Shown here: piece by piece, positions 1-64,000 of the stretch | Layout of the letters: each line of letters begins with the position of its first letter | Position numbering within the stretch: position 1 is the first letter of the stretch | Assembly (NCBI GenBank): GCA_018241505.1 | Contig: JAFEDS010000012.1 | Location: forward strand, 62,001-126,000 | From: Pseudomonadota bacterium | GTDB lineage: Bacteria > Pseudomonadota > Gammaproteobacteria > Steroidobacterales > Steroidobacteraceae | Length of the DNA: 64,000 nt | Reading direction: 5' to 3' | Program-made: the position numbers and the translations under genes | The notes under the pieces: generated by a model | Database searches by the model: none | The model's input: only the letters and a program-made list of their open reading frames with translations | What the model was told of the DNA's origin: nothing

Positions 1-331
1 TGGAGTGAATGTCCCCGACGCACAGATCGCCTTCGCGCAGGCCCTCGATTGCCAGGTTTTCGCCGAGCCCGCCGGGCACCAGCAGCGCACTGTGCTGGGG
101 ATACTCCTGGCGCCAATCGAGATAATTCGCCGCCCCATAACCGTAGACCGCTTTGTCCGGTCCCCCATGGACACTCAGATCCGCCTGTTCGTCGCCAATG
201 ACTCCGGTCGCAGTCACCGTGACCGGACCCGATACCGGATGTTTGATGAAGCCGCTGGGTACGGCTTCCGGCCCCAGCGGAGCCACCTTGCCTACATGAA
301 TGGAGACGATTCGGGGAGGGTCGGCGCGCAT
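1..331 (-). CDS. MOSC domain protein (YiiM-like), C-terminal part outside window
   Basis: This partial gene reads from an ATG at 331 to the window edge, giving 110 residues. Its middle carries a motif reading VHGGPDKAVYGY, the hallmark of MOSC-domain proteins related to YiiM, and is followed by GENL, also conserved there. MOSC domains are sulfur or molybdenum carriers; YiiM-type proteins act in detoxification of N-hydroxylated compounds. An in-frame GTG lies four codons upstream (343) and could be the true start. The conserved Cys of the family may be the one in DLCVGD near residue 104. Family call is firm; the substrate is unknown. Confidence 0.85.
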   Translation of the reverse strand, partial: MRADPPRIVSIHVGKVAPLGPEAVPSGFIKHPVSGPVTVTATGVIGDEQADLSVHGGPDKAVYGYGAANYLDWRQEYPQHSALLVPGGLGENLAIEGLREGDLCVGDIHS

Positions 332-473
332 AGGAGTCTTCACCCAGGTCAGGTAATCAATGGTTCCACAGTTCCGGGTTCCGTGTACACTGCTCGTGGG
401 TGTTGAGGCCGCTTCCCATGCGGCGCAACAGGTCAGAGCCGGTCGGGCCGCCAGCTCCTGGAGCCGTACGCCT

Positions 474-1460
474 GTGACTCAACGACCCGATTCTCCCTTC
501 GCCAGTCTGATTGCCTTTCTCCGCGTCGAAGCCGGAAGCGGCATCGTGCTGCTGGCCGCCGCCGCGGTGGCGCTGATCTGGGCCAACTCACCGGCCGCGC
601 ATCTCTATCAGGCGTTGTGGGAACCGTTGCGGCTCTGGGTCAACGATGGGTTGATGACGCTGTTTTTCCTGCTCGTGGGGCTCGAGTTGCGCCGCGAGCT
701 GCGCGAAGGCGCGCTCGCAGACTTCAAACGGGCCACACTGCCGGCGGTTGCGGCGCTGGGCGGCGTGCTGTTTCCAGCACTCATCTACATAACCTTCAAC
801 GCCAACACACCGCATTCGAACGGATGGGCCATTCCAACCGCAACAGACATTGCCTTCGCCGTTGGTATCCTCGCCTTGCTCGGCAAGCGCGTACCTCCCG
901 CCCTGCGTGTTCTGTTGTTGGCGATTGCGATCGTCGACGATGTCGTGGCGATTCTGGTAATTGCCATTTTCTACTCTGACGCGGGCTCCGGTGTACATCC
1001 CGCACTTGCCGGCGTAGTCATCGGATTTCTCATTCCCGTTTCCCCCGCGCGCCGCCTCGAGCACCATCTTCATCCATGGGTTGCGTTTGGCATCGTGCCT
1101 TTGTTTGCGCTCGCAAACGCCGGCGTCAACCTGGCCGAAGTAAACCTCAACTTCGCGGCAACCCTTGTTGGCGGAGTTATAGTGGGTCTCGTAGTGGGAA
1201 AGCCCGTTGGCATCCTATTGGCAACGGCGCTGGCCGTCAGGCTCAACTGGTGCGCCTTGCCCACGGGAGTGGGTTACAGGCAGGTTGCCGTCATCGGGTG
1301 TCTCGGCGGCATTGGCTTCACCATGTCGATTTTCATCAGTCAGCTTGCCTTTGCGGGTCAGGCCGAACTGGTGACCGCCAAGGCCGCCATCCTCATGGGT
1401 TCGGGCATTGCTGCCGTCGTTGGCTTGACTGCGGGCCGCTACCTGCTACCCCCATCGTAA
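474..1460 (+). CDS. nhaA: Na+/H+ antiporter NhaA, internally shortened
   Basis: Inner-membrane sodium/proton antiporter. I place the start at the GTG at 474, which gives 328 residues starting MTQRPD; the frame is open back to 360, but that extension looks non-coding. Key residues are present: Asp125 in TDIAF, the adjacent Asp155-Asp156 pair that binds sodium, and Lys243 in GKPVG. E. coli NhaA has 388 residues. The missing 60 fall in two places: the dimerisation beta-hairpin after helix I (here [12 protein letters not shown] runs straight on) and roughly 45 residues corresponding to helices VI-VII (FYSDA joins directly to GSGVH). Removal of two helices keeps the topology. It may be a compact variant or an inactivated copy. 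Confidence 0.9.
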
Positions 1461-1590
1461 GTGCTCGCAAACATATGCTCGCGAGATTTCTGCATATTTA
1501 GCGCGATACCGTAAGCACGAATGCCGCTTTTCAGCTCAGACCGTCCGTTTTTCGCCGCCGTGCCGCGCCACCGACGTCCAGACTATCCGC

Positions 1591-2595
1591 ATGAATGCCA
1601 ACCTTGATCCTGCGGTCCTCTGGGAGGACTACCATCCATCGAGCGTCGTGGAATTTGCCGACCTTGCGCGCCATATGCGCGTCGCTCATGTCAGCGCGAA
1701 GCTGGAAAATGAGCGCCCGCTCGGCAATTTCAAAGCACTCGGTGGAATGGTGGCCGGCTTGCGCGCTCTGGCCAGGTTAGCCGCCGCTGGCAACGACGGC
1801 GTCCCGCGCCTGATCTGCGCAAGCGACGGCAACCACGGCCTTTCTGTTGCAGCGGCCGCTGCCCGTGCCGGCGGAAAGGCGAGAATCTACCTGCCTGCCT
1901 GTGCAAGTCCCATCCGTGCCGAAAGAATCGAGGCAATCGGTGGGGAGGTCCTGAGCGTTAATGGAACATATGACGACGCCGTCAACGCTGCTGCGGCAGC
2001 CGCGGCGAGAGGAGAGGGCCTTCTCATTCCTGACACAAGTCCAGACCCGAACGACGCCGTCGTCAAGGACGTGATGGCAGGGTACGCGTTGATTACGAAG
2101 GAGCTCCGCGTACAACTCCAAACGTGTCCAACTCACGTTTTCGTGCAGGCAGGAGTAGGGGGGCTGGCTGCGGCAGTGGCGGAAGGTCTTCACGACTTCC
2201 TGTCAGGGCCTCGACGAATCGTAATCGTTGAGCCGGCCTCCGCAGCGTGCGTGTCTCGCGCACTGGCCGCGGGCCAACCCGTAAGCATTTCCGGCACCCT
2301 CGAAACATCCGCGGAAATGTTGTCGTGCGGCCTTGCCTCAGCATCGGCCATCGAAATCCTGAAGCGCCACAACGTCGATTCAATCGTCGTCAGCGAAACG
2401 CAGTTGGAAGCTGCGGTAGAAACATTGCGCGCATCAGGCGGCCCCCAAACAACGCCATCCGGCGCGGCCGGCCTGGCCGGCCTTCTGCACGTAGCCTCCA
2501 GCCCCCGACTTCGCGAACAGCATCAACTAACCGCCGAAAGCAGCGTGCTCTTCTTGGTAACTGAAGGCACCGCTGCGAGCCCGTCATCAGTCTGA
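1591..2595 (+). CDS. PLP-dependent ammonia-lyase, diaminopropionate/threonine dehydratase-like
   Basis: Fold-type II PLP enzyme of 334 residues. Lys48 in the motif LGNFKALGG is the expected Schiff-base lysine, and SDGNHG at 78-83 is the loop that binds the substrate carboxylate. A glycine-rich phosphate loop (QAGVGGLAAA) follows. The layout resembles diaminopropionate ammonia-lyase (YgeX/DpaL) more than biosynthetic threonine dehydratase, because the lysine context is GNFKALGG and there is no ACT regulatory domain. Predicted reaction: deamination of a 2,3-diamino or 3-hydroxy amino acid. It stands alone between nhaA and a radical SAM gene. Substrate is inferred from family likeness only. Confidence 0.8.
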   Translation: MNANLDPAVLWEDYHPSSVVEFADLARHMRVAHVSAKLENERPLGNFKALGGMVAGLRALARLAAAGNDGVPRLICASDGNHGLSVAAAAARAGGKARIYLPACASPIRAERIEAIGGEVLSVNGTYDDAVNAAAAAAARGEGLLIPDTSPDPNDAVVKDVMAGYALITKELRVQLQTCPTHVFVQAGVGGLAAAVAEGLHDFLSGPRRIVIVEPASAACVSRALAAGQPVSISGTLETSAEMLSCGLASASAIEILKRHNVDSIVVSETQLEAAVETLRASGGPQTTPSGAAGLAGLLHVASSPRLREQHQLTAESSVLFLVTEGTAASPSSV

Positions 2596-2739
2596 GTTGC
2601 TCGGATCCGACTTCCGTCCGTTGTTTCGCGACCCGTATCTGAACACAGTCGCTGGCTGCAATGACGCCTGCGTGTGCTCGCCAGCCCGTGAAAGGCCTGA
2701 AGTTGAGGTGGTTTCGCCGGCCGTGCTGGCCATACAGTA

Positions 2740-2783
2740 CCCGCCCCACCTCCCCACTGAATTTACTCCCCCCACCCACCCCC
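2740..2783. repeat. C-rich tract, G-quadruplex-capable on the minus strand
   Basis: Six tracts of three or more C lie within 44 bases directly upstream of the radical SAM gene; read on the minus strand they are G tracts separated by short loops, with one longer A/T-containing loop. Such an arrangement can form a G-quadruplex. It lies on the template strand of the downstream gene and includes the spacer of the predicted promoter. Confidence 0.5.
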
Positions 2784-2790
2784 GTATCAT
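2762..2790 (+). promoter_or_regulatory. Candidate sigma-70 promoter of the radical SAM gene
   Basis: TTTACT, a 17-base all C/A/G spacer and TATCAT precede the gene. The -10 box ends seven bases before the A of the start codon at 2797, so transcription would start at or next to the ATG. No Shine-Dalgarno sequence is visible, which agrees with a leaderless mRNA. Confidence 0.4.
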
Positions 2791-2796
2791 CCCCGA

Positions 2797-3888
2797 ATGA
2801 CCCGCCGCATTCTGGGCTCCCACCACCTCAAAGGCCGGGGTGCTCTTTCCAACCCGCCCGTCCGTTTTGAAGCCACCCTGGTCGAAAAAACCGACGATGG
2901 CTGGTACCAGGATGAAGAGGGCACAACGTCCCTGCCACAGACCGTGCTCCCTGATCGCGCCCGAAGCGTGATCACCACCAACAACTCCCCGGACGTGGGC
3001 TTCGACCAGTCGATCAACCCGTATCGCGGCTGCAGCCACGGTTGCGTGTATTGCTTCGCTCGCCCGACGCACGCCTATCTGGGCCTGTCCCCGGGCTTGG
3101 ACTTTGAAACAAAGCTCTTCTACAAGGACAACGCAGTCGAGTTGCTACGCGCTGATCTCAGCGCACGCAACTACGTGTGCAAGACGATTGCGCTAGGCAT
3201 CAACACCGACGGATGGCAGCCCCTCGAAAAGACCATGGAGGTGACGCGCAGCGTGCTTGCGGTCCTGGCGGAGTGCCGGCACCCGATCTCAATCGTGACC
3301 AAAAGCGCCCTGATCGTCCGCGACCTGGACCTTCTACAGGACATGGCGCGCGATCGTCTGGTCTCGGTGATGGTCAGCATTACCACGCTGGACAACGACG
3401 TCAAACGCGCGCTGGAACCGCGCACAGCCTCACCTCAGGCACGGCTCAAGGTGCTGGAGCAACTATCAGCGGCCGGTGTGCCCGTTGGAGTGATGGTGGC
3501 GCCCGTGATTCCCTCGCTGACGGATCACGAGATGGAACACATCATGGAGGCCTCGAAGAACGCCGGCGCCACTCGCGCGGGCTACACCCTGTTACGGTTA
3601 CCGCATGAAGTGAAGGATCTATTTCGCGAATGGCTGGCCGAGCACTATCCGGACAGGGCGCAGCACGTGATGTCCATCATCAACCAGTCACGCGGCGGCA
3701 AGGACTACGAGTCCGAGTTCGGCAAGCGCATGGTCGGAACGGGTGTGTTTGCGGAGCTTCTGCGGAAACGCTTCCAGGTGGCCAAGCGGCGTTTGGGCCT
3801 GGACGAAGCAGATGAACGCTTCAATCTGCGCACGGACCTGTTCCGTCCCCCCGCCGCCAATCGAGCGCAAATGACCCTGGGGTTCTAA
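2797..3888 (+). CDS. PA0069-type radical SAM protein (spore photoproduct lyase-like)
   Basis: Protein of 363 residues with the radical SAM cluster motif Cys79-x3-Cys83-x2-Cys86 in the context NPYRGCSHGCVYCFARPTH. This context and the following LGLSPGLDFETK are typical of the PA0069/Rv2578c family, annotated as spore photoproduct lyase-like or DNA-repair-associated radical SAM proteins. The family's real substrate is not known to me. The first residues are basic and lack a signal peptide, so the protein is cytoplasmic. Start chosen at ATG 2797, which lies exactly at the predicted transcription start; there is no ribosome binding site. It converges on the redoxin-cupin pair across two hairpins. 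Confidence 0.9.
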   Translation: MTRRILGSHHLKGRGALSNPPVRFEATLVEKTDDGWYQDEEGTTSLPQTVLPDRARSVITTNNSPDVGFDQSINPYRGCSHGCVYCFARPTHAYLGLSPGLDFETKLFYKDNAVELLRADLSARNYVCKTIALGINTDGWQPLEKTMEVTRSVLAVLAECRHPISIVTKSALIVRDLDLLQDMARDRLVSVMVSITTLDNDVKRALEPRTASPQARLKVLEQLSAAGVPVGVMVAPVIPSLTDHEMEHIMEASKNAGATRAGYTLLRLPHEVKDLFREWLAEHYPDRAQHVMSIINQSRGGKDYESEFGKRMVGTGVFAELLRKRFQVAKRRLGLDEADERFNLRTDLFRPPAANRAQMTLGF

Positions 3889-3910
3889 CTGGCGGCAGTC
3901 ACACCGCCAG
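3889..3910. terminator. Inverted repeat after the radical SAM gene
   Basis: Perfect 7-bp arms CTGGCGG and CCGCCAG with an 8-base loop start right behind the stop codon at 3888. There is no T-run, so intrinsic termination is uncertain. Confidence 0.4.
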
Positions 3911-3943
3911 CGCAACTCAACTACCGGCGAACCCCAGCCGGCC

Positions 3944-3960
3944 CTGGCGCTCCGCGCCAG
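3944..3960. terminator. Second hairpin between convergent genes
   Basis: Perfect 7-bp arms CTGGCGC and GCGCCAG around a TCC loop lie just beyond the 3' end of the minus-strand redoxin gene (stop at 3982). With the 3889-3910 hairpin this may separate the two convergent transcripts. No T-run is visible. Confidence 0.45.
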
Positions 3961-3981
3961 CCGCCGGCCAACCCAACCTGC

Positions 3982-4986
3982 TCACCGAACCATCGCGACC
4001 CGCGCCAACTCCGCCGTCAACCCCGGCTCATTCCCCTCGATTCGGCTGGCAATCTGCCCACTGCCATTGATGGCAATGATGGTCGGCACACGTCTGACAT
4101 GGAATGAATTGAACATCGCACTGGAGGCATCCATGGTGAGCGGAATCGTCACCTTGTATTTCGCCGCGTACTGGCCCAGTTCATCCTGCGAAGACCACAG
4201 TCGCGATGCAACTCCCAACCACCGCACATCCGGGTGTTGCTTTGCCAATGACTCGACCTGCTCGCGCACATCCCGGCAGCGCGCTGACACCGCGGCCCGG
4301 CTCGTCTCTAGATAGGACTCGCACCAGGGCGACAGAAACACCAGCACCACCGGTCCCTTGTTTGTAAATGACGCGCCGTTCGAGGCGGTCACCGAAAATG
4401 CCGGCGCTGTATCCCCCACGCCGTGCACCGACGGTTTCACGGCGGCGGTGCTCGCAACTCCTGCTTTCTCTCCAGCAGGCGCCTTCCGCGCCGCCACCAA
4501 GGCAGCCTCGAGCTGCTCATTGGCCAGATGCCCGACATACTCAATTCGCCCATCCCGGCCGATAACAACATGCTGTGGAGTCACGCGCAGATTCAACGCA
4601 GTCCCCAGCGTGCCATCGTCAATCACAATCGGCATCTTGATGCCGAGCCGCTTGCGATACTCCCGCACATCATCAACCGAGTCATTGAAGCCGGCATTGA
4701 TGGCAATGACCTCCAGGTCCGACCCGCGCGCCTCAAAGGTCTTCTCAAAATGCGGCATCTGTTCGCGGCAAGGCACACACCATGTCGCCCAGAACTTCAA
4801 ATAAACCGCCTTCTTGCCATACAACTTGCCCAGGTCGATGGCCTGTCCATCAATGGTTTTCAGGACCATGCGCGGGGCAGGGGATCCGATCAGACTTTGC
4901 CCGGCCGCCTCGGCCCGCTGCTCGCCTGTGCCCTGCGCGAGCACGGGCCCGCTCAGTGCCAGCAATATCAAAACCCAACGAATCAC
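3982..4986 (-). CDS. Periplasmic tandem thioredoxin-like (TlpA/ResA-type) protein
   Basis: A signal peptide (residues 1-17, ending VLAQ) is followed by two thioredoxin-fold modules. The first (about 35-165) has the redox motif Cys70-Val-Pro-Cys73 in ATWCVPCREQ, as in TlpA/ResA disulfide reductases. The second (about 190-334) keeps the fold but has SPWCESYL, with a single Cys222 and no resolving Cys, and ends with the cis-Pro loop VRRVPTI. So one half is likely catalytic and the other a binding or regulatory module. The start is GTG at 4986, which overlaps the TGA of the upstream cupin gene (GTGA), indicating translational coupling. Confidence 0.85.
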   Translation of the reverse strand: MIRWVLILLALSGPVLAQGTGEQRAEAAGQSLIGSPAPRMVLKTIDGQAIDLGKLYGKKAVYLKFWATWCVPCREQMPHFEKTFEARGSDLEVIAINAGFNDSVDDVREYRKRLGIKMPIVIDDGTLGTALNLRVTPQHVVIGRDGRIEYVGHLANEQLEAALVAARKAPAGEKAGVASTAAVKPSVHGVGDTAPAFSVTASNGASFTNKGPVVLVFLSPWCESYLETSRAAVSARCRDVREQVESLAKQHPDVRWLGVASRLWSSQDELGQYAAKYKVTIPLTMDASSAMFNSFHVRRVPTIIAINGSGQIASRIEGNEPGLTAELARVAMVR

Positions 4987-5402
4987 TTCGCTCCCTCGGG
5001 CGCCGCCGGCCGCGTAATCGGTGCGCCCTTGTCCTTGACAATAAACACCAGGAATTTGGCCGGCTCCGTGTTGCTCGCATTCCGCGAGACCGTGTGAACG
5101 TCAGTCGGGCTCTCGTAGAAAGTGTCTCCCGGGTGCAGTGTCACGGGGGCGCCGCCCTTCACCTGCATGATGAGCGTCCCTTCCAACACATACACAAACA
5201 CATTCGCATCGTGCCGATGGGGTTGTGATGCCTGCCCGGGCGCCACTTCAACAGTCAACACCACGGCTTCCTTGCCGGGTAGCCCGGCGAGGTCACGGGT
5301 CATCAAGGGACCTTTGGGGTCCGCGCTCGCGGTGCCGGCCGACATCAGCATCGCGAGGCTCACCGCCGCGGCACGCAACGCTCTGTTCAGATAAGTGTTC
5401 AT
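4983..5402 (-). CDS. Periplasmic cupin-domain protein
   Basis: Small beta-barrel cupin of 139 residues, preceded by a signal peptide (MNTYLNRALRAAAVSLAML, cleaved after TASA). The conserved cupin histidines are in QPHRHDANVFVYVLEG and a second motif around HPGDTFYE...DVHTV, so a metal site is plausible. I use the ATG at 5402; the frame is open upstream to 5444, but that extension would destroy the signal peptide position. It is first in a two-gene operon with the tandem redoxin and is divergent from a MocR regulator 56 bases away, which may control it. Ligand unknown. Confidence 0.8.
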   Translation of the reverse strand: MNTYLNRALRAAAVSLAMLMSAGTASADPKGPLMTRDLAGLPGKEAVVLTVEVAPGQASQPHRHDANVFVYVLEGTLIMQVKGGAPVTLHPGDTFYESPTDVHTVSRNASNTEPAKFLVFIVKDKGAPITRPAAPEGAK

Positions 5403-5458
5403 GGGCCTAAGATTGCGCGAGAATTGGTCCCAAAAAGGATCCACTTCAGGCAGATTTT

Positions 5459-6958
5459 ATGGAACCACTTTTTGAGCTTCCGCTCCGTCTTCCGACGCGC
5501 GGCTCGCACCAGGTGTTGCGGGCCCTTCATCAGCAACTCAGAGCGGCGATCGTCGACGGGCGACTGCAGCCCGGGCTGCGATTGCCATCGACGCGCGCGC
5601 TCGCGTCCACTCACGGCGTTTCTCGCAACACGGCCGTTGCCGCCTATGACCTGCTGTTGAGTGAAGGCTACGTTTCCATAAAACGAGGCTCTGGCTGTTA
5701 CGTCGCCGAAGTGCTCTCGCGCCGCGGAGCGGCGAAGGTCGCTGTCGGAAAGTCCCCGGGTGGGAAGTCTGCAGAGGGTAATCCCACGGCGCCGCCGCCC
5801 ACAGCCGGAGCCCCACGCGTAGGTACCGATCCGCGTGTGCACAGCTTCTGGCGCAACCGGCAGGCACGGCGCGCCGCCCCCGTTCCCGACTCGCTCCGCT
5901 ACCGCTTCAGATGCGGGCTTCCGGATACATCCACATTCCCGTATGACATCTGGCGTCGCTTGTCGAACCGGGCGATGCGCAGCCTCACACATCCCGATGT
6001 GAGCCGAGACCCCCAGGGATTGCCTGCTCTGCGCGAAGCAATCGCAAAACATGTGTCAGTGTCTCGGGCTGTTGCCTGCCGCCCGGATGACGTGTTGGTC
6101 ACAAGCGGCGCGCAACAGGCGTTCGACCTGCTGGCACGTGTGCTCGCGAGTGGTCGACAGACATTGGTGGCAGTCGAAAATCCGAGCTATCCGCCCATGC
6201 GCGCCGTATTCGAGGCGGTGGGTGCAAAGCTGGCTCCGGTGCCGGTCGACAATGACGGCATGTTGGTTGACCAACTGCCGTCTCAGGCGCGCATCGTTTG
6301 CGTAACACCGTCCCACCAGTTTCCGCTTGGCTCGGCCATGTCGATGCCGCGCAGGATGGCGCTCCTGGAATTTGCGCGGAAAAACGCCGCGGTGGTCATC
6401 GAAGATGATTATGACTGCGAGTTTCGCTACGACGGACGTCCGCTCGAGGCGCTGCAGACCATAGATCGACACGAGTCGGTATTCTATGTGGGCACGTTTT
6501 CCAAGACCATGTTCCCCGAAGTCCGGCTCGGTTTTATTGTGGCGCCGCCCTGGGCCCTGGAGGCCCTGATTGCGGCCAAGCAGGATGCGGATCTGATCAG
6601 TCCGTTCATCAACCAACATGCGCTGGCCGCGTTCATTGCCGAGGGCCATCTCGCCCGGCACATCCGCAAGATGCGCTCGGTGTATAGTCAACGCCGACGG
6701 CGGCTGATCGAGGGCCTGCAGCGCGACTTCAGTCATTGGCTGACCCCAGTGCCCTCATTCGCCGGTTTGCACGTGGCCGCTCTGTTGCCGGGCGATGCGG
6801 AAGAGATTGTGGAGCGCGCGCGGGAACTAGGAGTTGGAATCGGTGCGGTTGGCAGATATTGCCTCGGCAAGCCGATCCAGGGGCTCGTGTTCGGCTATGG
6901 GGTGATTTCGGAGCGCTCCATAGTGGACGGTCTGGCGCGTCTTCGCCAACTGCGTTAG
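5459..6958 (+). CDS. MocR/PdxR-family transcriptional regulator
   Basis: Fusion regulator of 499 residues. Residues 10-80 form a GntR-type winged helix (LRPGLRLPSTR-like turn, SRNTAVAAYDLL recognition helix). A linker rich in Gly, Lys and Pro (90-130) leads to a fold-type I aminotransferase domain, with Lys349 in TFSKTMFPEVRLGF as the PLP lysine and IEDDYDCEFRY upstream. MocR proteins sense PLP or amino-acid adducts rather than catalyse transamination. It is divergent from the cupin-redoxin operon, the likely target. Its last four bases overlap the convergent LysR gene. Confidence 0.9.
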   Translation: MEPLFELPLRLPTRGSHQVLRALHQQLRAAIVDGRLQPGLRLPSTRALASTHGVSRNTAVAAYDLLLSEGYVSIKRGSGCYVAEVLSRRGAAKVAVGKSPGGKSAEGNPTAPPPTAGAPRVGTDPRVHSFWRNRQARRAAPVPDSLRYRFRCGLPDTSTFPYDIWRRLSNRAMRSLTHPDVSRDPQGLPALREAIAKHVSVSRAVACRPDDVLVTSGAQQAFDLLARVLASGRQTLVAVENPSYPPMRAVFEAVGAKLAPVPVDNDGMLVDQLPSQARIVCVTPSHQFPLGSAMSMPRRMALLEFARKNAAVVIEDDYDCEFRYDGRPLEALQTIDRHESVFYVGTFSKTMFPEVRLGFIVAPPWALEALIAAKQDADLISPFINQHALAAFIAEGHLARHIRKMRSVYSQRRRRLIEGLQRDFSHWLTPVPSFAGLHVAALLPGDAEEIVERARELGVGIGAVGRYCLGKPIQGLVFGYGVISERSIVDGLARLRQLR

Positions 6959-7860
6959 CGGCGCTTCACGTGATCAATGAACGCCCGCAGTTTTGGCAAC
7001 ACCTGGCGCCGGCCCGGATGATAAAGAAATACCCCCGGTGTTGTACTCGAAAAGCGTGTCAGTAACGGCCGCAGTTGGCCTGCGGCAATGGGTGCCCTGA
7101 CGAGCGGGCCTGGGATCTGCGCGAGTCCAACACCCCGAAGGGCAGCCGCCAGCAGCGTCGGATACTCATGCGCAATGAGCGGACCGGAGACGACGATCTC
7201 CACAGACCTACCCTCCTCGACAAAAGTCCAAGATGCAATCGCGCCACTCGCGCGGCGAATCCGCAGACATGCCTGATCGCGCAGATCCTCAATCCGGACC
7301 GGTCGTTTGCGTGCGCCCAAGTAATCCGGACTCCCGACCACCACGAATGGAAACGGGTCGGTCAACGGCACCACCACCATGTCCGGCGCAATGAATTGCC
7401 CCAACCGGATCCCCGCATCAAACCCACCGGCGGCGAGCTCCACCCGGTCGTTGCTCGCGGCAATCTCCAATTCAATCTCCGGATAGGTGTGGCAAAAGGA
7501 CGCAATCACCGGCTCCAGGATCAGCGGAATCACAGCGCGGGGAACCGCGATTCTCAAGAGCCCGCTGGGACGCTTTCCCAGCGTCCGCGCGTCCTCGCAG
7601 GCATGGATCAACTCATCAAAAGCAGGCGTCGCTCGGGCGAAGAACCGCAGGCCTGCCTCGGTCAATCCGACACTGCGAGTGGTCCGGATGAACAGAGCGA
7701 CGCCGACCCGTGCCTCGAGTGTACGCACTGCCTGACTGACCGCCGAGGGCGTTACCCCGAGCTCTGCTGCCGCCTTGCGAAAGCTGTGATGCCGGGCAAC
7801 GCTCAATGAGGCCTCGACCCCATCCAGGGCGCCGTGCCTGACTGTGAAGTTTTTCTTCAT
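6955..7860 (-). CDS. LysR-family transcriptional regulator
   Basis: A standard 301-residue LysR protein. The helix-turn-helix occupies residues 12-70 with the usual AAAELGVTPSAVSQAVRTLE stretch, and the C-terminal part is a periplasmic-binding-protein-like effector domain beginning about residue 92 (GLLRIAVPRA). It is divergent from the methyltransferase gene at 7945, leaving an 84-base shared upstream region, so it may regulate that gene as well as itself. Effector unknown. Confidence 0.9.
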   Translation of the reverse strand: MKKNFTVRHGALDGVEASLSVARHHSFRKAAAELGVTPSAVSQAVRTLEARVGVALFIRTTRSVGLTEAGLRFFARATPAFDELIHACEDARTLGKRPSGLLRIAVPRAVIPLILEPVIASFCHTYPEIELEIAASNDRVELAAGGFDAGIRLGQFIAPDMVVVPLTDPFPFVVVGSPDYLGARKRPVRIEDLRDQACLRIRRASGAIASWTFVEEGRSVEIVVSGPLIAHEYPTLLAAALRGVGLAQIPGPLVRAPIAAGQLRPLLTRFSSTTPGVFLYHPGRRQVLPKLRAFIDHVKRR

Positions 7861-7944
7861 AGCCCATTCACATTAGCGCGAATAGTCACTCATGGGAAAC
7901 CGTCGTACAGTCATTTTACGGTCCCCCTGGAAAGGATGAAGACG

Positions 7945-8745
7945 ATGACGGACAGCGTAAAAGAGCACTACACGGTCGATGGCCTCACACAGCGGCTCAA
8001 AAATGCCCTCGGGCCTGAAACCCAACCGCTCAACCCACAGCAACTGGCGGCCCTGGATCAATTTCACACCCGCGGCCTGGCGGCTACAGCCGATCTCGCG
8101 AGATTGGTCGGCATGGAGGCCAACATGTCCGTGCTGGATATCGGCTCGGGCGTAGGTGGACCGGCGCGGTTCCTCGCCGCAACCTACGGTTGCCGTGTCA
8201 CAGGTGTTGATCTGAGTGAGTCTTTTGTAGAAGCGGCGCGCTATCTCACTTCACGCACCGGACAGAGCGATCAGGTCACCTTTCGTGCCGCGAACGCCCT
8301 GGCGCTTCCATTCGAAGACGCCACATTCGACGCCGTGTTACTGCAGCACGTGGCCATGAATATTTCCGATCGGCCGGCGTTGTATCGCGAGGTGCGGCGC
8401 GTGCTGAAGCTACGCCGGCGATTTGCAACATTCGATGTCGTGTCGAGCGGTGGCGAGCCGCAATTTCCAGTGCCCTGGGCAAGAACGCCGGAGAGCAGCT
8501 TTCTACTGACAGCCAACGCCACCCGCGAGACCGTCGAACGTGCCGGCTTTCACACGCTCATTGCGCAGGACGATACCGGGGCCGCGAAGGAGTGGTTCGC
8601 CACAATGCGTGCGTCGGGCCCACCGCCGCCGCCCAATCTCGGCACCATCATGGGCCCGGATTTCCCGCAGCTCGCGGCCAACCTTGCCCGCAGCATCATG
8701 GAAGGCCGCGTGAGCATTTTCACTGCGGTGTTTGAGGCGGCCTGA
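7945..8745 (+). CDS. Class I SAM-dependent methyltransferase
   Basis: A 266-residue methyltransferase with motif I VLDIGSGVGG (63-72), acidic motif II TGVDLSE and post-motif FDAVLLQHVAMNI. It resembles the sarcosine/dimethylglycine and UbiE-like small-molecule methyltransferases. The ATG at 7945 is chosen because GGAAAGG lies nine bases upstream; another ATG three codons earlier overlaps that site, and the frame is open to 7834. The 3' end overlaps the convergent DNA methyltransferase by 26 bases. Substrate unknown. Confidence 0.8.
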   Translation: MTDSVKEHYTVDGLTQRLKNALGPETQPLNPQQLAALDQFHTRGLAATADLARLVGMEANMSVLDIGSGVGGPARFLAATYGCRVTGVDLSESFVEAARYLTSRTGQSDQVTFRAANALALPFEDATFDAVLLQHVAMNISDRPALYREVRRVLKLRRRFATFDVVSSGGEPQFPVPWARTPESSFLLTANATRETVERAGFHTLIAQDDTGAAKEWFATMRASGPPPPPNLGTIMGPDFPQLAANLARSIMEGRVSIFTAVFEAA

Positions 8746-9892
8746 CCGTCCCACCCATCCGCTTCAAATGGGCACGGATCGCATCCAAAAAGCCATCCGC
8801 GAAGTTGAGCGGTGCCACTTCGGCCCGACCGAGGAATCCCGCGGTCGCCTTCGCCGACAACGGCGCCGTCGGCGAACGCAAAAACGGCTGCAGCGGTTGG
8901 TATTTGCGCCGCACCGGCCATTCGCTCGCGAGCACCTTGAACCGACCCGCACCCACATTCCACGCGGCGGTGGGCCATCGGGTGTGACTCTCGAGCGGCG
9001 CGGTCTCGAAATCCAACACCCGGCCGGGCTGTCGCAGGCGGCGGCCGATCCACCGGGCAACGGGGACGCTGACGGCGTTGCCGACCAGTTTCCAGCGATG
9101 GCCTTTCCGCACGACTGCCTCGGCAGGTTGCGTCCAGTCGGCCGAAAACCCCTGGAGTCGTTCCGCATCACGAATATTCGGCGTCACAATCTCCCCGTTC
9201 GACAGGAGGATTGCGGGCGAAGACGGAATTCCGAGTGATGACCCCCCCTTGAGAGTAGGTATCGCATCCACCGCCCAACCGAGCCCCCGTGTCCCCTCCG
9301 TCCAATAGAACCCGAACGCAACGGCATCGCCCACATGCGCGGTTGCTTCGACAGGGCCGGCCTCGTCCGCGAACAACACGCCTCTGGGATCCTCGCGCAG
9401 CGAAGCGACGAGATACACACGGCGACGTCGCTGCGGCAGTCCAAACGAGCGCGTATCGACGACACGATAGGCCCAACGGTATTTGAGAGCTTCCAAGGTC
9501 GTGGTGATGACGTTCATCGCCTCACCACGCCCGAGTTGCAACATGAACGGCACATTTTCCAGCAACACCCAGGGGGTCTTGTGTCGCTCAATCAACCGGA
9601 AAACCTCGCCCACCAAACCGGATCGCGCCCCGGCGATGCCGAGCGTCTTCCCCGCCTGCGACAGATCCTGGCAGGGAAATCCCGCTGCGAGCAAAGTCGT
9701 TTCGGCAGGCAGCCGCTTCAATGTGCACACATCGTCGTGAAACGGGATCTCGGCGAAGCGGTTCCTCAGAACCGCCACCGCGGCACGATCGTTTTCACAC
9801 AGAAGGGCCGTTTCGTGACCCGCGCCGTGCAGGCCGCTCTCGAGTCCCCCGACTCCCGCAAAAAGACCGGTGATGGTGTGCGCAAGCTGCAT
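8720..9892 (-). CDS. Orphan DNA (cytosine-5) methyltransferase
   Basis: All main motifs of C5 methyltransferases are present in 390 residues: motif I LFAGVGG (10-16), motif IV GFPCQDLSQ with catalytic Cys74, motif VI ENV (112-114), motif VIII QRRRRVYLV (154-162), and motif X GNAVSVPVARWIG. The target-recognition region between VIII and IX is short. A C-terminal extension of about 100 residues beyond motif X has no match I recognise. No restriction endonuclease, Vsr nickase or specificity subunit is adjacent; neighbours are a small-molecule methyltransferase and a DUF1801 gene, so it is an orphan epigenetic or protective enzyme. Confidence 0.9.
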   Translation of the reverse strand: MQLAHTITGLFAGVGGLESGLHGAGHETALLCENDRAAVAVLRNRFAEIPFHDDVCTLKRLPAETTLLAAGFPCQDLSQAGKTLGIAGARSGLVGEVFRLIERHKTPWVLLENVPFMLQLGRGEAMNVITTTLEALKYRWAYRVVDTRSFGLPQRRRRVYLVASLREDPRGVLFADEAGPVEATAHVGDAVAFGFYWTEGTRGLGWAVDAIPTLKGGSSLGIPSSPAILLSNGEIVTPNIRDAERLQGFSADWTQPAEAVVRKGHRWKLVGNAVSVPVARWIGRRLRQPGRVLDFETAPLESHTRWPTAAWNVGAGRFKVLASEWPVRRKYQPLQPFLRSPTAPLSAKATAGFLGRAEVAPLNFADGFLDAIRAHLKRMGGTVRPPQTPQ

Positions 9893-9906
9893 GCGGCGGT
9901 AGCTTA

Positions 9907-10317
9907 CTACTTCCGCGATGTTTTCTTCTTCACCGCCCGCGCCGCCACCGTGGCCGAATTCAGCTCCACCGCCGCGCGCACAAGCTGCTTGAAAGCCGCC
10001 TCATTGACCTTCTCGCCCTCGTGAATATCAATCGCCCGGCGCACGTTCCCATCCAGGCTGGAATTGAACAGCTTCTTCGGGTCCGCCAGGGATGCACCCT
10101 TGGCGAAAGTCAGCTTGATTACCTGCTTGTACGATTCCCCCGTACACACGATTCCGTCGTGCGAAAAGACGGGCGTCCCCATCCATTTCCATTCCTCCTG
10201 GATGTCAGGATCCACATCGTGAATGAGCTGGCGCAAGTGGGCGAGCGTTGCGCCCCGCCAGTCGCCCAGCTCCTGGATGCGATCCGTGATCTTCTGTGAG
10301 GCTGTTTTATCGTTCAT
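9907..10317 (-). CDS. DUF1801-domain protein
   Basis: Small cytoplasmic protein of 136 residues with the DUF1801 layout: an early helix pair (LRQLIHDVDPDIQEEWKW), the central strand VCTGESYKQVIKLTF and a basic tail. Proteins of this family often travel with SRPBCC and ArsR genes, as here. It is third in an operon whose ATG (10317) overlaps the TGA of the upstream SRPBCC gene by four bases. Function unknown. The C-terminal KKKTSRK tail is strongly basic and could touch nucleic acid. Confidence 0.8.
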   Translation of the reverse strand: MNDKTASQKITDRIQELGDWRGATLAHLRQLIHDVDPDIQEEWKWMGTPVFSHDGIVCTGESYKQVIKLTFAKGASLADPKKLFNSSLDGNVRRAIDIHEGEKVNEAAFKQLVRAAVELNSATVAARAVKKKTSRK

Positions 10318-10736
10318 ATCGGAAGCCCGCCTACCACCTTCTCGAGAAGCGACACAAACTTGCGCCAGCCGTAATTGGCGCCCTGGTAGTTGTCGTTCTG
10401 GTCGGCACGGAAGCCGGATTGTTCCATGCGCAGCAGCGTGCCCGTCCCTGTTGCAGTCAGCGTGAACACGACAACAGTGACCAACCCGAGCGAGTTCCAG
10501 GTGTAGGACAGCCTCTTGTCGGGTTCCACTTCCAACACCTCCGACTGAATGATCCCGTCCCAATGCGGATTGGGAGTGGAGCGGAAGTTGAACTTGTGGC
10601 CCACCACAGGTTGGAAATCGTTGTCCATCAGCCACTCCTTGATCAAGGCGCCTTGGGTGAGCGCGCGCCAGATCTTCTGCGGCGGGTGCGCCATTTCCTT
10701 CTCAATCACGAGGGTGCGGGTTGCTTCAGTAGTCAT
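10314..10736 (-). CDS. SRPBCC/AHSA1-family protein
   Basis: A 140-residue START-like (AHSA1) protein. It shows the family's usual opening, VIEKEMAHPPQKIWRALTQ, then WLMDNDFQPVVGHKF, the conserved GTLLRMEQSGF strand and a C-terminal long helix with W (NYGWRKFVSLLEKVV). These proteins form a hydrophobic cavity for a small ligand, mostly unidentified. It is the middle gene of the ArsR operon; ATGA overlaps on both sides imply translational coupling. Confidence 0.88.
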   Translation of the reverse strand: MTTEATRTLVIEKEMAHPPQKIWRALTQGALIKEWLMDNDFQPVVGHKFNFRSTPNPHWDGIIQSEVLEVEPDKRLSYTWNSLGLVTVVVFTLTATGTGTLLRMEQSGFRADQNDNYQGANYGWRKFVSLLEKVVGGLPI

Positions 10737-11056
10737 TGATCCATCCTGTTGAGCAGATCTTCGAGGCGATCGAACCGGTCGTACCAGAATCGGCTGTAGT
10801 GAGTGATCCAGTCCACCAGCGGCGCCAGGGCCCGGGGCTCAACGCAGTAGTGCGTCTGACGTCCCCTGTGTCGAGCGCTCACGAGCCCCGCCTCCTTCAA
10901 AACCCCCAGGTGTTTCGACACTGCCGGCTGCGAAACACCGGCTGAATCCGTCAGTGCGCCGACGGTGAGCTCACCGTCTCGGCTCAGCCGTTCAAAAAGG
11001 GCGCGGCGGGTGGGGTCGGACAGGGCCTTGAAGGCCAGTGTGGGCTCGGTGCGCAT
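10733..11056 (-). CDS. ArsR-family autorepressor
   Basis: Winged-helix repressor of the ArsR subfamily that accompanies SRPBCC genes; no cysteine metal site is evident, so it probably does not sense metal. Helix-turn-helix lies at about residues 30-62 (TDSAGVSQPAVSKHLGVLKEAG). I choose the ATG at 11056 (107 residues): longer starts up to 11092 would put the promoter and operator palindrome inside the coding sequence. The predicted transcription start coincides with this ATG, so the mRNA would be leaderless. It heads the operon with the SRPBCC and DUF1801 genes. Confidence 0.88.
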   Translation of the reverse strand: MRTEPTLAFKALSDPTRRALFERLSRDGELTVGALTDSAGVSQPAVSKHLGVLKEAGLVSARHRGRQTHYCVEPRALAPLVDWITHYSRFWYDRFDRLEDLLNRMDQ

Positions 11057-11063
11057 GAGTTGA

Positions 11064-11092
11064 ATCATAACCATATGGTTATTAGTTGTCAA
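11064..11092 (-). promoter_or_regulatory. Strong sigma-70 promoter of the arsR operon
   Basis: On the minus strand a perfect -35 box TTGACA (11087-11092), a 17-base spacer and TATGAT (11064-11069) lead to a start seven to eight bases on, at the ATG of the ArsR gene. This is the best promoter in the window. Confidence 0.75.
11067..11082. promoter_or_regulatory. ArsR operator palindrome
   Basis: A perfect 16-base palindrome, ATAACCATATGGTTAT, fills the 3' part of the spacer and overlaps the -10 box. Palindromes of this form are typical operators of ArsR repressors paired with SRPBCC genes, so bound ArsR would block RNA polymerase. Confidence 0.75.
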
Positions 11093-11142
11093 CGATGACG
11101 GCCCCGACGCGACGCGCGCGCCGCTCAGCTCGAGCAGCTCAG

Positions 11143-11604
11143 TTATCTCGACGGGTAGGGCGTGCCGTCCTTGTGTACAAACCGGCCGTCCGAGTTCGCG
11201 CTCTTCATGTCGATGTCAGAGCAGGTAGTCATATCGTCCGGTTGGCGCGAGCCCACCTCTAGATAGACGGCCGTTGTGTTGGATCGGTTGATCAGGTGAT
11301 GGCCGTTGCCCGAGTTTTTGGCGAAGGCCGCGCAATCGCCCGCGCGCAACACGGTCTCGCCGCCATCCTCGATGAGCACCACCTCACCTTCGAGCACGTA
11401 CACAAACTCATCTTCGTGACTGTGCCAGTGCCGCTGACTGGACCAGCCGCCGGGTGGCAGTGTCATGCGATTCACACCAAAGTCCCGCAGTCCCCCCGCA
11501 TTGCCGAGGCGCTGCCGGGTCCGGGCCGCACAAGGCTCATCGAACGGAGGCGGATAACCCGAGCCCTGGCGTACCGGCACGGCCGCGAGATCGATCTTAG
11601 GCAT
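11143..11604 (-). CDS. Cupin-domain protein
   Basis: Single-domain cupin of 153 residues. Motif 1 is QRHWHSHEDEFVYVLEGE, with the His/Glu metal ligands, and motif 2 surrounds the AKNSGNGHHL segment. The ATG at 11604 has AGGAG six bases upstream; the frame is open 12 codons further, to 11640. Similar cupins are annotated as transcriptional regulators without DNA-binding domain or as sugar isomerase-like; no reaction can be named. It is divergent from the OPT transporter gene, 92 bases apart. Confidence 0.82.
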   Translation of the reverse strand: MPKIDLAAVPVRQGSGYPPPFDEPCAARTRQRLGNAGGLRDFGVNRMTLPPGGWSSQRHWHSHEDEFVYVLEGEVVLIEDGGETVLRAGDCAAFAKNSGNGHHLINRSNTTAVYLEVGSRQPDDMTTCSDIDMKSANSDGRFVHKDGTPYPSR

Positions 11605-11696
11605 GGTCAGCTCCTGCAGCGAAGCGCCGAAAGAGTGCAAATTTCACACCGGGTGATGGACAATCACAACAGCGAAATTTCGGGGGTATCCGCTGC

Positions 11697-13691
11697 ATGA
11701 GCGCCATTCCGGTCGAGCCGAAGGAACTGACCCTGCGGGGCATTGTCCTTGGCGTCCTGATTACACTGGTCTTTACCGCCGCCAACGTCTTCTTTGGCCT
11801 CAAAGCGGGGCTCACCTTTTCTACCTCCATCCCGGCTGCTGTCATCTCCATGGCCGTGCTACGCGGTTTCAAGGGAATGACCATCCAGGAGAACAATATC
11901 GTCCAGACGGTCGCGTCCGCGGCCGGAACGCTCTCATCCGTCATCTTCGTCCTGCCGAGCCTCGTCATTGTGGGCTGGTGGACCGGCTTTCCCTATTGGA
12001 CGTCCGTGTTGATCTGCGGGCTCGGCGGCATCCTGGGCGTGCTGTATTCGATTCCTCTGCGGCGTGCGCTCGTGACACATTCCGATCTGCCCTATCCGGA
12101 AGGCGTCGCTTGCGCGGAAGTGCTCAAAGTAGGCGGCGGCGCCGCAGCGCATGTCGACGCGGTTGAGGATGCGCGCGCGGGCCTGAAAGCATTGCTGTGG
12201 GGTTCGCTCGTTTCCGGTTTCTTTTCCATTGTGGTGGCCACCCGCGCTTTCGCGGGCGATCTGGTCTCCTATTTCCGGGTGAATGCGCGCGGCGGAGTCA
12301 CCGGGTTCGACCTGCTTCTGTCTTTTGCACTGTTCGGCATCGGTCACCTCATCGGCCTGTGGGTGGGACTGGCGATGCTGGTGGGAGCCATCATTGCCTG
12401 GGGCTGGGGCGTTCCCCATTTCACAGCGGCCCATCTCGCCAGTGTCGGAGCCGACAGCACGGTCGCGGTCGCGAAACTGGCGACCGATACTTGGCGCCAG
12501 CAGGTGCGTTTTGTCGGCGCCGGCACCATCCTGGTTGCCTCTTTGTGGACTCTCGGCAAGCTCGTGAGGCCCGTTGTTGTCGGGCTGCGCTCGACGCTGG
12601 CCGCCTCCAGGGCGCGCCGTTCCACCACGGAGTCCGTTTTTCCCCGCACCGAGCGGGATATCTCCATCCGGGTGATTGGGGTGTTGACGCTGCTGTGTGT
12701 GGCACCGATCGCGCTGTTGCTGGCCAACTTCGAGTCGGGCGGCGTGCTGCGCGATCACATGGTCGTCCTGGTGATCTGCGGCTTGATCTACATTGTGTTG
12801 ATGAGCTTCTTCGTGTCGTCCGTGTGCGGTTACATGGCGGGTCTCATCGGGTCCTCGAACAGCCCGCTGTCCGGAATCGGCATTCTCGCGGTGCTCGGAG
12901 CGTCCTTGTTGTTAGTGTTCGGCGTGCGCTCGAGCTTGCCGGCCGGGGGCGGGCATGCGCTCGTGGCCTTCGCCCTGTTTGTCACCGCGGTGATCTTTTC
13001 AGTGGCCTGTATCGCGAACAACAACCTTCAGGACCTGAAGACCGGTCAGCTCGTCGATGCCACACCCTGGAAACAGCAGGTTGCGCTGATTATCGGCGTC
13101 ATCGCCGGCGCCGCCATCATTCCTCCGGTGCTGGACTTGGTAAATCACGCCTACGGTTTCGCTGGCGCACCCGGCCCCCACCGCGAAAACGCGCTCCCGG
13201 CTCCGCAGGCCGGCCTCATGGCGGCGCTCGCTCAAGGTGTGCTCGAGAACAACGTGGACTGGAGCCTGATCCAGATTGGAATCGGCATCGGCGTGGTCAT
13301 GATCATTATCGATGCCGTATTGCGGCGCGCCGTACCGGGTGCCCATCTGTCACCCCTTGCGGTGGGTCTGGGGATGTACCTGCCGACTCAGAGCACGTTG
13401 ATGGTCGTGGTCGGTTCCGTCGTAGGTTGGTACTTCGACCGGCGCGCCGACCGGCGTCCGAATCCGATGCGAATCAAACAGCTTGGCGTGTTGCTGGCGT
13501 CGGGCCTGATTGTGGGCGAGGGGCTGGTGGGCGTGATCATTGCCGGAATCGTCGCCTTCTCAGGCAAGGACTATCCGCTGCAATTGGTCAGTGATCGTTT
13601 CGCGGAAGGCGCGGCGATGGTGGTCGGCAGCGCAGGCTTTGCGTTATTGGTAGTGCTGCTGTACCGGTGGTGCGCCCGGCTTCGCGAGTAG
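11697..13691 (+). CDS. OPT-family oligopeptide/metal-chelate transporter
   Basis: Polytopic inner-membrane protein of 664 residues and roughly 14-16 predicted helices. The start shows the OPT signature, LTLRGIVLGVLITLVFTAAN, and ENNIVQTVASAAGTL follows, typical of the prokaryotic OPT clade. Internal SDLPYPEGVACAEVLK is also conserved. Family members move oligopeptides or metal chelates, using proton flux. The gene stands alone, with a minus-strand small gene overlapping its last 48 bases. Substrate unknown. Confidence 0.9.
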   Translation: MSAIPVEPKELTLRGIVLGVLITLVFTAANVFFGLKAGLTFSTSIPAAVISMAVLRGFKGMTIQENNIVQTVASAAGTLSSVIFVLPSLVIVGWWTGFPYWTSVLICGLGGILGVLYSIPLRRALVTHSDLPYPEGVACAEVLKVGGGAAAHVDAVEDARAGLKALLWGSLVSGFFSIVVATRAFAGDLVSYFRVNARGGVTGFDLLLSFALFGIGHLIGLWVGLAMLVGAIIAWGWGVPHFTAAHLASVGADSTVAVAKLATDTWRQQVRFVGAGTILVASLWTLGKLVRPVVVGLRSTLAASRARRSTTESVFPRTERDISIRVIGVLTLLCVAPIALLLANFESGGVLRDHMVVLVICGLIYIVLMSFFVSSVCGYMAGLIGSSNSPLSGIGILAVLGASLLLVFGVRSSLPAGGGHALVAFALFVTAVIFSVACIANNNLQDLKTGQLVDATPWKQQVALIIGVIAGAAIIPPVLDLVNHAYGFAGAPGPHRENALPAPQAGLMAALAQGVLENNVDWSLIQIGIGIGVVMIIIDAVLRRAVPGAHLSPLAVGLGMYLPTQSTLMVVVGSVVGWYFDRRADRRPNPMRIKQLGVLLASGLIVGEGLVGVIIAGIVAFSGKDYPLQLVSDRFAEGAAMVVGSAGFALLVVLLYRWCARLRE

Positions 13692-13787
13692 GTTGGAGGG
13701 CTGCGCGTTTTGCGCGACAAAAGCACCGCAAATCAGCAGCGCCGTCGCCAGGACCAGTAGCAGAGCGGAATGGAATCGGGATCGCAT
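13644..13787 (-). CDS. 47-residue single-helix membrane peptide
   Basis: Short gene too small for usual ORF cut-offs. The protein begins MRSRFHS, then has one hydrophobic segment (about residues 8-25, ALLLVLATALLICGAFVA) and a polar Pro/Gln tail (QNAQPSNLL ... VQQHYQ). It is either a secreted peptide or a single-span membrane protein. Support comes from a near-perfect ribosome binding site, AGGAGG, five bases before the ATG, and from the signal-like composition. Its 3' third overlaps the end of the OPT gene on the other strand. It lies 92 bases downstream of the GT-C gene on the same strand. No family recognised. Confidence 0.6.
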   Translation of the reverse strand: MRSRFHSALLLVLATALLICGAFVAQNAQPSNLLAKPGAPPVQQHYQ

Positions 13788-13817
13788 CGCGTCCTCCTGT
13801 CAATACGATTCCATTCC
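13767..13817 (-). promoter_or_regulatory. Perfect 12-bp stem around the start of the 47-residue gene
   Basis: Inverted repeat GGAATGGAATCG / CGATTCCATTCC (13767-13778 and 13806-13817). In the minus-strand transcript the 27-base loop holds the AGGAGG ribosome binding site and the AUG, while the 3' arm is codons 4-7. The loop includes ACAGGAGG, close to the CsrA/RsmA core ANGGA. This looks like a translational control element. Confidence 0.55.
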
Positions 13818-13878
13818 ACCACAACGTCGCTTAACAGAAGATTAAGGGGCCCCGGCCCCGGCATTGCGACGGCCGCGC

Positions 13879-15639
13879 TCAATGCGCCGCGACCGCGGCC
13901 TCCGCGGGGACATCCCGGAACCGGCTCCAGGACAGCACCTCAAACCGCGGATCCCCGTCGTGCCGCTTCAGGAAGCTCGCCCGCGCATACGCGAACAGCT
14001 TCACGCCATCCCCATGGATGAACACCGGTTCGTACTGCTCGCGGAATTCAGGTTGGTTCATCAACCCATGCAGCACATCCAGCTCAAACTTGCCGGGGGT
14101 CTGCTTCTCATCGAGCTTCACCGTTTGGGTCAAAAGCTGCGGCAACACCAGCTCCGGCGGATGTTTCCAGAACACATCCAGGTTGAAACCGCTGTGTCCC
14201 ACCACTCCGGTGCGGCGACCCGACGCGTGCGCCATCTCCACCCAGTTGAGTCCCAGCAGGTCAGCTACCCGGCCGTGGTAGGTGACGGCAATACCGCCCG
14301 CCGGCAGCACTCCAACATCCGGCAGGTGCTCGTCCCCGAGCTCGTTGAGAAGATCCCCGATCTGACGGCCCTCCACCGCGAGTGAGAAATCTTCCTTGAG
14401 GGGCTTGCTCCCGATCGCGAAGGCGGAATAGCTCGCCACCATGACTGCAATCACAATCGCCCCCGTCCAGAGCGCGCCGGTGGCCCGGCTGACCGACAGT
14501 TTGCTCCAGTCACCCAGCAGGGGGACGTAGAACATGAGCGCTACGGCCAGGAGCGGCACATAGGGCTGCATCATCCGATAGCCCGGAAAGTGATCGCCGC
14601 CCTCCAGCACCAGCGTTGCCATCACGACCGCGAGGGTCCCGCCCACCAGCAGCATGATGCTGTGCGCCGCCGTCAGTTGCGTTTTGGATCGCACGCCCGA
14701 CCACAAAGACTGAAGTCCGATGAGCAGCACGAGCGCCGCCGCCAGTACGCTCGGCACCACGAGAATGTTCGAGTCCAGGAAGCCCACGACGTAGTGGATG
14801 CCCTGGACGATGTTGTCTTTCGGGTTGCTGGAGACTTTGGCGTAGTAAGTATTGGGAAAGGGAAAACCGAAATACTTCAGACGCGCTGCCGTCAATCCCG
14901 CCAGTGTCACCAGCACTGCTGCCAGATACGGTGTGACGTAGCGAATCGCCGCGCCGATACTCTTGTTGACGGCGACAATGACGCCTGCAATCGCCAGCAT
15001 CGCGGGCATCAACAACATTGATTCCGGGCGCGCCAATACACTGAGCGCACACAGCACGATGCCCAGCACAGACACACGAGGATTGTTGACTCCCCGGACC
15101 AGTACATACACCAGGCCGAGAACTACCGTGCCCCACAAACCCTGGTCCATCATGGTCACGACGGTCCAATGGAAGTAGTTGGGCTGCGCCGCCGTGGCCA
15201 GGATCGGAATCCACAGTGCCCAACGGGGCAGTGACAGCGACTCCGCAACGGACCTCGCGATCCCCAGCGCCCAGTAGATGGCCAGCGCGGTGAGTGCGGC
15301 GGAACATATGAGAATGAATGGTTCCGGCCGAGCCGTGATTTTGTAAAGCAGATAGTGGATCGCTACCCACAGGGAGGACGTTGCGCCTTCGACATGTTCG
15401 AAGTTGGGCGTGTAGACGTATCCGAACCCGTGCGCGAGGTTTTGTCCGTACGCCTGGGTGATGTTCTCATCGTCGATGCCGGTGAGCAGCGGCTTGCCCA
15501 GGGCCTTGTAAACACGGAACGAGCACAGGACAGTGACGAGCAGGGCCATCACCGCATCGAACATAATGACAAAGCGTCCGGTCGTTGCCGGCTGCGCTGC
15601 GGAGGGGGTATTCACAGCAATATAGTTAGAGTTGTTCAT
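13879..15639 (-). CDS. GT-C-type membrane glycosyltransferase
   Basis: Large inner-membrane protein of 586 residues with about ten helices in the first 430 residues and a soluble C-terminal domain. Behind the first helix the periplasmic loop reads IDDENITQAYGQNLAHGFG ... VEGATSSLW. This matches the GT-C pattern D-D-x(2)-I-T ... N-L-x-x-G-x-G ... E-G-x-T-x-x-L-W seen in arabinosyl- and mannosyltransferases that use lipid-linked donors. Asp36-Asp37 region is the likely catalytic acid pair. The acceptor is unknown and no polysaccharide genes adjoin it, apart from a small peptide gene downstream. Confidence 0.75.
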   Translation of the reverse strand: MNNSNYIAVNTPSAAQPATTGRFVIMFDAVMALLVTVLCSFRVYKALGKPLLTGIDDENITQAYGQNLAHGFGYVYTPNFEHVEGATSSLWVAIHYLLYKITARPEPFILICSAALTALAIYWALGIARSVAESLSLPRWALWIPILATAAQPNYFHWTVVTMMDQGLWGTVVLGLVYVLVRGVNNPRVSVLGIVLCALSVLARPESMLLMPAMLAIAGVIVAVNKSIGAAIRYVTPYLAAVLVTLAGLTAARLKYFGFPFPNTYYAKVSSNPKDNIVQGIHYVVGFLDSNILVVPSVLAAALVLLIGLQSLWSGVRSKTQLTAAHSIMLLVGGTLAVVMATLVLEGGDHFPGYRMMQPYVPLLAVALMFYVPLLGDWSKLSVSRATGALWTGAIVIAVMVASYSAFAIGSKPLKEDFSLAVEGRQIGDLLNELGDEHLPDVGVLPAGGIAVTYHGRVADLLGLNWVEMAHASGRRTGVVGHSGFNLDVFWKHPPELVLPQLLTQTVKLDEKQTPGKFELDVLHGLMNQPEFREQYEPVFIHGDGVKLFAYARASFLKRHDGDPRFEVLSWSRFRDVPAEAAVAAH

Positions 15640-15754
15640 GCCGGCAGCGAGTCTAGCATGTGCCCTCCCGGCGCAGCCGTTCTACTACTGCACAGCTCGA
15701 GTCGGGCGTCAGACGGTCAAACGTCACGTCTTCGCCGCATCTCATCAACTTCCA

Positions 15755-16753
15755 TCAGGGCGGATAGGTCTTTGCCTGCCCGGTCCGTCCGTTGACAACC
15801 TGGAATGAACCGTCCGCATGCGCGCTGATCTTGATCCAGTGGCTCGTGCTTTCATCCAGGTTTGCGATGCTGTCGTCGGCAAAATTCTGCTCGGCCGCGT
15901 CTGCCGATTTATGAACCTGCCACACGTCGGCGAGTCCATCAACATGGTGAAGCGTTTCATACGTGTTCTTCGCACCGCCTTTCTTCAGGCCGTTGTTCAT
16001 GATGGCCACGCGCGGTTTGAAAGCGGCAAACAAAGCAGGGGCCGCCACATCCGGCCCCCCGTGATGCGCGACGAGGTAGACATCAACAGGCCCGATGAGG
16101 CTCTTCGGGCAGGCGAGATCGAACAGCGGTTGACCTGACAGGTCGCCCACATCGAGAAAGCGGAACTTTCCCAGTGACACCACCACCCCGGTGGAGCGTG
16201 GGTTTTCCAACGGATCGCGCGGGGGTACCGCTGACGCGCCGCACCCGGCATTGGTTGCGCCCGCGCCCTCCAGCGGTTTTGTCAACACCGCCGCGGCAGA
16301 GGAAACGACTTTGACATCGATGCCTGTCAGGGGAAGCCGATCGCCCGGCTTCGGTTCAATGTGCGGGTGGCTCTTGCGCACTTCCAGATAGCGCTCGTAG
16401 GCGGCCTTCGTGCCGGCATCCCGCAGGGCGCCGGGCAACACCGTCTCATGGTCGATGAAATGTTGAATGGGCAGCACCTTCGACAACTCGACCACACCGC
16501 CGTCGTGATCCGGGTGAAAGTGAGTGATCATCAGGTAGTCGATTTGCTTGACCCCCGCATCCCGGGCCGCCGCCACAATCCGCGCGGCGCTGTCGGCAAA
16601 GCCGGTATCAATGAGAAACGACTGCCGCTCCGGAGTGACCAGCAAAGTGGATTGGCCCCCTTCGACATCAATGAAGTAAATGTCGAGCGCACGCGCTGCG
16701 GCATGGCTCAGGGGTGCAAAGGCCAGCAATACCAGGGCCAGCTTCAGTCTCAT
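15755..16753 (-). CDS. Secreted MBL-fold metallohydrolase
   Basis: Protein of 332 residues with a signal peptide ending SHAAA and a metallo-beta-lactamase fold. The zinc motif is THFHPDHDGG (His78, His80, Asp82, His83). The opening strand LDIYFIDVEGGQSTLL resembles the ComEC-associated hydrolase domain, in which this domain degrades DNA or nucleotides, but there are no membrane helices here. The start is set at ATG 16753 rather than the one four codons earlier (16765). It is followed by the GT-C gene region without overlap. Substrate unknown. Confidence 0.85.
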   Translation of the reverse strand: MRLKLALVLLAFAPLSHAAARALDIYFIDVEGGQSTLLVTPERQSFLIDTGFADSAARIVAAARDAGVKQIDYLMITHFHPDHDGGVVELSKVLPIQHFIDHETVLPGALRDAGTKAAYERYLEVRKSHPHIEPKPGDRLPLTGIDVKVVSSAAAVLTKPLEGAGATNAGCGASAVPPRDPLENPRSTGVVVSLGKFRFLDVGDLSGQPLFDLACPKSLIGPVDVYLVAHHGGPDVAAPALFAAFKPRVAIMNNGLKKGGAKNTYETLHHVDGLADVWQVHKSADAAEQNFADDSIANLDESTSHWIKISAHADGSFQVVNGRTGQAKTYPP

Positions 16754-16798
16754 GGCGGATTCCATTCTATGGGCCGGACGCCAGGGCGAGCTTGCCGG

Positions 16799-17770
16799 TC
16801 AGGACGCCGCAGGTCCAGTCCCCCGTGCGCGCCGCCATGCCGCCGGCGGCTCGCCGAACTCACGCCGAAAAGCGCGGCTGAAGGCCGTATCCGTTTGATA
16901 ACCCACCGCCTCCGCAATCGAAGCCAGCGACGCATTGCTGCGAGCCAGGAGATTCGATGCCAGCAACATCCGCCACTGCGTCAGGTACTGAATCGGCGAG
17001 CTCCCCACGAGTTGCTGAAAGCGATCTGCCAGGACAGACCGCGACGTTCCCGCCACTCGCGCCAGCTCTTCTACAGTCCAATTGTGCGCGGGACGCTCAT
17101 GCAACGAAGTCAACGCGACACCCACCACGCGGTCACGTACACCCGCAAGCCACCCCGTGTCGCCCTCACGTTGCTCATTCATGTAGAGCCGCAGAACCTC
17201 AATGAACAACACCTCCGCCAACTTCGACAACACGCCTGCGCCGCCTGGGCGTGGTGAGCGTGCCTCGGCCAACGCGTACCGAACGGAAGCCTCCAGCCAT
17301 TTGCCGGCGTTGGATCCGCGAACATTCACCTTCACGAGCGACGGAAGACCCGCCAACAGGATTTTGGCCAGGCGCGCATCGCATGCCAGGTAGCCGCAGA
17401 CCAGGCGCGTCGTTGCGCCGCCACCGCCGTAAGACAGTTGCCGCGGTCGTCGGGCCAACACGGCATCCAGTCGTGCGCCCTTGGCAGGCGGCAGCCCGGG
17501 CTGGGAACCCATGTTATGTGTTTCCCCCGTGGGAAACACAACAACATCGCCCGCGACCAGCTTTATCGGCGCCTCGTTTTTCATCTCAATGAAACATTCC
17601 CCTTCTGTGATCAGATGGAAAATGATTACGCGCTCGGCGCCGGGCTCGAGGACTGGGGCTGCCGCCGCTGCGCTGGGCGACCTGTAGCACCAGGGCGCGG
17701 TGAACCGCGCATTGATGAAAATGGCGCCGACCAGTTGAACGACGCGCAGTGTTTCTGACAGCGCATCCAT
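16799..17770 (-). CDS. AraC-family regulator with N-terminal cupin
   Basis: A 323-residue regulator. The N-terminal 170 residues are a cupin sensor domain (ERVIIFHLITEGECFIE ... LVAGDVVVFPTGETHNMG), and the C-terminal 100 residues hold two helix-turn-helix units (WTVEELARVAGTSRSVLADRF and SIAEAVGYQTDTAFSRAFRREFG). This is the common layout of AraC proteins next to oxidoreductase or OsmC genes. The ATG at 17770 overlaps the TGA of the OsmC gene (TGATG), so the two are translated together and may regulate the same stress or xenobiotic response. Confidence 0.9.
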   Translation of the reverse strand: MDALSETLRVVQLVGAIFINARFTAPWCYRSPSAAAAAPVLEPGAERVIIFHLITEGECFIEMKNEAPIKLVAGDVVVFPTGETHNMGSQPGLPPAKGARLDAVLARRPRQLSYGGGGATTRLVCGYLACDARLAKILLAGLPSLVKVNVRGSNAGKWLEASVRYALAEARSPRPGGAGVLSKLAEVLFIEVLRLYMNEQREGDTGWLAGVRDRVVGVALTSLHERPAHNWTVEELARVAGTSRSVLADRFQQLVGSSPIQYLTQWRMLLASNLLARSNASLASIAEAVGYQTDTAFSRAFRREFGEPPAAWRRARGTGPAAS

Positions 17771-18294
17771 CAAACAATCTCGATCTGCAATCCAATGGGC
17801 GTGAGCTCCTGCACGGCGCAGGAAACAGGTGAGCAGCGGTTGCTTCGCTCGACCAACAGGCGCAGTCGCTCGGCGCGCGTTGCGTCCGCAGCGGCGATCT
17901 TCACATGCAATTGCACGTCACGGGGTCCTGCTGACACCCGAGCTCCAGCAGCATCCACCATGTCGAGTAAGCCCCGGACATCGGAAATGCTCGTTGCGAC
18001 GACTTCGACCTGCGACAGCTCGATCCCTTCCTCGGCGGCCGCCATGGCGATCCGTGTCGCGACGCAGGACGCAAGGCCGGCACGAAGTAGCCAGCCTGGC
18101 GTGACCGCGCTGTCTTCGCCGCCAACCGCTTGGGGAAGGTCAGTCGCAAACTGCGTCCCGTTCGCGTGAGTCGAGGTGACTTTGGTGCCCCCCGTCCAAC
18201 GGGCCGTTGCGGGCGCATCCGGATGAATCCCGGTTTGCGGGCTTCGGAGCACGACCTTTTCCACCCGTTTCAGGGCCGCCGCAATGTCTGTCAC
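17770..18294 (-). CDS. OsmC-family peroxiredoxin-like protein
   Basis: OsmC/Ohr-fold protein of 174 residues. The two conserved cysteines lie in LRAGLASCVATRIAMAAAEEG and in RSNRCSPVSCAV, the latter as a C-P-V-S-C pair. Such proteins reduce organic hydroperoxides with thiol cofactors. I use the GTG at 18294 because the frame upstream (open to 18504) runs through the opposite-strand methyltransferase. It is the first gene of a pair with the AraC regulator. Divergent from the methyltransferase at 18434. Confidence 0.85.
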   Translation of the reverse strand: MTDIAAALKRVEKVVLRSPQTGIHPDAPATARWTGGTKVTSTHANGTQFATDLPQAVGGEDSAVTPGWLLRAGLASCVATRIAMAAAEEGIELSQVEVVATSISDVRGLLDMVDAAGARVSAGPRDVQLHVKIAAADATRAERLRLLVERSNRCSPVSCAVQELTPIGLQIEIV

Positions 18295-18433
18295 GTGTCT
18301 CTTCCGCGTCTGTCCGACCCTCGACAATTGTACCGGAGGATCGGGCAACACTCCCGGACGCTCGGGCAGGACCTGGGACCACAAAACACCGAGAGTGCGC
18401 GCCCATCCCACCCACTCCTCCAGGAGATCTCCC

Positions 18434-19264
18434 GTGAATGCAGAATTGAATCCCGCGGCGCCCCAACCCGATCTGGCGGCCCTGAAGCAGAGGCAGATGA
18501 CCACCTGGTCCAGCGGCGACTACTCCGTCATTGGTACCACCTTGCAGATTGTTGGAGAAACATTGGCTGAAGCCTGTGACGTCAAGTGGGACGAGCGGGT
18601 CCTCGACATTGCCGCGGGCAATGGCAACGCCACTCTCGCCGCCGCCCGGCGTGGCGCTCAGGTGACCTCGACCGACTACGTCCCGAGCCTTCTCGAGCGC
18701 GGCGCCGAACGGGCCCAGGCCGAGCGCCTCAATGTGACATTCAAGGCCGCCGATGCGGAGGCGCTGCCGTTTGAGGACCAGAGCTTCGATGTCGTGGTGT
18801 CGACCTTCGGCGCCATGTTTTCTCCCGACCACAAGCGCGTAGCGGCGGAGATGGCCCGTGTTGCCCGCCCCTCGGCCCGGATCGGACTGTGCAACTGGAC
18901 GCCGGAAGGCTTCATTGGCGAGCTGTTCAAGACATTGGGGCGCCGTCTGCCCCCACCGGCCGGCCTGCAATCCCCCGCACTGTGGGGAGTTGAGTCGCAT
19001 GTGAAGGAGCTGTTCGCCGCGCGGTCGGCCTCGGTGGTCACCAACCGCCGCTTTTTCAACTTCCGCTACCGCTCCGCCGCCCATTTCATTCAGACGTTCC
19101 GCAACTGGTATGGGCCCCTGCACCAGGCATTCAAGACGCTGTCCCCCGCGGATGCCGCCGGCTTTGAAAGCGACCTGACCGATCTGTTGAATCGACACAA
19201 CCGCGCCGGCTCCGGCTCCCTGGTGGTGCCCAGCGAGTATCTGGAAGTCATTATCGTGCGGTGA
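18434..19264 (+). CDS. Class I SAM-dependent methyltransferase
   Basis: Methyltransferase of 276 residues. Motif I is VLDIAAGNGNATLAAA, motif II TSTDYVP, and the acidic-aromatic motif FDVVVSTFGAMF follows. The start is GTG at 18434, with AGGAGA seven bases upstream; the frame is open to 18284. Related proteins are annotated as UbiE-like or arsenite methyltransferase-like, but the cysteines needed for arsenic are absent. Its stop overlaps the open frame of the following peptidase gene, whose true start is 15 bases further on. Substrate unknown. Confidence 0.82.
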   Translation: MNAELNPAAPQPDLAALKQRQMTTWSSGDYSVIGTTLQIVGETLAEACDVKWDERVLDIAAGNGNATLAAARRGAQVTSTDYVPSLLERGAERAQAERLNVTFKAADAEALPFEDQSFDVVVSTFGAMFSPDHKRVAAEMARVARPSARIGLCNWTPEGFIGELFKTLGRRLPPPAGLQSPALWGVESHVKELFAARSASVVTNRRFFNFRYRSAAHFIQTFRNWYGPLHQAFKTLSPADAAGFESDLTDLLNRHNRAGSGSLVVPSEYLEVIIVR

Positions 19265-19278
19265 TATTGTCGGGGCGA

Positions 19279-20709
19279 ATGAAAAAACAACTCGCCCTGC
19301 TACTCTCACTGGCCTGGGCCGGCTGTCAGGCGGCCGGCCCGACGCCGCACCAACAGGACATCCTCGAGCAGTTCACCGAGCTGTTGAAGATTCCCAATAT
19401 TGCCAGCGATCGCGACGGGATCCGCCGCAACGCCGAAGCGATTACGGCGATGATGCGCCGCCTGGATCTCAACCCGCGGCTGCTGACACCGGCGTCGGCG
19501 CCCGATGCCCCGCCGGTCATCTACGGTGAGTGGAAAGTGCCCAAAGCGAAGCGGACCCTGGTGGTTTACGCTCACTATGATGGCCAACCTGTCAATCCCG
19601 CCGAATGGTCGACCGCTCCGTTCACTCCAACATTGCGGGACGGACGTATCTACGCACGGGGCGCGTCCGACGACAAAGCCGGCGTTGTAGTCATCCTGAA
19701 CGCAATTGACGCCCTGCGCACCCAGCACCGCCGGCCGACCGACAATCTCAAAGTGGTCTTTGATGGCGAAGAGGAGGCCGGCTCGCCCCACCTCGCGGCC
19801 ACGCTCAAAGAGAATCGGGCCCTGTTTGATGCCCAGCTCTGGGTCGTTTGCGACGGGCCCGTGCACCAGTCCGGCAGGAGCCAGGTGATCTACGGTGCGC
19901 GCGGCGACATGAATGTCAATCTGACGGTCTACGGTCCCAACCGGCCACTTCACAGCGGCCACTATGGCAACTGGGCACCCAACCCCGCGCTGCGCCTGGC
20001 GCGCCTGCTGACGTCAATGAAGGATGAAAAAGGCAAGGTCGCTGTGCAGGGCTGGTACGACGATGTGGTGCCATTGGGCGCGGCCGAGCGCCAGGCGATC
20101 GCGGCGGCATCCGACTACGACACAACCCTGAAGCAACAGTTGGGGCTCGCCGCACCTGAAACGGAATGGGCTTTGAACGAAGCCATTACCCAGCCTTCGC
20201 TCAACATCAACGGCATGCGCAGTGGCAATGTGGGTGAGCAGGCGACCAACATGATTGCGCCAACGGCCAGCGCCGTTCTGGATCTGAGGCTGGTGGTCGG
20301 TAACGATCCCCAGCGCCAGTTCGGCAAGTTGCTGGCCCACGTTCGCGGGCAGGGTTACTACGTCATCGATCGCGAGCCCACTGCCGATGAGCGCCTCGCA
20401 CATCCGTTGATCGCAACGATGTACGCCAGACCCGGCAGCTACGCCGCTGCGCGTACTCCCATGGACGACCCGTTTGCCCGCTCCATTGCCGCCGCGGTGC
20501 GTTCCATTTCAACTCAGCCGATTGTCGAGCTGCCGACCTCGGGCGGCAGCCTGCCGCTGTCCGTGATCGGCGAGGCGCTCGGTACGCGCTCGATTGTCGT
20601 CGGCATTGCCAACTACGACAACAACCAACATTCGGCCAACGAGAACATCGAGCTCGACAATCTCTGGGCGGGCATCGATACCTACACGGCCATACTCGCT
20701 CACCATTAA
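19279..20709 (+). CDS. Exported M20-family metallopeptidase
   Basis: Zinc peptidase of 476 residues, starting at ATG 19279 with a hydrophobic leader that ends AGCQAAG, which may be a lipoprotein site although position -3 is Trp. Metal residues of M20 are visible: His99 in YAHYDGQPV, Asp in GASDDKAG (131-132), and the Glu pair in GEEEAGSPH (164-166). The dimerisation lid domain sits in the middle. Likely cleaves small peptides or N-acyl amino acids in the periplasm. A second M20 gene lies at 23352, with two envelope genes between. Confidence 0.88.
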   Translation: MKKQLALLLSLAWAGCQAAGPTPHQQDILEQFTELLKIPNIASDRDGIRRNAEAITAMMRRLDLNPRLLTPASAPDAPPVIYGEWKVPKAKRTLVVYAHYDGQPVNPAEWSTAPFTPTLRDGRIYARGASDDKAGVVVILNAIDALRTQHRRPTDNLKVVFDGEEEAGSPHLAATLKENRALFDAQLWVVCDGPVHQSGRSQVIYGARGDMNVNLTVYGPNRPLHSGHYGNWAPNPALRLARLLTSMKDEKGKVAVQGWYDDVVPLGAAERQAIAAASDYDTTLKQQLGLAAPETEWALNEAITQPSLNINGMRSGNVGEQATNMIAPTASAVLDLRLVVGNDPQRQFGKLLAHVRGQGYYVIDREPTADERLAHPLIATMYARPGSYAAARTPMDDPFARSIAAAVRSISTQPIVELPTSGGSLPLSVIGEALGTRSIVVGIANYDNNQHSANENIELDNLWAGIDTYTAILAHH

Positions 20710-20724
20710 TCCTGGCCCCCACCA

Positions 20725-21771
20725 CTAGAACCGCAAACCTACGTTGATGGGCACGAGTTGAGTGCGGGCATTGCGCGGATTGATCTGCCGATAGCGCGCC
20801 TCGAGGAAGACCGAGCCGCCATCCGCGAAGGCCATCTCCCAGCCGAGCCCGGCGTTCCAGGAGCTGCGCCAGGGGCTCGTTTCGTGATCGGTGGCCCGGA
20901 ACGCGAACGTGCCCGTGTCGCAAGTGTAGAATCCGCAGAACGTCCCTGTTTCATAGACAATTTCGCGTAGCGTGGTCCGCTCGCGGTACCACCCCGCACC
21001 GCCCACGAGATACAGTTTCGAGCGCGGTGATGCATGAGCCAGGTCCAACTGCAGATCGACGTCGGCGCCGTAAATATCCTGCCAGGCATGGTAGACGTTG
21101 GGTGCGAATTGATTGAGGAATGCGTCCCGTCCCCGGAACGAGCTGTAGCTGCCGTCAACGCGCAGGCCGACCGGGAGCGATGCGGTCGGAAACCAGGTGA
21201 AGCCGAATCCAACATTGGTGCCGTCATCGAGCAGGTTGTCCGAATGCCCGACCGCGCCGGTATAACCCCCTTGAACCTGGCCTTGAATGGGCCGGGTGGT
21301 CAGCTCCGGTTCTGAGCGGACCCAGTGGCTGCGGGCGGGGACTGCTGCCGCGGCCGCAGGGGGCACTGCGGGGGAGGGGGGCTGACCATATTGAACCGTA
21401 TAACCGCGCCCTTCGAGACACGCGGTGAACGCGCGGCGGTATTGATCGCGGCGCGAGTTGGTTTCTTCCGTCGTCACGCCCTCCGGGGGCCGTTGCGTGG
21501 GATCGAAGCCACTCTGATCCTTCGCCCACTTGTGGCACTCATAGCGGTCCGCCCACTGTTGCTTCTCCGGCTGGCCGTTCTTGGCAGTGATTGTGAGACT
21601 GTCCGTGCGTGCGGAGGAACGTTGTGCAGGCGCGGTGCCTCGTTGAGGCGGCGATGTTTGTCCTGGCGGCGGTGTCGACATGTATTGAGCAAGTGCCGGC
21701 ACGGTGGTGAACGCAGGCACTGACATGGCCAACAAAAGCAGACTGCCGCGGCCCAAAGACTTCCTGATCAT
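20725..21771 (-). CDS. Outer-membrane beta-barrel protein with N-terminal Cys-motif domain
   Basis: Protein of 348 residues with a signal peptide (cleaved about residue 28, ALAQ). Residues 66-125 form a short domain: DRYECHKWAKDQSGFDP followed by a helix ending ACLEGRGYTV. After a Pro/Ala linker, residues 165-348 look like an eight-stranded barrel with alternating strands (VGFGFTWFP, GLRVDGSYSSF, KLYLVGGAGWY) and the terminal Phe of outer-membrane proteins. The Cys-motif domain recurs in the next gene at 21804. Function unknown; an autoassembling surface or carrier protein is possible. Confidence 0.7.
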   Translation of the reverse strand: MIRKSLGRGSLLLLAMSVPAFTTVPALAQYMSTPPPGQTSPPQRGTAPAQRSSARTDSLTITAKNGQPEKQQWADRYECHKWAKDQSGFDPTQRPPEGVTTEETNSRRDQYRRAFTACLEGRGYTVQYGQPPSPAVPPAAAAAVPARSHWVRSEPELTTRPIQGQVQGGYTGAVGHSDNLLDDGTNVGFGFTWFPTASLPVGLRVDGSYSSFRGRDAFLNQFAPNVYHAWQDIYGADVDLQLDLAHASPRSKLYLVGGAGWYRERTTLREIVYETGTFCGFYTCDTGTFAFRATDHETSPWRSSWNAGLGWEMAFADGGSVFLEARYRQINPRNARTQLVPINVGLRF

Positions 21772-21803
21772 CGGGTACTCCTCATCGAATCAATGATGCG
21801 TCC

Positions 21804-22997
21804 TCAGCGGTTTGTATACCCGCGCCCCTCGAAGCAGGCGCTCTGAGCACGCTCAAAATCGGACTGCGCTTCGCTCCCGGGCGGCGGCGGATTTGCGCCC
21901 GAGCGCATGGGATCGAAGCCACTCTGGCTCACAGCGAACCGATAACAGTCATAGCGGTCGCGGGCCTGTTGATCGGCTGATTGCCCATTCCTCGGATACA
22001 GAAACACCTTCGGCACCTTCGGCGTTCCCGCCGGCCCGACCGGCGCTGCCCCCACCGCCGCCGCCACCGCACCCACCGCCGCCGGCGAACCGCCAGCCGG
22101 CGACCCTGAACCTACCGCCGCCGCAGACGATCCGCCGTCCACCGACCCCGGACTCATCGCGGCCGCCGGCGCGACCGGTGCTGAAGCACCCACCCCAGCC
22201 CCCAGTGACGGAGGCGGTACCGAAGCAGCGGCCGCGCCAACTCCAGGCATCGCACCCCCCAAGAGGGCCGCTTCACGCGCAGGACCCGTCTCACGCACAG
22301 GACCCGCTTCACGCGGAACGCTCGCCTCGCGTTGAACGATAGCCTCTCGCGGTGCCCCAACCTCACGAGGAACGCCGGCCTCGCGTACAAAGTTGCCTTC
22401 TCGCGCTGCAACCGGCACAGCCGCCGCGCCAACCAAACCAACTCCGCCGCCCGCCGCAATGGCTCCCGTCCCGCCGCTCGGCGCCCCCGCAGCCGGCATC
22501 TGACCTCCCACCAGCGCTTCAGGTGCCGCCGGCGGGGCCCCTGCCTCCATGGCCGGATCGTTCACAACCTCATAACCGCCCAGGTCCGGCCGCGGGCGGT
22601 AGTAGGTATCGTTGCAATAGAGAAAAGATTCCGGCCCGTGCGCCACCACTGTCGAATACAGCGGTAGTGTTGGTGCGATCAGGCCGAGCGGTGGTGAAAC
22701 AACCATGTACGCCGGCCCGCGCGGCTCGAGCCAAATGCCATCGTGGTAGCGATACGAGACGCCAGCGTAGCTGGTACCGATGGTCCCCACCGGTAGATCG
22801 CGCACAATTGCGCCGCGATCCGGATAATAGTGATCGTGGCCGTGTCGCGTATCGCGATGTTTGTGATACGGCTCGGTCTGTTCCTCCGCGGCCGCGCTGG
22901 CTGCCGCGCGGCGTTGCGCGGCGGTTTGTGCCGTTGAGGTGAGGGGACTGAGGCAGGTAACGACGGCAATGACAGGCAACAGACCTGAAACACGCAT
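21804..22997 (-). CDS. Periplasmic DUF6515-like protein with repeat region and Cys-motif domain
   Basis: Protein of 397 residues, start ATG 22997 behind GGGAGAG. A signal peptide (ends TSTAQ) and a His/Asp-rich stretch (HKHRDTRHGHDHYY) precede a segment resembling DUF6515: VRDLPVGTIGTSYAGVSYRYHDGIW ... GPAYMVVSPPLGLIAPTLP. Then come a Cys/Tyr segment (FLYCNDTYYRPR), an Ala/Pro/Gly-rich region with seven hexapeptide repeats, and a C-terminal domain (DRYDCYRFAVSQSGFDP ... ACFEGRGYT) shared with the neighbour at 20725. The His-rich part could bind metal. Role in the envelope unknown. Confidence 0.7.
   Translation of the reverse strand: MRVSGLLPVIAVVTCLSPLTSTAQTAAQRRAAASAAAEEQTEPYHKHRDTRHGHDHYYPDRGAIVRDLPVGTIGTSYAGVSYRYHDGIWLEPRGPAYMVVSPPLGLIAPTLPLYSTVVAHGPESFLYCNDTYYRPRPDLGGYEVVNDPAMEAGAPPAAPEALVGGQMPAAGAPSGGTGAIAAGGGVGLVGAAAVPVAAREGNFVREAGVPREVGAPREAIVQREASVPREAGPVRETGPAREAALLGGAMPGVGAAAASVPPPSLGAGVGASAPVAPAAAMSPGSVDGGSSAAAVGSGSPAGGSPAAVGAVAAAVGAAPVGPAGTPKVPKVFLYPRNGQSADQQARDRYDCYRFAVSQSGFDPMRSGANPPPPGSEAQSDFERAQSACFEGRGYTNR
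22266..22391 (-). repeat. Seven 18-base coding repeats (hexapeptide x-x-R-E-x-x)
   Basis: Within the DUF6515-like gene, seven consecutive six-residue units share R-E at positions 3-4 (for example FVREAG, VPREVG, APREAI, VPREAG). DNA copies differ at many bases, so the array is old or under protein-level selection. Confidence 0.75.
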
Positions 22998-23351
22998 CGC
23001 AGCTCTCCCGGGTCGAAGACGAGTGGATAACGTGAAAGACCCCACGATAGTTGACGCGGTTCCAGCAATTAAAGTTCCTGGGAACAAACACATTCCACAA
23101 ACCAACAATACAGACATTCGCGCGCCGTACGATGTTGCTTCTTGGTCTCGTAGCAACAGTGACCCTGCCACTGATGCATCTGCAACAGGCGCGCGGAGTC
23201 GAAAGGCAGCGCAAACCTGGCCAGGGCTACGGCAAGAGCGGTTCCGGCTGACAGCCTGGCCATGGTCGCGAACGTATACGATCCCTGGCACAATCCGCCG
23301 CGCGTTCCCGTTTTCCAACTGCGCTGTCTCGTTACAGGAGCCTTTGACTCA
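22998..23351. other. 354-base divergent intergenic region
   Basis: This holds the upstream regions of the DUF6515-like gene (minus) and the M20 peptidase (plus). It is AT-richer than its surroundings around 23040-23160. No clear promoter pair, palindrome or RNA fold was found. A minus-strand ORF of 64 codons (23069-23263) with six Cys in its second half lacks a ribosome binding site. Confidence 0.5.
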
Positions 23352-24764
23352 ATGAAAAACCAGCTCGTGCTCGGGTTACTCGCGGTGGCTTCCGCGCTTG
23401 CTATGGCGGACGAAGCGCCGTTGCGCCCGGATCAGAATGCCTACCTCGAGTTATATAAAGAATTTGTCGAAACCAATACCACGGTCACCACGGGCAGTTG
23501 CACCGCACTGGCGGAAAAAATTGCCGGGCACCTGAAATCCGCCGGTTTCAAGGAAGAGGACATCACCCTGTTTTCAGTTCCCGAGCATCCGAAGGAGGGC
23601 GGCATCGTTGCCATTCTGCAGGGCAGCTCGAAGTCCGCGAAACCGATGTTGCTACTGGGGCATCTCGATGTAGTCGAGGCGAAACGCGAGGACTGGGTCC
23701 GCGATCCCTTCAAGTTCATTGAAGAGAACGGCTATTACTATGGCCGCGGCACGGCCGACATGAAGGCGCTCGATGCCACCTGGGTGGATGCGCTCATGCG
23801 CTTCAAGCAGAGCAACTATCACCCCAAGCGCACCATCAAAATGGCGCTCACCTGCGGGGAGGAAACGACGTATGCCTTCAACGGGGCCCAGTGGCTTTCC
23901 AAGAACAAGCCCGATCTGATCTCGGCTGCCTTCGCGCTGAACGAAGGAGGAGGCGGACGAACGGACGGACATGGAAAGGTGGTCGTGCAGTCCATTCAGG
24001 TGGGCGAGAAGGCTGCACAGAATTACCAGCTCGAGACCACGAACCCCGGTGGCCACAGCTCCATCCCGATTCGCGACAACGCGATCTATCAGCTTGCGGA
24101 CGCGCTGGCGAAGGTTCGGGACCATGAATTCCCGGTCAAGATGACTGACACCACCCGGGCGTTCTTCGCCAAGGCCGGTGCGTCCCGCCGCGATGAGTTG
24201 GGAAATGCAATGGTCGCGCTCTCGAAGAATCCCGGCGACGCTGCGGCCGAAGCCATCGTTTCGAAGGATCGAAGCTATCACAGCATGTTACGCACCACCT
24301 GCGTTGCCACACTGTTGGATGGCGGCCATGCTAACAACGCACTGCCGCAGCGTGCCAGCGCCAACGTGAACTGCCGGATATTCCCCGGCGAAACCGTGGA
24401 TGCAGTCCAGGCAACGCTCGTGAAGGTCATTGGCGACCCCGGCGTCAAGGTAACGCCCGTAGCGCCGATCCGGCCGGTGGCCATCCCACCGCCGTTGGAT
24501 CCGAAGATCATCGGCCCGGCCGAGAAGCTCGTGGCGAAATACTTCCCGGGTGTGCCCTTCGTGCCCACCATGTCCACCGGTGCGACCGACGGCATCTTCC
24601 TGGAAGCCATCGGAATCCCGGTCTATGGCGTGCCCGGCGGTTGGGGCGATCCGGACGGCAATGGAGCGCACGGCCTCAATGAGCGCCGTGCCGTGAAGTC
24701 AGTGTTTGTGGGGCGCGACTTCCTCAACGAGCTGATCAAAGTGTACGCCGACTCAACGAAGTAA
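23352..24764 (+). CDS. Periplasmic M20-family metallopeptidase
   Basis: Exported zinc peptidase of 470 residues. The leader MKNQLVLGLLAVASALAMA is a signal peptide, with the start at ATG 23352 and AGGAG 11 bases upstream. Metal motifs are LLGHLDVVEAKRED (His, Asp), GRGTADMK (Asp), and TCGEETTYAFN (Glu-Glu). Its closest relatives are M20/M25/M40 proteins annotated as carboxypeptidase or succinyl-diaminopimelate desuccinylase-like, but a signal peptide argues for peptide or amide turnover in the periplasm. A strong hairpin follows the stop. Confidence 0.9.
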   Translation: MKNQLVLGLLAVASALAMADEAPLRPDQNAYLELYKEFVETNTTVTTGSCTALAEKIAGHLKSAGFKEEDITLFSVPEHPKEGGIVAILQGSSKSAKPMLLLGHLDVVEAKREDWVRDPFKFIEENGYYYGRGTADMKALDATWVDALMRFKQSNYHPKRTIKMALTCGEETTYAFNGAQWLSKNKPDLISAAFALNEGGGGRTDGHGKVVVQSIQVGEKAAQNYQLETTNPGGHSSIPIRDNAIYQLADALAKVRDHEFPVKMTDTTRAFFAKAGASRRDELGNAMVALSKNPGDAAAEAIVSKDRSYHSMLRTTCVATLLDGGHANNALPQRASANVNCRIFPGETVDAVQATLVKVIGDPGVKVTPVAPIRPVAIPPPLDPKIIGPAEKLVAKYFPGVPFVPTMSTGATDGIFLEAIGIPVYGVPGGWGDPDGNGAHGLNERRAVKSVFVGRDFLNELIKVYADSTK

Positions 24765-24773
24765 GGTGTTACG

Positions 24774-24804
24774 CGGGCCCGACACCGTGCGCGGTGCGGG
24801 CCCG
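24774..24804. terminator. GC-rich hairpin after the M20 gene
   Basis: Arms CGGGCCCGACACCG and CGGTGCGGGCCCG pair with one bulged base around a TGCG loop, nine bases after the stop codon. There is no T-run. It abuts the tandem repeat. Confidence 0.45.
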
Positions 24805-24925
24805 TGACTCAGCGGTCCGGGGGTGGCACAACGGGCCGGGCGGGCGTGGCACAACGGGCGGGGTGTGGCTCAGCGGGCCGAGCGTGGCTCAGCGGCCCGC
24901 GGGGCTTGGCTCAGTGGCCCGCGCT
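24804..24925. repeat. GC-rich tandem repeat, about six copies of a 19-base unit
   Basis: Units begin near 24804, 24823, 24846, 24865, 24884 and 24905. Each follows the pattern GTGGC-T/A-CA-G/A-CGGG/C-CCG with a variable GC tail, giving spacing of 19-23 bases. The last unit runs into the 3' end of the minus-strand gene at 24911. Not a CRISPR array: there are no unique spacers. Confidence 0.75.
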
Positions 24926-26053
24926 TGCCGGTGGAGTTGCCGACTCGAACTCGGCCCGCTCCAGGATGCGCCACGCTTCACGCCGTGACTCGTTGCCGTT
25001 GGACATCTGGTCGAATGCAGCGATCACGGCGTTGTAGTTGTGATTCAGCAAACCGTCAGCGTACTCGTGCAGGCCCTGTTCCCACTCGTTGGCCGCGTCC
25101 ATCAATTTTCTATGGACGGCGGCTGTCAGCGATCCATCGTAGCTGAGTCGAGAGGACTCCTCGCTATAGAGCGTCCGCCACTGTGGAACCAGCCATCCGT
25201 CGATTCCGTGTACGAACGCGTACGGCGCCAGTTGCCCGGACTGGAGGGCGTCTGAAGCAGTTCGGTACTGTGCCCGCAGTCCATCCATCCGGTCATCAAA
25301 GGTTCGCAGCTCTGCCGCTACCCTCTCGATTTCGGCGAGAGTTGCATGGGGCGCTGTGGTCGGTGGCGCGACGATCGGGTGAGGGGCCGGTAGCGTAACA
25401 TTCACTGTAGCTGACCCTGCGGCGGGTCCGGCGGCCGGCACAGAAGTTCCCGCCCGACGAATCGCGATGTCGGTCACCAACAGCGCCGCAACGGCGACCA
25501 GACCAACAATCAAAGCCGCAGTTACCAACCGCCGTCGTGCGTGACGTCGCCGATGCAACGACAGAGGCGGCCGTGGCACAGGCGCCGGCTCGGCTGTGAA
25601 GCCTTCATACTCAATCGTCCGAGTTGTCGGCAACAGGCGTACGATCGTTCCCGCGATTGCGGGATTGCCAGTCCAGAACTGGAAGAACTCTCCAGGCTTG
25701 TTGTCCCCGCGCAAGTCAACACGGACCGAGTCACCTTCGCGGAAAACCTCACCGATTTCCGCGGCGGCGACAAAGCGCTCGTCCGCGGTGCGGAATCCAA
25801 GTGGCGACCTTCGTCTCGTCACCACGAGCATGCCCCGCTCGAGAATGTGTATGGTGCCCGCTCCGGTCCAGCGGAATGAATTGTCCCGATGGGATCCGTC
25901 CCGCTGGGCTCGTGAGTCCGAACGGCCAGGTGCGGTACGGGGCCGGGAGAATTGAACCGCAAATTGCGGGGCACCGGACCCTTGCAGGAAGGAACCCGCG
26001 AGGGACGGTCGGGGTGACGGCTCGGGAGAGCCTCGACCGACGAGCGTGATCAT
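24911..26053 (-). CDS. Single-pass membrane protein of unknown function
   Basis: Up to 380 residues. Residues 60-150 form a beta-rich cytoplasmic domain (TIHILERGMLVVTRRR ... DSVRVDLRGDNKPGEFFQFW), reminiscent of a small PH/GRAM-like barrel. An Arg/His-rich stretch precedes one helix (about 175-197, LVTAALIVGLVAVAALLVTDI). The rest, after a Pro/Thr linker, is a helical periplasmic domain (ERVAAELRTFDDRMDGLR). The first 55 residues are low-complexity Arg/Ser/Pro and the true start could be later. No family recognised. The stop falls in the tandem repeat. Confidence 0.6.
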   Translation of the reverse strand: MITLVGRGSPEPSPRPSLAGSFLQGSGAPQFAVQFSRPRTAPGRSDSRAQRDGSHRDNSFRWTGAGTIHILERGMLVVTRRRSPLGFRTADERFVAAAEIGEVFREGDSVRVDLRGDNKPGEFFQFWTGNPAIAGTIVRLLPTTRTIEYEGFTAEPAPVPRPPLSLHRRRHARRRLVTAALIVGLVAVAALLVTDIAIRRAGTSVPAAGPAAGSATVNVTLPAPHPIVAPPTTAPHATLAEIERVAAELRTFDDRMDGLRAQYRTASDALQSGQLAPYAFVHGIDGWLVPQWRTLYSEESSRLSYDGSLTAAVHRKLMDAANEWEQGLHEYADGLLNHNYNAVIAAFDQMSNGNESRREAWRILERAEFESATPPASAGH

Positions 26054-26159
26054 GGCGCCAATATGAACCCGGGCGCCCGCAGGCGCAACCGGAGCGGGAG
26101 CGAAAAGCCGCTGACGCCGGCCGCCAGCCCTGAAGACAGGCCAACCCTCGCCGCGGGGC

Positions 26160-26729
26160 CTACTTCAAATCGAAAAACCGTCCATCCACCGGTTTGTTGG
26201 CCAGGATTTCTTCCTGGCTGAGACCGCGGATTTCGTGCGGGAACACCAGCCAGGTGTCGGTGGAATTGACAAAATAATCCGGCGCCAGGGTGCTGCGATT
26301 GCGGGTCGGTTTGTAGTACACGGTGGCGATCCGGATCGTGCTGGGCAGGTTGCGTCGACAGCGGTGCCGCAGCTCACTCAACACCGCCTCGAGGCTGCGG
26401 CCGGAGTCGAACACATCGTCAATCAACAACAGCCGGTCGTGTTCCTCCAGTCGCGACACCAGGTAGTCGATGGCGTGTACGCGCACCGACTTCTCCTGTT
26501 GGTCGATCCCTCCATAGGACGACGTCCGGATGGAGATGTGATCCACGCTGACGCCGTGATATTCGAGCACCTCCTGCACGGTGATGCCGATCGGCGCGCC
26601 GCCGCGCCAGATGGCGACCAGGAAGGTGGGGCGGAACCCGCTGCGCAGGACCTGCATGGCGAGGGTCATCGAGTCGCGCAGCAGGGAGTCGGCGGAAATG
26701 AATTTCTTTTCCAAGGGCGCCTCACTCAT
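26160..26729 (-). CDS. Purine phosphoribosyltransferase (HPRT/XGPRT-like)
   Basis: Type I phosphoribosyltransferase of 189 residues. The PRPP-binding loop reads LLLIDDVFDSGRSL (101-113), and the earlier strand FLVAIWRGGAPIG is the usual loop that contacts pyrophosphate. It would convert hypoxanthine, xanthine or guanine plus PRPP to the nucleotide. Start at ATG 26729; the frame is open to 26909 but runs through the neighbouring gene. It lies downstream of the MttB-like gene on the same strand, with a 14-base gap, so both may be co-transcribed. Confidence 0.85.
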   Translation of the reverse strand: MSEAPLEKKFISADSLLRDSMTLAMQVLRSGFRPTFLVAIWRGGAPIGITVQEVLEYHGVSVDHISIRTSSYGGIDQQEKSVRVHAIDYLVSRLEEHDRLLLIDDVFDSGRSLEAVLSELRHRCRRNLPSTIRIATVYYKPTRNRSTLAPDYFVNSTDTWLVFPHEIRGLSQEEILANKPVDGRFFDLK

Positions 26730-26743
26730 CCGCCCATTGTAGA

Positions 26744-28279
26744 TCAAGAAACGGCCGGCGCTCCCCCCTCGCTCTTGCGCCGTTCCACAAATGCCGTCAG
26801 CTCCTCCGCGATGGCCTGATCCATCGGTGGCGGCTGGAAGTTGGCAATCGTCTGCCGTGCAATGTCCCCCGCGCGCTGCGTCGCGGTCTTGGCGCCATCC
26901 GCGGCCCACGCGCCGTAGTTACGCCAATCCGAGACGAGCGGACTGTAGAAGGCGTCCCGATAGCGTTCCATCGTATGGGCGGTCGCGAAAAAATGTCCGC
27001 CGGGGCCGGCTTCGGCGACGGCCGCCACGCCGACCTCATCCGCGGTTGCGACCACCGGCTGAAAGATCTCCGCGAACATCTGCAGCATCTCAACGTCGAG
27101 CATGAATTTCTCGGCCGATGCCGTCAGTCCGCCTTCGAGCCAGCCGGCCGCGTGCAGAATGAAGTGACAGCCGCCCAGCAGGGCGCCCCACAAGCTCATC
27201 TGCGACTCGTACACCGATTGCGTATCAGCGGCATTGGAAGCGGTCGCGCTGGAGCAGCGCCACGGCACATTGATATGGCGCGCGAGCTGCCCCGCGCCGA
27301 AGGCCGCCTTTGTGTACTCCGGCGTTCCAAATGCCGGCGATCCCGATTTCATATCGACATTGGAAGTAAAGCTTCCGTACATCACCGGCGTGCCGGGCCG
27401 GACAATCTGCGACAGCGTGATGCCAAACAGCGCTTCAGCGTGAGCGAGCGTCAGCGCGCCGGCAATCGTGATGGGTGCCATCGCACCTGCCAACGTGAAC
27501 GGCGTGACAATCACGAGTTGGCCCCGGGAGGCAAACTTGAGGATGCCATCGGTCATCGGCAGGTCCAACTGCAAGGGTGAGTTGGTGTTGCAGATGGTGT
27601 AGCAATGCGCCTCGCTCTCGAACGCCGCTTCGTCCTTTCCCAGGGCGATGCGCAGCATGGCAAAGGAATCTTCGAGCTGCCCGTCACCGCGGCAGTAGAA
27701 ATACGGAACCTTGTCACCCAGCGTCAATTGGGCGTGGGTGGTTTCGAGATGGCGGACGGCAATGTTCACATCCTGTGGCTCGACCATCTGGCCGAGCACA
27801 TGAATCACGTCGTAAGCCTGGGAAAGCTTCACAAAGTCGCGGAAGTCCGCCATTGTGCCGGTGTGTTTGCCGCCATTCGACTCGAGGACCCCGGGAGGAC
27901 CGGCCACCGGCGCGAACACCACGTGCGGGCCACCAACACGGCAATTGCGATAGGGATTGCGCGCCATCAGATTGACTTCGGCCGGTACCGTGGCAAGCGC
28001 CTTCGCCACCAGGCCTCTGTCCAGCCGAACCATGTTCGTGGACTCGTCGACCAGCGCACCGGCGGCTGCAAACGCGGCGCGCCCGCGCGGTGACAGCACA
28101 CGCATGCCCTGATTCTCGAGCATCCCGAGCGCCATCTCATGCAGGCTCGCAACCTGATCATCGGAAAACACCCGGGTCGGGACAAATGGATTCTTGAGGT
28201 TCCGATAGCGGGACGCCCGCGTCCCCTCTCCGCCAGCCGTAGCTGCGCCCCTCGTCGTCTCTCTTCTGCGAGCTCTCAT
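26744..28279 (-). CDS. MttB-family trimethylamine methyltransferase-like protein (non-pyrrolysine)
   Basis: TIM-barrel protein of 511 residues belonging to the MttB superfamily. Stretches such as MLENQGMRVLSPRGRAAF, PVAGPPGVLESNGG, AQLTLGDKVPYFYC and a glycine-rich GGCHFILHAAGWLEGGL run along the family pattern. The coding frame has no internal UAG, so it is a non-pyrrolysine member; these demethylate compounds such as glycine betaine or other quaternary amines using a corrinoid protein. No corrinoid-protein or RamA-like gene is nearby. It is divergent from the TonB-like, PhyH and dehydratase genes. Confidence 0.88.
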   Translation of the reverse strand: MRARRRETTRGAATAGGEGTRASRYRNLKNPFVPTRVFSDDQVASLHEMALGMLENQGMRVLSPRGRAAFAAAGALVDESTNMVRLDRGLVAKALATVPAEVNLMARNPYRNCRVGGPHVVFAPVAGPPGVLESNGGKHTGTMADFRDFVKLSQAYDVIHVLGQMVEPQDVNIAVRHLETTHAQLTLGDKVPYFYCRGDGQLEDSFAMLRIALGKDEAAFESEAHCYTICNTNSPLQLDLPMTDGILKFASRGQLVIVTPFTLAGAMAPITIAGALTLAHAEALFGITLSQIVRPGTPVMYGSFTSNVDMKSGSPAFGTPEYTKAAFGAGQLARHINVPWRCSSATASNAADTQSVYESQMSLWGALLGGCHFILHAAGWLEGGLTASAEKFMLDVEMLQMFAEIFQPVVATADEVGVAAVAEAGPGGHFFATAHTMERYRDAFYSPLVSDWRNYGAWAADGAKTATQRAGDIARQTIANFQPPPMDQAIAEELTAFVERRKSEGGAPAVS

Positions 28280-28398
28280 GCGCCACCTCGTGATCGCGAG
28301 CCTATACCATTTCAGGGGCGTCGCCGGCGCGAGCTGGCGCCGGAAATCCTCATAGCCCCATCTACTTATGGCATTCGGCGCAGGGGCGCGCGAAAAGT

Positions 28399-28794
28399 CT
28401 AGGGCGCGGCGAAGTTAACTGTGTTGTGCACGCAGCCGGGGTGGCCGGCCGGATAGGAAAGCGTTTTGCCGATCTCGACCGCCTCGGAATCGAGCTGGGG
28501 AGAGCCGGACTGCCGCACCAGCTTGACGGCGCCCGTGACGTTGCCGTCGCCATCCACGCAAGTGCAAACCGTCGCCTGGCCAATGACCGCGGCCGGCAGG
28601 TTGGTCGACTTTGGATGATCAAACACCACGCCCTTGAACGCATCGGGCGTGAGCTGAATGCGGATCGTCAAAGAGGACCCCTTGGTGGGCGGTGCCTCGC
28701 AGGTGGGGGGCAGTGGATCGGCCTGAGCCGCGATCGTCGCGACCAGGGCGGCGGCTGTGACGGTCTGAGTCCAATGTCGGATTGCTGTTTTCAC
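28399..28794 (-). CDS. Periplasmic TonB C-terminal-domain-like protein
   Basis: Small exported protein of 131 residues starting at GTG 28794. The leader ends AAQA, and the mature part carries a TonB-CTD-like arrangement: ATVCTCVDGDGNVTGAVKLVRQSGSPQLDSEAV, where a beta-hairpin is followed by a helix that begins L-D-x-E-A. Unlike true TonB it lacks the transmembrane anchor and Pro-rich spacer. Four Cys may form disulfides. Function unknown. Confidence 0.7.
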   Translation of the reverse strand: MKTAIRHWTQTVTAAALVATIAAQADPLPPTCEAPPTKGSSLTIRIQLTPDAFKGVVFDHPKSTNLPAAVIGQATVCTCVDGDGNVTGAVKLVRQSGSPQLDSEAVEIGKTLSYPAGHPGCVHNTVNFAAP

Positions 28795-28943
28795 GAGCCG
28801 ATCAGTCTACTCCGCCGCTCGCAGCGCTGCCACGCGCCGCGTTATGTCAGACCCGAGTTTGAATTCTCGAGCTGCAGCTTTCAATCAGCTTTCGAACACT
28901 GGAATTTCCAGTGCGGCATTGCTTCCGCTCGACACCGTGGTGC

Positions 28944-28949
28944 TATAGT
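28944..28949 (+). promoter_or_regulatory. Candidate -10 box upstream of the PhyH gene
   Basis: TATAGT lies 28 bases before the ATG at 28978; no good -35 box sits 17 bases upstream. It would serve the PhyH-dehydrogenase-dehydratase operon. Confidence 0.3.
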
Positions 28950-28977
28950 GAACCAACAATAAGAGCGTCCAGGACGG

Positions 28978-29805
28978 ATGGGGCAAGTACTCATGTCTAT
29001 TGTGACGATGCCGTCGACTGCGAATCCTCTTGCGACACCCGCGAACGAGGTGTTTGAACGCGACGGTTGCCTGACCCTGAGCTCGCTGACGACCCTTGCC
29101 GATATCGAGCTGATTCGATCCCTGCTCGATCCCCTGTTCGACAAGTTTGACACCCTGGGTGAGCGCGCCGTCGATCTCGCCGGACCGCGCGAAGCCGGCG
29201 TGCCCTTGCGCTCTCCGGAAATCAACGAAGTGGTTCGACTCGAGCCGCGGCTGCGATCGACACTGGCGTATCGCCGCTGCCGCGACATCGCCGCCATGCT
29301 GCTCGGGACGCCCGTGGGTTATCAGTTCGACCACGCCATCTTCAAGCCGCCGTTGAATCAGACCGCGACCGCCTGGCACCAGGACGAGTCCTATTCCCGC
29401 GAGCCCATCCCGTTGCGCTCCGTTCACTTCTGGATTCCTTTACAGCCGGTCACGGTGGAGAACGGCTGCATGTGGTTCGTGCCCGGCTCGAATCACAACG
29501 GCCTGCTGCCGCACTATGTGGCGAGCCGGCGCTTCAGTGGTCCGCTTGCGGAGAACACTTCCGTGACGCTGGCCACCAAGATTGTCGATGAATCCAAAGC
29601 CATTGCCTGTCCGCTGCCGCTCGGTGGCGCGACGGCTCATCATCCGCTGACGCTTCATTACACCGGGCCCAACCAGACCGACGCCTGGCGCAAGGCGTGG
29701 ATTCTGCATTTTGGTGCCTACGGTTGGTTCCGTAAGCATCTGCATCCCAAAGTGCTCGCCGCGAAACTCGGCGTAGGCGCACATCCCCCCAAGCTAGCTA
29801 CCTGA
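28978..29805 (+). CDS. PhyH-family Fe(II)/2-oxoglutarate oxygenase
   Basis: Cupin-like oxygenase of 275 residues. The iron motif is His134-Gln-Asp136 in WHQDESY, with the distal His at 221/222 in TAHHPLTLHYTGPN and an Arg some residues later (AWRKAW). Phytanoyl-CoA dioxygenase relatives hydroxylate CoA esters, ectoine, or small metabolites. The ORF starts at ATG 28978; an in-frame ATG five codons later is possible. It leads a cluster with a beta-hydroxyacid dehydrogenase and an enolase-superfamily dehydratase. Substrate unknown. Confidence 0.85.
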   Translation: MGQVLMSIVTMPSTANPLATPANEVFERDGCLTLSSLTTLADIELIRSLLDPLFDKFDTLGERAVDLAGPREAGVPLRSPEINEVVRLEPRLRSTLAYRRCRDIAAMLLGTPVGYQFDHAIFKPPLNQTATAWHQDESYSREPIPLRSVHFWIPLQPVTVENGCMWFVPGSNHNGLLPHYVASRRFSGPLAENTSVTLATKIVDESKAIACPLPLGGATAHHPLTLHYTGPNQTDAWRKAWILHFGAYGWFRKHLHPKVLAAKLGVGAHPPKLAT

Positions 29806-29913
29806 TTGGATCGGCGCGGCATTGGCCGCGCGGAGCCCGGGTTCTTTTCAGCCAGACCAGGTGTCTGGCTGCGCTTGCGGCGTATCATCTCCAGGCATTC
29901 GTCAGGGGGGAGG

Positions 29914-30828
29914 ATGCGCGTGCGGTACGGCTTTATTGGTCTCGGTAATCTCGGCAAGTACCTGGCCGCGAGCCTCCTGCGCGCCGGATTCGATCTCACC
30001 GTTCATGACCTGCATCGAGCGGCAGCCGACGGCCTCATCCAAAGCGGTGCCCGGTGGGCCGCTTCACCCAAGGAGCTTGCAGGCACCGTTGATGCGGTGA
30101 TCACCTGCCTGCCTTCGCCGGCGGCATCCACAGCGGTTCTGACCGCGGACAACGGAGTTCTGAATGGACTTCGCTCCGGCGGCACGTGGATTGAAATGAG
30201 CACCACCGATCAGAACGAGATCGAGCGCATTGCTCGTCTGGCGGCGCAGCGTGGGATCGCGACATTGGAGGCGCCTGTCACCGGCGGTGTGCACCGGGCC
30301 GCCGCCGGGGAAATCACAGTCCTCGTCGGTGGCGACCGTGCCGTGTACGACACTCACCTGGCCGCGCTGCAGGCGATGGGCGGCGAGATTTTCTATATGG
30401 GTGAGTTGGGCAAGGCCTGTGTAATCAAAGTGATTACCAACATGCTCGCCTTTATTCATCTCGTGGCGGCGGGTGAGGCGCTGATGCTCGCCAAGCGGGG
30501 AGGGCTCGATCTGGCGCAGGCGTTTGCGGCCATCAAGGCCAGCTCCGGTACGAGCTTTGTGCACGAGACCGAAAGCCAGTTGATTCTCAACGGCAGTTAC
30601 AACATCAATTTCACCATGGACCTGGCCTGCAAGGACCTGGGCTTTGCCTATCGCTACGGCCGCGAATTTGGCGTCCCCCTGGAGCTCGCCGGCCTCACCG
30701 AGCAGATTTTCCGCCGCGCGCGCGAGCAATATGGCGGCAGTGCGCAATCCACGCAGGTGGTCAAGCTCCTGGAAGACGCCCTGCACACGGAGCTGCGAGC
30801 CCCGGGATTTCCCGCGGAGCTCACCTGA
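29914..30828 (+). CDS. NAD(P)-dependent beta-hydroxyacid dehydrogenase (HIBADH-like)
   Basis: Dehydrogenase of 304 residues with the dinucleotide fold motif GLGNLG (9-14). The catalytic-lysine region GELGKACVIKVITNMLAF and substrate motif EAPVTGGVHRAAAGEIT are those of 3-hydroxyisobutyrate and tartronate semialdehyde reductases. The ATG at 29914 directly follows GGGGGGAGG; a GTG two codons later is a possible alternative. It sits 108 bases after the PhyH gene and 12 before the dehydratase, so the three likely form one pathway. Confidence 0.88.
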   Translation: MRVRYGFIGLGNLGKYLAASLLRAGFDLTVHDLHRAAADGLIQSGARWAASPKELAGTVDAVITCLPSPAASTAVLTADNGVLNGLRSGGTWIEMSTTDQNEIERIARLAAQRGIATLEAPVTGGVHRAAAGEITVLVGGDRAVYDTHLAALQAMGGEIFYMGELGKACVIKVITNMLAFIHLVAAGEALMLAKRGGLDLAQAFAAIKASSGTSFVHETESQLILNGSYNINFTMDLACKDLGFAYRYGREFGVPLELAGLTEQIFRRAREQYGGSAQSTQVVKLLEDALHTELRAPGFPAELT

Positions 30829-30840
30829 AAGCGGGCTGAC

Positions 30841-32052
30841 ATGAAACTGACAGACATCAAGACCTACGTCGTCGGCAATCCGCCGCCACACTACGGCGGA
30901 CGCTACTTCGTATTCGTCAAGTTGATCACCAACAGCCGCGTTGAGGGAATCGGCGAGGCGTACTGCGTACCCTTCGATCCGCATCTGGTTGAAAAGCTGC
31001 TGGTGGATGTATTCCAACGCTATCTGCACGGTCACGATCCCCACAACATCGAGGCAATGTGGCGCCGCGTGTACTCCGCAGGCTTCACGCAACATCCAGA
31101 CCTCACGATGAGTGCTGTGTTGAGTGCCCTGGAGATGGCCTGTTGGGATATCGTGGGCAAGGAGGCCGGCCAGCCCGTTTACAACCTGCTCGGCGGCCAG
31201 GTGCATGAGAAGCTGCGGACCTACACCTACATTTATGCCAGGCCTGGTGATGCCACCGATGTGTATCGGGATCCGGATCTGGCGGCCCAGCGCGCCGCGG
31301 AGTACCTGGCCCAGGGTTTCACGGCGCTCAAATTCGACCCGGCCGGCCCGTACACGGCGTTTGACGGCAGACAATTGAGTCTCACCGAAATCGAGCGCAG
31401 CGTGCGTTTTTGTCGGCAACTTCGCGAAGCCGTGGGCCTCAAAGCCGATCTGCTCTTCGGCACCCATGGCCAGATGACCGCGGCCGGCGCCATCCGGCTG
31501 GCCCGGCAGCTCGAGCCCTACGATCCGCTCTGGTTCGAAGAGCCCGTGCCGCCGGATGCGCCGGAAGAAATGGCCAAGGTGGCCCGCGCGACGTCGATTC
31601 CCATCGCAACGGGCGAGCGTCTTGCCACCAAATATGACTTCGGGCGCCTGCTGCGGGCCGGCGGGGCTGCGATCCTGCAAATGAACCTCGGCCGCGTCGG
31701 CGGCCTCCTCGAGGCCAAGAAGATTGCCGGCATGGCCGAAGTGGATCACGTGCAGATCGCCCCGCACCTGTATTGCGGCCCGGTCGTCGGTGCCGCCAAC
31801 ATTCAACTCGCCACCTGCAGTCCCAACTTCCTCATTCTCGAGAGCATTGAGCGCTGGGACGGCTTTCACGCCCGGATTCTGCGCAAGCCCGTGCGCTGGG
31901 AGTCAGGTTACGTCATCCCGCCGGCCGAGCCGGGGCTCGGCATCGAGCTGAACGAAGCGGTGTTGGCGCGACATCCTTACAGCGGCGATCGGCTCCATCT
32001 GGAGATGGCCGCCCATCCGGCACCCGTCACAGATCCTTCGGCCGCCGGCTGA
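30841..32052 (+). CDS. Mandelate racemase/muconate-lactonizing-type dehydratase
   Basis: Enolase-superfamily enzyme of 403 residues with the MR/MLE capping domain (1-130) and barrel. Visible active-site residues: His209 in FGTHGQ, Glu233/234 in WFEEPVP, Glu259 in TGERL, and His309 in IAPHLYCGP. The Asp that normally precedes the first His by two residues (D-x-H in galactonate and mannonate dehydratases) is Gly207 here. The order of motifs follows the D-galactonate dehydratase branch. Predicted to dehydrate an acid sugar; the ligand change casts doubt on metal binding by the usual three acids. Confidence 0.88.
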   Translation: MKLTDIKTYVVGNPPPHYGGRYFVFVKLITNSRVEGIGEAYCVPFDPHLVEKLLVDVFQRYLHGHDPHNIEAMWRRVYSAGFTQHPDLTMSAVLSALEMACWDIVGKEAGQPVYNLLGGQVHEKLRTYTYIYARPGDATDVYRDPDLAAQRAAEYLAQGFTALKFDPAGPYTAFDGRQLSLTEIERSVRFCRQLREAVGLKADLLFGTHGQMTAAGAIRLARQLEPYDPLWFEEPVPPDAPEEMAKVARATSIPIATGERLATKYDFGRLLRAGGAAILQMNLGRVGGLLEAKKIAGMAEVDHVQIAPHLYCGPVVGAANIQLATCSPNFLILESIERWDGFHARILRKPVRWESGYVIPPAEPGLGIELNEAVLARHPYSGDRLHLEMAAHPAPVTDPSAAG

Positions 32053-32196
32053 GCCCCGGGCGTCGGCCAGCAGCAGCGCACAGCCTGAGCCCGAGATCTG
32101 CTCGTACAGCGAGTCCATCTCCGCCCGCGCGATCTGGACCAACTCCGTCTTTTCAGTCGGCGCGATAGCGCCGCAGCAATCGGCTCGCTATGCTCG
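32053..32196 (-). pseudogene. Remnant of an AcoR-like sigma-54 regulator sensor domain
   Basis: On the minus strand the segment VQIARAEMDSLYEQISGSG, ending in CALLLADARG, is very close to the N-terminal region of AcoR-type activators, which read roughly E-M-x-x-L-Y-x-Q-I-A-G-S-G ... L-L-T-D-A-x-G. The homologous reading ends exactly at the stop codon of the dehydratase gene. The part before it (EHSEPIAAALSRRL) lies in another frame, so the fragment has both a frameshift and a truncation. No AAA+ or helix-turn-helix part follows. Confidence 0.55.
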
Positions 32197-32227
32197 GCCG
32201 CGATAGGAATCACTCGCGGCGGGCAAA

Positions 32228-33109
32228 ATGGTGGTTTCAGCCGGTGTCGTTGCCTGGTGGTTTTTTCTGTGTACCGCAGCAACCGTCAACATCGTTGCCT
32301 GGTGTCTGACAGCGAATGCGGTAGCGCGGCGTCGACCCGCCATGCCCGTCGATGCCTTCGCCCGGTGCAAGCTCCAACTGGCGCTGTCGTGTGTGTATGT
32401 ATTGGGGTGTGCCTACCGGTCGGTGTTACCGGTGTATGACATCCCGCGGCTGGGCCTGTTCGACACCTTTTTCTCCAGCGTGATGGTCGGGCGTTCCGTG
32501 GCGACGGTCGCCGAGTTATCTTTCGCTGCGCAGTGGGCCGTCATGCTCAATGCCACCGCCGAGTCAACGGGGAGCGCCGTTGCGCGCAGGGTGTCGCGGC
32601 TGATCCTGCCGCTGATTGTCACCGCGGAAATCTGCTCCTGGATCGCGGTCCTCACCACTTCAAACCTGGGGCATGTATTTGAGAACTCGCTGTGGGGAGT
32701 CTCCGGGGCCCTGGGTGTCATAGCCATCGCGTCCACCATTCCCCGCTGTGCCGCCGCTCGGCGGCCTGCCATGGTGGCCTGGTGTGTTGCCGGCGCGTTG
32801 TACGTGGCCTTCATGTTCAGTTTTGACGTGCCCACCTATGCCGGGCGTTGGCTCGCGGACCAGGCCGCCGGCAAACACTATTTAACCCTTGCGCAGGGGC
32901 TGCAGGATGTAGCGCACTGGCATGTCTCGTACCGCTGGGAGGACTGGAAAACGGAGGTTGTGTGGATGTCGCTGTATTTCAGTGCCGCCGTCTGGATCAG
33001 CATTTCCCTGATCCAGGCCCGCATTCCTTCTACAACCCTCGCCCGGGAGGGTGCGGCGGTGTTGCGTTCGCGGCGCGGGCTCGGTACCAATTTGCTTTTT
33101 AAACGTTAA
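32228..33109 (+). CDS. Multi-pass membrane protein of unknown function
   Basis: Protein of 293 residues with about seven hydrophobic helices (for example VVAWWFFLCTAATVNIVAW, LILPLIVTAEICSWIAVLT, MVAWCVAGALYVAFMFSF). Between helices are GCAYRSVLPVYDIPRLGLFDTFFSS and DVAHWHVSYRWEDWKTEVVWMS, rich in Trp and His. No family recognised with certainty. It has no cytoplasmic domain and stands alone, ending 16 bases before a doubtful ORF. Confidence 0.75.
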   Translation: MVVSAGVVAWWFFLCTAATVNIVAWCLTANAVARRRPAMPVDAFARCKLQLALSCVYVLGCAYRSVLPVYDIPRLGLFDTFFSSVMVGRSVATVAELSFAAQWAVMLNATAESTGSAVARRVSRLILPLIVTAEICSWIAVLTTSNLGHVFENSLWGVSGALGVIAIASTIPRCAAARRPAMVAWCVAGALYVAFMFSFDVPTYAGRWLADQAAGKHYLTLAQGLQDVAHWHVSYRWEDWKTEVVWMSLYFSAAVWISISLIQARIPSTTLAREGAAVLRSRRGLGTNLLFKR

Positions 33110-33546
33110 GGGGTACCATCCGATGTGAACCTTTCCGTGAGTTTGCACGTGCACCTGCCGACCGACAGCCACTTCCGCTTGTTAGAACGCGCCGCCTGGC
33201 GCAAGCGCAAGCATGGATATGTGCGGCGCGCGGTGCGGCGGCTTCAGAATTGCGCGTATGCCCTCCTGGGCAGCTCCATGGTCTCCAACACGAGCGGCCG
33301 GGCCCTCAGCTCCGGTAGCGCCCGTCAGTCCTCTGTCTCTCTCCCAACCTAACCTGCCCTGATTTGAAGCTGACGTTGCGGTTGGCGCGGCCTCGTGCCC
33401 GTTGGCGGCCGTTCGCTTCCCAAGCCTTTTCCTCGTGCCTTTTGCATTTTTCCCCTGACGCGGGCAAGGGGCACGTTCGCGCCTGAAAACCTCAGGCGCT
33501 CATGCGCACGCGCGCGATGGCGTGCGGCGGGTGGGTATTTGTCTAA
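33110..33546. other. 437-base region without a supported gene
   Basis: A 75-codon frame (33125-33352, GTG start) is Arg- and Ser-rich without homology or good ribosome binding site; I do not accept it. From 33353 to 33546 there is a pyrimidine-rich stretch, a perfect hairpin at 33479-33499 and the leader of the flippase gene. Confidence 0.5.
33479..33499. promoter_or_regulatory. Perfect 8-bp hairpin in the flippase leader
   Basis: GCGCCTGA and TCAGGCGC flank an AAACC loop, 47 bases before the flippase start. It may be a terminator for the upstream gene or a leader structure; no T-run. Confidence 0.45.
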
Positions 33547-34986
33547 ATGATGGTCATCAGGAATGCGTTTTGGTTGTCCGTGTGCCGATTCGCGGCCGAC
33601 TTCTCGAGTCTCGTCCTATTTACCGTGCTTTCGCGAGATCTCGGGCCTGCATCCACAGGTGAATATTCATACGCGTTCGCATTAGGTGCATTCATCGCCA
33701 TCCTGGCGGCGTCGGGTCTCGATCAGTACGGTGTCCGCCAGTATGTGCGCCTCGGCTCGGATGCGGACCGCGCCACGTGTTGGCGCAACATGCTCGTGGT
33801 TCAGTTGCTGCAACTGTTTCTGGGTCTGGGGGTGTTGGGACTGGCGGCGGCCTTCCTCGGCGGTCGCAACGCCGATCCGCGGGTGATTGTGGAGCTGACG
33901 ATCTTTCTCGTGGGCTGGGGCCTGTCGCGCACCTTCTTCATACCCGCCATCGCCCGCCAGGCCATGGCCACTCCCGCCTTCACGGAGCTCGGCTGCCGCG
34001 CTGCTGCCTCGTTGAGTGCGATGGTCCTCCTGCTGAGCGGCGTGCACTCGATGCCGGTGCTGCTGTTGCCCTTTCCCATTGCCGGAGCACTCCTGATCGC
34101 TCTCGCTTTACGCAATGCCGTACGCAATGGCGCGCCGCTGCGACTCGGCACGGACTGGAAGGAAATCGCCGCCATCGCCCGCGGCACGCTGCCGTTCACG
34201 CTCTGTGAGGCGCTCGGCCAGTTCTACATCCGCGCCGACCTGTTGGTCATTGTGCACCTGTTGGGCACCGCCACCGTCGGTTGGTACGCGGCCGACCTGA
34301 AGATGGTCGAAGTCGGAGTCATGCCCCTGATATTGCTCGGCACGGCGGCCTACCCGGTGTTGAGCCGGACGGCAGTGCAGGACCGGGCAGGATTCGTCAA
34401 ACTGGCCGAAGAATACCTGCGCGGCGTGTTGTTCCTGAGCGGTTGGCTTGCGGTGGGACTGTACTGCCTGGTGCCGCTGGTGATTGACCTGTTGTTCGGC
34501 GACCGGTTCGATCCGGCGACCCGGATGTTGCCGCTGTTCGCCGTGCTGGCAATCACCAAGGGCCTGGAGATCGGGGTCTATCGCCTGTTGTATGCCGCCA
34601 GGCGCCAGAACATCCACCTGGCCGCCCTGGCGGTCGGCGCAACGTTGATTCTATTGCTCAACTTCTGGCTCATTCCGGCGTTTGGCGCCGACGGCGCAAT
34701 TGCGGTAGTGGTGATCAGCACCGCGCTGGTCGATCTCATCTGTATTACGGGTTTGAAAAACGAGCTGCCCACCAGCCTGTTTGTGCTCGCGCTGGCGCGG
34801 CTGATGCTGCCCCTGGCGTGCGCCGCGCTGGTGTTCACAAGCCTGCGTTCATTGGCCCTGAACGAGTGGATTGTCGCGCTCGGTTCCTGCCTCGCCTTTC
34901 CGGTGCTGGGCATTGTGAGCGGATTGTTGCCGCATCCGCGCCGCAGCTTCTTGCTGGCTACGGAACGAGCTCCAACTCCGATGTAA
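33547..34986 (+). CDS. MATE/Wzx-type polysaccharide flippase
   Basis: Inner-membrane protein of 479 residues and about 12-14 helices in the oligosaccharidyl-lipid flippase superfamily. It starts MMVIRNAFWLSVCRFAADFSSLVLFTVLSRDLGPASTGEYSYA, the recurring opening of Wzx proteins (R/N ... GP-x-x-F/G-x-Y), and is shorter than MurJ. It would flip an undecaprenyl-linked unit to the periplasm. No polymerase or other sugar genes are next to it; the GT2 locus is 8 kb downstream. The 3' end overlaps the convergent EEP gene by 29 bases. Confidence 0.82.
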   Translation: MMVIRNAFWLSVCRFAADFSSLVLFTVLSRDLGPASTGEYSYAFALGAFIAILAASGLDQYGVRQYVRLGSDADRATCWRNMLVVQLLQLFLGLGVLGLAAAFLGGRNADPRVIVELTIFLVGWGLSRTFFIPAIARQAMATPAFTELGCRAAASLSAMVLLLSGVHSMPVLLLPFPIAGALLIALALRNAVRNGAPLRLGTDWKEIAAIARGTLPFTLCEALGQFYIRADLLVIVHLLGTATVGWYAADLKMVEVGVMPLILLGTAAYPVLSRTAVQDRAGFVKLAEEYLRGVLFLSGWLAVGLYCLVPLVIDLLFGDRFDPATRMLPLFAVLAITKGLEIGVYRLLYAARRQNIHLAALAVGATLILLLNFWLIPAFGADGAIAVVVISTALVDLICITGLKNELPTSLFVLALARLMLPLACAALVFTSLRSLALNEWIVALGSCLAFPVLGIVSGLLPHPRRSFLLATERAPTPM

Positions 34987-35989
34987 TCGCGTAGTGATCC
35001 GAAATGTAGTGGTTGAGCACCTCGAAGCTGCGGAAGCGGACGTAGCGCCCATCCGCCATGATCCGGTCGATGCGCATCCAGGGATCGCGGGGCGAAGGAT
35101 AGCTGTAGCCAAATCCCGAGCCGGCCTGCGCAAAGCCATCGCTGAAATCGCCCAACCAGCGTTCGAATGCCCAACTCAGCTCCGGCAGGTTGGTATCCCC
35201 GGCAATGATGACAGGGCCTGTTGCCTGGTGGGCACGCTCCGCGTAGGCCCGCAGTTGCGCCAGCCGAAACGCGGTGTTCTGCGCAACCACTTCCCGCGCT
35301 CGCGTGTTGAACAGGTCGCCCCGCAGGAACTGATGCCGGATACCGTCGCCGCGCACACTCTCCAGCCCGTCCCGTGGCGAAAGGGGATGCACATTGAAGA
35401 GCGTAATGGGACCGGCCGGCGTCATGATCCGGTATTGCACGAAGGGCATGGACGGCAGGCCGTTGATTTCGGTCCTCGGGGCACTCACGGCGGCCACCGG
35501 GAAGCGGCTGGCGAGCCAGAACTGACCGGTCTCCTGCACGGTATAACCCGGCACGAGCTTGCGTAATGCGGCATAGCTGTCGCCGGAAACTTCCTGCAAC
35601 ACGATGATGTCAGGGTCGCGGGCCAGTAGCGGCTTCATGATCCTTTTGACGCTCAACGCGCCGGCGTTGATGTTGCATGACACGATTCGCAGGTGCTGTG
35701 CACCGGGGGTGGGAGGCGTGGGCCACGCAACGCGGAAACCGGTGAGAAACAGCAGCAGCCCAAAGGCAACCAACTGCGCCCACAGCAGCCGCCGGGGTCC
35801 GATCCAGACAATGGCCGCAATCAACGGCAACAGCGGTGCCGCAAACGGAAATCGTGGCAGGTACAAGGCAATCGTCGTTCCCCACCAGCGCTCACCCACG
35901 AGTCGCAGCGACACAATGAAGATGAGAAGCGCAACCGGGTAGCCGATGGCGAGCCCACGCAAGGTGGCCGCCACGATGGGCGACCGCAT
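34958..35989 (-). CDS. Membrane-anchored endonuclease/exonuclease/phosphatase family protein
   Basis: A 343-residue protein with three hydrophobic helices at the N terminus (9-90) and a C-terminal EEP domain. The catalytic elements are VSCNINAG (Asn), VLQEVSGD (Glu), FNVHPLSP (His), IAGDTNLPELS (Asp-x-Asn) and ISDHYAITSEL (Asp-His). The layout resembles EEP proteins with three N-terminal helices that hydrolyse lipids or nucleic acid. Its ATG at 35989 overlaps the stop of the SpoU gene (TGATG). Substrate unknown. Confidence 0.85.
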   Translation of the reverse strand: MRSPIVAATLRGLAIGYPVALLIFIVSLRLVGERWWGTTIALYLPRFPFAAPLLPLIAAIVWIGPRRLLWAQLVAFGLLLFLTGFRVAWPTPPTPGAQHLRIVSCNINAGALSVKRIMKPLLARDPDIIVLQEVSGDSYAALRKLVPGYTVQETGQFWLASRFPVAAVSAPRTEINGLPSMPFVQYRIMTPAGPITLFNVHPLSPRDGLESVRGDGIRHQFLRGDLFNTRAREVVAQNTAFRLAQLRAYAERAHQATGPVIIAGDTNLPELSWAFERWLGDFSDGFAQAGSGFGYSYPSPRDPWMRIDRIMADGRYVRFRSFEVLNHYISDHYAITSELELVP

Positions 35990-36708
35990 CAGCGATTCAA
36001 CTCGTACACACACATGTTGACGGTGGCTGCCAGATTCAGTGATTCGATTGCGCCCTGGCCCGGGATCGTAAACGACGTCAGATCGATCCCCGCCAACAGC
36101 TCGCGCGGCAAGCCGCGCGCTTCGTTGCCGAAGAGGTAACAATCGAAGCCCGCAAAATCTGCCGACTGCACGGGCGCGCCCGTCATATCCAGGCAGGCGA
36201 GGCGGGCATAGCGGTCACGCAATGTGGCCAGCTCCACGTCAAACTCCACCGGCACATGAAAGATTGCGCCCATGCTGGCGCGGACCGCCTTGGAGTTGTG
36301 AGCGTCCACACTGCCGGGACTCAACAGGCAGCGCAGATTGCCGAACCAGGCGAGCGTGCGAAGAATGGTGCCGAGATTGCCCGGGTCCTGGATTTCGTAC
36401 AGATAAATCGCTTGCTCGTCCCTGTGCGGTGCCGGAGCGGGCAGAACGGGAACCAGGGCAACGATACCTTGCGGCGTGCGCGTGTCCGACAACTGCGCCA
36501 TTTGGCCGGCGTTGACCACGTGAGTGACAAAGGGACTGCGCCAGTCCGCGTGCTCCTTGGTCAGATACAGCTCGCACATCAACAATTGCGAGTTGCGCTC
36601 GGCCGCCTTCTGCAACTCCAACACCAGGTGCTCGCCCTCAACGAGGTAGTAGCCGAGCTCCTCGCGATAGCGCTTCTGGTGGAGTTTCTTGACGTCGTCG
36701 AACTTCAT
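35989..36708 (-). CDS. SpoU/TrmH-family RNA 2'-O-methyltransferase
   Basis: SPOUT methyltransferase of 239 residues. The knotted C-terminal domain shows motif 1 EIQDPGNLGTILRTLAWFG (Asn, Arg), motif 2 LFGNEARGLP and motif 3 IPGQGAIESLNLAATVNMCVYE. The N-terminal part (KLHQKRYREELGYYLVEG) is a substrate-binding domain of the RlmB/TrmH kind. It is flanked by translational overlaps: ATGA with the FAD protein upstream, TGATG with the EEP gene downstream. Target nucleotide unknown. Confidence 0.88.
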   Translation of the reverse strand: MKFDDVKKLHQKRYREELGYYLVEGEHLVLELQKAAERNSQLLMCELYLTKEHADWRSPFVTHVVNAGQMAQLSDTRTPQGIVALVPVLPAPAPHRDEQAIYLYEIQDPGNLGTILRTLAWFGNLRCLLSPGSVDAHNSKAVRASMGAIFHVPVEFDVELATLRDRYARLACLDMTGAPVQSADFAGFDCYLFGNEARGLPRELLAGIDLTSFTIPGQGAIESLNLAATVNMCVYELNR

Positions 36709-38312
36709 TGCGCCATCGCCAGGGCAACCGCTTCCGCGACTTTGATTCCATCGACACCGGCGGACAGAATCCCTCCGGCATACCCGGCGCCTTCCCCGGC
36801 GGGATACAGCCCGTGGACGTTCATGCTCTGAAGCGTTTCGTGATTACGCGTAATGCGCACGGGCGATGAGGTTCGCGTCTCGATTCCCGTCAACACCGCA
36901 TCGTCGCGATCAAAACCCCGGATCTGCCGCCCGAATGCCGGGAGGGCTTCGCGAATTGCGCTGATGGCGTATTCCGGCAGGGACTCGCTCAAGTCGCCGA
37001 GCCGTACTCCCGGCTGGTACGACGGCTGAATTTCACCCAACTCACGCGAAGGCATCCCGCGAATAAAATCCCCCACCAACTGTCCCGGTGCACAGTAATC
37101 GCCGCCGCCCAATTCAAACGCACGCGACTCCAGCCGCTCCTGCAATTCGATCCCCGCCAACGGGCTGCCGGGAAAATCCTGCTCCGGGTTGATGCCAACC
37201 ACAATGCCCGCGTTGGCATTGCGCTCGTTACGGGAATACTGGCTCATGCCGTTGGTGACCACGCGGTGCGCTTCTGAAGTTGCCGCAACGACTGTTCCGC
37301 CGGGACACATGCAAAAGCTGTAGACCGCACGTCCATTGCTGGCGTGATGAACCAACTTGTAGTCCGCCGCGCCCAACTCGCTGTGCCCCGCGTATTTACC
37401 CAGGCGGGCGCGGTCGATCATGGATTGCGGATGCTCGATGCGGAACCCAACCGAAAACGGCTTGGGCTCAATGAATACGCCCCGTTGGTGAAGCATCCGG
37501 AACGTATCGCGGGAGCTGTGTCCGGGTGCCAGGATGATGTACCGGCTGAGGATCGTCGTGCCATCGGCCAGCGCCACTCCCTTGACTCTACCGCCCTCGA
37601 TCAACAGGTCCGTCATTCGGCTCTCAAAGCGCACCTCACCGCCCAGCGAGAGGATTTCCTCGCGCATGGTGGACACCACGCCCGTCAGACGAAAAGTCCC
37701 GATGTGCGGCTTGCTGACATACATGATTTCCGGCGGCGCCCCGGCGCGCACAAATTCCTGCATGACTTTCCGCCCATAGAACTTCGGGTCCTTGATCTGG
37801 CTATAGAGCTTTCCGTCGGAAAACAAACCGGCGCCTCCTTCACCAAACTGCACGTTGGATTCCGGGGTGAGAATCTTCTTGCGCCACAGCTTCCAGGTGT
37901 CAGCAGTGCGATGTCGCACATCGCGGCCGCGTTCCAGGACGATTGGTTTAAACCCCATCTGGGCCAGCAACAGGGCCGCAAAGAGACCGCAGGGACCCAA
38001 GCCCACGACCAACGGTCGTTCGCTCAGGCTCGCCGGCGCGTGTGCGACAGGGTGATAAGTGGTGTCCGGAGCAGGGCGCACATTGTGGTCGGACGCGAAG
38101 CGCGCCAGCACGGCCGCTTCGTTCCGCACTTCCACATCGACGATGTAGACGAACAGGATGGCGCTGCTCTTCTTGCGTGCATCGTAGCTGCGCTTGAAGA
38201 CAGTGAAATTCAACAGGTCGGCGGCGTCGAGCCGCAGTCTTTTCAGGAGCGCCTGGCGCAGCGAGGCGGAGTCTGAGTCGAGAGGCAGCGGCAGCTCGGT
38301 GATCCGGATCAC
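36705..38312 (-). CDS. FAD-dependent oxidoreductase (COG2509 type)
   Basis: Flavoprotein of 535 residues. The FAD motif is [21 protein letters not shown] (about 101-121), preceded by a 90-residue N-terminal domain seen in COG2509 proteins. [32 protein letters not shown] and the C-terminal [22 protein letters not shown] belong to the family. Reaction unknown; members are annotated as uncharacterised dehydrogenases. First gene of the three-gene operon with the SpoU enzyme and the EEP protein. It is divergent from rlmE. Confidence 0.88.
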
Positions 38313-38372
38313 AGTGAAACCTGGTCGGTCAGCGCCGACAAAGGAAGACGAACGCCGCTAGAATACCTGCCA

Positions 38373-38996
38373 ATGGCACGATCCAAAAGCAGCGGCCAAT
38401 GGCTGCAAGAGCACGTCAACGATCCGTATGTGAAGCAGGCCCAGCGGGACGGCTACCGATCGCGCTCCAGCTTCAAATTGATTCAGTTGAATGAGAAAGA
38501 CCACCTCATCCGGCCCGGCATGCTCATTGTCGACCTGGGTTCCGCCCCAGGCGGCTGGTCGCAGGTGGCGGCGCGCCTGGCCGGCGAGCGCGGGCGGGTC
38601 ATTGCGACGGACATTCTCGCCATGGATCCCTTGAAGAACGTCGACTTCATCAAGGGCGATTTCACGGAAGAGGCCGTGCTCAATGCGGTCCTGGAGCGCC
38701 TCGGGGGGCGCAAGCCGCAGCTCGTCATCTGCGACATCGCTCCCAACATTACCGGCATCGATTCTGCCGACCAGGCGTCCTCCATGTACCTCGTGGAGCT
38801 CGCGCTCGACTTCGTCCGCCGGGCCCTGGAGCCCAAGGGAGACTTCGCGGTGAAGGTATTCCAGGGTGCGGGCTCGGATGCGTACATCAAGGACGTCCGC
38901 AGCTCCTTTGACAAGGTGTTGGTTCGAAAGCCGGCCGCCTCGCGCCCGCGCTCGCGCGAGGTCTACCTCGTCGCCAAAGGTTTCAAAGGCCAGTAG
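38373..38996 (+). CDS. rlmE: 23S rRNA 2'-O-methyltransferase RlmE
   Basis: RlmE/FtsJ of 207 residues, which methylates U2552 of 23S rRNA. The SAM motif DLGSAPGGW (54-62) and the catalytic tetrad (Lys35, Asp121 in ICDIAPN, Lys161 in AVKVFQG, Glu near 196 in [10 protein letters not shown]) are complete. In most Gammaproteobacteria ftsH follows; here a convergent MFS gene does, so the usual synteny is broken. Divergent from the FAD-protein operon with 60 bases between. Confidence 0.96.
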
Positions 38997-39012
38997 CCTC
39001 TGGAACGCGACA

Positions 39013-40215
39013 TCAGCCGGCGACCCGGCTGACTCGCTGTCGCTGCGAGGCCGCGCGCAGCAAACTCGCCAACAGAGCCGTGCTCGCCAGCCCAATGACA
39101 ACGACGGCGTACACCTGTGCCGTGGCTGATATGTCGCCATTGCGCGCAATCATCCAACCCGCGGCGACCGCCGGTACACTCAGGGAGATATAGCTGATGA
39201 TGAAAATGATCGACAGCACGCCGGCCCGCTCATGAGGGGCCGCGAAGGGGACGACGGACCGCACGGCTCCCTGGAATCCCGCGCCGAATCCAACACCTGC
39301 TATCATGGTTCCGAGGAAGAAGAACGCGACGTCCGAATGCGGGAGCGACAGTGCCACGATGCCCGCGCCCACGATCAGGCTCGCGGCGCCGATCAGCATC
39401 GTGTCCTTGCCCGCGAGTTTCTGGAGAGCCAACACCGACAGGCCCCCGATGATCGATATGACAAACACCGGTAGGGCGCCGATCAGAGGCGTGCTGACTC
39501 CCAACATTCCCTTCACCAGCAGCGGGCTCAGCGAGCCATAGAATCCGCCAAGAGCCCACAGCGCAATCAACACCGGCACGGCGAGCAGCAGCGGCTCGCG
39601 TGTCGCGCGGGGGAGGCTCAGCCGCGGTTTCAATGACGCCAATACTCCGCCGCGCGGCGAGATCGACTCGTTCATGAAAACGAGTCCCAACGCCTGTGCA
39701 ATAAACACCAGGCTGAAGACCGCATAGACCAGGTGGGTCGGAAAGGGCAGGAACTGCACGAGCACGCCGGCGATGAGCGCTCCGCTCGCCGTCCCGAATG
39801 GCGGCGTCACCGCGTTGGCGACCGTGCCAAGCGACTTGTCCAGATCGATCATTCCTGCACCGATGGCACCGAGAGCCGCGCCTGTCGTCAGGCCCTGCAG
39901 AAAACGCGCAACCAGCAGTCCCGCGAGTCCCGTAGCTGTCATGAACACGACCATGGTGACTGCCTGCGCCAGCGTTGCAGCGAGTAGCACCGGCCGGCGT
40001 CCCAGGTGATCGGATAGCCTGCCAGCAATCAACAACGCAAGCAGGACCGCGACGGCATAGTTACCGAAGATCAAAGTGATGGTCAGCGGGGTCAGTCCCC
40101 ACTCAGCCATGTAGACCCCATATAGAGGTGTCGGCGCGCTCGACCCCGCCAGAAACGAGACCGTGAGCGAAGCTAGAAGTAGAAAGGCTGCGTTGGGTGA
40201 TAGGCGCCAGGTCAT
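39013..40215 (-). CDS. MFS drug-efflux transporter
   Basis: Major facilitator of 400 residues and 12 helices. The start MTWRLSPNAAF follows AGGAGG at six bases; upstream frame to 40305 crosses the operators and is not coding. The motif A loop GRLSDHLGRRPVLLAA between helices 2 and 3 marks the MFS. Its relatives are DHA-type efflux pumps. The divergent TetR gene and two operators between them predict repression by TetR and induction by the pump's substrate. Confidence 0.9.
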   Translation of the reverse strand: MTWRLSPNAAFLLLASLTVSFLAGSSAPTPLYGVYMAEWGLTPLTITLIFGNYAVAVLLALLIAGRLSDHLGRRPVLLAATLAQAVTMVVFMTATGLAGLLVARFLQGLTTGAALGAIGAGMIDLDKSLGTVANAVTPPFGTASGALIAGVLVQFLPFPTHLVYAVFSLVFIAQALGLVFMNESISPRGGVLASLKPRLSLPRATREPLLLAVPVLIALWALGGFYGSLSPLLVKGMLGVSTPLIGALPVFVISIIGGLSVLALQKLAGKDTMLIGAASLIVGAGIVALSLPHSDVAFFFLGTMIAGVGFGAGFQGAVRSVVPFAAPHERAGVLSIIFIISYISLSVPAVAAGWMIARNGDISATAQVYAVVVIGLASTALLASLLRAASQRQRVSRVAG

Positions 40216-40239
40216 AGATCCTCCTGTCAGCTCGACTAG

Positions 40240-40283
40240 ACAGACCTGTCTGTAAGGGGTTTGAATCATACAGACCTGTCTGG
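40240..40283. promoter_or_regulatory. Two TetR operators between the MFS and TetR genes
   Basis: Inverted repeats ACAGAC-CT-GTCTGT (40240-40253) and CAGAC-CT-GTCTG (40271-40282) have centres 30 bases apart, three helical turns. The first lies just upstream of the MFS gene, the second 15 bases before the tetR start. Two dimers on the same DNA face are expected. Confidence 0.8.
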
Positions 40284-40297
40284 TAGAGTCAATCCCC

Positions 40298-40882
40298 ATG
40301 AACACACAGCCGCGCCTCTCCGCCCGGCAGCGCCTGCTGGCTGCCGCCAGTGAGTTGTTCTATGAAAACGGCATCAATACGGTCGGGATAGACCGCATCA
40401 TTGAGCACGCCGGTGTAGCTAAAGCGTCGCTATACGACTGCTTCGGCAGCAAGGAAGAGCTGGTCCGCGCGTATCTCCAGGAACGAGGCGATCTGCGCCG
40501 GGCACGGATCAACGAGCGGCTGGCGCACTTCGACACTCCGGCGGAGAGGATTCTTGCGGTCTTCGACTTCCTCGGTGAGCTGGCCGCCCAGGCTGACTAC
40601 CGGGGCTGCGCGTTCATGCGCGCTCGCGCGGACGCGAACGCCAGCGACAAGGTCAAGGCGGTCGTGGCCGAAACGCGCGGCTTCATTCTTGAAAAGTTTA
40701 CCGAGCTGGCGCGGGCGGGCGGGGTCGCAAATGCCGAGGCACTGGCAAAGCAACTGGTCCTGCTCTACGACGGCGCCACCGTTTCCGCCTACCTGGACGG
40801 CAATCCGAACGCGATTGCCACGGCGCGCGCGCTCGCTGTCCAGGTGTTGGTTTTGCATAATCTGACACCGAAAAATATTTGA
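40298..40882 (+). CDS. TetR-family repressor
   Basis: Regulator of 194 residues. The N-terminal helix-turn-helix (ARQRLLAAASELFYENGINTVGIDRIIEHAGVAKASLYDCFGSKEEL) is textbook TetR, and the C-terminal part is a TetR_C domain with no catalytic signs. It is divergent from the MFS gene, with both operators in the shared 82 bases, so it should repress both itself and the pump. Confidence 0.92.
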   Translation: MNTQPRLSARQRLLAAASELFYENGINTVGIDRIIEHAGVAKASLYDCFGSKEELVRAYLQERGDLRRARINERLAHFDTPAERILAVFDFLGELAAQADYRGCAFMRARADANASDKVKAVVAETRGFILEKFTELARAGGVANAEALAKQLVLLYDGATVSAYLDGNPNAIATARALAVQVLVLHNLTPKNI

Positions 40883-40960
40883 TCCGGCGGTTCGCACGTG
40901 GCGGCCGCCTGCGCATAAGATGTGCGAAAGACCCAAGACAAGGGCTGCAAGAGACATCTT

Positions 40961-42484
40961 ATGTCTATGGACCGGGGAGCGTTCGAGACGCTCATTACAC
41001 GCATGGAAGCGCTGGCCGCCGACAATCCGGGCGCATACCGGCGCCGGGTGTTTGGCATGGCTTTGCTCGGCTATGCCTACCTGTTGCTCGTGGCAGCAGG
41101 TCTGTTCGTATTGTGCGCAACCGCGCTCGCGAGCATCGTGTACCTGCAGGACATCGCCGTCAGGTTATTGTTGGTGACCGGCGGCCCGTTGCTGTTGGTG
41201 CTGCGCTCGATGTGGGTGAAGCTCGAGCCGCCCGCCGGGGAACGCCTGACCCGCGCCATGGTTCCCGAGCTCTTCGCGATGCTGGAAAGCCTGCGCACGC
41301 GCCTCGGAACGCCGCCCATTCACGAGGTTCTGCTCACTCCCGATTTCAATGCCGGTGTCATGCAGGTACCGCGGCTCGGGCTGTTGGGATGGCATCGCAG
41401 CTACCTGTTCATCGGCCTGCCGCTCATGAAGTCGCTGACGGTCGCGCAGTTCCAGGCGGTGTTGGCACATGAGTTGGGTCACCTGTCGGGCGGGCATGCG
41501 CGCGCGGGCAACTGGATCTATCGCCTGCGGTTGATCTGGCAGCGGCTCGAGGCGGCCTTCTCCCAGACATCCGACTGGGGAGCGCTGCCGATCCGCGCGT
41601 TCTTCAAGTGGTACATCCCGCGATTCAGTGCCACGTCGTTCCCGCTCGCGCGTGCCAACGAGTACGAAGCGGATACGGCCGCCATCAACCTGACATCCGC
41701 GCGCAGCGCGGCGCAGGCACTGACAGCCGTCAGTATTGTTGGAAGTTATCTCAGCGAGAAGTACTGGCCGAAGATTCATTCGGCCGCGCGCGAGTCGCCG
41801 CAACCGGCGTTCGCGCCCTACAGTGAGTTCATGGCCACGGCCATCCAGGATGTGCCGCCGCACGAGCTGCAGAGCTGGCAGGAGACCGCGCTCGCATCCC
41901 GCACCTCCTATAACGACACCCACCCCTCGCTCGCCGATCGCCTGAAGGCCATGGGAGCGGAGCCGGAATTCGCACCTCCCTCGAGCGGTGACAGCGCCGA
42001 AAAGCTGCTGGGCAGCGCGCGGGCGCGCCTGGAAAGCGCCTTCGATGCACAGTGGCGCGAGCGCGTCGCGGAGTCCTGGAAGCAGGTGCACGAGAACACG
42101 CGGACCCAGCGCCTGCGACTGAGCGAGCTGCGGGCGCAGGCAGCGCAGAGCGGCCTCGATGAAGTGAAGGCAGCGGAGCTGGCCGACCTCGAAGAGGATG
42201 TTGGCGAAGGGCCGGTGGCATCGTTGCGGATGCGACGGGCGTTGGTGGCAAAGTATCCGGATTCGGCGGCGGCCCGATTTTCACTGGGCCGGCAACTGTT
42301 GCGCTCGGGAGACGCCGACGGTGTCCCCTTGATGGAAACGCTCATTGAGAAAGAAACTCATGCATTCCAGGCTGGCGCCGAGCTGTTACGCGATTACTAT
42401 GTGCGCCGCCAGCAGCGCGAGCTGACTGTGTACTGGGAGCGGCGCCTTGCGGAAGCAGCGTCGCGTTGCGGCAAAACACATTAA
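40961..42484 (+). CDS. M48-family zinc metallopeptidase with C-terminal helical repeats
   Basis: Protein of about 507 residues. Two helices near residues 33-80 anchor it in the membrane. The zinc motif HELGH (170-174) and the third-ligand region NEYEADT (about 233-239) are intact, unlike the homologue at 52544. The remaining 230 residues are helical, TPR-like (RRALVAKYPDSAAARFSLGRQLLRSGD). M48 enzymes cleave or quality-control membrane proteins. The start is set at ATG 40961; the open frame extends to 40922, and ATG 40967 is another option. No strong ribosome binding site is seen. Confidence 0.85.
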   Translation: MSMDRGAFETLITRMEALAADNPGAYRRRVFGMALLGYAYLLLVAAGLFVLCATALASIVYLQDIAVRLLLVTGGPLLLVLRSMWVKLEPPAGERLTRAMVPELFAMLESLRTRLGTPPIHEVLLTPDFNAGVMQVPRLGLLGWHRSYLFIGLPLMKSLTVAQFQAVLAHELGHLSGGHARAGNWIYRLRLIWQRLEAAFSQTSDWGALPIRAFFKWYIPRFSATSFPLARANEYEADTAAINLTSARSAAQALTAVSIVGSYLSEKYWPKIHSAARESPQPAFAPYSEFMATAIQDVPPHELQSWQETALASRTSYNDTHPSLADRLKAMGAEPEFAPPSSGDSAEKLLGSARARLESAFDAQWRERVAESWKQVHENTRTQRLRLSELRAQAAQSGLDEVKAAELADLEEDVGEGPVASLRMRRALVAKYPDSAAARFSLGRQLLRSGDADGVPLMETLIEKETHAFQAGAELLRDYYVRRQQRELTVYWERRLAEAASRCGKTH

Positions 42485-42587
42485 TTTCTCGTTCAGCGGA
42501 CGGTTTTCGAAAAACACGCGGCATTGACCTCACCGCAAGCGGGGGCGACACTAATCGGCCGCTCCATCAAGAGCGCCAGCGTAGACT

Positions 42588-42602
42588 GGGCACATTTATT
42601 GC
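42588..42602 (+). promoter_or_regulatory. Sigma-54-type promoter of the seven-gene surface-polymer operon
   Basis: GGGCAC-ATTTA-TTGC matches the -24/-12 consensus TGGCAC-N5-TTGC with only the first base different; the invariant GG and GC are 10 bases apart as required. Transcription would begin near 42614, leaving a 5' leader of about 60 bases. Confidence 0.5.
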
Positions 42603-42640
42603 GGCGTAAACCGTTAGCTCGAGCCAAAGAGTCTGGATAA

Positions 42641-42655
42641 CCGCTGCGGCAGCGG
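42641..42655 (+). promoter_or_regulatory. Hairpin next to the translation start of the radical SAM gene
   Basis: CCGCTG-CGG-CAGCGG forms a perfect 6-bp stem ending two bases before ATG 42658 and five before the AGGAG at 42661. It could modulate access to the ribosome binding site. Confidence 0.45.
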
Positions 42656-42675
42656 GGATGAGGAGCCGAAAAGAA

Positions 42676-44307
42676 GTGAATACCGAAGGCTCGCCCAGTG
42701 TGCTGCTGATCGGACCCTACGATCCACACTGCGGTGAATACACCTTTCTTGCGCCTCCGCTGGGAGTCTGGCGGCTGGTGGGCGTGCTGCAGGCAGCCGG
42801 CTTCGAAGCCAAGGTCTTCGATCCGAACTGTTGCCGTGAGCCACCGCAGCGCGCGCTCGAGCGTGAGCTGCTGGCCCACAATTGGGATGTCGTGGGCATC
42901 TCAACAACGGGGATGACTCTGCGCTACGACCTGGAGCTCGCGTACATTGCGCGGCGCATGGCGCCCCGGGCGCGCCTGGTTGCGGGCGGGATGGAGGCAA
43001 CGTTCCGGCCCGAGCTCATGTTTGAATTGGGCCCGTTTGATCTCGTGGTCCTCGGTGAGGGCGAGCACCCGCTGCTCGAGCTCGCGTCGCGCCTGCGCAA
43101 GGGCCTGCCGCTCGGCGGAATTACCGGCACAGCGGAGCGCAACGCGCAAGGCCAAGTAATCAAGATGCCGCAGACGGCGCTCACGCACGATCAGTTGCGT
43201 GATGCGATCTACAGCATTCCCTACGACAAGATGCCGTACAACGCCTACTGGGAGAGGCTGGAATCGGCGTATCGGGTCGGCGCGCTGCCGAGCAAGGCCG
43301 CCCGCGAAGCGCACCTGGCGGAGATCCGCTCGGTCCGCCTCATCACCCTGAACTATTGCCCGATGGGCTGCACGTTCTGCTCGTCAACCAACTTCCTGCA
43401 CGAAGCGCAGGGCAGCGTGGCCTCCATCGCGCGCCTGGAAGCGGATGAGTGCCTGCACATGATTGAACGGATCATGGTGGCGCATCCCAAGGCCCGCACC
43501 ATTATTTTCCAGGACGATATTTTCAGTTTCACGCGCGACCGCCGCATCCTGCCGCTGTGTGAAGGCATCGTTGCCGCGAAAAAGAGCGGCCGCATCCCGG
43601 CGCACCTGCAGTTCATCAGCACCAACCGCATCGACGCCATGACGCCCGAGCGCCTGTCCGCCATGCGGCAAGCCGGCTTCCGGGTCCTGGGTTTCGGCAT
43701 CGAAAGCTTCTCGCAACGCGTGCTCGGCGAATTCAACAAGGCACAGATCCATCGCCACATCGAGCCCATGCTCACCGCGGCGCTGGCGACCGGCGTGACT
43801 CCGTTTCTGGATCTGATCCTGAGCTCACCGGCCGCGCAGCTTGCCGATGTCGCGGAGACTTTACGCCAGGCCTACCGCTGGCTGCGGGCAGGCTGCGAGA
43901 TCGGGATGTATCCGTACGTCATCCCGTTTTCCGGGGCGCAATTCGCGAAGGATCCGAAGCTCGCGCCCTACACGCACTACACCGAGCGCCACGTAGCCGG
44001 TACACCGGTGGTCTGGCAACAAGCATCGAAGATACTACCCATGGACCCCGTCGTGACCGACGTCATTCTGCGAATGGAAAGCGCCTTCGAGGCCATTCTC
44101 GCGCCGCTGGAAAAATCAGTGGCCCATCTGCCGTCGCGCGTGCGCTCGCTGCTGTGGATCCTGAGCTCACTGTCGATCATGGCCGAGCACGGGCACTACA
44201 TTGCCGATGAGACCGAAGTTCGCGCCGAGTTGTATGCGCGGCTGCCAACGCTGCGGCCAGGCGAGCCGCAGGCATCGAGCTCCCGACTTGCAGTGGCCAG
44301 CGCATGA
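42676..44307 (+). CDS. B12-binding-domain radical SAM enzyme
   Basis: Class B radical SAM protein of 543 residues. Residues 9-145 are a cobalamin-binding-type Rossmann fold (VLLIGPYDPHCGEYTFLAPPLG ... DLVVLGEGEHPLLELA), with no His ligand motif, as usual for the class. The cluster motif is Cys228-x3-Cys232-x2-Cys235 in NYCPMGCTFCSS. These enzymes methylate unreactive carbons or rearrange substrates. I choose GTG 42676, ten bases after AGGAG; ATG 42658 in the same frame is the alternative. First gene of the operon; its stop overlaps the next ATG. Confidence 0.88.
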   Translation: MNTEGSPSVLLIGPYDPHCGEYTFLAPPLGVWRLVGVLQAAGFEAKVFDPNCCREPPQRALERELLAHNWDVVGISTTGMTLRYDLELAYIARRMAPRARLVAGGMEATFRPELMFELGPFDLVVLGEGEHPLLELASRLRKGLPLGGITGTAERNAQGQVIKMPQTALTHDQLRDAIYSIPYDKMPYNAYWERLESAYRVGALPSKAAREAHLAEIRSVRLITLNYCPMGCTFCSSTNFLHEAQGSVASIARLEADECLHMIERIMVAHPKARTIIFQDDIFSFTRDRRILPLCEGIVAAKKSGRIPAHLQFISTNRIDAMTPERLSAMRQAGFRVLGFGIESFSQRVLGEFNKAQIHRHIEPMLTAALATGVTPFLDLILSSPAAQLADVAETLRQAYRWLRAGCEIGMYPYVIPFSGAQFAKDPKLAPYTHYTERHVAGTPVVWQQASKILPMDPVVTDVILRMESAFEAILAPLEKSVAHLPSRVRSLLWILSSLSIMAEHGHYIADETEVRAELYARLPTLRPGEPQASSSRLAVASA

Positions 44308-45761
44308 AGGTTCTACGTTCATGGTCGTTTCTCGCGCCACTGGCCGTGTGCTCGCTGTTGGCCGGTTGGATCGTGTTGTCCGTGCTCAATGCCCGGGCAG
44401 TGGGCTTCTCGATCTTCCTGTTCGCGGTGGCCAACCTCATTGTCTACACTGATGCCATCGACTTCGCGCTGCGCCTGTACATGCGGCGCCGGCATACGGC
44501 CGCCGCCGGCGGCGTGGCGGAAAGCAGTCAGTTCGGCAATGTGTCAATCAACCTTGCCGCGATTCTGCCGCCGGACGCACGCCGGGTTGTGCCGGCCTCG
44601 CCCTTTGCAATCATCGCTTCCGTGTACAACCTCGAGGATCACTTCGATGAGTTCACCCGGAATTTCGGCGCCTATCGCGATCGCATCTGGCTGATCAGCG
44701 ATGGCTCGACGGACAACACCGTGCTGCGCCTGCGGCAGGCCGGCTGGCGTTGTTTCGATGATGGCGTCAACCGCCGCAAGCCCGGCGCGATCCGCCGCCT
44801 GCTGGAACGCATTCCCACTCACATCGAAACCGTGGTGGTGATTGATCCCGATGTGCGCATCCTGGGCCTCAACGAAGGCAGCAGCATCGATATCGAGCAG
44901 TTTGTCAGCGACTTCCAGCAATCGGGCGCCACCGCGGCCTGTCCGCGCATTGCGATCGAGCCGGATGGCTTCCTCGCCCGCTTCCAGTCTTTCGAGTACG
45001 CGCTCGCCTTTCGCATCGGCCGCGAAAGCCTCGGTGACTTCAGCATCACTTCGGGCGGCGTGTCGTTCTACAAGCGCAGCGCGCTGGTGCGCGCGTTGAA
45101 TGAGCACTCGCTGTCGGTGTACGCCGAAGACTTCGAGAATGCGGTGCTGCTGTTGAGTCAGGGCGGCCGCATCTATTACGACGGCCGCCTGGTTGTTGCT
45201 ACCGAAGGTCCGGGCTCATTGCAGCGTTGGTTCTCACAGCGCGTGGGTTGGTATCACGGCCTGCTCAAGGTCTACACCGAGCGCTTCAGCGAGATCATGC
45301 GGGTGGCGCGCCGCTCGCCGTTCGCTGCTTATCACTACATCATCTACGTGGGCGGCCTTTCGCTCGCCATGCATCTCGTGAAGATCGCGAGCGCGGCGCT
45401 TCTGCTCCTCAGCTTCCTCGCGGGCCTCGATGCTCTGCTGCTCGATGACCTCGTGCCCCAGGGCACTGTCACCAACCCCGCCTATTTCACCGCGGCCGTG
45501 ACCAGTTACCTGGCGCTCGGTGTCATCGCGCTGTTTACCGTGGTTCCCCCGCAGGAGCGCTCGTATTGCGCGCCGATCGTGCCACTGTATCTGTGCTACG
45601 CGATCGTCCACATCATTCCGATGTCGGTGGGATTCCTGAACTTCTTCTGGATCAAAATCTTCCGCAAGCGTATCTACCAGGATCACTACGAGAGTCCCAC
45701 CGATCCGACCCTGACCGGTAATCCGACGCTGACGGCTGACAAAGTGAGAGCGCTCGAATGA
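44304..45761 (+). CDS. Membrane-bound GT2 glycosyltransferase
   Basis: Protein of 485 residues. One to two helices (10-58) precede a cytosolic GT-A domain, followed by about four helices (345-460), the layout of polymer synthases. Catalytic landmarks are SDGSTDN (132-138), DPD (181-183), SGGVSFYKR, and AEDFE (Asp276 as likely base). The Q-x-x-R-W motif of processive enzymes is degenerate (QRVGW, 312-316), so chain polymerisation is likely but unproven. Donor sugar unknown. ATGA overlaps on both sides couple it to the radical SAM and methyltransferase genes. Confidence 0.88.
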   Translation: MKVLRSWSFLAPLAVCSLLAGWIVLSVLNARAVGFSIFLFAVANLIVYTDAIDFALRLYMRRRHTAAAGGVAESSQFGNVSINLAAILPPDARRVVPASPFAIIASVYNLEDHFDEFTRNFGAYRDRIWLISDGSTDNTVLRLRQAGWRCFDDGVNRRKPGAIRRLLERIPTHIETVVVIDPDVRILGLNEGSSIDIEQFVSDFQQSGATAACPRIAIEPDGFLARFQSFEYALAFRIGRESLGDFSITSGGVSFYKRSALVRALNEHSLSVYAEDFENAVLLLSQGGRIYYDGRLVVATEGPGSLQRWFSQRVGWYHGLLKVYTERFSEIMRVARRSPFAAYHYIIYVGGLSLAMHLVKIASAALLLLSFLAGLDALLLDDLVPQGTVTNPAYFTAAVTSYLALGVIALFTVVPPQERSYCAPIVPLYLCYAIVHIIPMSVGFLNFFWIKIFRKRIYQDHYESPTDPTLTGNPTLTADKVRALE

Positions 45762-46576
45762 CGGTCCGTGGAATACCTGCCCCGCAGCTCTATCAACCCA
45801 GCGCGTATTGGGAAGACCGAGCCCAGCGGTTTGCAGGCGAGGGCGCGGGACTTGCGGCAGTGTGTGCTTACGGCATGCCGGAGTTCTACAACCGCGCCAT
45901 TCAACTGGAGCAGCGCCTGGCGCTGCGCCCGTGGCTGGACGTGAAGCCCGGCATGCGCGTGCTGGATGTTGGTTGCGGGGTGGGGCGCTGGAGCCGGATG
46001 CTGGCAGCAAAGGGCGCGCACGTTACGGGCGTGGATCTCAGTCCCACGATGATCGCTCAAGCGCAACAGCGAGCCGCGGCGCAAGGCGTTTCGGATCGAT
46101 GCCAGTTTCGCGTACAGGACCTGTCGAGCCTCGATGTCGGTGAAAAGTTCGACGTCGTGTTGGGAGTAACGGTGCTGCAGCACATCCTGGATCCGGCTCT
46201 GCTGCGCGACGCCGTGCGTCGTATGACCGACCACCTGGCGCCCGGGGGACGAATGGTTCTGCTCGAGGCGGCCCCAACGAGTATCATTGAACGTTGCGAT
46301 TCCACGGTCTTCCGGGCACGTCAGCGGAATGTGTACCTGGACCTGTTTCGCCAATGCGATCTGGAGCTGCGAGCCCTGACAGGAGTCGATCCGGCGCCCA
46401 CGCGGACGCGGCTGTTGCCGTATCTGCGTAAGTTGCCGCGCGCAGCCTCCATGGGCCTTTTAATGCTTTCGACGGCACTGTCTTTGCCCGTTGACGCGCT
46501 GTTTGGTCGCCGCGCCGTCAACCAGTCCTGGCATGCAGTGTTCGTGCTCGAGCCAAAAAAAGTGGGGGGAAGCTGA
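45758..46576 (+). CDS. SAM-dependent methyltransferase in the polymer operon
   Basis: Class I methyltransferase of 272 residues with motif I VLDVGCGVGRWSRMLA, motif II TGVDLSPTMI and FDVVLGVTVLQHI. Near the C terminus is one hydrophobic stretch (AASMGLLMLSTALSLPVDAL) that could touch the membrane. Given its position between GT2 and the beta-helix protein, it probably O-methylates the sugar or lipid intermediate. It overlaps GT2 by four bases and ends three bases before the next gene. Confidence 0.85.
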   Translation: MTVRGIPAPQLYQPSAYWEDRAQRFAGEGAGLAAVCAYGMPEFYNRAIQLEQRLALRPWLDVKPGMRVLDVGCGVGRWSRMLAAKGAHVTGVDLSPTMIAQAQQRAAAQGVSDRCQFRVQDLSSLDVGEKFDVVLGVTVLQHILDPALLRDAVRRMTDHLAPGGRMVLLEAAPTSIIERCDSTVFRARQRNVYLDLFRQCDLELRALTGVDPAPTRTRLLPYLRKLPRAASMGLLMLSTALSLPVDALFGRRAVNQSWHAVFVLEPKKVGGS

Positions 46577-46579
46577 ATC

Positions 46580-47836
46580 ATGGCGCTCAAACGTCGTTCC
46601 ATCATAGCCATCGGCGTCTTTGCACTGCTGGCGGTCGTGGTCGCGGCCGGTCACTGGTATGAAACCAAGCGGGTGCAGCCAGGCAACACGACGGAAAAAG
46701 AAGTGACGGTGCACGTGACGAACGCGGGCGATCGCGGCCCCGGCACGCTGCGCGAGGCGCTCTTCCTGGTCGCGGGTGCCACCGGCCCCCGGACCATTTC
46801 AATCGAGATTCCCTCCATCAAGCTCGAGACCGCGCTGCCGGCGCTGGTGAGCGGGCGCGGTGTGAAGGTCGTCGGCCAGGCAACCGGGACGGTGATTGAC
46901 GCGCAGTCCCTGAACGCGGGCCCCGTATTCGATGTGTCCGGACCGAACACCGCCATTGAGCAAGTGACGGTCAGCAAGTGCCCCGCCGCGGCCATTCTGG
47001 TGCGTTCCATTCACTTCAGGCTGTCGGCCTCGACCATCGAGTCCTGCGACGTGGGCGTCGAAGTGGCCGAGAACGCGAGCGACTCGCTGTTGGAGCGCAA
47101 CCACTTCATCAAGAATCGGGTCGGCATCCGCTTCGCCGCCTCCGGTCACAACACCGCCGTGGCCAACAACGAGTTCAAGGAAAGCAAGGACGCCGGCCTG
47201 TGGGCGGTGCGCAGCGCGCCCGACTCCCACGACGATGTCATAGGCATTCACGACAACAAGTTCACCGAGGACACCACCGGCATCGTGGCCGGCAACATCC
47301 CGGTGTTGGTTGAGCGCAATGACTTCATCAACGCGCACGAAGCGGATGTGCATGTAGTGGGTGCCGGCGCGGTGATCCGCGGCAACCGCATCAATGGCGG
47401 CGCCTCCATGGGTATCGTTGCCGAGAACGCGAGCGGCGCCACCATCGATGACAACGAGTTGGAAGGGCTCACCGCCTACGGTGTCATGGTCCGCAGCTCA
47501 TCCAACACGACGGTGCGCTCGAACCGGCTGCACAACTGCGGCTACGGTCTGGCCTTCGTACTGGGCGACAAGGCCAAGGTCAGCACCGCGGTTGACAACA
47601 CCATCATTGAGGCGAAGTTTAACGGCATCGATGTCATCGGCGACTCGCCCATCCTGCGCCGCAACCAGGTCCTGCGCGCGCATGCGTATGCCCTGCACGT
47701 CGAGGATTTCCAGCCACCGAGCGGGCAGAAAGTGCAGTCCCAGCCATTCCTGGACAACAACAACTTCGGCAACAGTCCCGTCAGCAACAAGGGCAGCGTG
47801 AGCGTTGCCTCGCAGCAGCAGCAGTCCCTGCAGTAA
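46580..47836 (+). CDS. Periplasmic right-handed parallel beta-helix protein (NosD-like)
   Basis: Protein of 418 residues with an N-terminal membrane anchor (residues 8-24) and a mature part made of parallel beta-helix coils. Repeats of the N-x-F/I ... G-I/V type run from 95 to 390 (for example NHFIKNRVGIRF, NNEFKESKDAGLW, NRINGGASMGIV, NRLHNCGYGLAF). This fold occurs in polysaccharide lyases and C5-epimerases such as AlgG, and in NosD. A Gln-rich tail ends the protein. I infer an enzyme or chaperone acting on the exported chain; no catalytic triad could be assigned. Confidence 0.82.
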   Translation: MALKRRSIIAIGVFALLAVVVAAGHWYETKRVQPGNTTEKEVTVHVTNAGDRGPGTLREALFLVAGATGPRTISIEIPSIKLETALPALVSGRGVKVVGQATGTVIDAQSLNAGPVFDVSGPNTAIEQVTVSKCPAAAILVRSIHFRLSASTIESCDVGVEVAENASDSLLERNHFIKNRVGIRFAASGHNTAVANNEFKESKDAGLWAVRSAPDSHDDVIGIHDNKFTEDTTGIVAGNIPVLVERNDFINAHEADVHVVGAGAVIRGNRINGGASMGIVAENASGATIDDNELEGLTAYGVMVRSSSNTTVRSNRLHNCGYGLAFVLGDKAKVSTAVDNTIIEAKFNGIDVIGDSPILRRNQVLRAHAYALHVEDFQPPSGQKVQSQPFLDNNNFGNSPVSNKGSVSVASQQQQSLQ

Positions 47837-47848
47837 CGTGGATTCGAA

Positions 47849-49258
47849 GTGAGGCCGAACGCCGAAAGCACGCAGCTCATTCCCCGCCCGGTCTGGGAGA
47901 ATCCGCGCGTTCACTTGCTCGACGATATCTGGTTGATGACCATTGTCGCCATTCTCGTGGCGACCGGTGTCCCGTGGTTTGCCAGCGGTTTCGAGGTGAA
48001 TGTCGGCATGGCGAGCTGGGGCCTGCTGGCCCTGGGCGGCATCCACGTGGCATTCACCATGTTGGCAGCGCCCGCGCGCCTGCACGGCAAGTGGCGCGAT
48101 CGCGCGCTGACCTTTCTCGACATCCTCGGCGTCGTCCTGGTCGCCTTCATCTGGCAGCACGTCGGCGGACTGCAGAACCCGATGTTCCTCACTGTGTTCG
48201 CTCTGCCGGTCGTGGGCGCGATTTTCCTGTCGCGCTGGCACCCCTATCTGATTGCCGTGGTTGCGGTCGTCGCGGTGGGCATTGTCGCGCTCAGCCAGGC
48301 TCCTGAACTGCGCTGGTATGCCAGCGGCCTCATGGGCACGGACAAATGGCTCACCTGGTTGTTCGGCAATCAGAGCGCAGTGCCGCAGCCCTCGTTCTCG
48401 GGCTTCTTCGCGCCGTCGAACTACCTGATCGTGCTGTTGGAGGTATTTACCATCCTGTTGTTTGCCTGCGCGGTGGCGGCAGAGTATGTCGGCACGATTT
48501 TCGAGCGCCTGAATGCGCACATTGTGATGGCGCGTACCGAAGCCGAGCGCGGCCAGGAAATGTGGGCCGGCCTCATTGAGCGCCTGCCATTGCCCGCATT
48601 GCTGATTGATCCGGACTCCATGCGCATCGTCGCCTGCAGCGAGTTCGCGACCATCTACCTGCGCGCCGGCGACCTGGCGATCGAGGGGCGCCTGCTGTTC
48701 GAGGCGCTGAAGTTTTCCTATCCCGACATCGTGCAGGAGCTGGTTGTTGGCTCGGACGGTGGCGCCCCTGCAACGGTCATCCGCGTAGGCGAGCAGTTGC
48801 GGGTCACCCAGATCCGGGTCCTCCACGTGGCTCACAAGGGCCGGCGGCTCGCGCTCCTGACCATTGAGGATGCGACTGAAGTCTTCTGTCTGAAGGCGGC
48901 GCTGGATACCGCCGAGTACGCGGCCTTCGTGATTGATGCCCGTGGCCTGGTTCTTGCTTTCAACAAGCCGGCCGGCGGCTTGTTTGGAGGCGCGGAAGTG
49001 GGTGCCGACGCCGAGACGCTGTTGGCTCAGCCCGAGGCTCCGCCGCGTTGGTGGGAGCCGGGATTGACCGGTAGAAGAAAAATGCACATTGAAATTGGAC
49101 CCAGGATTTATCAGGTAACGAGCTCCGCCATTTCATTGGCGGGTGAGGAGGAGCGCATTTTCACCGTAACTTTTCTGCCGGTCGCCAGAGCCGGTACGGC
49201 CGATCCATTTTCGACCGGTTCGACGGTGGTCACCCAGACGCTGGGGCAGATGCGATGA
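47849..49258 (+). CDS. RegB/PrrB-like six-helix sensor with PAS domains, no kinase
   Basis: Protein of 469 residues starting at GTG 47849. Six helices (28-48, 56-75, 88-104, 112-129, 131-148, about 195-215) resemble the membrane sensor of RegB/PrrB. The loop GGLQNPM (106-112) nearly equals the ubiquinone-binding G-G-x-x-N-P-F heptad of that kinase. Two PAS-like modules follow (about 245-345 and 350-445), but there is no His box or ATPase domain. It must signal by protein contact, perhaps to the GGDEF/EAL protein two genes downstream. The final codon overlaps the next ATG. Confidence 0.75.
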   Translation: MRPNAESTQLIPRPVWENPRVHLLDDIWLMTIVAILVATGVPWFASGFEVNVGMASWGLLALGGIHVAFTMLAAPARLHGKWRDRALTFLDILGVVLVAFIWQHVGGLQNPMFLTVFALPVVGAIFLSRWHPYLIAVVAVVAVGIVALSQAPELRWYASGLMGTDKWLTWLFGNQSAVPQPSFSGFFAPSNYLIVLLEVFTILLFACAVAAEYVGTIFERLNAHIVMARTEAERGQEMWAGLIERLPLPALLIDPDSMRIVACSEFATIYLRAGDLAIEGRLLFEALKFSYPDIVQELVVGSDGGAPATVIRVGEQLRVTQIRVLHVAHKGRRLALLTIEDATEVFCLKAALDTAEYAAFVIDARGLVLAFNKPAGGLFGGAEVGADAETLLAQPEAPPRWWEPGLTGRRKMHIEIGPRIYQVTSSAISLAGEEERIFTVTFLPVARAGTADPFSTGSTVVTQTLGQMR

Positions 49259-50094
49259 GGCGCCGATTCGCAGTTGCAACCGCGGTAGCGGGCCTGTGCG
49301 CACCGGTGTGCGCGTTGCACGCCGCCGCGCCCTCGGGGGTGGATGACCGGATCGCAATCGGCTTGCAGGGTGAAAGCCTCACCAACACCAGCGGCGGCGG
49401 CGGCGGCTCGCTGACCTGGCTGCACAACTACAGCGCGGATGCCCTGGCCGGCGTGGGCGTTGAGCACCAGGTGCTGGCCAACTCGCATTGGACGTTCGGT
49501 TCCGTGAACGGCGCCTACTCCATGGGCCAGGGGGATCAGCGTTACAGCATTTACGGCGAAGCGCACGAGGGTGGCGGCAACAGCGGCGACCGCTCCTTCA
49601 ATTATCACATTGAAGCCGTGGGCCTGGTCGGCACCTATTTCCATCGGCTCTCGGTGCAGTTGGAAGATCGCCAGTTCTTTGTGGACACCGTGTCCGGCAA
49701 CCTGCCGAAGCTCGGTGTGTCGTACCTGTGGGATCCGCATTTCCAGACCTCCGTGTCGTATGCCTATTCGGTGGGATCCAACCTGGGTACGCGCCTGTTG
49801 GCGGGCAAGATCGACATTTTCGAGCCCGGCGTGAACTGGCTGATGGGTTTTTCAGTCGGTCAGGCGACCGCCGCGGTGCTGACACCCGGTGCGCACATCG
49901 AAGGTCAGCCGACCTCGATTCCAGGCCTGCGGGTGAAGGAAGGTTATGTGGGGGCCACGGTTCCGCTGCCGAGCTGGCGCAGCGAAATCAGCCTCATTCT
50001 CGACTACCAGAAGCTGTACAGCCCGTTTGTGGACAGCAAGCGCTTCCAGGGAAATCTGAACTACGTCTTTCACATAGGACATCACGGTAAGTAA
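49255..50094 (+). CDS. Outer-membrane beta-barrel protein of the polymer operon
   Basis: Exported protein of 279 residues (signal peptide to about residue 24, HAAA). The mature part is a series of amphipathic strands (YSADALAGVGVEHQVL, WTFGSVNGAYSMG, RYSIYGEAHEG, VSYAYSVGSNLGTRLL, EISLILDYQKLY), typical of a barrel of 10-14 strands. It does not end with Phe but with FHIGHHGK. I propose an export pore or surface anchor; no TPR part is present, unlike PgaA or BcsC. ATGA overlap with the sensor gene, two-base gap to the GGDEF/EAL gene. Confidence 0.7.
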   Translation: MRRRFAVATAVAGLCAPVCALHAAAPSGVDDRIAIGLQGESLTNTSGGGGGSLTWLHNYSADALAGVGVEHQVLANSHWTFGSVNGAYSMGQGDQRYSIYGEAHEGGGNSGDRSFNYHIEAVGLVGTYFHRLSVQLEDRQFFVDTVSGNLPKLGVSYLWDPHFQTSVSYAYSVGSNLGTRLLAGKIDIFEPGVNWLMGFSVGQATAAVLTPGAHIEGQPTSIPGLRVKEGYVGATVPLPSWRSEISLILDYQKLYSPFVDSKRFQGNLNYVFHIGHHGK

Positions 50095-50096
50095 TA

Positions 50097-52538
50097 GTGG
50101 CGGCATTCCTGAAAAGAAGGCGCGACTTCGGCTGGATACCCACAGTTGTGGTGCTGGCCGTTGTGCTCATCGCGGGCTCGCGCCTCATGTACCTGAGCGT
50201 GCAGCACCATGCTGCCACTGCACGCGCCGAGGCCACCAAGATCCTGGGTGCCTATGCGAGCAAAATCGATCCCGAGCTGCAGAAGCTGGGAGTGCTCGCA
50301 TTCCGGCAGGCCGCGGCGGCGGGCAAGGCGCTGGCCAATACCAACACGTTCACGTCGCTCGATTCCGTGCCGCTGCAATCCAACACCTTCTGGATGACCA
50401 ACGAGGACCGGGTGTCGAGCTCGCTGCCCGCGGATGCGAATGCCGCGGCCGGCATTGCCAGCGAGTGGGATTCAGCCGAGTCGGCGCGTCCTGTGCCGGG
50501 CGCAACCGTGTTGGGACCCCTGCGATTGGGAAGCCAGTGGCTCGTCGCGGCCCGCGTGCCGGTGGTGCCGGCCATTGCCGGGGTGGAGTCGCCGAGCCGG
50601 GGTTGGGCTGTATCGTATGGTGACCTCGATGAGATGATTTCGGGTGCGCACCTTGCGCGCCTCACCGATGCGGGCTACGACTTCGAGCTGTCCCAGGTCG
50701 AGCCGCGCAGTGCCCGGACGCGCATTTTCGTGAGCTCGAGCTCCGAACCGCTGGCGGATGCGGTCGCTATCAAGCTGCGCTTGCCGAACGGCTTTCAACC
50801 GGCGACCGCCGGCAGCTACCTGCAGGTCGCCATTCTGCCGCGCACCGGCTGGTATCCGGCCACGGAGTTGGCTTCGGACATCGGCTTGCTGGCCTTTCTC
50901 GCGTGGCTGCTGGCCTTCGGTACCCACGACCTGAGCCATGCCCTGCAGCGTTCGCGATCCGCGTTGACCGCGGCGCGCGCCCGTCTGCGCAATATCAACA
51001 AACAACTGGCTACCGAGATGCAACAGCGTCTCAGCCTGCAGGAAACATTCGATCACGCCCGTTTCCATGACGCCTTTACCGGGTTGCCCAACCGGCGGTA
51101 TTTCATGGACCAGTTGGACAGGGCACTGCGCGATGTGCGCACGAAACGGCGCCAGCGCGTTGCGGTGATCATCGTGGATATCTCGCGATTCAAGCTCGTC
51201 AACGACATGCTCGGGCATACCGCCGGTGACGAGTTGATGGTGCAGGCCGCGCGCCGTTTCGAGAAATCAACATCGGCGGTTGAAGGCGTACTGGCCCGTT
51301 GGGGCGGTGACCAGTTTGCCGTGCTGATTCTCGATGTCGCCTCCACCGACTCGGCCCTGGGAGTCGCGGGCGTTCTGCAGGACGAGCTGCGTTCGCCTTT
51401 CGAGCTGCGCCGTCACAAGCTGGTCGTGACCGCCACCATTGGAGTAACGACCGTCGATTCAGGCCAGCAGCGCGCGGAGGATGTGGTCCGCGAGGCTGAC
51501 ATCGCATTGTCGGTCGCCAAGCGGCAGGAAAACCAGAAAATCGTCCTGTACTCGGCCAACATGGCCGGCCAGGCCGCGTCCCTGGTCAGCCTGGAAGCCG
51601 ATCTGCACGTGGCGCTGGAAAAGCACGAGCTGCGGCTGTTGTTCCAACCGGTGGTGGACTTGAGAACCTATCGCATGGTGGGTGCCGAGGCGCTGCTGCG
51701 CTGGCGTCACCCGGTCGAGAGCGTGTTGGCGCCCGACAAGTTCATCCGGATCGCCGAGGAAGCGGGCCTCATGGTGCCGATCACCCGTTGGATCATCCTG
51801 AGGGTGATCAAGCTCGCGGGTGAGTGGCTGCGGCGCCTGCCCGCCAACCAGAAATTCTTTGTCAGTGTGAACATGTCGCCCACCGCGCTGCGGGACCCGG
51901 GGATGGTGGAGTACATCGGCTCGCTGTTGCGCGAGACGCAGCTACCTCCGTCCGTGCTCAAATTCGAGCTGACGGAAGCCGCTCTCATCAGCAATGTGGG
52001 AGCCGCGCGCGAGACATTGGAGCGCCTGCACGCCATGGGCATAGGGCTCATGCTCGATGACTTCGGGACAGGTTATTCCTCGCTCAGTTACCTGCAGTTG
52101 TTTCCGTTTGATTTTGTCAAAATCGACCGGCCGTTCGTCAACACGGGCCCGCAGGACAACGCCAACACCGGCATGATGGCCGCGATGGTGCAAATGGCCG
52201 GCAGCCTGAATCTCACGGCGATTGCCGAGATCATCGAGACCGAGGCCGCGGCGCGCGCCCTGCAGGAAATGGGCTGCGAGTATGGTCAGGGTTACTACTT
52301 CAGCGAGCCGATCGAAGCCGAGCTCGCCCTGCAGCGGTTGCGAACCCAGCATCCGTTCCAACCCACCGTGAATACGGGTACGTTCGCTCCTGTTGCTTCC
52401 ACGGCTGCGACCGCGGCAACCGCAGCTTCTCCTGATGAGACAGTGGCCGTGAAGCCTCTGGACGTCGACGACTCGCCGACCATCATGATTCCCGCTACTT
52501 CACTCGGCTTTCCGCCGCCGGACGACGATTCGCGTTAA
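50097..52538 (+). CDS. Membrane GGDEF-EAL c-di-GMP protein with degenerate GGDQF site
   Basis: Protein of 813 residues, GTG start. Helices at 14-32 and about 258-277 enclose a periplasmic sensor domain. The GGDEF domain (320-485) has GGDQF at 403-407, so the catalytic Glu is lost and cyclase activity is unlikely. The EAL domain (500-750) looks complete: EALLRW (531-536), ELTE, DDFGTGYSSL (654-663), KIDRPF (675-680) and AEIIETEA. It should act as a phosphodiesterase, perhaps GTP-activated. A Ser/Thr/Pro-rich tail follows. Last gene of the operon; it would set local c-di-GMP for polymer export. Confidence 0.92.
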   Translation: MAAFLKRRRDFGWIPTVVVLAVVLIAGSRLMYLSVQHHAATARAEATKILGAYASKIDPELQKLGVLAFRQAAAAGKALANTNTFTSLDSVPLQSNTFWMTNEDRVSSSLPADANAAAGIASEWDSAESARPVPGATVLGPLRLGSQWLVAARVPVVPAIAGVESPSRGWAVSYGDLDEMISGAHLARLTDAGYDFELSQVEPRSARTRIFVSSSSEPLADAVAIKLRLPNGFQPATAGSYLQVAILPRTGWYPATELASDIGLLAFLAWLLAFGTHDLSHALQRSRSALTAARARLRNINKQLATEMQQRLSLQETFDHARFHDAFTGLPNRRYFMDQLDRALRDVRTKRRQRVAVIIVDISRFKLVNDMLGHTAGDELMVQAARRFEKSTSAVEGVLARWGGDQFAVLILDVASTDSALGVAGVLQDELRSPFELRRHKLVVTATIGVTTVDSGQQRAEDVVREADIALSVAKRQENQKIVLYSANMAGQAASLVSLEADLHVALEKHELRLLFQPVVDLRTYRMVGAEALLRWRHPVESVLAPDKFIRIAEEAGLMVPITRWIILRVIKLAGEWLRRLPANQKFFVSVNMSPTALRDPGMVEYIGSLLRETQLPPSVLKFELTEAALISNVGAARETLERLHAMGIGLMLDDFGTGYSSLSYLQLFPFDFVKIDRPFVNTGPQDNANTGMMAAMVQMAGSLNLTAIAEIIETEAAARALQEMGCEYGQGYYFSEPIEAELALQRLRTQHPFQPTVNTGTFAPVASTAATAATAASPDETVAVKPLDVDDSPTIMIPATSLGFPPPDDDSR

Positions 52539-52543
52539 CGCCG

Positions 52544-53977
52544 TCAATGGTGGCCCAGCGCTCGGAGCAACAAGTGGATGATGGCGAATGGAATCCCACC
52601 GAACAACATCGTGAGGGCCAGGGATAGCCAGACGAGCATCGGCAACAGGATGCCCACGCACACCACGAGGATGGCCAGGAGCGGCCCGATGATGAGCCAG
52701 AGTTTGAGTGGCATCTTCGCGGCCGGCGCGCGCGTTATATGGGCGCCCAGGGTGCCCAGCGCGCGCAGCCGCCGCTCGATCGAGGGAAACATCGGGACGG
52801 CGCTTCCTCCGAACACGCCGCTCTGCCGTCCCGCGTGGTCCGTTACCGACATGTGAGAAACCCACGGAGCCAGTGGCACGCTGCGCTGCTTTGTCATCTG
52901 CTCCAAGGCGCCGGCCAGCGTGTCAGGATCCCGTGTGAGGCGCACAGCGGTCGCATCGGCCATGTACTTTCGTTGTCGCCATGCGAACGACAACAGCGGA
53001 CCCAGTATGAACAGATTGACGAGCGCCCCCAGAAAGCCGGTTATTACGAGCGGCCCCGCGAGCGGCAGCCACAAAGACGCCCGGATTTTTTGCCACCGAG
53101 TCGGATTCGCCGGCTCCGGCTCTTTCTTCCCCTCATCGGCGAAGGGATTCGCGAGCTGCAGGACCAACTTGCGCGCACTGCGCGCGGTCGGTACGAGCGT
53201 CGCAACCAGGATCTGACGCAGATTGCGCCGCGCGTGTTTCTGGGACACCAGGCTCCCCAGCAGCGCGATCAATGAGAACAGGTTCATGCTCAGCGCAGCC
53301 CGGACTCCTATCTTCATGTCGCCATCGGCAATCGCCGCCACCAAGTTGGCCGCCACTCCTTCCATCTGCGCGCGATTCAACAGGCTCAACAGCCCTTGCG
53401 AGATAACGACGGTCGACTGTCGCTCGTCCGTACCGAACGCAACCGCGTCCACGATTGGACTGTCCACAATGAACACGCGTGGGGGTGGCAGTGCGGCAGC
53501 GATGGCCATCTCACTCACAACATTGCCAAATCGCTGCTCATCCAGCGCCGTCGGATCCGGCGCGCGGGCAGCCAGCTCGCCCGAATCGAATGACATGGAC
53601 AGGCGCAGTACCCGCCGCAGCGCATTCAGAACCAACCCCATCCACAGCAGGCCGGGCAGTGCCGCCATGAAGCTGAACGCAATCCAGCTCTCGACGTTCA
53701 TTTTCTCGGGCGCATTCAGCGCCCGGTCGAGCGCGTGACCGAGGCTCGGGACGAGATTCGGCGCGGGGACTACGAGGTTGAGGACATCGAGCGCGAGTGC
53801 CAACGCCGCGTAGAAGAGAGGCGACATGAGCACGGCGACAACCAACGCCACAACGACATTGACCGCCCGGCTGACAAAGGTAACCCGCCAGGCCGCGCGC
53901 CGGTGACGCGCAATCGCGGCAAAGAAGCTTTCCCGTTCAGCGGGCGTCCATGCGGTCCAACCCGTGTCTGTGGTCAC
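52544..53977 (-). CDS. M48-family protein without zinc ligands (pseudo-peptidase)
   Basis: Membrane protein of 477 residues with four to six helices, starting at GTG 53977 that overlaps the stop of the ABC permease (GTGA). The sequence aligns with HtpX-like M48 proteins ([30 protein letters not shown] ... MEGV). Where the zinc motif HExxH should stand it reads NLVAA (211-215), and the later glutamate position in REYLAD-type motifs is Lys ([12 protein letters not shown]). The three metal ligands are therefore gone. Some M48-like proteins have turned into structural partners; translational coupling to an ABC transporter suggests such a role. Confidence 0.8.
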
Positions 53978-54735
53978 GCCTTGATTTTGTACCCGGTGCG
54001 GAAGATGGCCCAAACAGCCGCAAAGCACGCCAGCAGGAATACCATGACCATGGAGAAACTGACAACAATGTTGACGTCCGAGATGCCGTAGAAGCTCCAG
54101 CGGAAGCCGCTGATGAGGTACACGATCGGGTTGAACAGGGCGACCTTCTGCCAGAACGGCGGCAGCATGGTGATGGAGTAGAAGCTGCCGCCCAGGAAAG
54201 TGAGTGGTGTTACCACCATCAGGGGAATGATCTGCAGTTTCTCCCACCCGTCAGCCCAGATTCCAATGAGGAAGCCGAAGAAGCTGAAGGTGATGGCCGT
54301 CAACACCAGGGAGGCCACCATCCACACCGGGTGGGCGATATGGAAGTCCACAAACAGCCGCGCCGTAATGAGAATGATGGTGCCCAGGATCACGGATTTG
54401 GTTGCGGCCGCACCTATGTAGCCCGCCACAATTTCCCCTGTTGCAATGGGCGCGGACAGGATTTCGTAAATGGTGCCGGAAAACTTCGGCATGTAGATTC
54501 CGAAGGAGGCGTTGGACACGCTCTCCGTGAGAATCGAGAGCATGATGAGCCCGGGGACAATGAAGGCACCGTAACTGACGCCATCGATATGTGCCATGCG
54601 CGAACCGATGGCGGCACCAAACACAATGAAGTACAGGGATGTTGAGAGAACCGGGGAGAGGATGCTCTGGTAGAGGGTCCGCCAGGTGCGATGCATCTCA
54701 AAGAAATAGATGGCGCGAATGGCGTAGAGGTTCAT
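53974..54735 (-). CDS. ABC-2-type transporter permease
   Basis: Permease of 253 residues with six helices, typical of the ABC-2 family ([37 protein letters not shown] ... [32 protein letters not shown]). It pairs with the ATPase encoded directly upstream, sharing ATGA. Such exporters move lipids, polysaccharides or drugs. The pseudo-peptidase gene is coupled to its 3' end. Confidence 0.92.
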
Positions 54736-55658
54736 CGGCGGGCACTCACGAGGCTGACAAAAATATCCTCCAGCGAGCTTTCGCTGGTCTGCAGGTCCTT
54801 GATGATGATCCCGTGCTCGCTCAGTTTGCCCAACAGGCTCGCAATGCCGGTCCGCTCTCCCTGCGTATCGAACGTGTAGACGAGCTCGTTGCCGTCGCTG
54901 CTCAACTCCAGGCGCGCGTCGGCCAGCTCGGCGGGTACGCTTGGCAAGGGTTGCCGCAGTTGCAGAGTCAGCTTCTTGCTGCCGAGCTTTTTCATGAGCA
55001 CGGCCTTGTCTTCGGTCAGGATGATCTCGCCCTTGTTGATGACGCCGATCCGGTCCGCCATCTCCTGTGCTTCCTCAATGTAGTGTGTGGTGAGGATGAT
55101 GGTGACGCCGCTTTCCCGAAGCCCCCGGACCATCTCCCACATCGCCCGCCGCAGCTCGACATCCACCCCGGCGGTGGGTTCGTCCAGAAACAGGATCATC
55201 GGCTCATGGGACAACGCCTTGGCGATCATCACCCGGCGTTTCATGCCGCCGGACAGGGCCAGGATGCGCGAATCGCGCTTATCCCACAGCGACAGATCCC
55301 GCAGCACCTTTTCGATATGGGCGGGATTGGGAGCCTTGCCGAACAGGCCGCGGCTGAAGCAGACGGTGGCCCAGACGCTTTCAAACGCGTCAGTCGTCAA
55401 CTCCTGGGGCACGAGTCCGATCCGGGATCGCGCCGCACGGTAATCCCGAACGATATCGTGCCCGTCCGCCAGGATGGTTCCTTGCGTCGGATTGACGATT
55501 CCGCAGATGATGCTGATGAGCGTTGTCTTACCCGCGCCGTTGGGTCCGAGCAGCGCGAATATCTCGCCCTTGCGGATCTCGAGATTGACGTTCTTCAGGG
55601 CGTGGAAGCCTGAAGCGTAGGTCTTGGTGAGATTGGAAACGCGGATGATAGGTTGCAT
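54732..55658 (-). CDS. ABC transporter ATP-binding protein
   Basis: ATPase of 308 residues with Walker [11 protein letters not shown] (37-46), signature LSGGMKRRV, Walker [12 protein letters not shown] and the switch His in TTHYIEE. The C-terminal 70 residues form a short accessory domain as in DrrA-type exporters. It starts 15 bases from the divergent yheU-like start. First gene of the operon with permease and M48-like protein. Confidence 0.95.
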
Positions 55659-55673
55659 GAGCTATTGTACGAA

Positions 55674-55913
55674 ATGACGAGTGACGACGAACCCCAGGAG
55701 CCGGTATTTGTTCCGCACCGGGAGCTTTCGCCGGAAGCCCTCCGCGGTGTGGTGGAGTCTTTTGTGCTGCGCGAGGGCACCGAATACGGCGCGCGAGACT
55801 TCAGCTTGGAAGAGAAGCTCGCGCACGTTTATCGCCAACTCGAGCGCGGCGAAGCGCAGATAGTGTTCGACCCGGCGACGGAAACAATCGACATCATTCC
55901 AACCCGACGGTAG
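55674..55913 (+). CDS. YheU/UPF0270 family protein
   Basis: A 79-residue protein of the UPF0270 family. The central stretch VPHRELSPEALRGVVESFVLREGTEYG is almost the family signature (L-S-P-E-x-L ... E-x-F-V-x-R-E-G-T-x-Y-G). Members are small proteins of unknown function restricted mainly to Gammaproteobacteria. Start at ATG 55674. The 3' end overlaps the convergent EamA gene by 20 bases. Confidence 0.9.
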   Translation: MTSDDEPQEPVFVPHRELSPEALRGVVESFVLREGTEYGARDFSLEEKLAHVYRQLERGEAQIVFDPATETIDIIPTRR

Positions 55914-56775
55914 CCGTGCTCTGCCGGGCAGAGGCGGTCGCGCCGACTGAGGCGGCGATAATCAGGACGATTGCAATCCACTGGACCGTGGTCAGCCACT
56001 CATGCAGGTACACAGCGCCAACGAGCGCGCCGAAGGCAGGCTCGATGCTCATCAGAATGCCGAATGTTCGTGCGGGCATTCGCGTCAGCGCATACATCTC
56101 CAACGAGTAGGGCAGCGCTGTTGAGAGAATCCCGACAGCCAGCCCGGGAACCAGAACGCTTGGCGAGAACAGGACCATGCCCCGATCGAACAGGCCCGCC
56201 GGGACAATGAACAGGGAGGAGATCAGACTGCCGAGCGCCACGCTCTGCGTACCGTGGTCCGTGCCGGCCTTCTGTCCGAAAATGATGTAAACCGCCCAAC
56301 AGGCACCGGCCGCGAGCGCCAACAGGCCGCCCACCGGATCGATACCAACACCCAGGTTCGCGATCGGCAGCAGCAACAGCAGGCCGCCGGCCGCGAGCAC
56401 GATCCAGCAGAAATCCACGATCCGGCGCGATGACAGGACGGCAACCGCCAGGGGGCCGGTGAATTCAATGGCGACGGCGATTCCGAGCGGGATCCGGCTC
56501 AGCGACAGGTAATAGAACAGGTTCATTACGCCGAGGGTGATGCCGTACACCACGAGCGCACGCCAGTTGCTCGCATTCACGCGTGCGCGCCACGGGCGCA
56601 GAATCAGGCAGAGCACGATCGTTCCGAGGGCCACGCGGACCGCGACCATGCCGACCGGGCCGACCCTGGGGAACATTGTTTTCGCAATCGATGCCCCCAT
56701 CTGCACGGAAGCCATGGCCGTCAGAACCAGGGCAATGGGCAGCAGGGTCGAATATCGCGTCGAATGGTCTCTCAT
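55894..56775 (-). CDS. EamA-family transporter (RhtA-like)
   Basis: DMT-superfamily exporter of 293 residues and ten helices, two EamA repeats. The first repeat has QMGASIAKTMFPRVGPVGMVAVRVALG, and the second PARTFGILMSIEPAFGALVGAVYLHE, both typical of RhtA (threonine/homoserine exporter). Its physiological substrate here is unproven. Convergent with yheU and overlapping the first 12 bases of the rhomboid gene on the opposite strand. Confidence 0.9.
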   Translation of the reverse strand: MRDHSTRYSTLLPIALVLTAMASVQMGASIAKTMFPRVGPVGMVAVRVALGTIVLCLILRPWRARVNASNWRALVVYGITLGVMNLFYYLSLSRIPLGIAVAIEFTGPLAVAVLSSRRIVDFCWIVLAAGGLLLLLPIANLGVGIDPVGGLLALAAGACWAVYIIFGQKAGTDHGTQSVALGSLISSLFIVPAGLFDRGMVLFSPSVLVPGLAVGILSTALPYSLEMYALTRMPARTFGILMSIEPAFGALVGAVYLHEWLTTVQWIAIVLIIAASVGATASARQSTATVGLE

Positions 56776-57684
56776 GCCGAAATCTTCCGCTCGGTACGTC
56801 TGCGGGAATGCAACGAGCGGGCATTCATGCTGTATGCGGTCGGCATTGCAAGTGCCATTGCGAGAGATGGCGTAGATTTTGTTCTACTGGTTGATGAGAA
56901 CGATGCCCCGTCAGCCGCAAATCACCTGCAGCTCTACGAGCGTGAGAGCCTCTACAGGCCACCGCCGCCGCCCCCACCCCCGAAGCTCCATCCGCATGCC
57001 GTCCGAGGCAGCGTGGGCTATGCCCTCGTTGTCATTGGTGTTGCATTTGCGATCTCCGAGGGCCTGTGGCGCCTCGATGCTTTCGATGTAGGTGAGCTGA
57101 ACGCAGCGCTCGTACAGCAGGGCCAGTGGTGGCGGGTGTGGACAGCCCTGACGCTGCACTTGGATGGCCTGCATCTGCTGGCGAACACGGTATTCGGGGT
57201 CTGGTTCGGCTATCTTGCGTCCCGCCTCATGGGCGTAGGCAACGCGTGGCTGTTCGTTGTCCTGGGAGCCGGATTCGCCAATTGGGTCGAAGGGTACTTC
57301 GGGCCGCCTGGGCATCTGTCGGTGGGTGCCTCCACGGCGGTCTTCACGGCCCTGGGGCTGCTGTCGGGCTTTTCCTGGCGGACCCGATTGGCTTATCCGC
57401 AGCGCTGGGCGCTTCGCTGGGCACCGTTGGTGGCCGGGATTGTATTGCTCAGTTGGACCGGCACGGGCGGCGAGTCACTCGATCAAACCGGCACCACCGT
57501 CGGTAGCGGACAAACGGTGGACGTGCTCGCACACGCGTTGGGCTTTGCCGTGGGGCTGGGTGGCGGCGCGATTGCAGCATTGAAGGCCGCAACACGCATG
57601 TTGGATCGCGTGCCTCAGTGGCTCGCAGGACTGCTTGCGCTGCTACCCCTGGTCCTGGCCTGGGCTCGCGCGCTGAGCAGTTGA
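56764..57684 (+). CDS. Rhomboid-family intramembrane serine protease
   Basis: Protein of 306 residues. A soluble N-terminal part (1-65, Leu/Arg/Glu-rich) and a poly-Pro linker (66-73) lead to six or seven membrane helices. The catalytic pair is Ser190 in GASTAVF and His257 in DVLAHALGF; the HLLANTVF segment corresponds to the oxyanion helix. It cleaves transmembrane substrates. The ATG at 56764 lies 12 bases inside the EamA gene start on the other strand; an in-frame later start would remove the conserved N-terminal part. Substrates unknown. Confidence 0.85.
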   Translation: MVSHAEIFRSVRLRECNERAFMLYAVGIASAIARDGVDFVLLVDENDAPSAANHLQLYERESLYRPPPPPPPPKLHPHAVRGSVGYALVVIGVAFAISEGLWRLDAFDVGELNAALVQQGQWWRVWTALTLHLDGLHLLANTVFGVWFGYLASRLMGVGNAWLFVVLGAGFANWVEGYFGPPGHLSVGASTAVFTALGLLSGFSWRTRLAYPQRWALRWAPLVAGIVLLSWTGTGGESLDQTGTTVGSGQTVDVLAHALGFAVGLGGGAIAALKAATRMLDRVPQWLAGLLALLPLVLAWARALSS

Positions 57685-57688
57685 TTCT

Positions 57689-57919
57689 TCAGCCGGCGCT
57701 GCCGGCGAGAACCTTACGGAGCTGACCCAAGTCGTGCAGCTTCTGCGCGGCTTTGCGGAGCGCGGCGACGTTCGTGATTTCCGCATCGTACAAAGCCCGG
57801 TACTCGGCCTTGGCTTCCAGCCACTGGCGGGTGGTAATGCGCCACCGGTCAGCCATTGTGCCGCTCGAGGCGCTCGTTGCCGCGGCCTGCCAGCGATCAC
57901 CTGTCGCTTCAAAACTCAT
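57689..57919 (-). CDS. Small protein of unknown function (76 residues)
   Basis: A helical, Ala-rich protein: MSFEATGDRWQAAATSASSG, then WRITTRQWLEAKAEYRALYDAEITNVAALRKAAQKLHDL. Start at ATG 57919, with AGGA eight bases upstream; an ATG three codons earlier is possible. The upstream region is AT-rich with two small inverted repeats. It converges with the rhomboid gene. No family recognised, and composition fits a coiled helix pair. Confidence 0.55.
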   Translation of the reverse strand: MSFEATGDRWQAAATSASSGTMADRWRITTRQWLEAKAEYRALYDAEITNVAALRKAAQKLHDLGQLRKVLAGSAG

Positions 57920-57962
57920 GGATCCCATTCCTGTTCACTGTCTGCTACATATTGTTGAGTAG

Positions 57963-57991
57963 GTGCATTTTGCACATTGCATGTTACATGC
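57963..57991. promoter_or_regulatory. Two adjacent small inverted repeats
   Basis: GTGCA-TTT-TGCAC (57963-57975) and GCATG-TTA-CATGC (57979-57991), both perfect with three-base centres, lie 44 bases upstream of the small-protein gene. They could be operators. Confidence 0.35.
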
Positions 57992-58078
57992 CAACGACAA
58001 AGTGTTGACGGGCACGGGAAAATGTTGTGGTTGTGACGCAGGTATCAGTGCGTCGCCGGCCTGCGGGCGCGCGGGGGA

Positions 58079-58576
58079 TCAGCGCAACGCGCGCAGCATC
58101 TTCGGTGTTGCGAGCCAGGTGAGAGCCGCATGTCCGGCGCGGGGACGGCCGGTGAACGACACGCAGGCCACGGCGTTTTTCTTCATTTCAATGGGCAGAA
58201 GGCCGCCGCCGCCGAGCAGGCAGGCGCCCAGCAGTTGACCCAACTCGGGCTGGTGGCCGACGACGGCTGTCAACTTACCGCGGTCCTGGCTGAGCAGCTC
58301 GAGCACGGCGAGCGCCGGCTCACCCGGTGACAGCTCAGGCATTTCCTCGGCGGTGGGCCAACCGGCCACGTCCGTCAATATCCGGGCAGTCTGCCGGGCC
58401 CTGAGCAACGGACTGGTCAGCAGGCGCTCGGGCCGCGCCGTCAGCTTCTTCAGCCCGGCCGCCGCCTTGCGCGCGCGCCGGATTCCCGCCGGGGACAATG
58501 GGCGTTCGGCGTCATCTCGCCAGCGATTGCGGTCGCGGTCGAATGCGATCGCATGTCGAACTATCAACAGGTCCAT
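58079..58576 (-). CDS. sixA: SixA-like phosphohistidine phosphatase
   Basis: Histidine phosphatase of 165 residues. The catalytic His8 in IVRHAIA, an Arg in SPLLRARQTA, and the second His in VVGHQPELG match SixA, which removes phosphate from phosphohistidine in phosphorelay or PTS proteins. It lies nine bases behind the CYTH-CHAD gene on the same strand, an arrangement found repeatedly with polyphosphate-linked genes. Confidence 0.88.
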   Translation of the reverse strand: MDLLIVRHAIAFDRDRNRWRDDAERPLSPAGIRRARKAAAGLKKLTARPERLLTSPLLRARQTARILTDVAGWPTAEEMPELSPGEPALAVLELLSQDRGKLTAVVGHQPELGQLLGACLLGGGGLLPIEMKKNAVACVSFTGRPRAGHAALTWLATPKMLRALR

Positions 58577-58585
58577 TCAATCGAC

Positions 58586-60199
58586 TCACGGCCCGGTGCC
58601 GGGCGGCGGTGCCTCGTGCGTGGTGAGGGGCTCGAGCACTGATTTTAACGTCTTCCAGCGGTCGCGGACCTTGCGATAAGCACGGGGATGCCGTTTGCGG
58701 GCTTTCGCCGCCCGTTCCGCATAATGGGCCGCGAACTGCCCCATGAGAAACAGGGTTTGCGGCGGCAGCTTCTTGTGGGACTCGGCCGCGAGGGTCCGCA
58801 GCCGCCGGCCGGCCACGTCGGCGTCCTGTTGCGTGCCGAGCCGCTCCTGCCAGCGGCGCAGCGCTTTCACCATGGTCTGCGCGGATTTGCCGAATATGAC
58901 TGCGACCGGCTCGAGCGCGTAGCGTAGTTTTTTCACGCGGCCGCGGACCTCGTGATAGTCCTCCATGGACGAGCTCGGCGTGAGGCGGTCAGCCCCTTTT
59001 CGCACCTTGCGGTAGCGTGACCGGATCAGCTCGGACAACGCGCCGGGCGGGGAGACCGGTCCGGTGAGGGGCGTTGCAGGCTGCGCCAATGCCACAGTCA
59101 GCTTGTCGAAATCCTTCCGCACCGCGGCCGAATCGAGGATCACCAACATTTTGTCGCGGGCACGAACGCGATCGGCGCCCAGGTGCTCGCGCAGAGGAAG
59201 CAGCTTCGCCCGGTCGCTGTCCGATAAGGTGCGGCCGTATTCATCCAACTCGAGCAGGGCCACATCCAGGTCACGCGCGTGACCCAACGCACGCATCACC
59301 TTCTTCAAGGTGGGTCGGAAGCGGACGATCGCAGCCGGTAGGAAGGCCTCAAACTGCCGCAGGATCGAATCCAGCCGCCGTCCGGCCACGCGCAGGTCGT
59401 GAAGAGCTTCCGGATCGTCGCCCAAGCGCGCCGCCGGCTCATGTTGATGCCACGCGGACAGGTAGCGCCGCAGGTTGGCGAGTGCCACTTCCTCCACCCG
59501 CATCGATGGATCGACGGCGGTCGGCTGGAAATCCGGAGGCGTGGGCACGAGGCCCACAGACTTCAGCCCCTGTGAATACTTCGAGTCCGATGCTGCCTGG
59601 AGCGAGCAGCGGCTGCGGAGTGTATCGACGAGTGTTTGCAAAGGCGCATGCGCGTCGCCTTTTGCCTCGACTTCCACGCGTTGCATGCTCGTCTGAGGTG
59701 GGCCCTGCGGGCTCGAGATCACTGTGTCGTCGAGAGCGATCTCGCCAAGCGGTTGCTCGTTACCGGCTGCATGCACGGCGTAGCGCTGCCGCGACGTACG
59801 AACTTCAAACAGCGGTTGTAATGTGTGCGCACCACTGACAGCCTGGACGCGGGTTCCAACGGGCCCGTTGGATTGCCCGTTCCACTCGCGTGCGTTGCTC
59901 TCGATCGCCTCACTCAACTCACGCCGATCGGCCTTGGCATCCTGACTGGGGTGGAGCGACTTGAGTGTCGCTTCCGATCTACCGTCCTCCGACCGCACGC
60001 GCAGCGCGAATCCGGCGCGAAAAATCCGCCAGTCATCGGTGTCGAAATAGGTGTCGAAGATCTGGAGTGTTGCTCGAGGCGCGAGCACGAGGCCATCAAT
60101 GGCGGGCTGCTCGTCGAGCCAGCGACGCACGGAGGCCAGGTCGCTTGCAGCAAGCTGCCACTCCACCTCGCGGCCGTCGTTGTGAGTGGCAGAAGACAT
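58586..60199 (-). CDS. CYTH-CHAD domain protein
   Basis: Protein of 537 residues. The N-terminal CYTH domain (8-215, triphosphate tunnel fold) opens EVEWQL, where the usual E-x-E-x-K has Gln at the Lys position. The C-terminal CHAD domain (235-530) shows HDLRVAGRRLDSILRQFE and repeated basic helices (RGRVKKLRYALEPV) that bind polyphosphate. Activity on triphosphates may be weakened by the Gln. Transcribed with sixA. Confidence 0.92.
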   Translation of the reverse strand: MSSATHNDGREVEWQLAASDLASVRRWLDEQPAIDGLVLAPRATLQIFDTYFDTDDWRIFRAGFALRVRSEDGRSEATLKSLHPSQDAKADRRELSEAIESNAREWNGQSNGPVGTRVQAVSGAHTLQPLFEVRTSRQRYAVHAAGNEQPLGEIALDDTVISSPQGPPQTSMQRVEVEAKGDAHAPLQTLVDTLRSRCSLQAASDSKYSQGLKSVGLVPTPPDFQPTAVDPSMRVEEVALANLRRYLSAWHQHEPAARLGDDPEALHDLRVAGRRLDSILRQFEAFLPAAIVRFRPTLKKVMRALGHARDLDVALLELDEYGRTLSDSDRAKLLPLREHLGADRVRARDKMLVILDSAAVRKDFDKLTVALAQPATPLTGPVSPPGALSELIRSRYRKVRKGADRLTPSSSMEDYHEVRGRVKKLRYALEPVAVIFGKSAQTMVKALRRWQERLGTQQDADVAGRRLRTLAAESHKKLPPQTLFLMGQFAAHYAERAAKARKRHPRAYRKVRDRWKTLKSVLEPLTTHEAPPPGTGP

Positions 60200-60211
60200 T
60201 TGTATTGCAGT

Positions 60212-60448
60212 CTAAGGCATCGCCGCACCCTGGGTCACGGCGGCCAGCAGGGTTCGCATGGCGCTGGCGGGTGTGTCGCCTGGTTGCTGAATGCCATGAC
60301 GTTCAGTGATCCACAGCGGATCGTTGTGGCTCAGCCACGACTGGCCGCCCGCATCCTCCCAGGCAAGCACTTTCAGCGGCAGATCGATGCCAATTGTCTG
60401 CGATGCCTGCATGAGAGGCGTGCCTCCCTGCGCATTCCCACTCCTGAA
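60212..60448 (-). pseudogene. DUF302 remnant (C-terminal half)
   Basis: Reading GTPLMQASQTIGIDLPLKVL, then AWEDAGGQSWLSHNDP, this is the C-terminal half of a DUF302 protein. The conserved GNAQGGTPLM that should begin the half is preceded directly by the stop codon of the pirin gene, and no start codon or N-terminal half is found. ATG 60412 could start only 66 residues. I regard it as a deletion remnant, since its reading also lacks a ribosome binding site. Confidence 0.65.
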
Positions 60449-60449
60449 G

Positions 60450-61151
60450 CTATTGGGGCAGATCGAAGACGAGCACTTCGGCCTGTTTACCGTCTTTCAA
60501 CGACAGCGCTTCGGCCGCGCGGAGCGTCACGGCGTCGCCGCCGTTCAGTACGGATCCGTTTGCGGTCACGGTTCCGCGCGCCACGTGTACATAAATAGTG
60601 CGACCAGGTTTGACGGGTAGCGCCGCGCTCTCGGTCCCATCAAACAAGCCCGCGTACACACGCGCGTCCTGATGAATGAGGACGGACCCTTCAGCCTGAT
60701 CCGGAGACGCGATGATACGCAGTCGACCGCGCTTCTCTTGTACGGAAAACATCTTCTCCTCGTAGCTCGGCTCAATACCCTGCACCTGGGGTTGTATCCA
60801 GATCTGCAGGAAGTGCACCGGCTGGCTGCTGGACGGATTGAACTCGCTGTGCCGGACACCCGTGCCAGCGCTCATTCGCTGCACGTCCCCCGGGCGAATG
60901 GTCGAGCCGTTGCCCATCGAGTCTTTATGAGCGAGCTCGCCATCGAGCACATAGCTGATGATTTCCATGTCACGGTGACCGTGGGTTCCAAAACCCTGGC
61001 CGGCCGCGACGCGATCTTCATTGATGACCCGCAACGGCCCGATCTGCACGTGCTCGGGATCGAAGTAGTCCGCAAAGGAGAAGGTGTGGAATGACTTCAG
61101 CCACCCGTGGTCGGCAAAGCCCCGTTCATTGCTGCGCCTGATTTCGTTCAT
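60450..61151 (-). CDS. Pirin-family bicupin
   Basis: Pirin of 233 residues. The metal ligands lie in FGTHGHRDMEI (His57, His59) and GVRHSEFN (His101, Glu103), and the second cupin repeat lacks them, as usual. Members such as YhaK show quercetin 2,3-dioxygenase activity; the in vivo role is unknown. AGGAGG precedes the ATG by six bases. It is divergent from a LysR gene with a T-N11-A site in between. Confidence 0.93.
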   Translation of the reverse strand: MNEIRRSNERGFADHGWLKSFHTFSFADYFDPEHVQIGPLRVINEDRVAAGQGFGTHGHRDMEIISYVLDGELAHKDSMGNGSTIRPGDVQRMSAGTGVRHSEFNPSSSQPVHFLQIWIQPQVQGIEPSYEEKMFSVQEKRGRLRIIASPDQAEGSVLIHQDARVYAGLFDGTESAALPVKPGRTIYVHVARGTVTANGSVLNGGDAVTLRAAEALSLKDGKQAEVLVFDLPQ

Positions 61152-61186
61152 GGGAACCTCCTGAATGCGGGCTACGATAAGGTCGA

Positions 61187-61199
61187 TTTATTAGATAAA
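61187..61199. promoter_or_regulatory. LysR-type T-N11-A operator
   Basis: TTTAT-TAG-ATAAA is a perfect inverted repeat in an AT-rich spacer between the pirin and LysR genes. It fits the T-N11-A LysR rule and likely controls the divergent pirin gene. Confidence 0.5.
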
Positions 61200-61243
61200 A
61201 AAGCGCAATATTCGGCTCATAATGATCGAGAAAATGGATTAAT

Positions 61244-62155
61244 TTGGCGCTACCCCGCACGTCCGTTGAGCAATGGGCCGTGCTGGCGGCGGTGGTCGAC
61301 GAAGGCGGCTTTGCTCAGGCGGCCGCGACCCTGAATCGAAGTCAGTCAGCCGTGAGCTATGCAGTAGCGCGCCTGCAGGAGTCTCTCAATGTGCCGTTGC
61401 TGGCGATCGAAGGTCGGAAGGCCGTCCTTACAGCGCATGGCTCGGTACTTCTCAAACGCTCGCGTTCCGTCGTGGGCGATCTGGCGAATCTGGAAAAGCT
61501 CGCGCAGACGCTGCGGCAGGGTTGGGAGCCCGAGTTGCGCCTCGTGGTTGACGCCGCCTTCCCGCGTGAGCACCTGCTGAAGATAGTCGCGGAGCTGCAG
61601 CACCTTTGTCCGAACACCCAGATGCAGTTGTCAGATGCCGTGCTGTCGGGGGCGGAAGAGGCGATCACCGACGGTACGGCTGATGTGGTCGTCACGACGC
61701 GGGTGCCTTCCGGACACCTGGGGGATTGGCTGCTCGATGTCACGTTTGTTGCCGTTGCGAAATCAACGCATCCGCTCTTCGCGACGGGTCATTCACTGAC
61801 GGCGGAAGATCTCGCTCGCCATGTTCAGGTAGTCGTGCGCGATTCGGGGGTCAGGCATCCGCGCGACGAAGGCTGGCTGGGCGCGGATCTTCGCTGCACG
61901 GTCGGTAGTACGGAAGCATCGCTCGCAACAGTCGAAGCCGGCCTGGCATACGCCTGGCTTCCCGAGCATCTGATCCGCGGCTCACTGCAACGAGGAGTCA
62001 TCAAACCACTGCCACTGGTCGCGGGCGCATCCAGAAACGCACCTCTGTACCTGGTGTTGGTCAACCCCGATCTGGCCGGCCCGGCGGCGCGGGCAGCCAT
62101 CGAAGCGTTCCAACGGCATCGACCGCTGGATCAGCTCGAGCGGGCGGCTCCGTAG
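61244..62155 (+). CDS. LysR-family transcriptional regulator
   Basis: LysR protein of 303 residues beginning at TTG 61244, the only in-frame start in the right place. The helix-turn-helix spans 6-65 (VLAAVVDEGGFAQAAATLNRSQSAVSYAVARLQ) and the effector domain follows from 92. LysR genes next to pirin usually regulate it. The 3' end overlaps the convergent PilZ gene by 25 bases. Confidence 0.9.
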   Translation: MALPRTSVEQWAVLAAVVDEGGFAQAAATLNRSQSAVSYAVARLQESLNVPLLAIEGRKAVLTAHGSVLLKRSRSVVGDLANLEKLAQTLRQGWEPELRLVVDAAFPREHLLKIVAELQHLCPNTQMQLSDAVLSGAEEAITDGTADVVVTTRVPSGHLGDWLLDVTFVAVAKSTHPLFATGHSLTAEDLARHVQVVVRDSGVRHPRDEGWLGADLRCTVGSTEASLATVEAGLAYAWLPEHLIRGSLQRGVIKPLPLVAGASRNAPLYLVLVNPDLAGPAARAAIEAFQRHRPLDQLERAAP

Positions 62156-62415
62156 CTTTCCATCATGAGACCGGTGCCACCCTTGGACACATGAGCGACC
62201 ACGGCTGTGCGGCGGTGGAGCTTGGTGACGGTTCCCAGGTTGATGGCAAAGGCCAGTATCACCTGCTGGCCCTTGCGCAGGCCGAGGTTGGTGGTTTCAA
62301 TGAACACGCCCGTGGCGCTCAGATTGACGGCCTTGCACAGCTTTCTGCGGCCACCCGGGATGGTGATGTAGACAACGGTTCTTGCACGGTGCCTCGTGTG
62401 CAGGCGGCGTTCCAC
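62131..62415 (-). CDS. Single-domain PilZ c-di-GMP receptor
   Basis: PilZ protein of 94 residues. The R-x-x-x-R signature region is in MERRLHTRHRARTVVY, and N-L-S-A-T-G (31-36) matches the (D/N)-x-S-x-x-G motif that binds the second guanine. It lies between a LysR gene and the minor-pilin operon, so it could connect c-di-GMP to pilus function or serve the polymer operon. Start ATG 62415. Confidence 0.85.
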   Translation of the reverse strand: MERRLHTRHRARTVVYITIPGGRRKLCKAVNLSATGVFIETTNLGLRKGQQVILAFAINLGTVTKLHRRTAVVAHVSKGGTGLMMESYGAARSS

Positions 62416-62703
62416 TTAAATGAGCCTCGCGTCTTTCTAGTAGTTGTGCGTCGCGACCGGAGCCATTATGCCGTTCCCCGGCCCTGCACCATGCACGCTT
62501 CAACTTAATTACCCAAAGGATTTTGTGCCGCCCGTGCCCGGCGGGCAAGAGGCTGATGCAGCGCCCCCCCATCTTCGCCGCTCCTCATTAAGTGAACCCC
62601 GGGGTGTGATGCGCTTCACACCGCCGCACCGCTGATCGGCGGCGGACAACCATTGGTCGGGACGTGGGGCGCGGCTTGCGGCGCCTCGGCAGACTGCGCC
62701 TCC
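62416..62703. other. 288-base region between pilZ and the pilin operon
   Basis: Divergent promoter region for the PilZ gene and the pilin operon. It is GC-rich toward its end. I saw no clear -35/-10 pair, hairpin or additional ORF with a ribosome binding site. Confidence 0.5.
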
Positions 62704-63237
62704 ATGAGAAAGACCCAACATGGCTTTACGCTGCCCGAGCTGCTGACCGCGATGGCCATCATCGCGATCCTGGCGGGCATTGCCGTTCCGACCATGCGGC
62801 AGTTCGCCGGCAACAGCCGGACGACCGCAGCGAACAACAGCCTCGTGTCCGCCCTGGCCACCGCGCGTAGCGAGGCGCTACGGCGCAGTAGCACCGTGAC
62901 AATCTGCGCTTCGACCGACTCGGCGACCTGTGTCGCTTCCGGCGGGACGTCGACCGACTGGAGCACCGGCTGGATCGTGTTCATGGATGTCAATGCCAAC
63001 GGTGCGTTCGATGCCGCCTCGGACCAACTGTTGCAGGCGTGGAGCGCTCCGGGCGGCAACGTGAAGGTGTCGGCTGACAGCAACCTTTTGACCTACGACC
63101 CCCGGGGCCTGCTGTTCACTCCGGGGACCAAGGTCACCTTCAACACCCTGGTGAACGGCTGCCGCGGCCTGAACCAGACACAAGTCGTCGTGACGCTCGG
63201 CGGCTCACCACAGAACACACACATCGCCTGCCCGTAG
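62704..63237 (+). CDS. fimT: GspH/FimT-family minor pseudopilin
   Basis: Type IV prepilin of 177 residues. The short basic leader MRKTQHG is cleaved before FTLPELLTAMAIIAILAGIAVP, the hydrophobic helix with Glu at position +5 of the mature protein. The GspH/FimT C-terminal domain follows (SALATARSEALRRSSTVTIC ... WIVFMDVNANGAFD). It initiates pilus assembly with the PilV and PilW proteins downstream. Start chosen at ATG 62704; the frame is open to 62653. Confidence 0.9.
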   Translation: MRKTQHGFTLPELLTAMAIIAILAGIAVPTMRQFAGNSRTTAANNSLVSALATARSEALRRSSTVTICASTDSATCVASGGTSTDWSTGWIVFMDVNANGAFDAASDQLLQAWSAPGGNVKVSADSNLLTYDPRGLLFTPGTKVTFNTLVNGCRGLNQTQVVVTLGGSPQNTHIACP

Positions 63238-63263
63238 CACCGCCAGGATCGAGGAATCCACTC

Positions 63264-63734
63264 GTGACACGACATCGCGTTCAACGCTCCGCTGCCAGGG
63301 GCTTCACACTGATCGAGGCGCTGGTTGCGCTCGTCGTCCTGTCCATCGGTTTGCTGGGTGTCGCCGGCATGCAGATCGCCGGTCTGCGCGCCAACATGAG
63401 TGCGGCATCGCGGACGCAGGCGTCGTACCTCGCGGCTGACATTGTGGATCGGATGCGCGCCAACAATACAAATGCGCGCAGTGGCAGCTACAACGTCGGA
63501 ATGGGTGCAACACTTACCGGCACGAGCACGGCTCAGACCGATGTGCAGACGTGGGTTACCGAGCTGGCTACGCTTCCTTCGGGTCAGGGCTCCATCACGG
63601 TCGATCCCACAACCAACATCGCGACTGTCGTGATTCAGTGGGTCGACAGCCGGGGCGGGGACTCGAGCGCCTGCACGGGAGTCAACCTGGACTCGTGCTC
63701 GCCAATCTCCTTCACGACGGTGACTCAACTATGA
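63264..63734 (+). CDS. pilV: Minor pilin PilV
   Basis: Prepilin of 156 residues starting at GTG 63264 with GAGGAA eight bases upstream. Leader MTRHRVQRSAARG, then FTLIEALVALVVLSIGLLGVAGMQ, the typical PilV helix, and the LAADIVDRMRANN segment conserved in PilV. Its stop overlaps the PilW start (ATGA). Confidence 0.93.
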   Translation: MTRHRVQRSAARGFTLIEALVALVVLSIGLLGVAGMQIAGLRANMSAASRTQASYLAADIVDRMRANNTNARSGSYNVGMGATLTGTSTAQTDVQTWVTELATLPSGQGSITVDPTTNIATVVIQWVDSRGGDSSACTGVNLDSCSPISFTTVTQL

Positions 63735-64000
63735 AACTCCGTAGCTGGCAGGCAGGCCCATGCGGAACCATGGGCGGGTTCAGTCTCGTCGAGCTCATGG
63801 TGGCCCTGACGCTCAGTCTCATTCTAACAGTCGGGGCGCTGTCGATTCTTTACAGCACGAAGCTCACCTCGGCCGAGAATGAGCGCATCTCCCGGGTCCA
63901 GGAAGCCGGCCGTACCGCTTTTGAGCTGATCATCCAGGATACCCGTGCCGCGGGCTACACCGGTTGCGCACATCCCCTGATCGATAAGGCCATCAATCCG
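63731..64000 (+). CDS. pilW: Minor pilin PilW (3' end beyond window)
   Basis: The first 90 residues are visible. A prepilin leader ends at GG and is followed by FSLVELMVALTLSLILTVGAL; the DTRAAGYTGC segment is typical of PilW. It overlaps PilV by four bases. PilX, PilY1 and PilE are expected further downstream. Confidence 0.92.
   Translation, partial: MKLRSWQAGPCGTMGGFSLVELMVALTLSLILTVGALSILYSTKLTSAENERISRVQEAGRTAFELIIQDTRAAGYTGCAHPLIDKAINP

What the first reader, a model, noticed from the sequence alone, without database searches (positions are those of the whole stretch)
42588..52538. Seven-gene operon for an apparently undescribed c-di-GMP- and redox-linked surface polymer
Seen: seven plus-strand genes joined by four-base overlaps or gaps under 13 bases: radical SAM/B12, GT2 with helices, SAM methyltransferase, parallel beta-helix, RegB-like sensor without kinase, outer-membrane barrel, GGDEF-EAL. 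Known: GT2, beta-helix epimerase or lyase, barrel and c-di-GMP protein are the parts of alginate- and cellulose-like export systems. Inference: a new exopolysaccharide or glycolipid pathway whose product is methylated (both SAM methyltransferase and a C-methylating radical SAM candidate) and controlled by c-di-GMP and quinone state. It lacks BcsB/C, PgaA, PelA/B and Alg44 counterparts.
Basis: partly seen in the sequence, partly recalled or inferred. Interest (0 to 1): 0.78.

Follow-up and report, generated by a model that had tools for sequence, protein, structure and literature searches.

The report
Conserved c-di-GMP-linked surface-glycan operon
Seven neighbouring genes in a soil bacterium form a single, conserved unit that probably builds and exports an unusual sugar-based surface molecule in connection with the second messenger c-di-GMP; my paper searches found no description of it.

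Summary
Seven plus-strand genes (42658-52538) are joined by three 4-base overlaps and gaps of 2-12 bases. They are a real unit: 20 of 44 examined loci carry all seven in the same order, 13 more agree up to a contig end, and 11 are variants. In the family Steroidobacteraceae the radical SAM gene is in 32 of 217 genomes and the GT2 gene in 33, the same genomes but for one contig break. Elsewhere it is rare (4 of 396 in an acidobacterial phylum sample; of 398 sampled Proteobacteria only the own genome). The GT2 has a hyaluronan/cellulose-synthase-like fold, but the arginine of QxxRW is glycine in 44 of 44 sequences. The barrel is a predicted 14-strand CymA/OmpG-like pore. GGDEF is degenerate in 28 of 28 homologues scored, EAL largely intact. 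Gene 5 resembles RegB's membrane half; in one acidobacterial locus it carries an intact GGDEF. Seven loci add a deacetylase-like and an acetyltransferase gene, hinting at an amino sugar. Best reading: a c-di-GMP-linked envelope-glycan pathway; polymer or glycolipid is undecided.

The parts
42658..44307 (+). Gene 1: cobalamin-binding radical SAM enzyme (549 aa), CPMGCTFC [4Fe-4S] motif, N-terminal GPYDPHCGEYTFLAPPLG signature
   Evidence: B12-binding 4.4e-17, Radical_SAM 1.3e-7; 22 NCBIfam families, none near its cut-off; best conserved of the genes compared across phyla, 60-65% identity in the rows from other phyla; CxxxCxxC in 36 of 37 rows, the 37th gapped there
44304..45761 (+). Gene 2: membrane GT2 (485 aa) of hyaluronan/cellulose-synthase-like fold; SDGSTD, DPD, AED; QRVGW in place of QxxRW
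45758..46576 (+). Gene 3: class I SAM-dependent methyltransferase (272 aa), soluble
   Evidence: Methyltransf_25 1.5e-24; best NCBIfam CpaM 87.8 bits against a cut-off of 180; SAM motif LDVGCGVG or close variants in 40 of 40; no hydrophobic segment
46580..47836 (+). Gene 4: right-handed beta-helix protein (418 aa) with one N-terminal hydrophobic anchor; DRGPGTLREA-type cap
   Evidence: Beta_helix 2.3e-27, NosD 3.5e-20; NosD in PDB 5.2e-5; anchor 7-25; residue conservation
47849..49258 (+). Gene 5: six-TM RegB-like protein plus PAS-like cytoplasmic part, no kinase (469 aa); GGLQNPM between the third and fourth segments
   Evidence: ActS_PrrB_HisK 1.3e-3 over residues 32-164, 4 of 7 members match at E 0.05 or better; six hydrophobic segments; homologue in L072 ends in an intact GGDEF domain, 3e-33
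49255..50094 (+). Gene 6: outer-membrane beta-barrel, 14 predicted strands (279 aa), N-terminal hydrophobic signal-like segment
50097..52538 (+). Gene 7: GGDEF-EAL protein (813 aa) with two N-terminal membrane segments around a periplasmic region; GGDQF degenerate, EAL intact; C-terminal DDSPTxxxP
   Evidence: GGDEF 2.7e-39, EAL 2.1e-71; motifs over 28 homologues; hydrophobic segments 17-35 and 258-276

Best explanation
The seven genes are one pathway that makes and exports an envelope glycan (chain or oligosaccharide) in connection with c-di-GMP. Proposed working: (1) in the cytosol the B12 radical SAM enzyme and the methyltransferase modify the sugar donor, the acceptor or the growing glycan; (2) the membrane GT2 assembles it and passes it through its own transmembrane bundle, as hyaluronan and cellulose synthases do; (3) the anchored beta-helix protein binds, guides or perhaps modifies the product in the periplasm; (4) the 14-strand barrel lets it out; (5) gene 7 reads c-di-GMP (or GTP at its dead GGDEF) and probably hydrolyses it, and gene 5 adds an inner-membrane, possibly quinone- or redox-like input, with a cyclase half still attached in one acidobacterial homologue. 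In loci with a deacetylase-like and an acetyltransferase gene the product probably contains an amino sugar. Shown here: gene order and co-occurrence, domain content, folds by prediction, motif conservation. Inferred: product class, order of steps, direction of regulation.
For: Same seven genes in the same order in 20 of 44 loci, 13 more cut by contig ends but consistent. Radical SAM in 32 and GT2 in 33 of 217 family genomes, the one difference (G005) being a contig that starts 28 bases before the GT2. GT2 fold nearest hyaluronan synthases, PcManGT, BcsA and chitin synthase; all 40 members scanned match the poly-GlcNAc synthase PgaC model, weakly. DUF2334 deacetylase-like plus GNAT genes in 7 of 44 loci, in three different arrangements. 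Barrel model of CymA/OmpG/TodX type. Each locus that extends far enough has a c-di-GMP gene: GGDEF-EAL (30 of 44), a GGDEF fused to gene 5 (L072), or a response-regulator-EAL protein (L069); the other 12 are cut by a contig end.
Against: The QxxRW arginine is Gly in 44 of 44, whereas it is essential in HAS1, BcsA and CesA8 (passages of PMC11750622, and PMC10592267). Whole-chain Foldseek TM-scores to HAS are modest (0.43-0.56). PcManGT, recalled as an archaeal N-glycan enzyme adding a single mannose, scores as high as HAS. No TPR scaffold and no PilZ among the seven. The radical SAM protein is better conserved across phyla than the GT2 (60-65% against 36-46%), which may mean that the core chemistry is not polymerisation. 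No product is known.
Confidence: 0.5

Rival explanations
1. A glycolipid pathway: the GT2 is not processive and moves one or a few sugars to a lipid acceptor; the radical SAM enzyme and methyltransferase modify that lipid; the beta-helix and barrel deliver it to the outer leaflet.
For: QxxRW lost in 44 of 44; PcManGT ties for the best fold match; curated neighbours of the radical SAM enzyme include lipid-related families (hopanoid HpnJ and HpnR, lipid TIGR04072); TodX and FadL, named transporters of toluene and long-chain fatty acids, are among the best barrel matches.
Against: The GT2 model has further C-terminal membrane helices as HAS does, and 372 residues align to HAS against 329 to PcManGT; OmpG- and CymA-type pores fit the barrel as well; none of the curated lipid families is near its cut-off.
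Confidence: 0.3
2. A Nod-factor-like system: an N-modified chitin-type oligosaccharide made by GT2 (NodC-like), deacetylase (NodB-like), acyltransferase (NodA-like) and methyltransferase (NodS-like).
For: NodC model matches 10 of 40 GT2 members weakly; the methyltransferase matches NodS (1.7e-11); deacetylase-like and GNAT genes in 7 of 44 loci.
Against: NodC 19.4 bits against a cut-off of 550; no match to that deacetylase in the window's genome at 1e-10; the GNAT proteins scanned matched acetyltransferase models and no NodA model was reported.
Confidence: 0.08
3. A regulatory or secondary-metabolite cluster in which the GT2 glycosylates a small molecule, with no surface glycan.
For: The radical SAM enzyme's relatives by PDB sequence are mostly antibiotic-biosynthesis enzymes (apramycin oxidoreductase 4, OxsB, TokK).
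Against: A barrel, a periplasmic beta-helix and a membrane-embedded synthase fold sit in the same gene run.
Confidence: 0.07

Closest known systems
Synthase-dependent exopolysaccharide secretion (cellulose Bcs, PNAG Pga, alginate Alg)
   Same: Membrane GT2 of synthase fold, periplasmic protein, outer-membrane barrel, c-di-GMP protein.
   Different: No PilZ, BcsB or TPR domain among the seven and no BcsB match in the genome; QxxRW arginine replaced; a B12 radical SAM enzyme and a methyltransferase belong to the set.
Hyaluronan synthase (CvHAS, XlHAS1)
   Same: Best Foldseek match (7sp8, 1.6e-11); N- and C-terminal membrane helices around a GT-A domain.
   Different: 12-15% identity; TM-scores 0.43-0.56; R of QxxRW is Gly; sequence match to PDB only E 0.007.
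Poly-beta-1,6-GlcNAc synthase PgaC/IcaA
   Same: The one curated family matched by 40 of 40 GT2 members at E 0.01 (the XrtP-associated glycosyltransferase matches 38); ica/pga also pair a GT2 with a deacetylase (recalled).
   Different: 34.4 bits against a cut-off of 422.
RegB/PrrB/ActS redox sensor kinases
   Same: Six membrane segments and a G[GAS]xxNP stretch between the third and fourth; weak profile match there.
   Different: No kinase; the F of GGXXNPF absent in 34 of 34; GGDEF as output in L072.
CymA / OmpG / TodX outer-membrane channels
   Different: No sequence family match and no credible PDB sequence match.
NosD-type beta-helix proteins
   Same: NosD Pfam 3.5e-20; PDB NosD 5.2e-5.
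   Different: NosD equivalog cut-off not met (41.9 of 300); none of the other six genes is a nos-type gene by Pfam/NCBIfam.

Membership tests
Synthase-dependent exopolysaccharide system | Membrane GT2 with synthase fold | tested here: met
Synthase-dependent exopolysaccharide system | Processive signature D, DxD, (T)ED, Q(Q/R)xRW | tested here: not met
   SDGSTD-type, DPD and AED kept; QxxRW is QRxGW in 44 of 44
Synthase-dependent exopolysaccharide system | c-di-GMP receptor acting on the synthase (PilZ or analogue) | tested here: inconclusive
   No PilZ among the seven; gene 7 could serve, with degenerate GGDEF and intact EAL
Synthase-dependent exopolysaccharide system | TPR-bearing periplasmic scaffold in the operon | tested here: not met
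   No TPR model matched any of the seven or the two flanking genes
Synthase-dependent exopolysaccharide system | Outer-membrane barrel in the operon | tested here: met
   14-strand barrel model; recognised by HMM in 33 of 44 loci
Carbohydrate-active beta-helix enzyme (AlgG/AlgE epimerase, pectate lyase) | Invariant catalytic acid/base in the helix groove | tested here: inconclusive
   None at 94% or more between residues 91 and 394 in 37 sequences; D107, D118, E282, E293, R316, R360 and others at 80-92%; no structure made
RegB/PrrB/ActS | Six TM plus GGXXNPF heptapeptide | tested here: inconclusive
   Six segments; full heptapeptide in 0 of 34, G[GAS]xxNP in 30 of 34
RegB/PrrB/ActS | Histidine kinase part | tested here: not met
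   No kinase domain matched
Diguanylate cyclase (gene 7) | Intact GGDEF | tested here: not met
   0 of 28 homologues scored
EAL phosphodiesterase (gene 7) | EAL catalytic residues | tested here: met
   E of ExL and DD of LDDFG in 28 of 28; second Glu (AExxE) in 27 of 28, L064 being the exception
Cobalamin radical SAM C-methylase | B12 domain and CxxxCxxC | tested here: met
Cobalamin radical SAM C-methylase | Methyl transfer to carbon | not testable with these tools
   Curated families nearby are mixed, the non-methylase BchE among them (PMC13142503 abstract)
NodABC(S)-type lipochitooligosaccharide pathway | NodC-level GT2 | tested here: not met
   19.4 bits against a cut-off of 550

The most novel reading that the evidence does not exclude
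A previously undescribed class of c-di-GMP-controlled envelope-glycan machine, spread over several soil phyla, in which a synthase-fold GT2 without the canonical QxxRW arginine works with a cobalamin radical SAM enzyme to build a chemically novel (C-modified or cross-linked) surface glycan or glycolipid, and in which a RegB-like membrane domain is wired to c-di-GMP instead of to a kinase.
Probability: 0.35. Interest if true: 0.82.

Novelty: new variant of a known kind. Interest (0 to 1): 0.62.

Why it matters
If right, it adds a c-di-GMP-linked envelope-glycan pathway outside the well-known Bcs/Pga/Alg/Pel sets, with a cobalamin radical SAM enzyme as its best-conserved part and a synthase that departs from the signature found essential in tested processive synthases. 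It is experimentally reachable: records named as strains (Steroidobacter gossypii S1-65, Peristeroidobacter soli JW-3, P. agariperforans KA5-B, S. agaridevorans SA29-B) carry the complete operon (loci L047, L048, L052, L054).

Tried and rejected
Viral contigs: the GT2 search found 18 pattern hits, none a relative. PDB sequence search with the first GT2 alignment found nothing at 1e-3, with the deeper one HAS1 at 0.007; the barrel profile found only an implausible hit at E 1.5. Beta-helix as an epimerase or lyase: first I meant to reject it because no acid or base reaches 94% conservation; a recheck at 80% showed several at 80-92%, and in the seven closer sequences D225, E245, R305, D339 and D376 are invariant, so it stays open. 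AlgE-like export: AlgE appears in Foldseek at low TM (query-normalised 0.39-0.44 in the 50 rows shown); its absence from the 50 rows of the second look proves nothing. Bcs elsewhere in the genome: no BcsB match in the own genome (the control rang in 2 of 14 genomes, E. coli and B. subtilis); PilZ, Pga, Pel and Alg genes elsewhere were not searched. Contamination: in the radical SAM tree 27 gammaproteobacterial rows form a clade (100/97); in the GT2 tree 32 rows do (100/100), including L065 (labelled ANGP1) and excluding L069 and L070 (labelled Gammaproteobacteria), so most copies from other phyla are not recent contaminants; deep placement is unresolved and long branches were flagged. Order-level GT2 search: 12 of 296 genomes at 1e-40, of which 11 in the own family and one (G101) a partial match over 184 positions that I did not follow. 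Only two structure jobs existed: the barrel (7 sequences) and the GT2 (40); the beta-helix, radical SAM enzyme and gene 5 were not folded. Some genes counted as present are split over two frames (gene 5 of L049, barrel of L063, deacetylase of L057), perhaps assembly errors. Paper searches on this system: 0 papers; one search found 92 papers (20 listed) and one search found 8,693 (10 listed); from the listed titles and abstract starts none concerned it, the unlisted ones were not seen. No bioRxiv library and no supplements were available.
Full report
What is in the window. The finding is real: seven plus-strand genes from 42658 to 52538 with overlaps 44304-44307, 45758-45761 and 49255-49258 and gaps of 3, 12 and 2 bases. 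The stated start 42588 is not an in-frame start codon; ATG 42658 is the first possible one. Domains: B12-binding/radical SAM; GT2 (Glyco_trans_2_3); class I methyltransferase; right-handed beta-helix; a protein with no domain above cut-off whose membrane half matches ActS/PrrB/RegB at 1.3e-3; a protein with no family; GGDEF-EAL. Hydropathy gives five segments in the GT2, one anchor in the beta-helix protein, six in gene 5, a signal-like segment in the barrel protein and, in gene 7, two segments around a roughly 220-residue region plus one inside the GGDEF domain.

Where it occurs. The genome is 7.88 Mb in 46 contigs. Named relatives place it with Steroidobacter and Peristeroidobacter and soil/peat gammaproteobacterial MAGs. 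In a first sample 10 of 60 relatives had the GT2, all in the own genus. In the family, the radical SAM gene is in 32 of 217 genomes and the GT2 in 33 of 217, both at E 1e-60; the extra genome, G005, has a contig that begins 28 bases before the GT2. In an order sample the GT2 was in 12 of 296 at E 1e-40, 11 of them in the own family and one a partial match. In a phylum sample of 398 only the own genome has the radical SAM gene; in a sample of 396 from the phylum of an acidobacterial locus, 4 do. The genome-contig scan used only two peptide patterns of the GT2 and is not exhaustive; it returned 42 loci, among them MAGs labelled Acidobacteria, Thermoanaerobaculia, Gemmatimonadetes and Rhodothermaceae.

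Synteny. I scored 44 loci (the 42, one further acidobacterial locus L087, and the window) with HMMs of the seven genes and of two accessory genes. They were found through the GT2 or, for L087, the radical SAM gene, so presence of that gene is by construction. 20 of 44 have all seven in the window's order (L043 and L051 run into the contig end inside the last gene). 13 are cut by a contig end and agree as far as they go. The other 11: L074 has the order with an unrecognised 271-residue ORF in the barrel slot; L072 lacks the GGDEF-EAL gene; L063, L064 and L066 have the GT2 after the GGDEF-EAL gene, and L061 and L065 show the tail of the same arrangement; L057 shows GT2, accessory pair, radical SAM; L073 and L087 carry the accessory pair inside the operon; L069 has GT2-beta-helix-gene 5 with a response-regulator-EAL gene upstream, its genome's radical SAM gene lying on another contig (G016). 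The accessory pair, a DUF2334 deacetylase-like and a GNAT protein, is in 7 of 44 loci: L057, L061, L063, L064, L065, L073, L087. DUF2334 keeps DD and HxxxH stretches that resemble polysaccharide deacetylases (likeness recalled). That gene was not found in the own genome; 4 of 16 genomes tested have it.

The radical SAM enzyme. In alignment A8 the rows from other phyla are 60-65% identical to the window, against 36-46% for the GT2 in A7, leaving aside L065, labelled ANGP1 but nested in the gammaproteobacterial clade at 54%. It matches no curated family near its cut-off; nearest are ApyD, MJ_1487, BchE, TIGR04072 and HpnJ, and in PDB the apramycin oxidoreductase 4, OxsB, TokK and an unnamed radical SAM protein. 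Cobalamin radical SAM enzymes are mostly methylases but include BchE and other non-methylases (abstract of PMC13142503; abstract start of PMC13331322). C-methylation is therefore possible, not shown.

Signalling. Of 30 loci with a GGDEF-EAL gene, 28 were complete enough to score: GGDEF is intact in none, the EAL glutamate and LDDFG are in all 28, the later glutamate in 27. That fits a phosphodiesterase or receptor, not a cyclase. Gene 5 keeps G[GAS]xxNP in 30 of 34 sequences but GGXXNPF, the RegB quinone motif as described in PMC8191878 (passages), in none. In L072, the locus without the GGDEF-EAL gene, gene 5 ends in a GGDEF domain with RLGGDEF. This exchange is the best evidence that gene 5 belongs to c-di-GMP signalling; it is one locus.

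Conclusion. An operon for an envelope glycan or glycolipid, linked to c-di-GMP, conserved as a unit and patchily spread. Glycan pathway (0.5) and glycolipid (0.3) remain in play. Searches returned no paper; two showed none on it among the 20 of 92 and 10 of 8,693 listed. These searches cover only the open-licence PubMed Central library.

Noticed in passing
window 52400-52538 and relatives: Gene 7 ends in a short conserved motif around DDSPTxxxP: SPT is present in 23 of 29 rows, not in L064, L072, L073, L074, L075 or L087. Gene 5 begins with a similar-looking stretch, DSTQLLPxPxW, in its closer homologues. A docking or phosphorylation site is possible.
   Followed up: partly
window 40922-42484 (+) and 52544-54247 (-): The operon is flanked on both sides by M48-family peptidase genes. 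The clustering of neighbours did not show them as shared by four or more loci.
   Followed up: partly
L065: A contig labelled Terrabacteria group ANGP1 carries a copy nested inside the gammaproteobacterial variant clade: perhaps a binning error or a recent transfer.
   Followed up: no
L070: A contig labelled Gammaproteobacteria (isolate Ww582) groups in the GT2 tree, at modest support, with an acidobacterial and a Gemmatimonadetes copy, the latter from the same Ww isolate series: mis-binning or transfer.
   Followed up: no
G016:C420:4127-5122: The deacetylase-like gene of this genome contains one in-frame TGA and lies on another contig than its divergent GT2-beta-helix-gene 5 cluster.
   Followed up: no
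L072 16100-20528: Downstream of the acidobacterial operon lie a LuxR-type response regulator and, by eye only, an HD-domain-like protein and a sensor-like protein, which may replace the missing GGDEF-EAL gene.
   Followed up: partly
L049, L063, L057: Gene 5 of L049, the barrel of L063 and the deacetylase of L057 are each split over two reading frames: assembly errors or decay.
   Followed up: no
G000: The own assembly (7.88 Mb, 5.67% contamination) is larger than the other genomes of its genus in the first sample (1.8-6.9 Mb).
   Followed up: no
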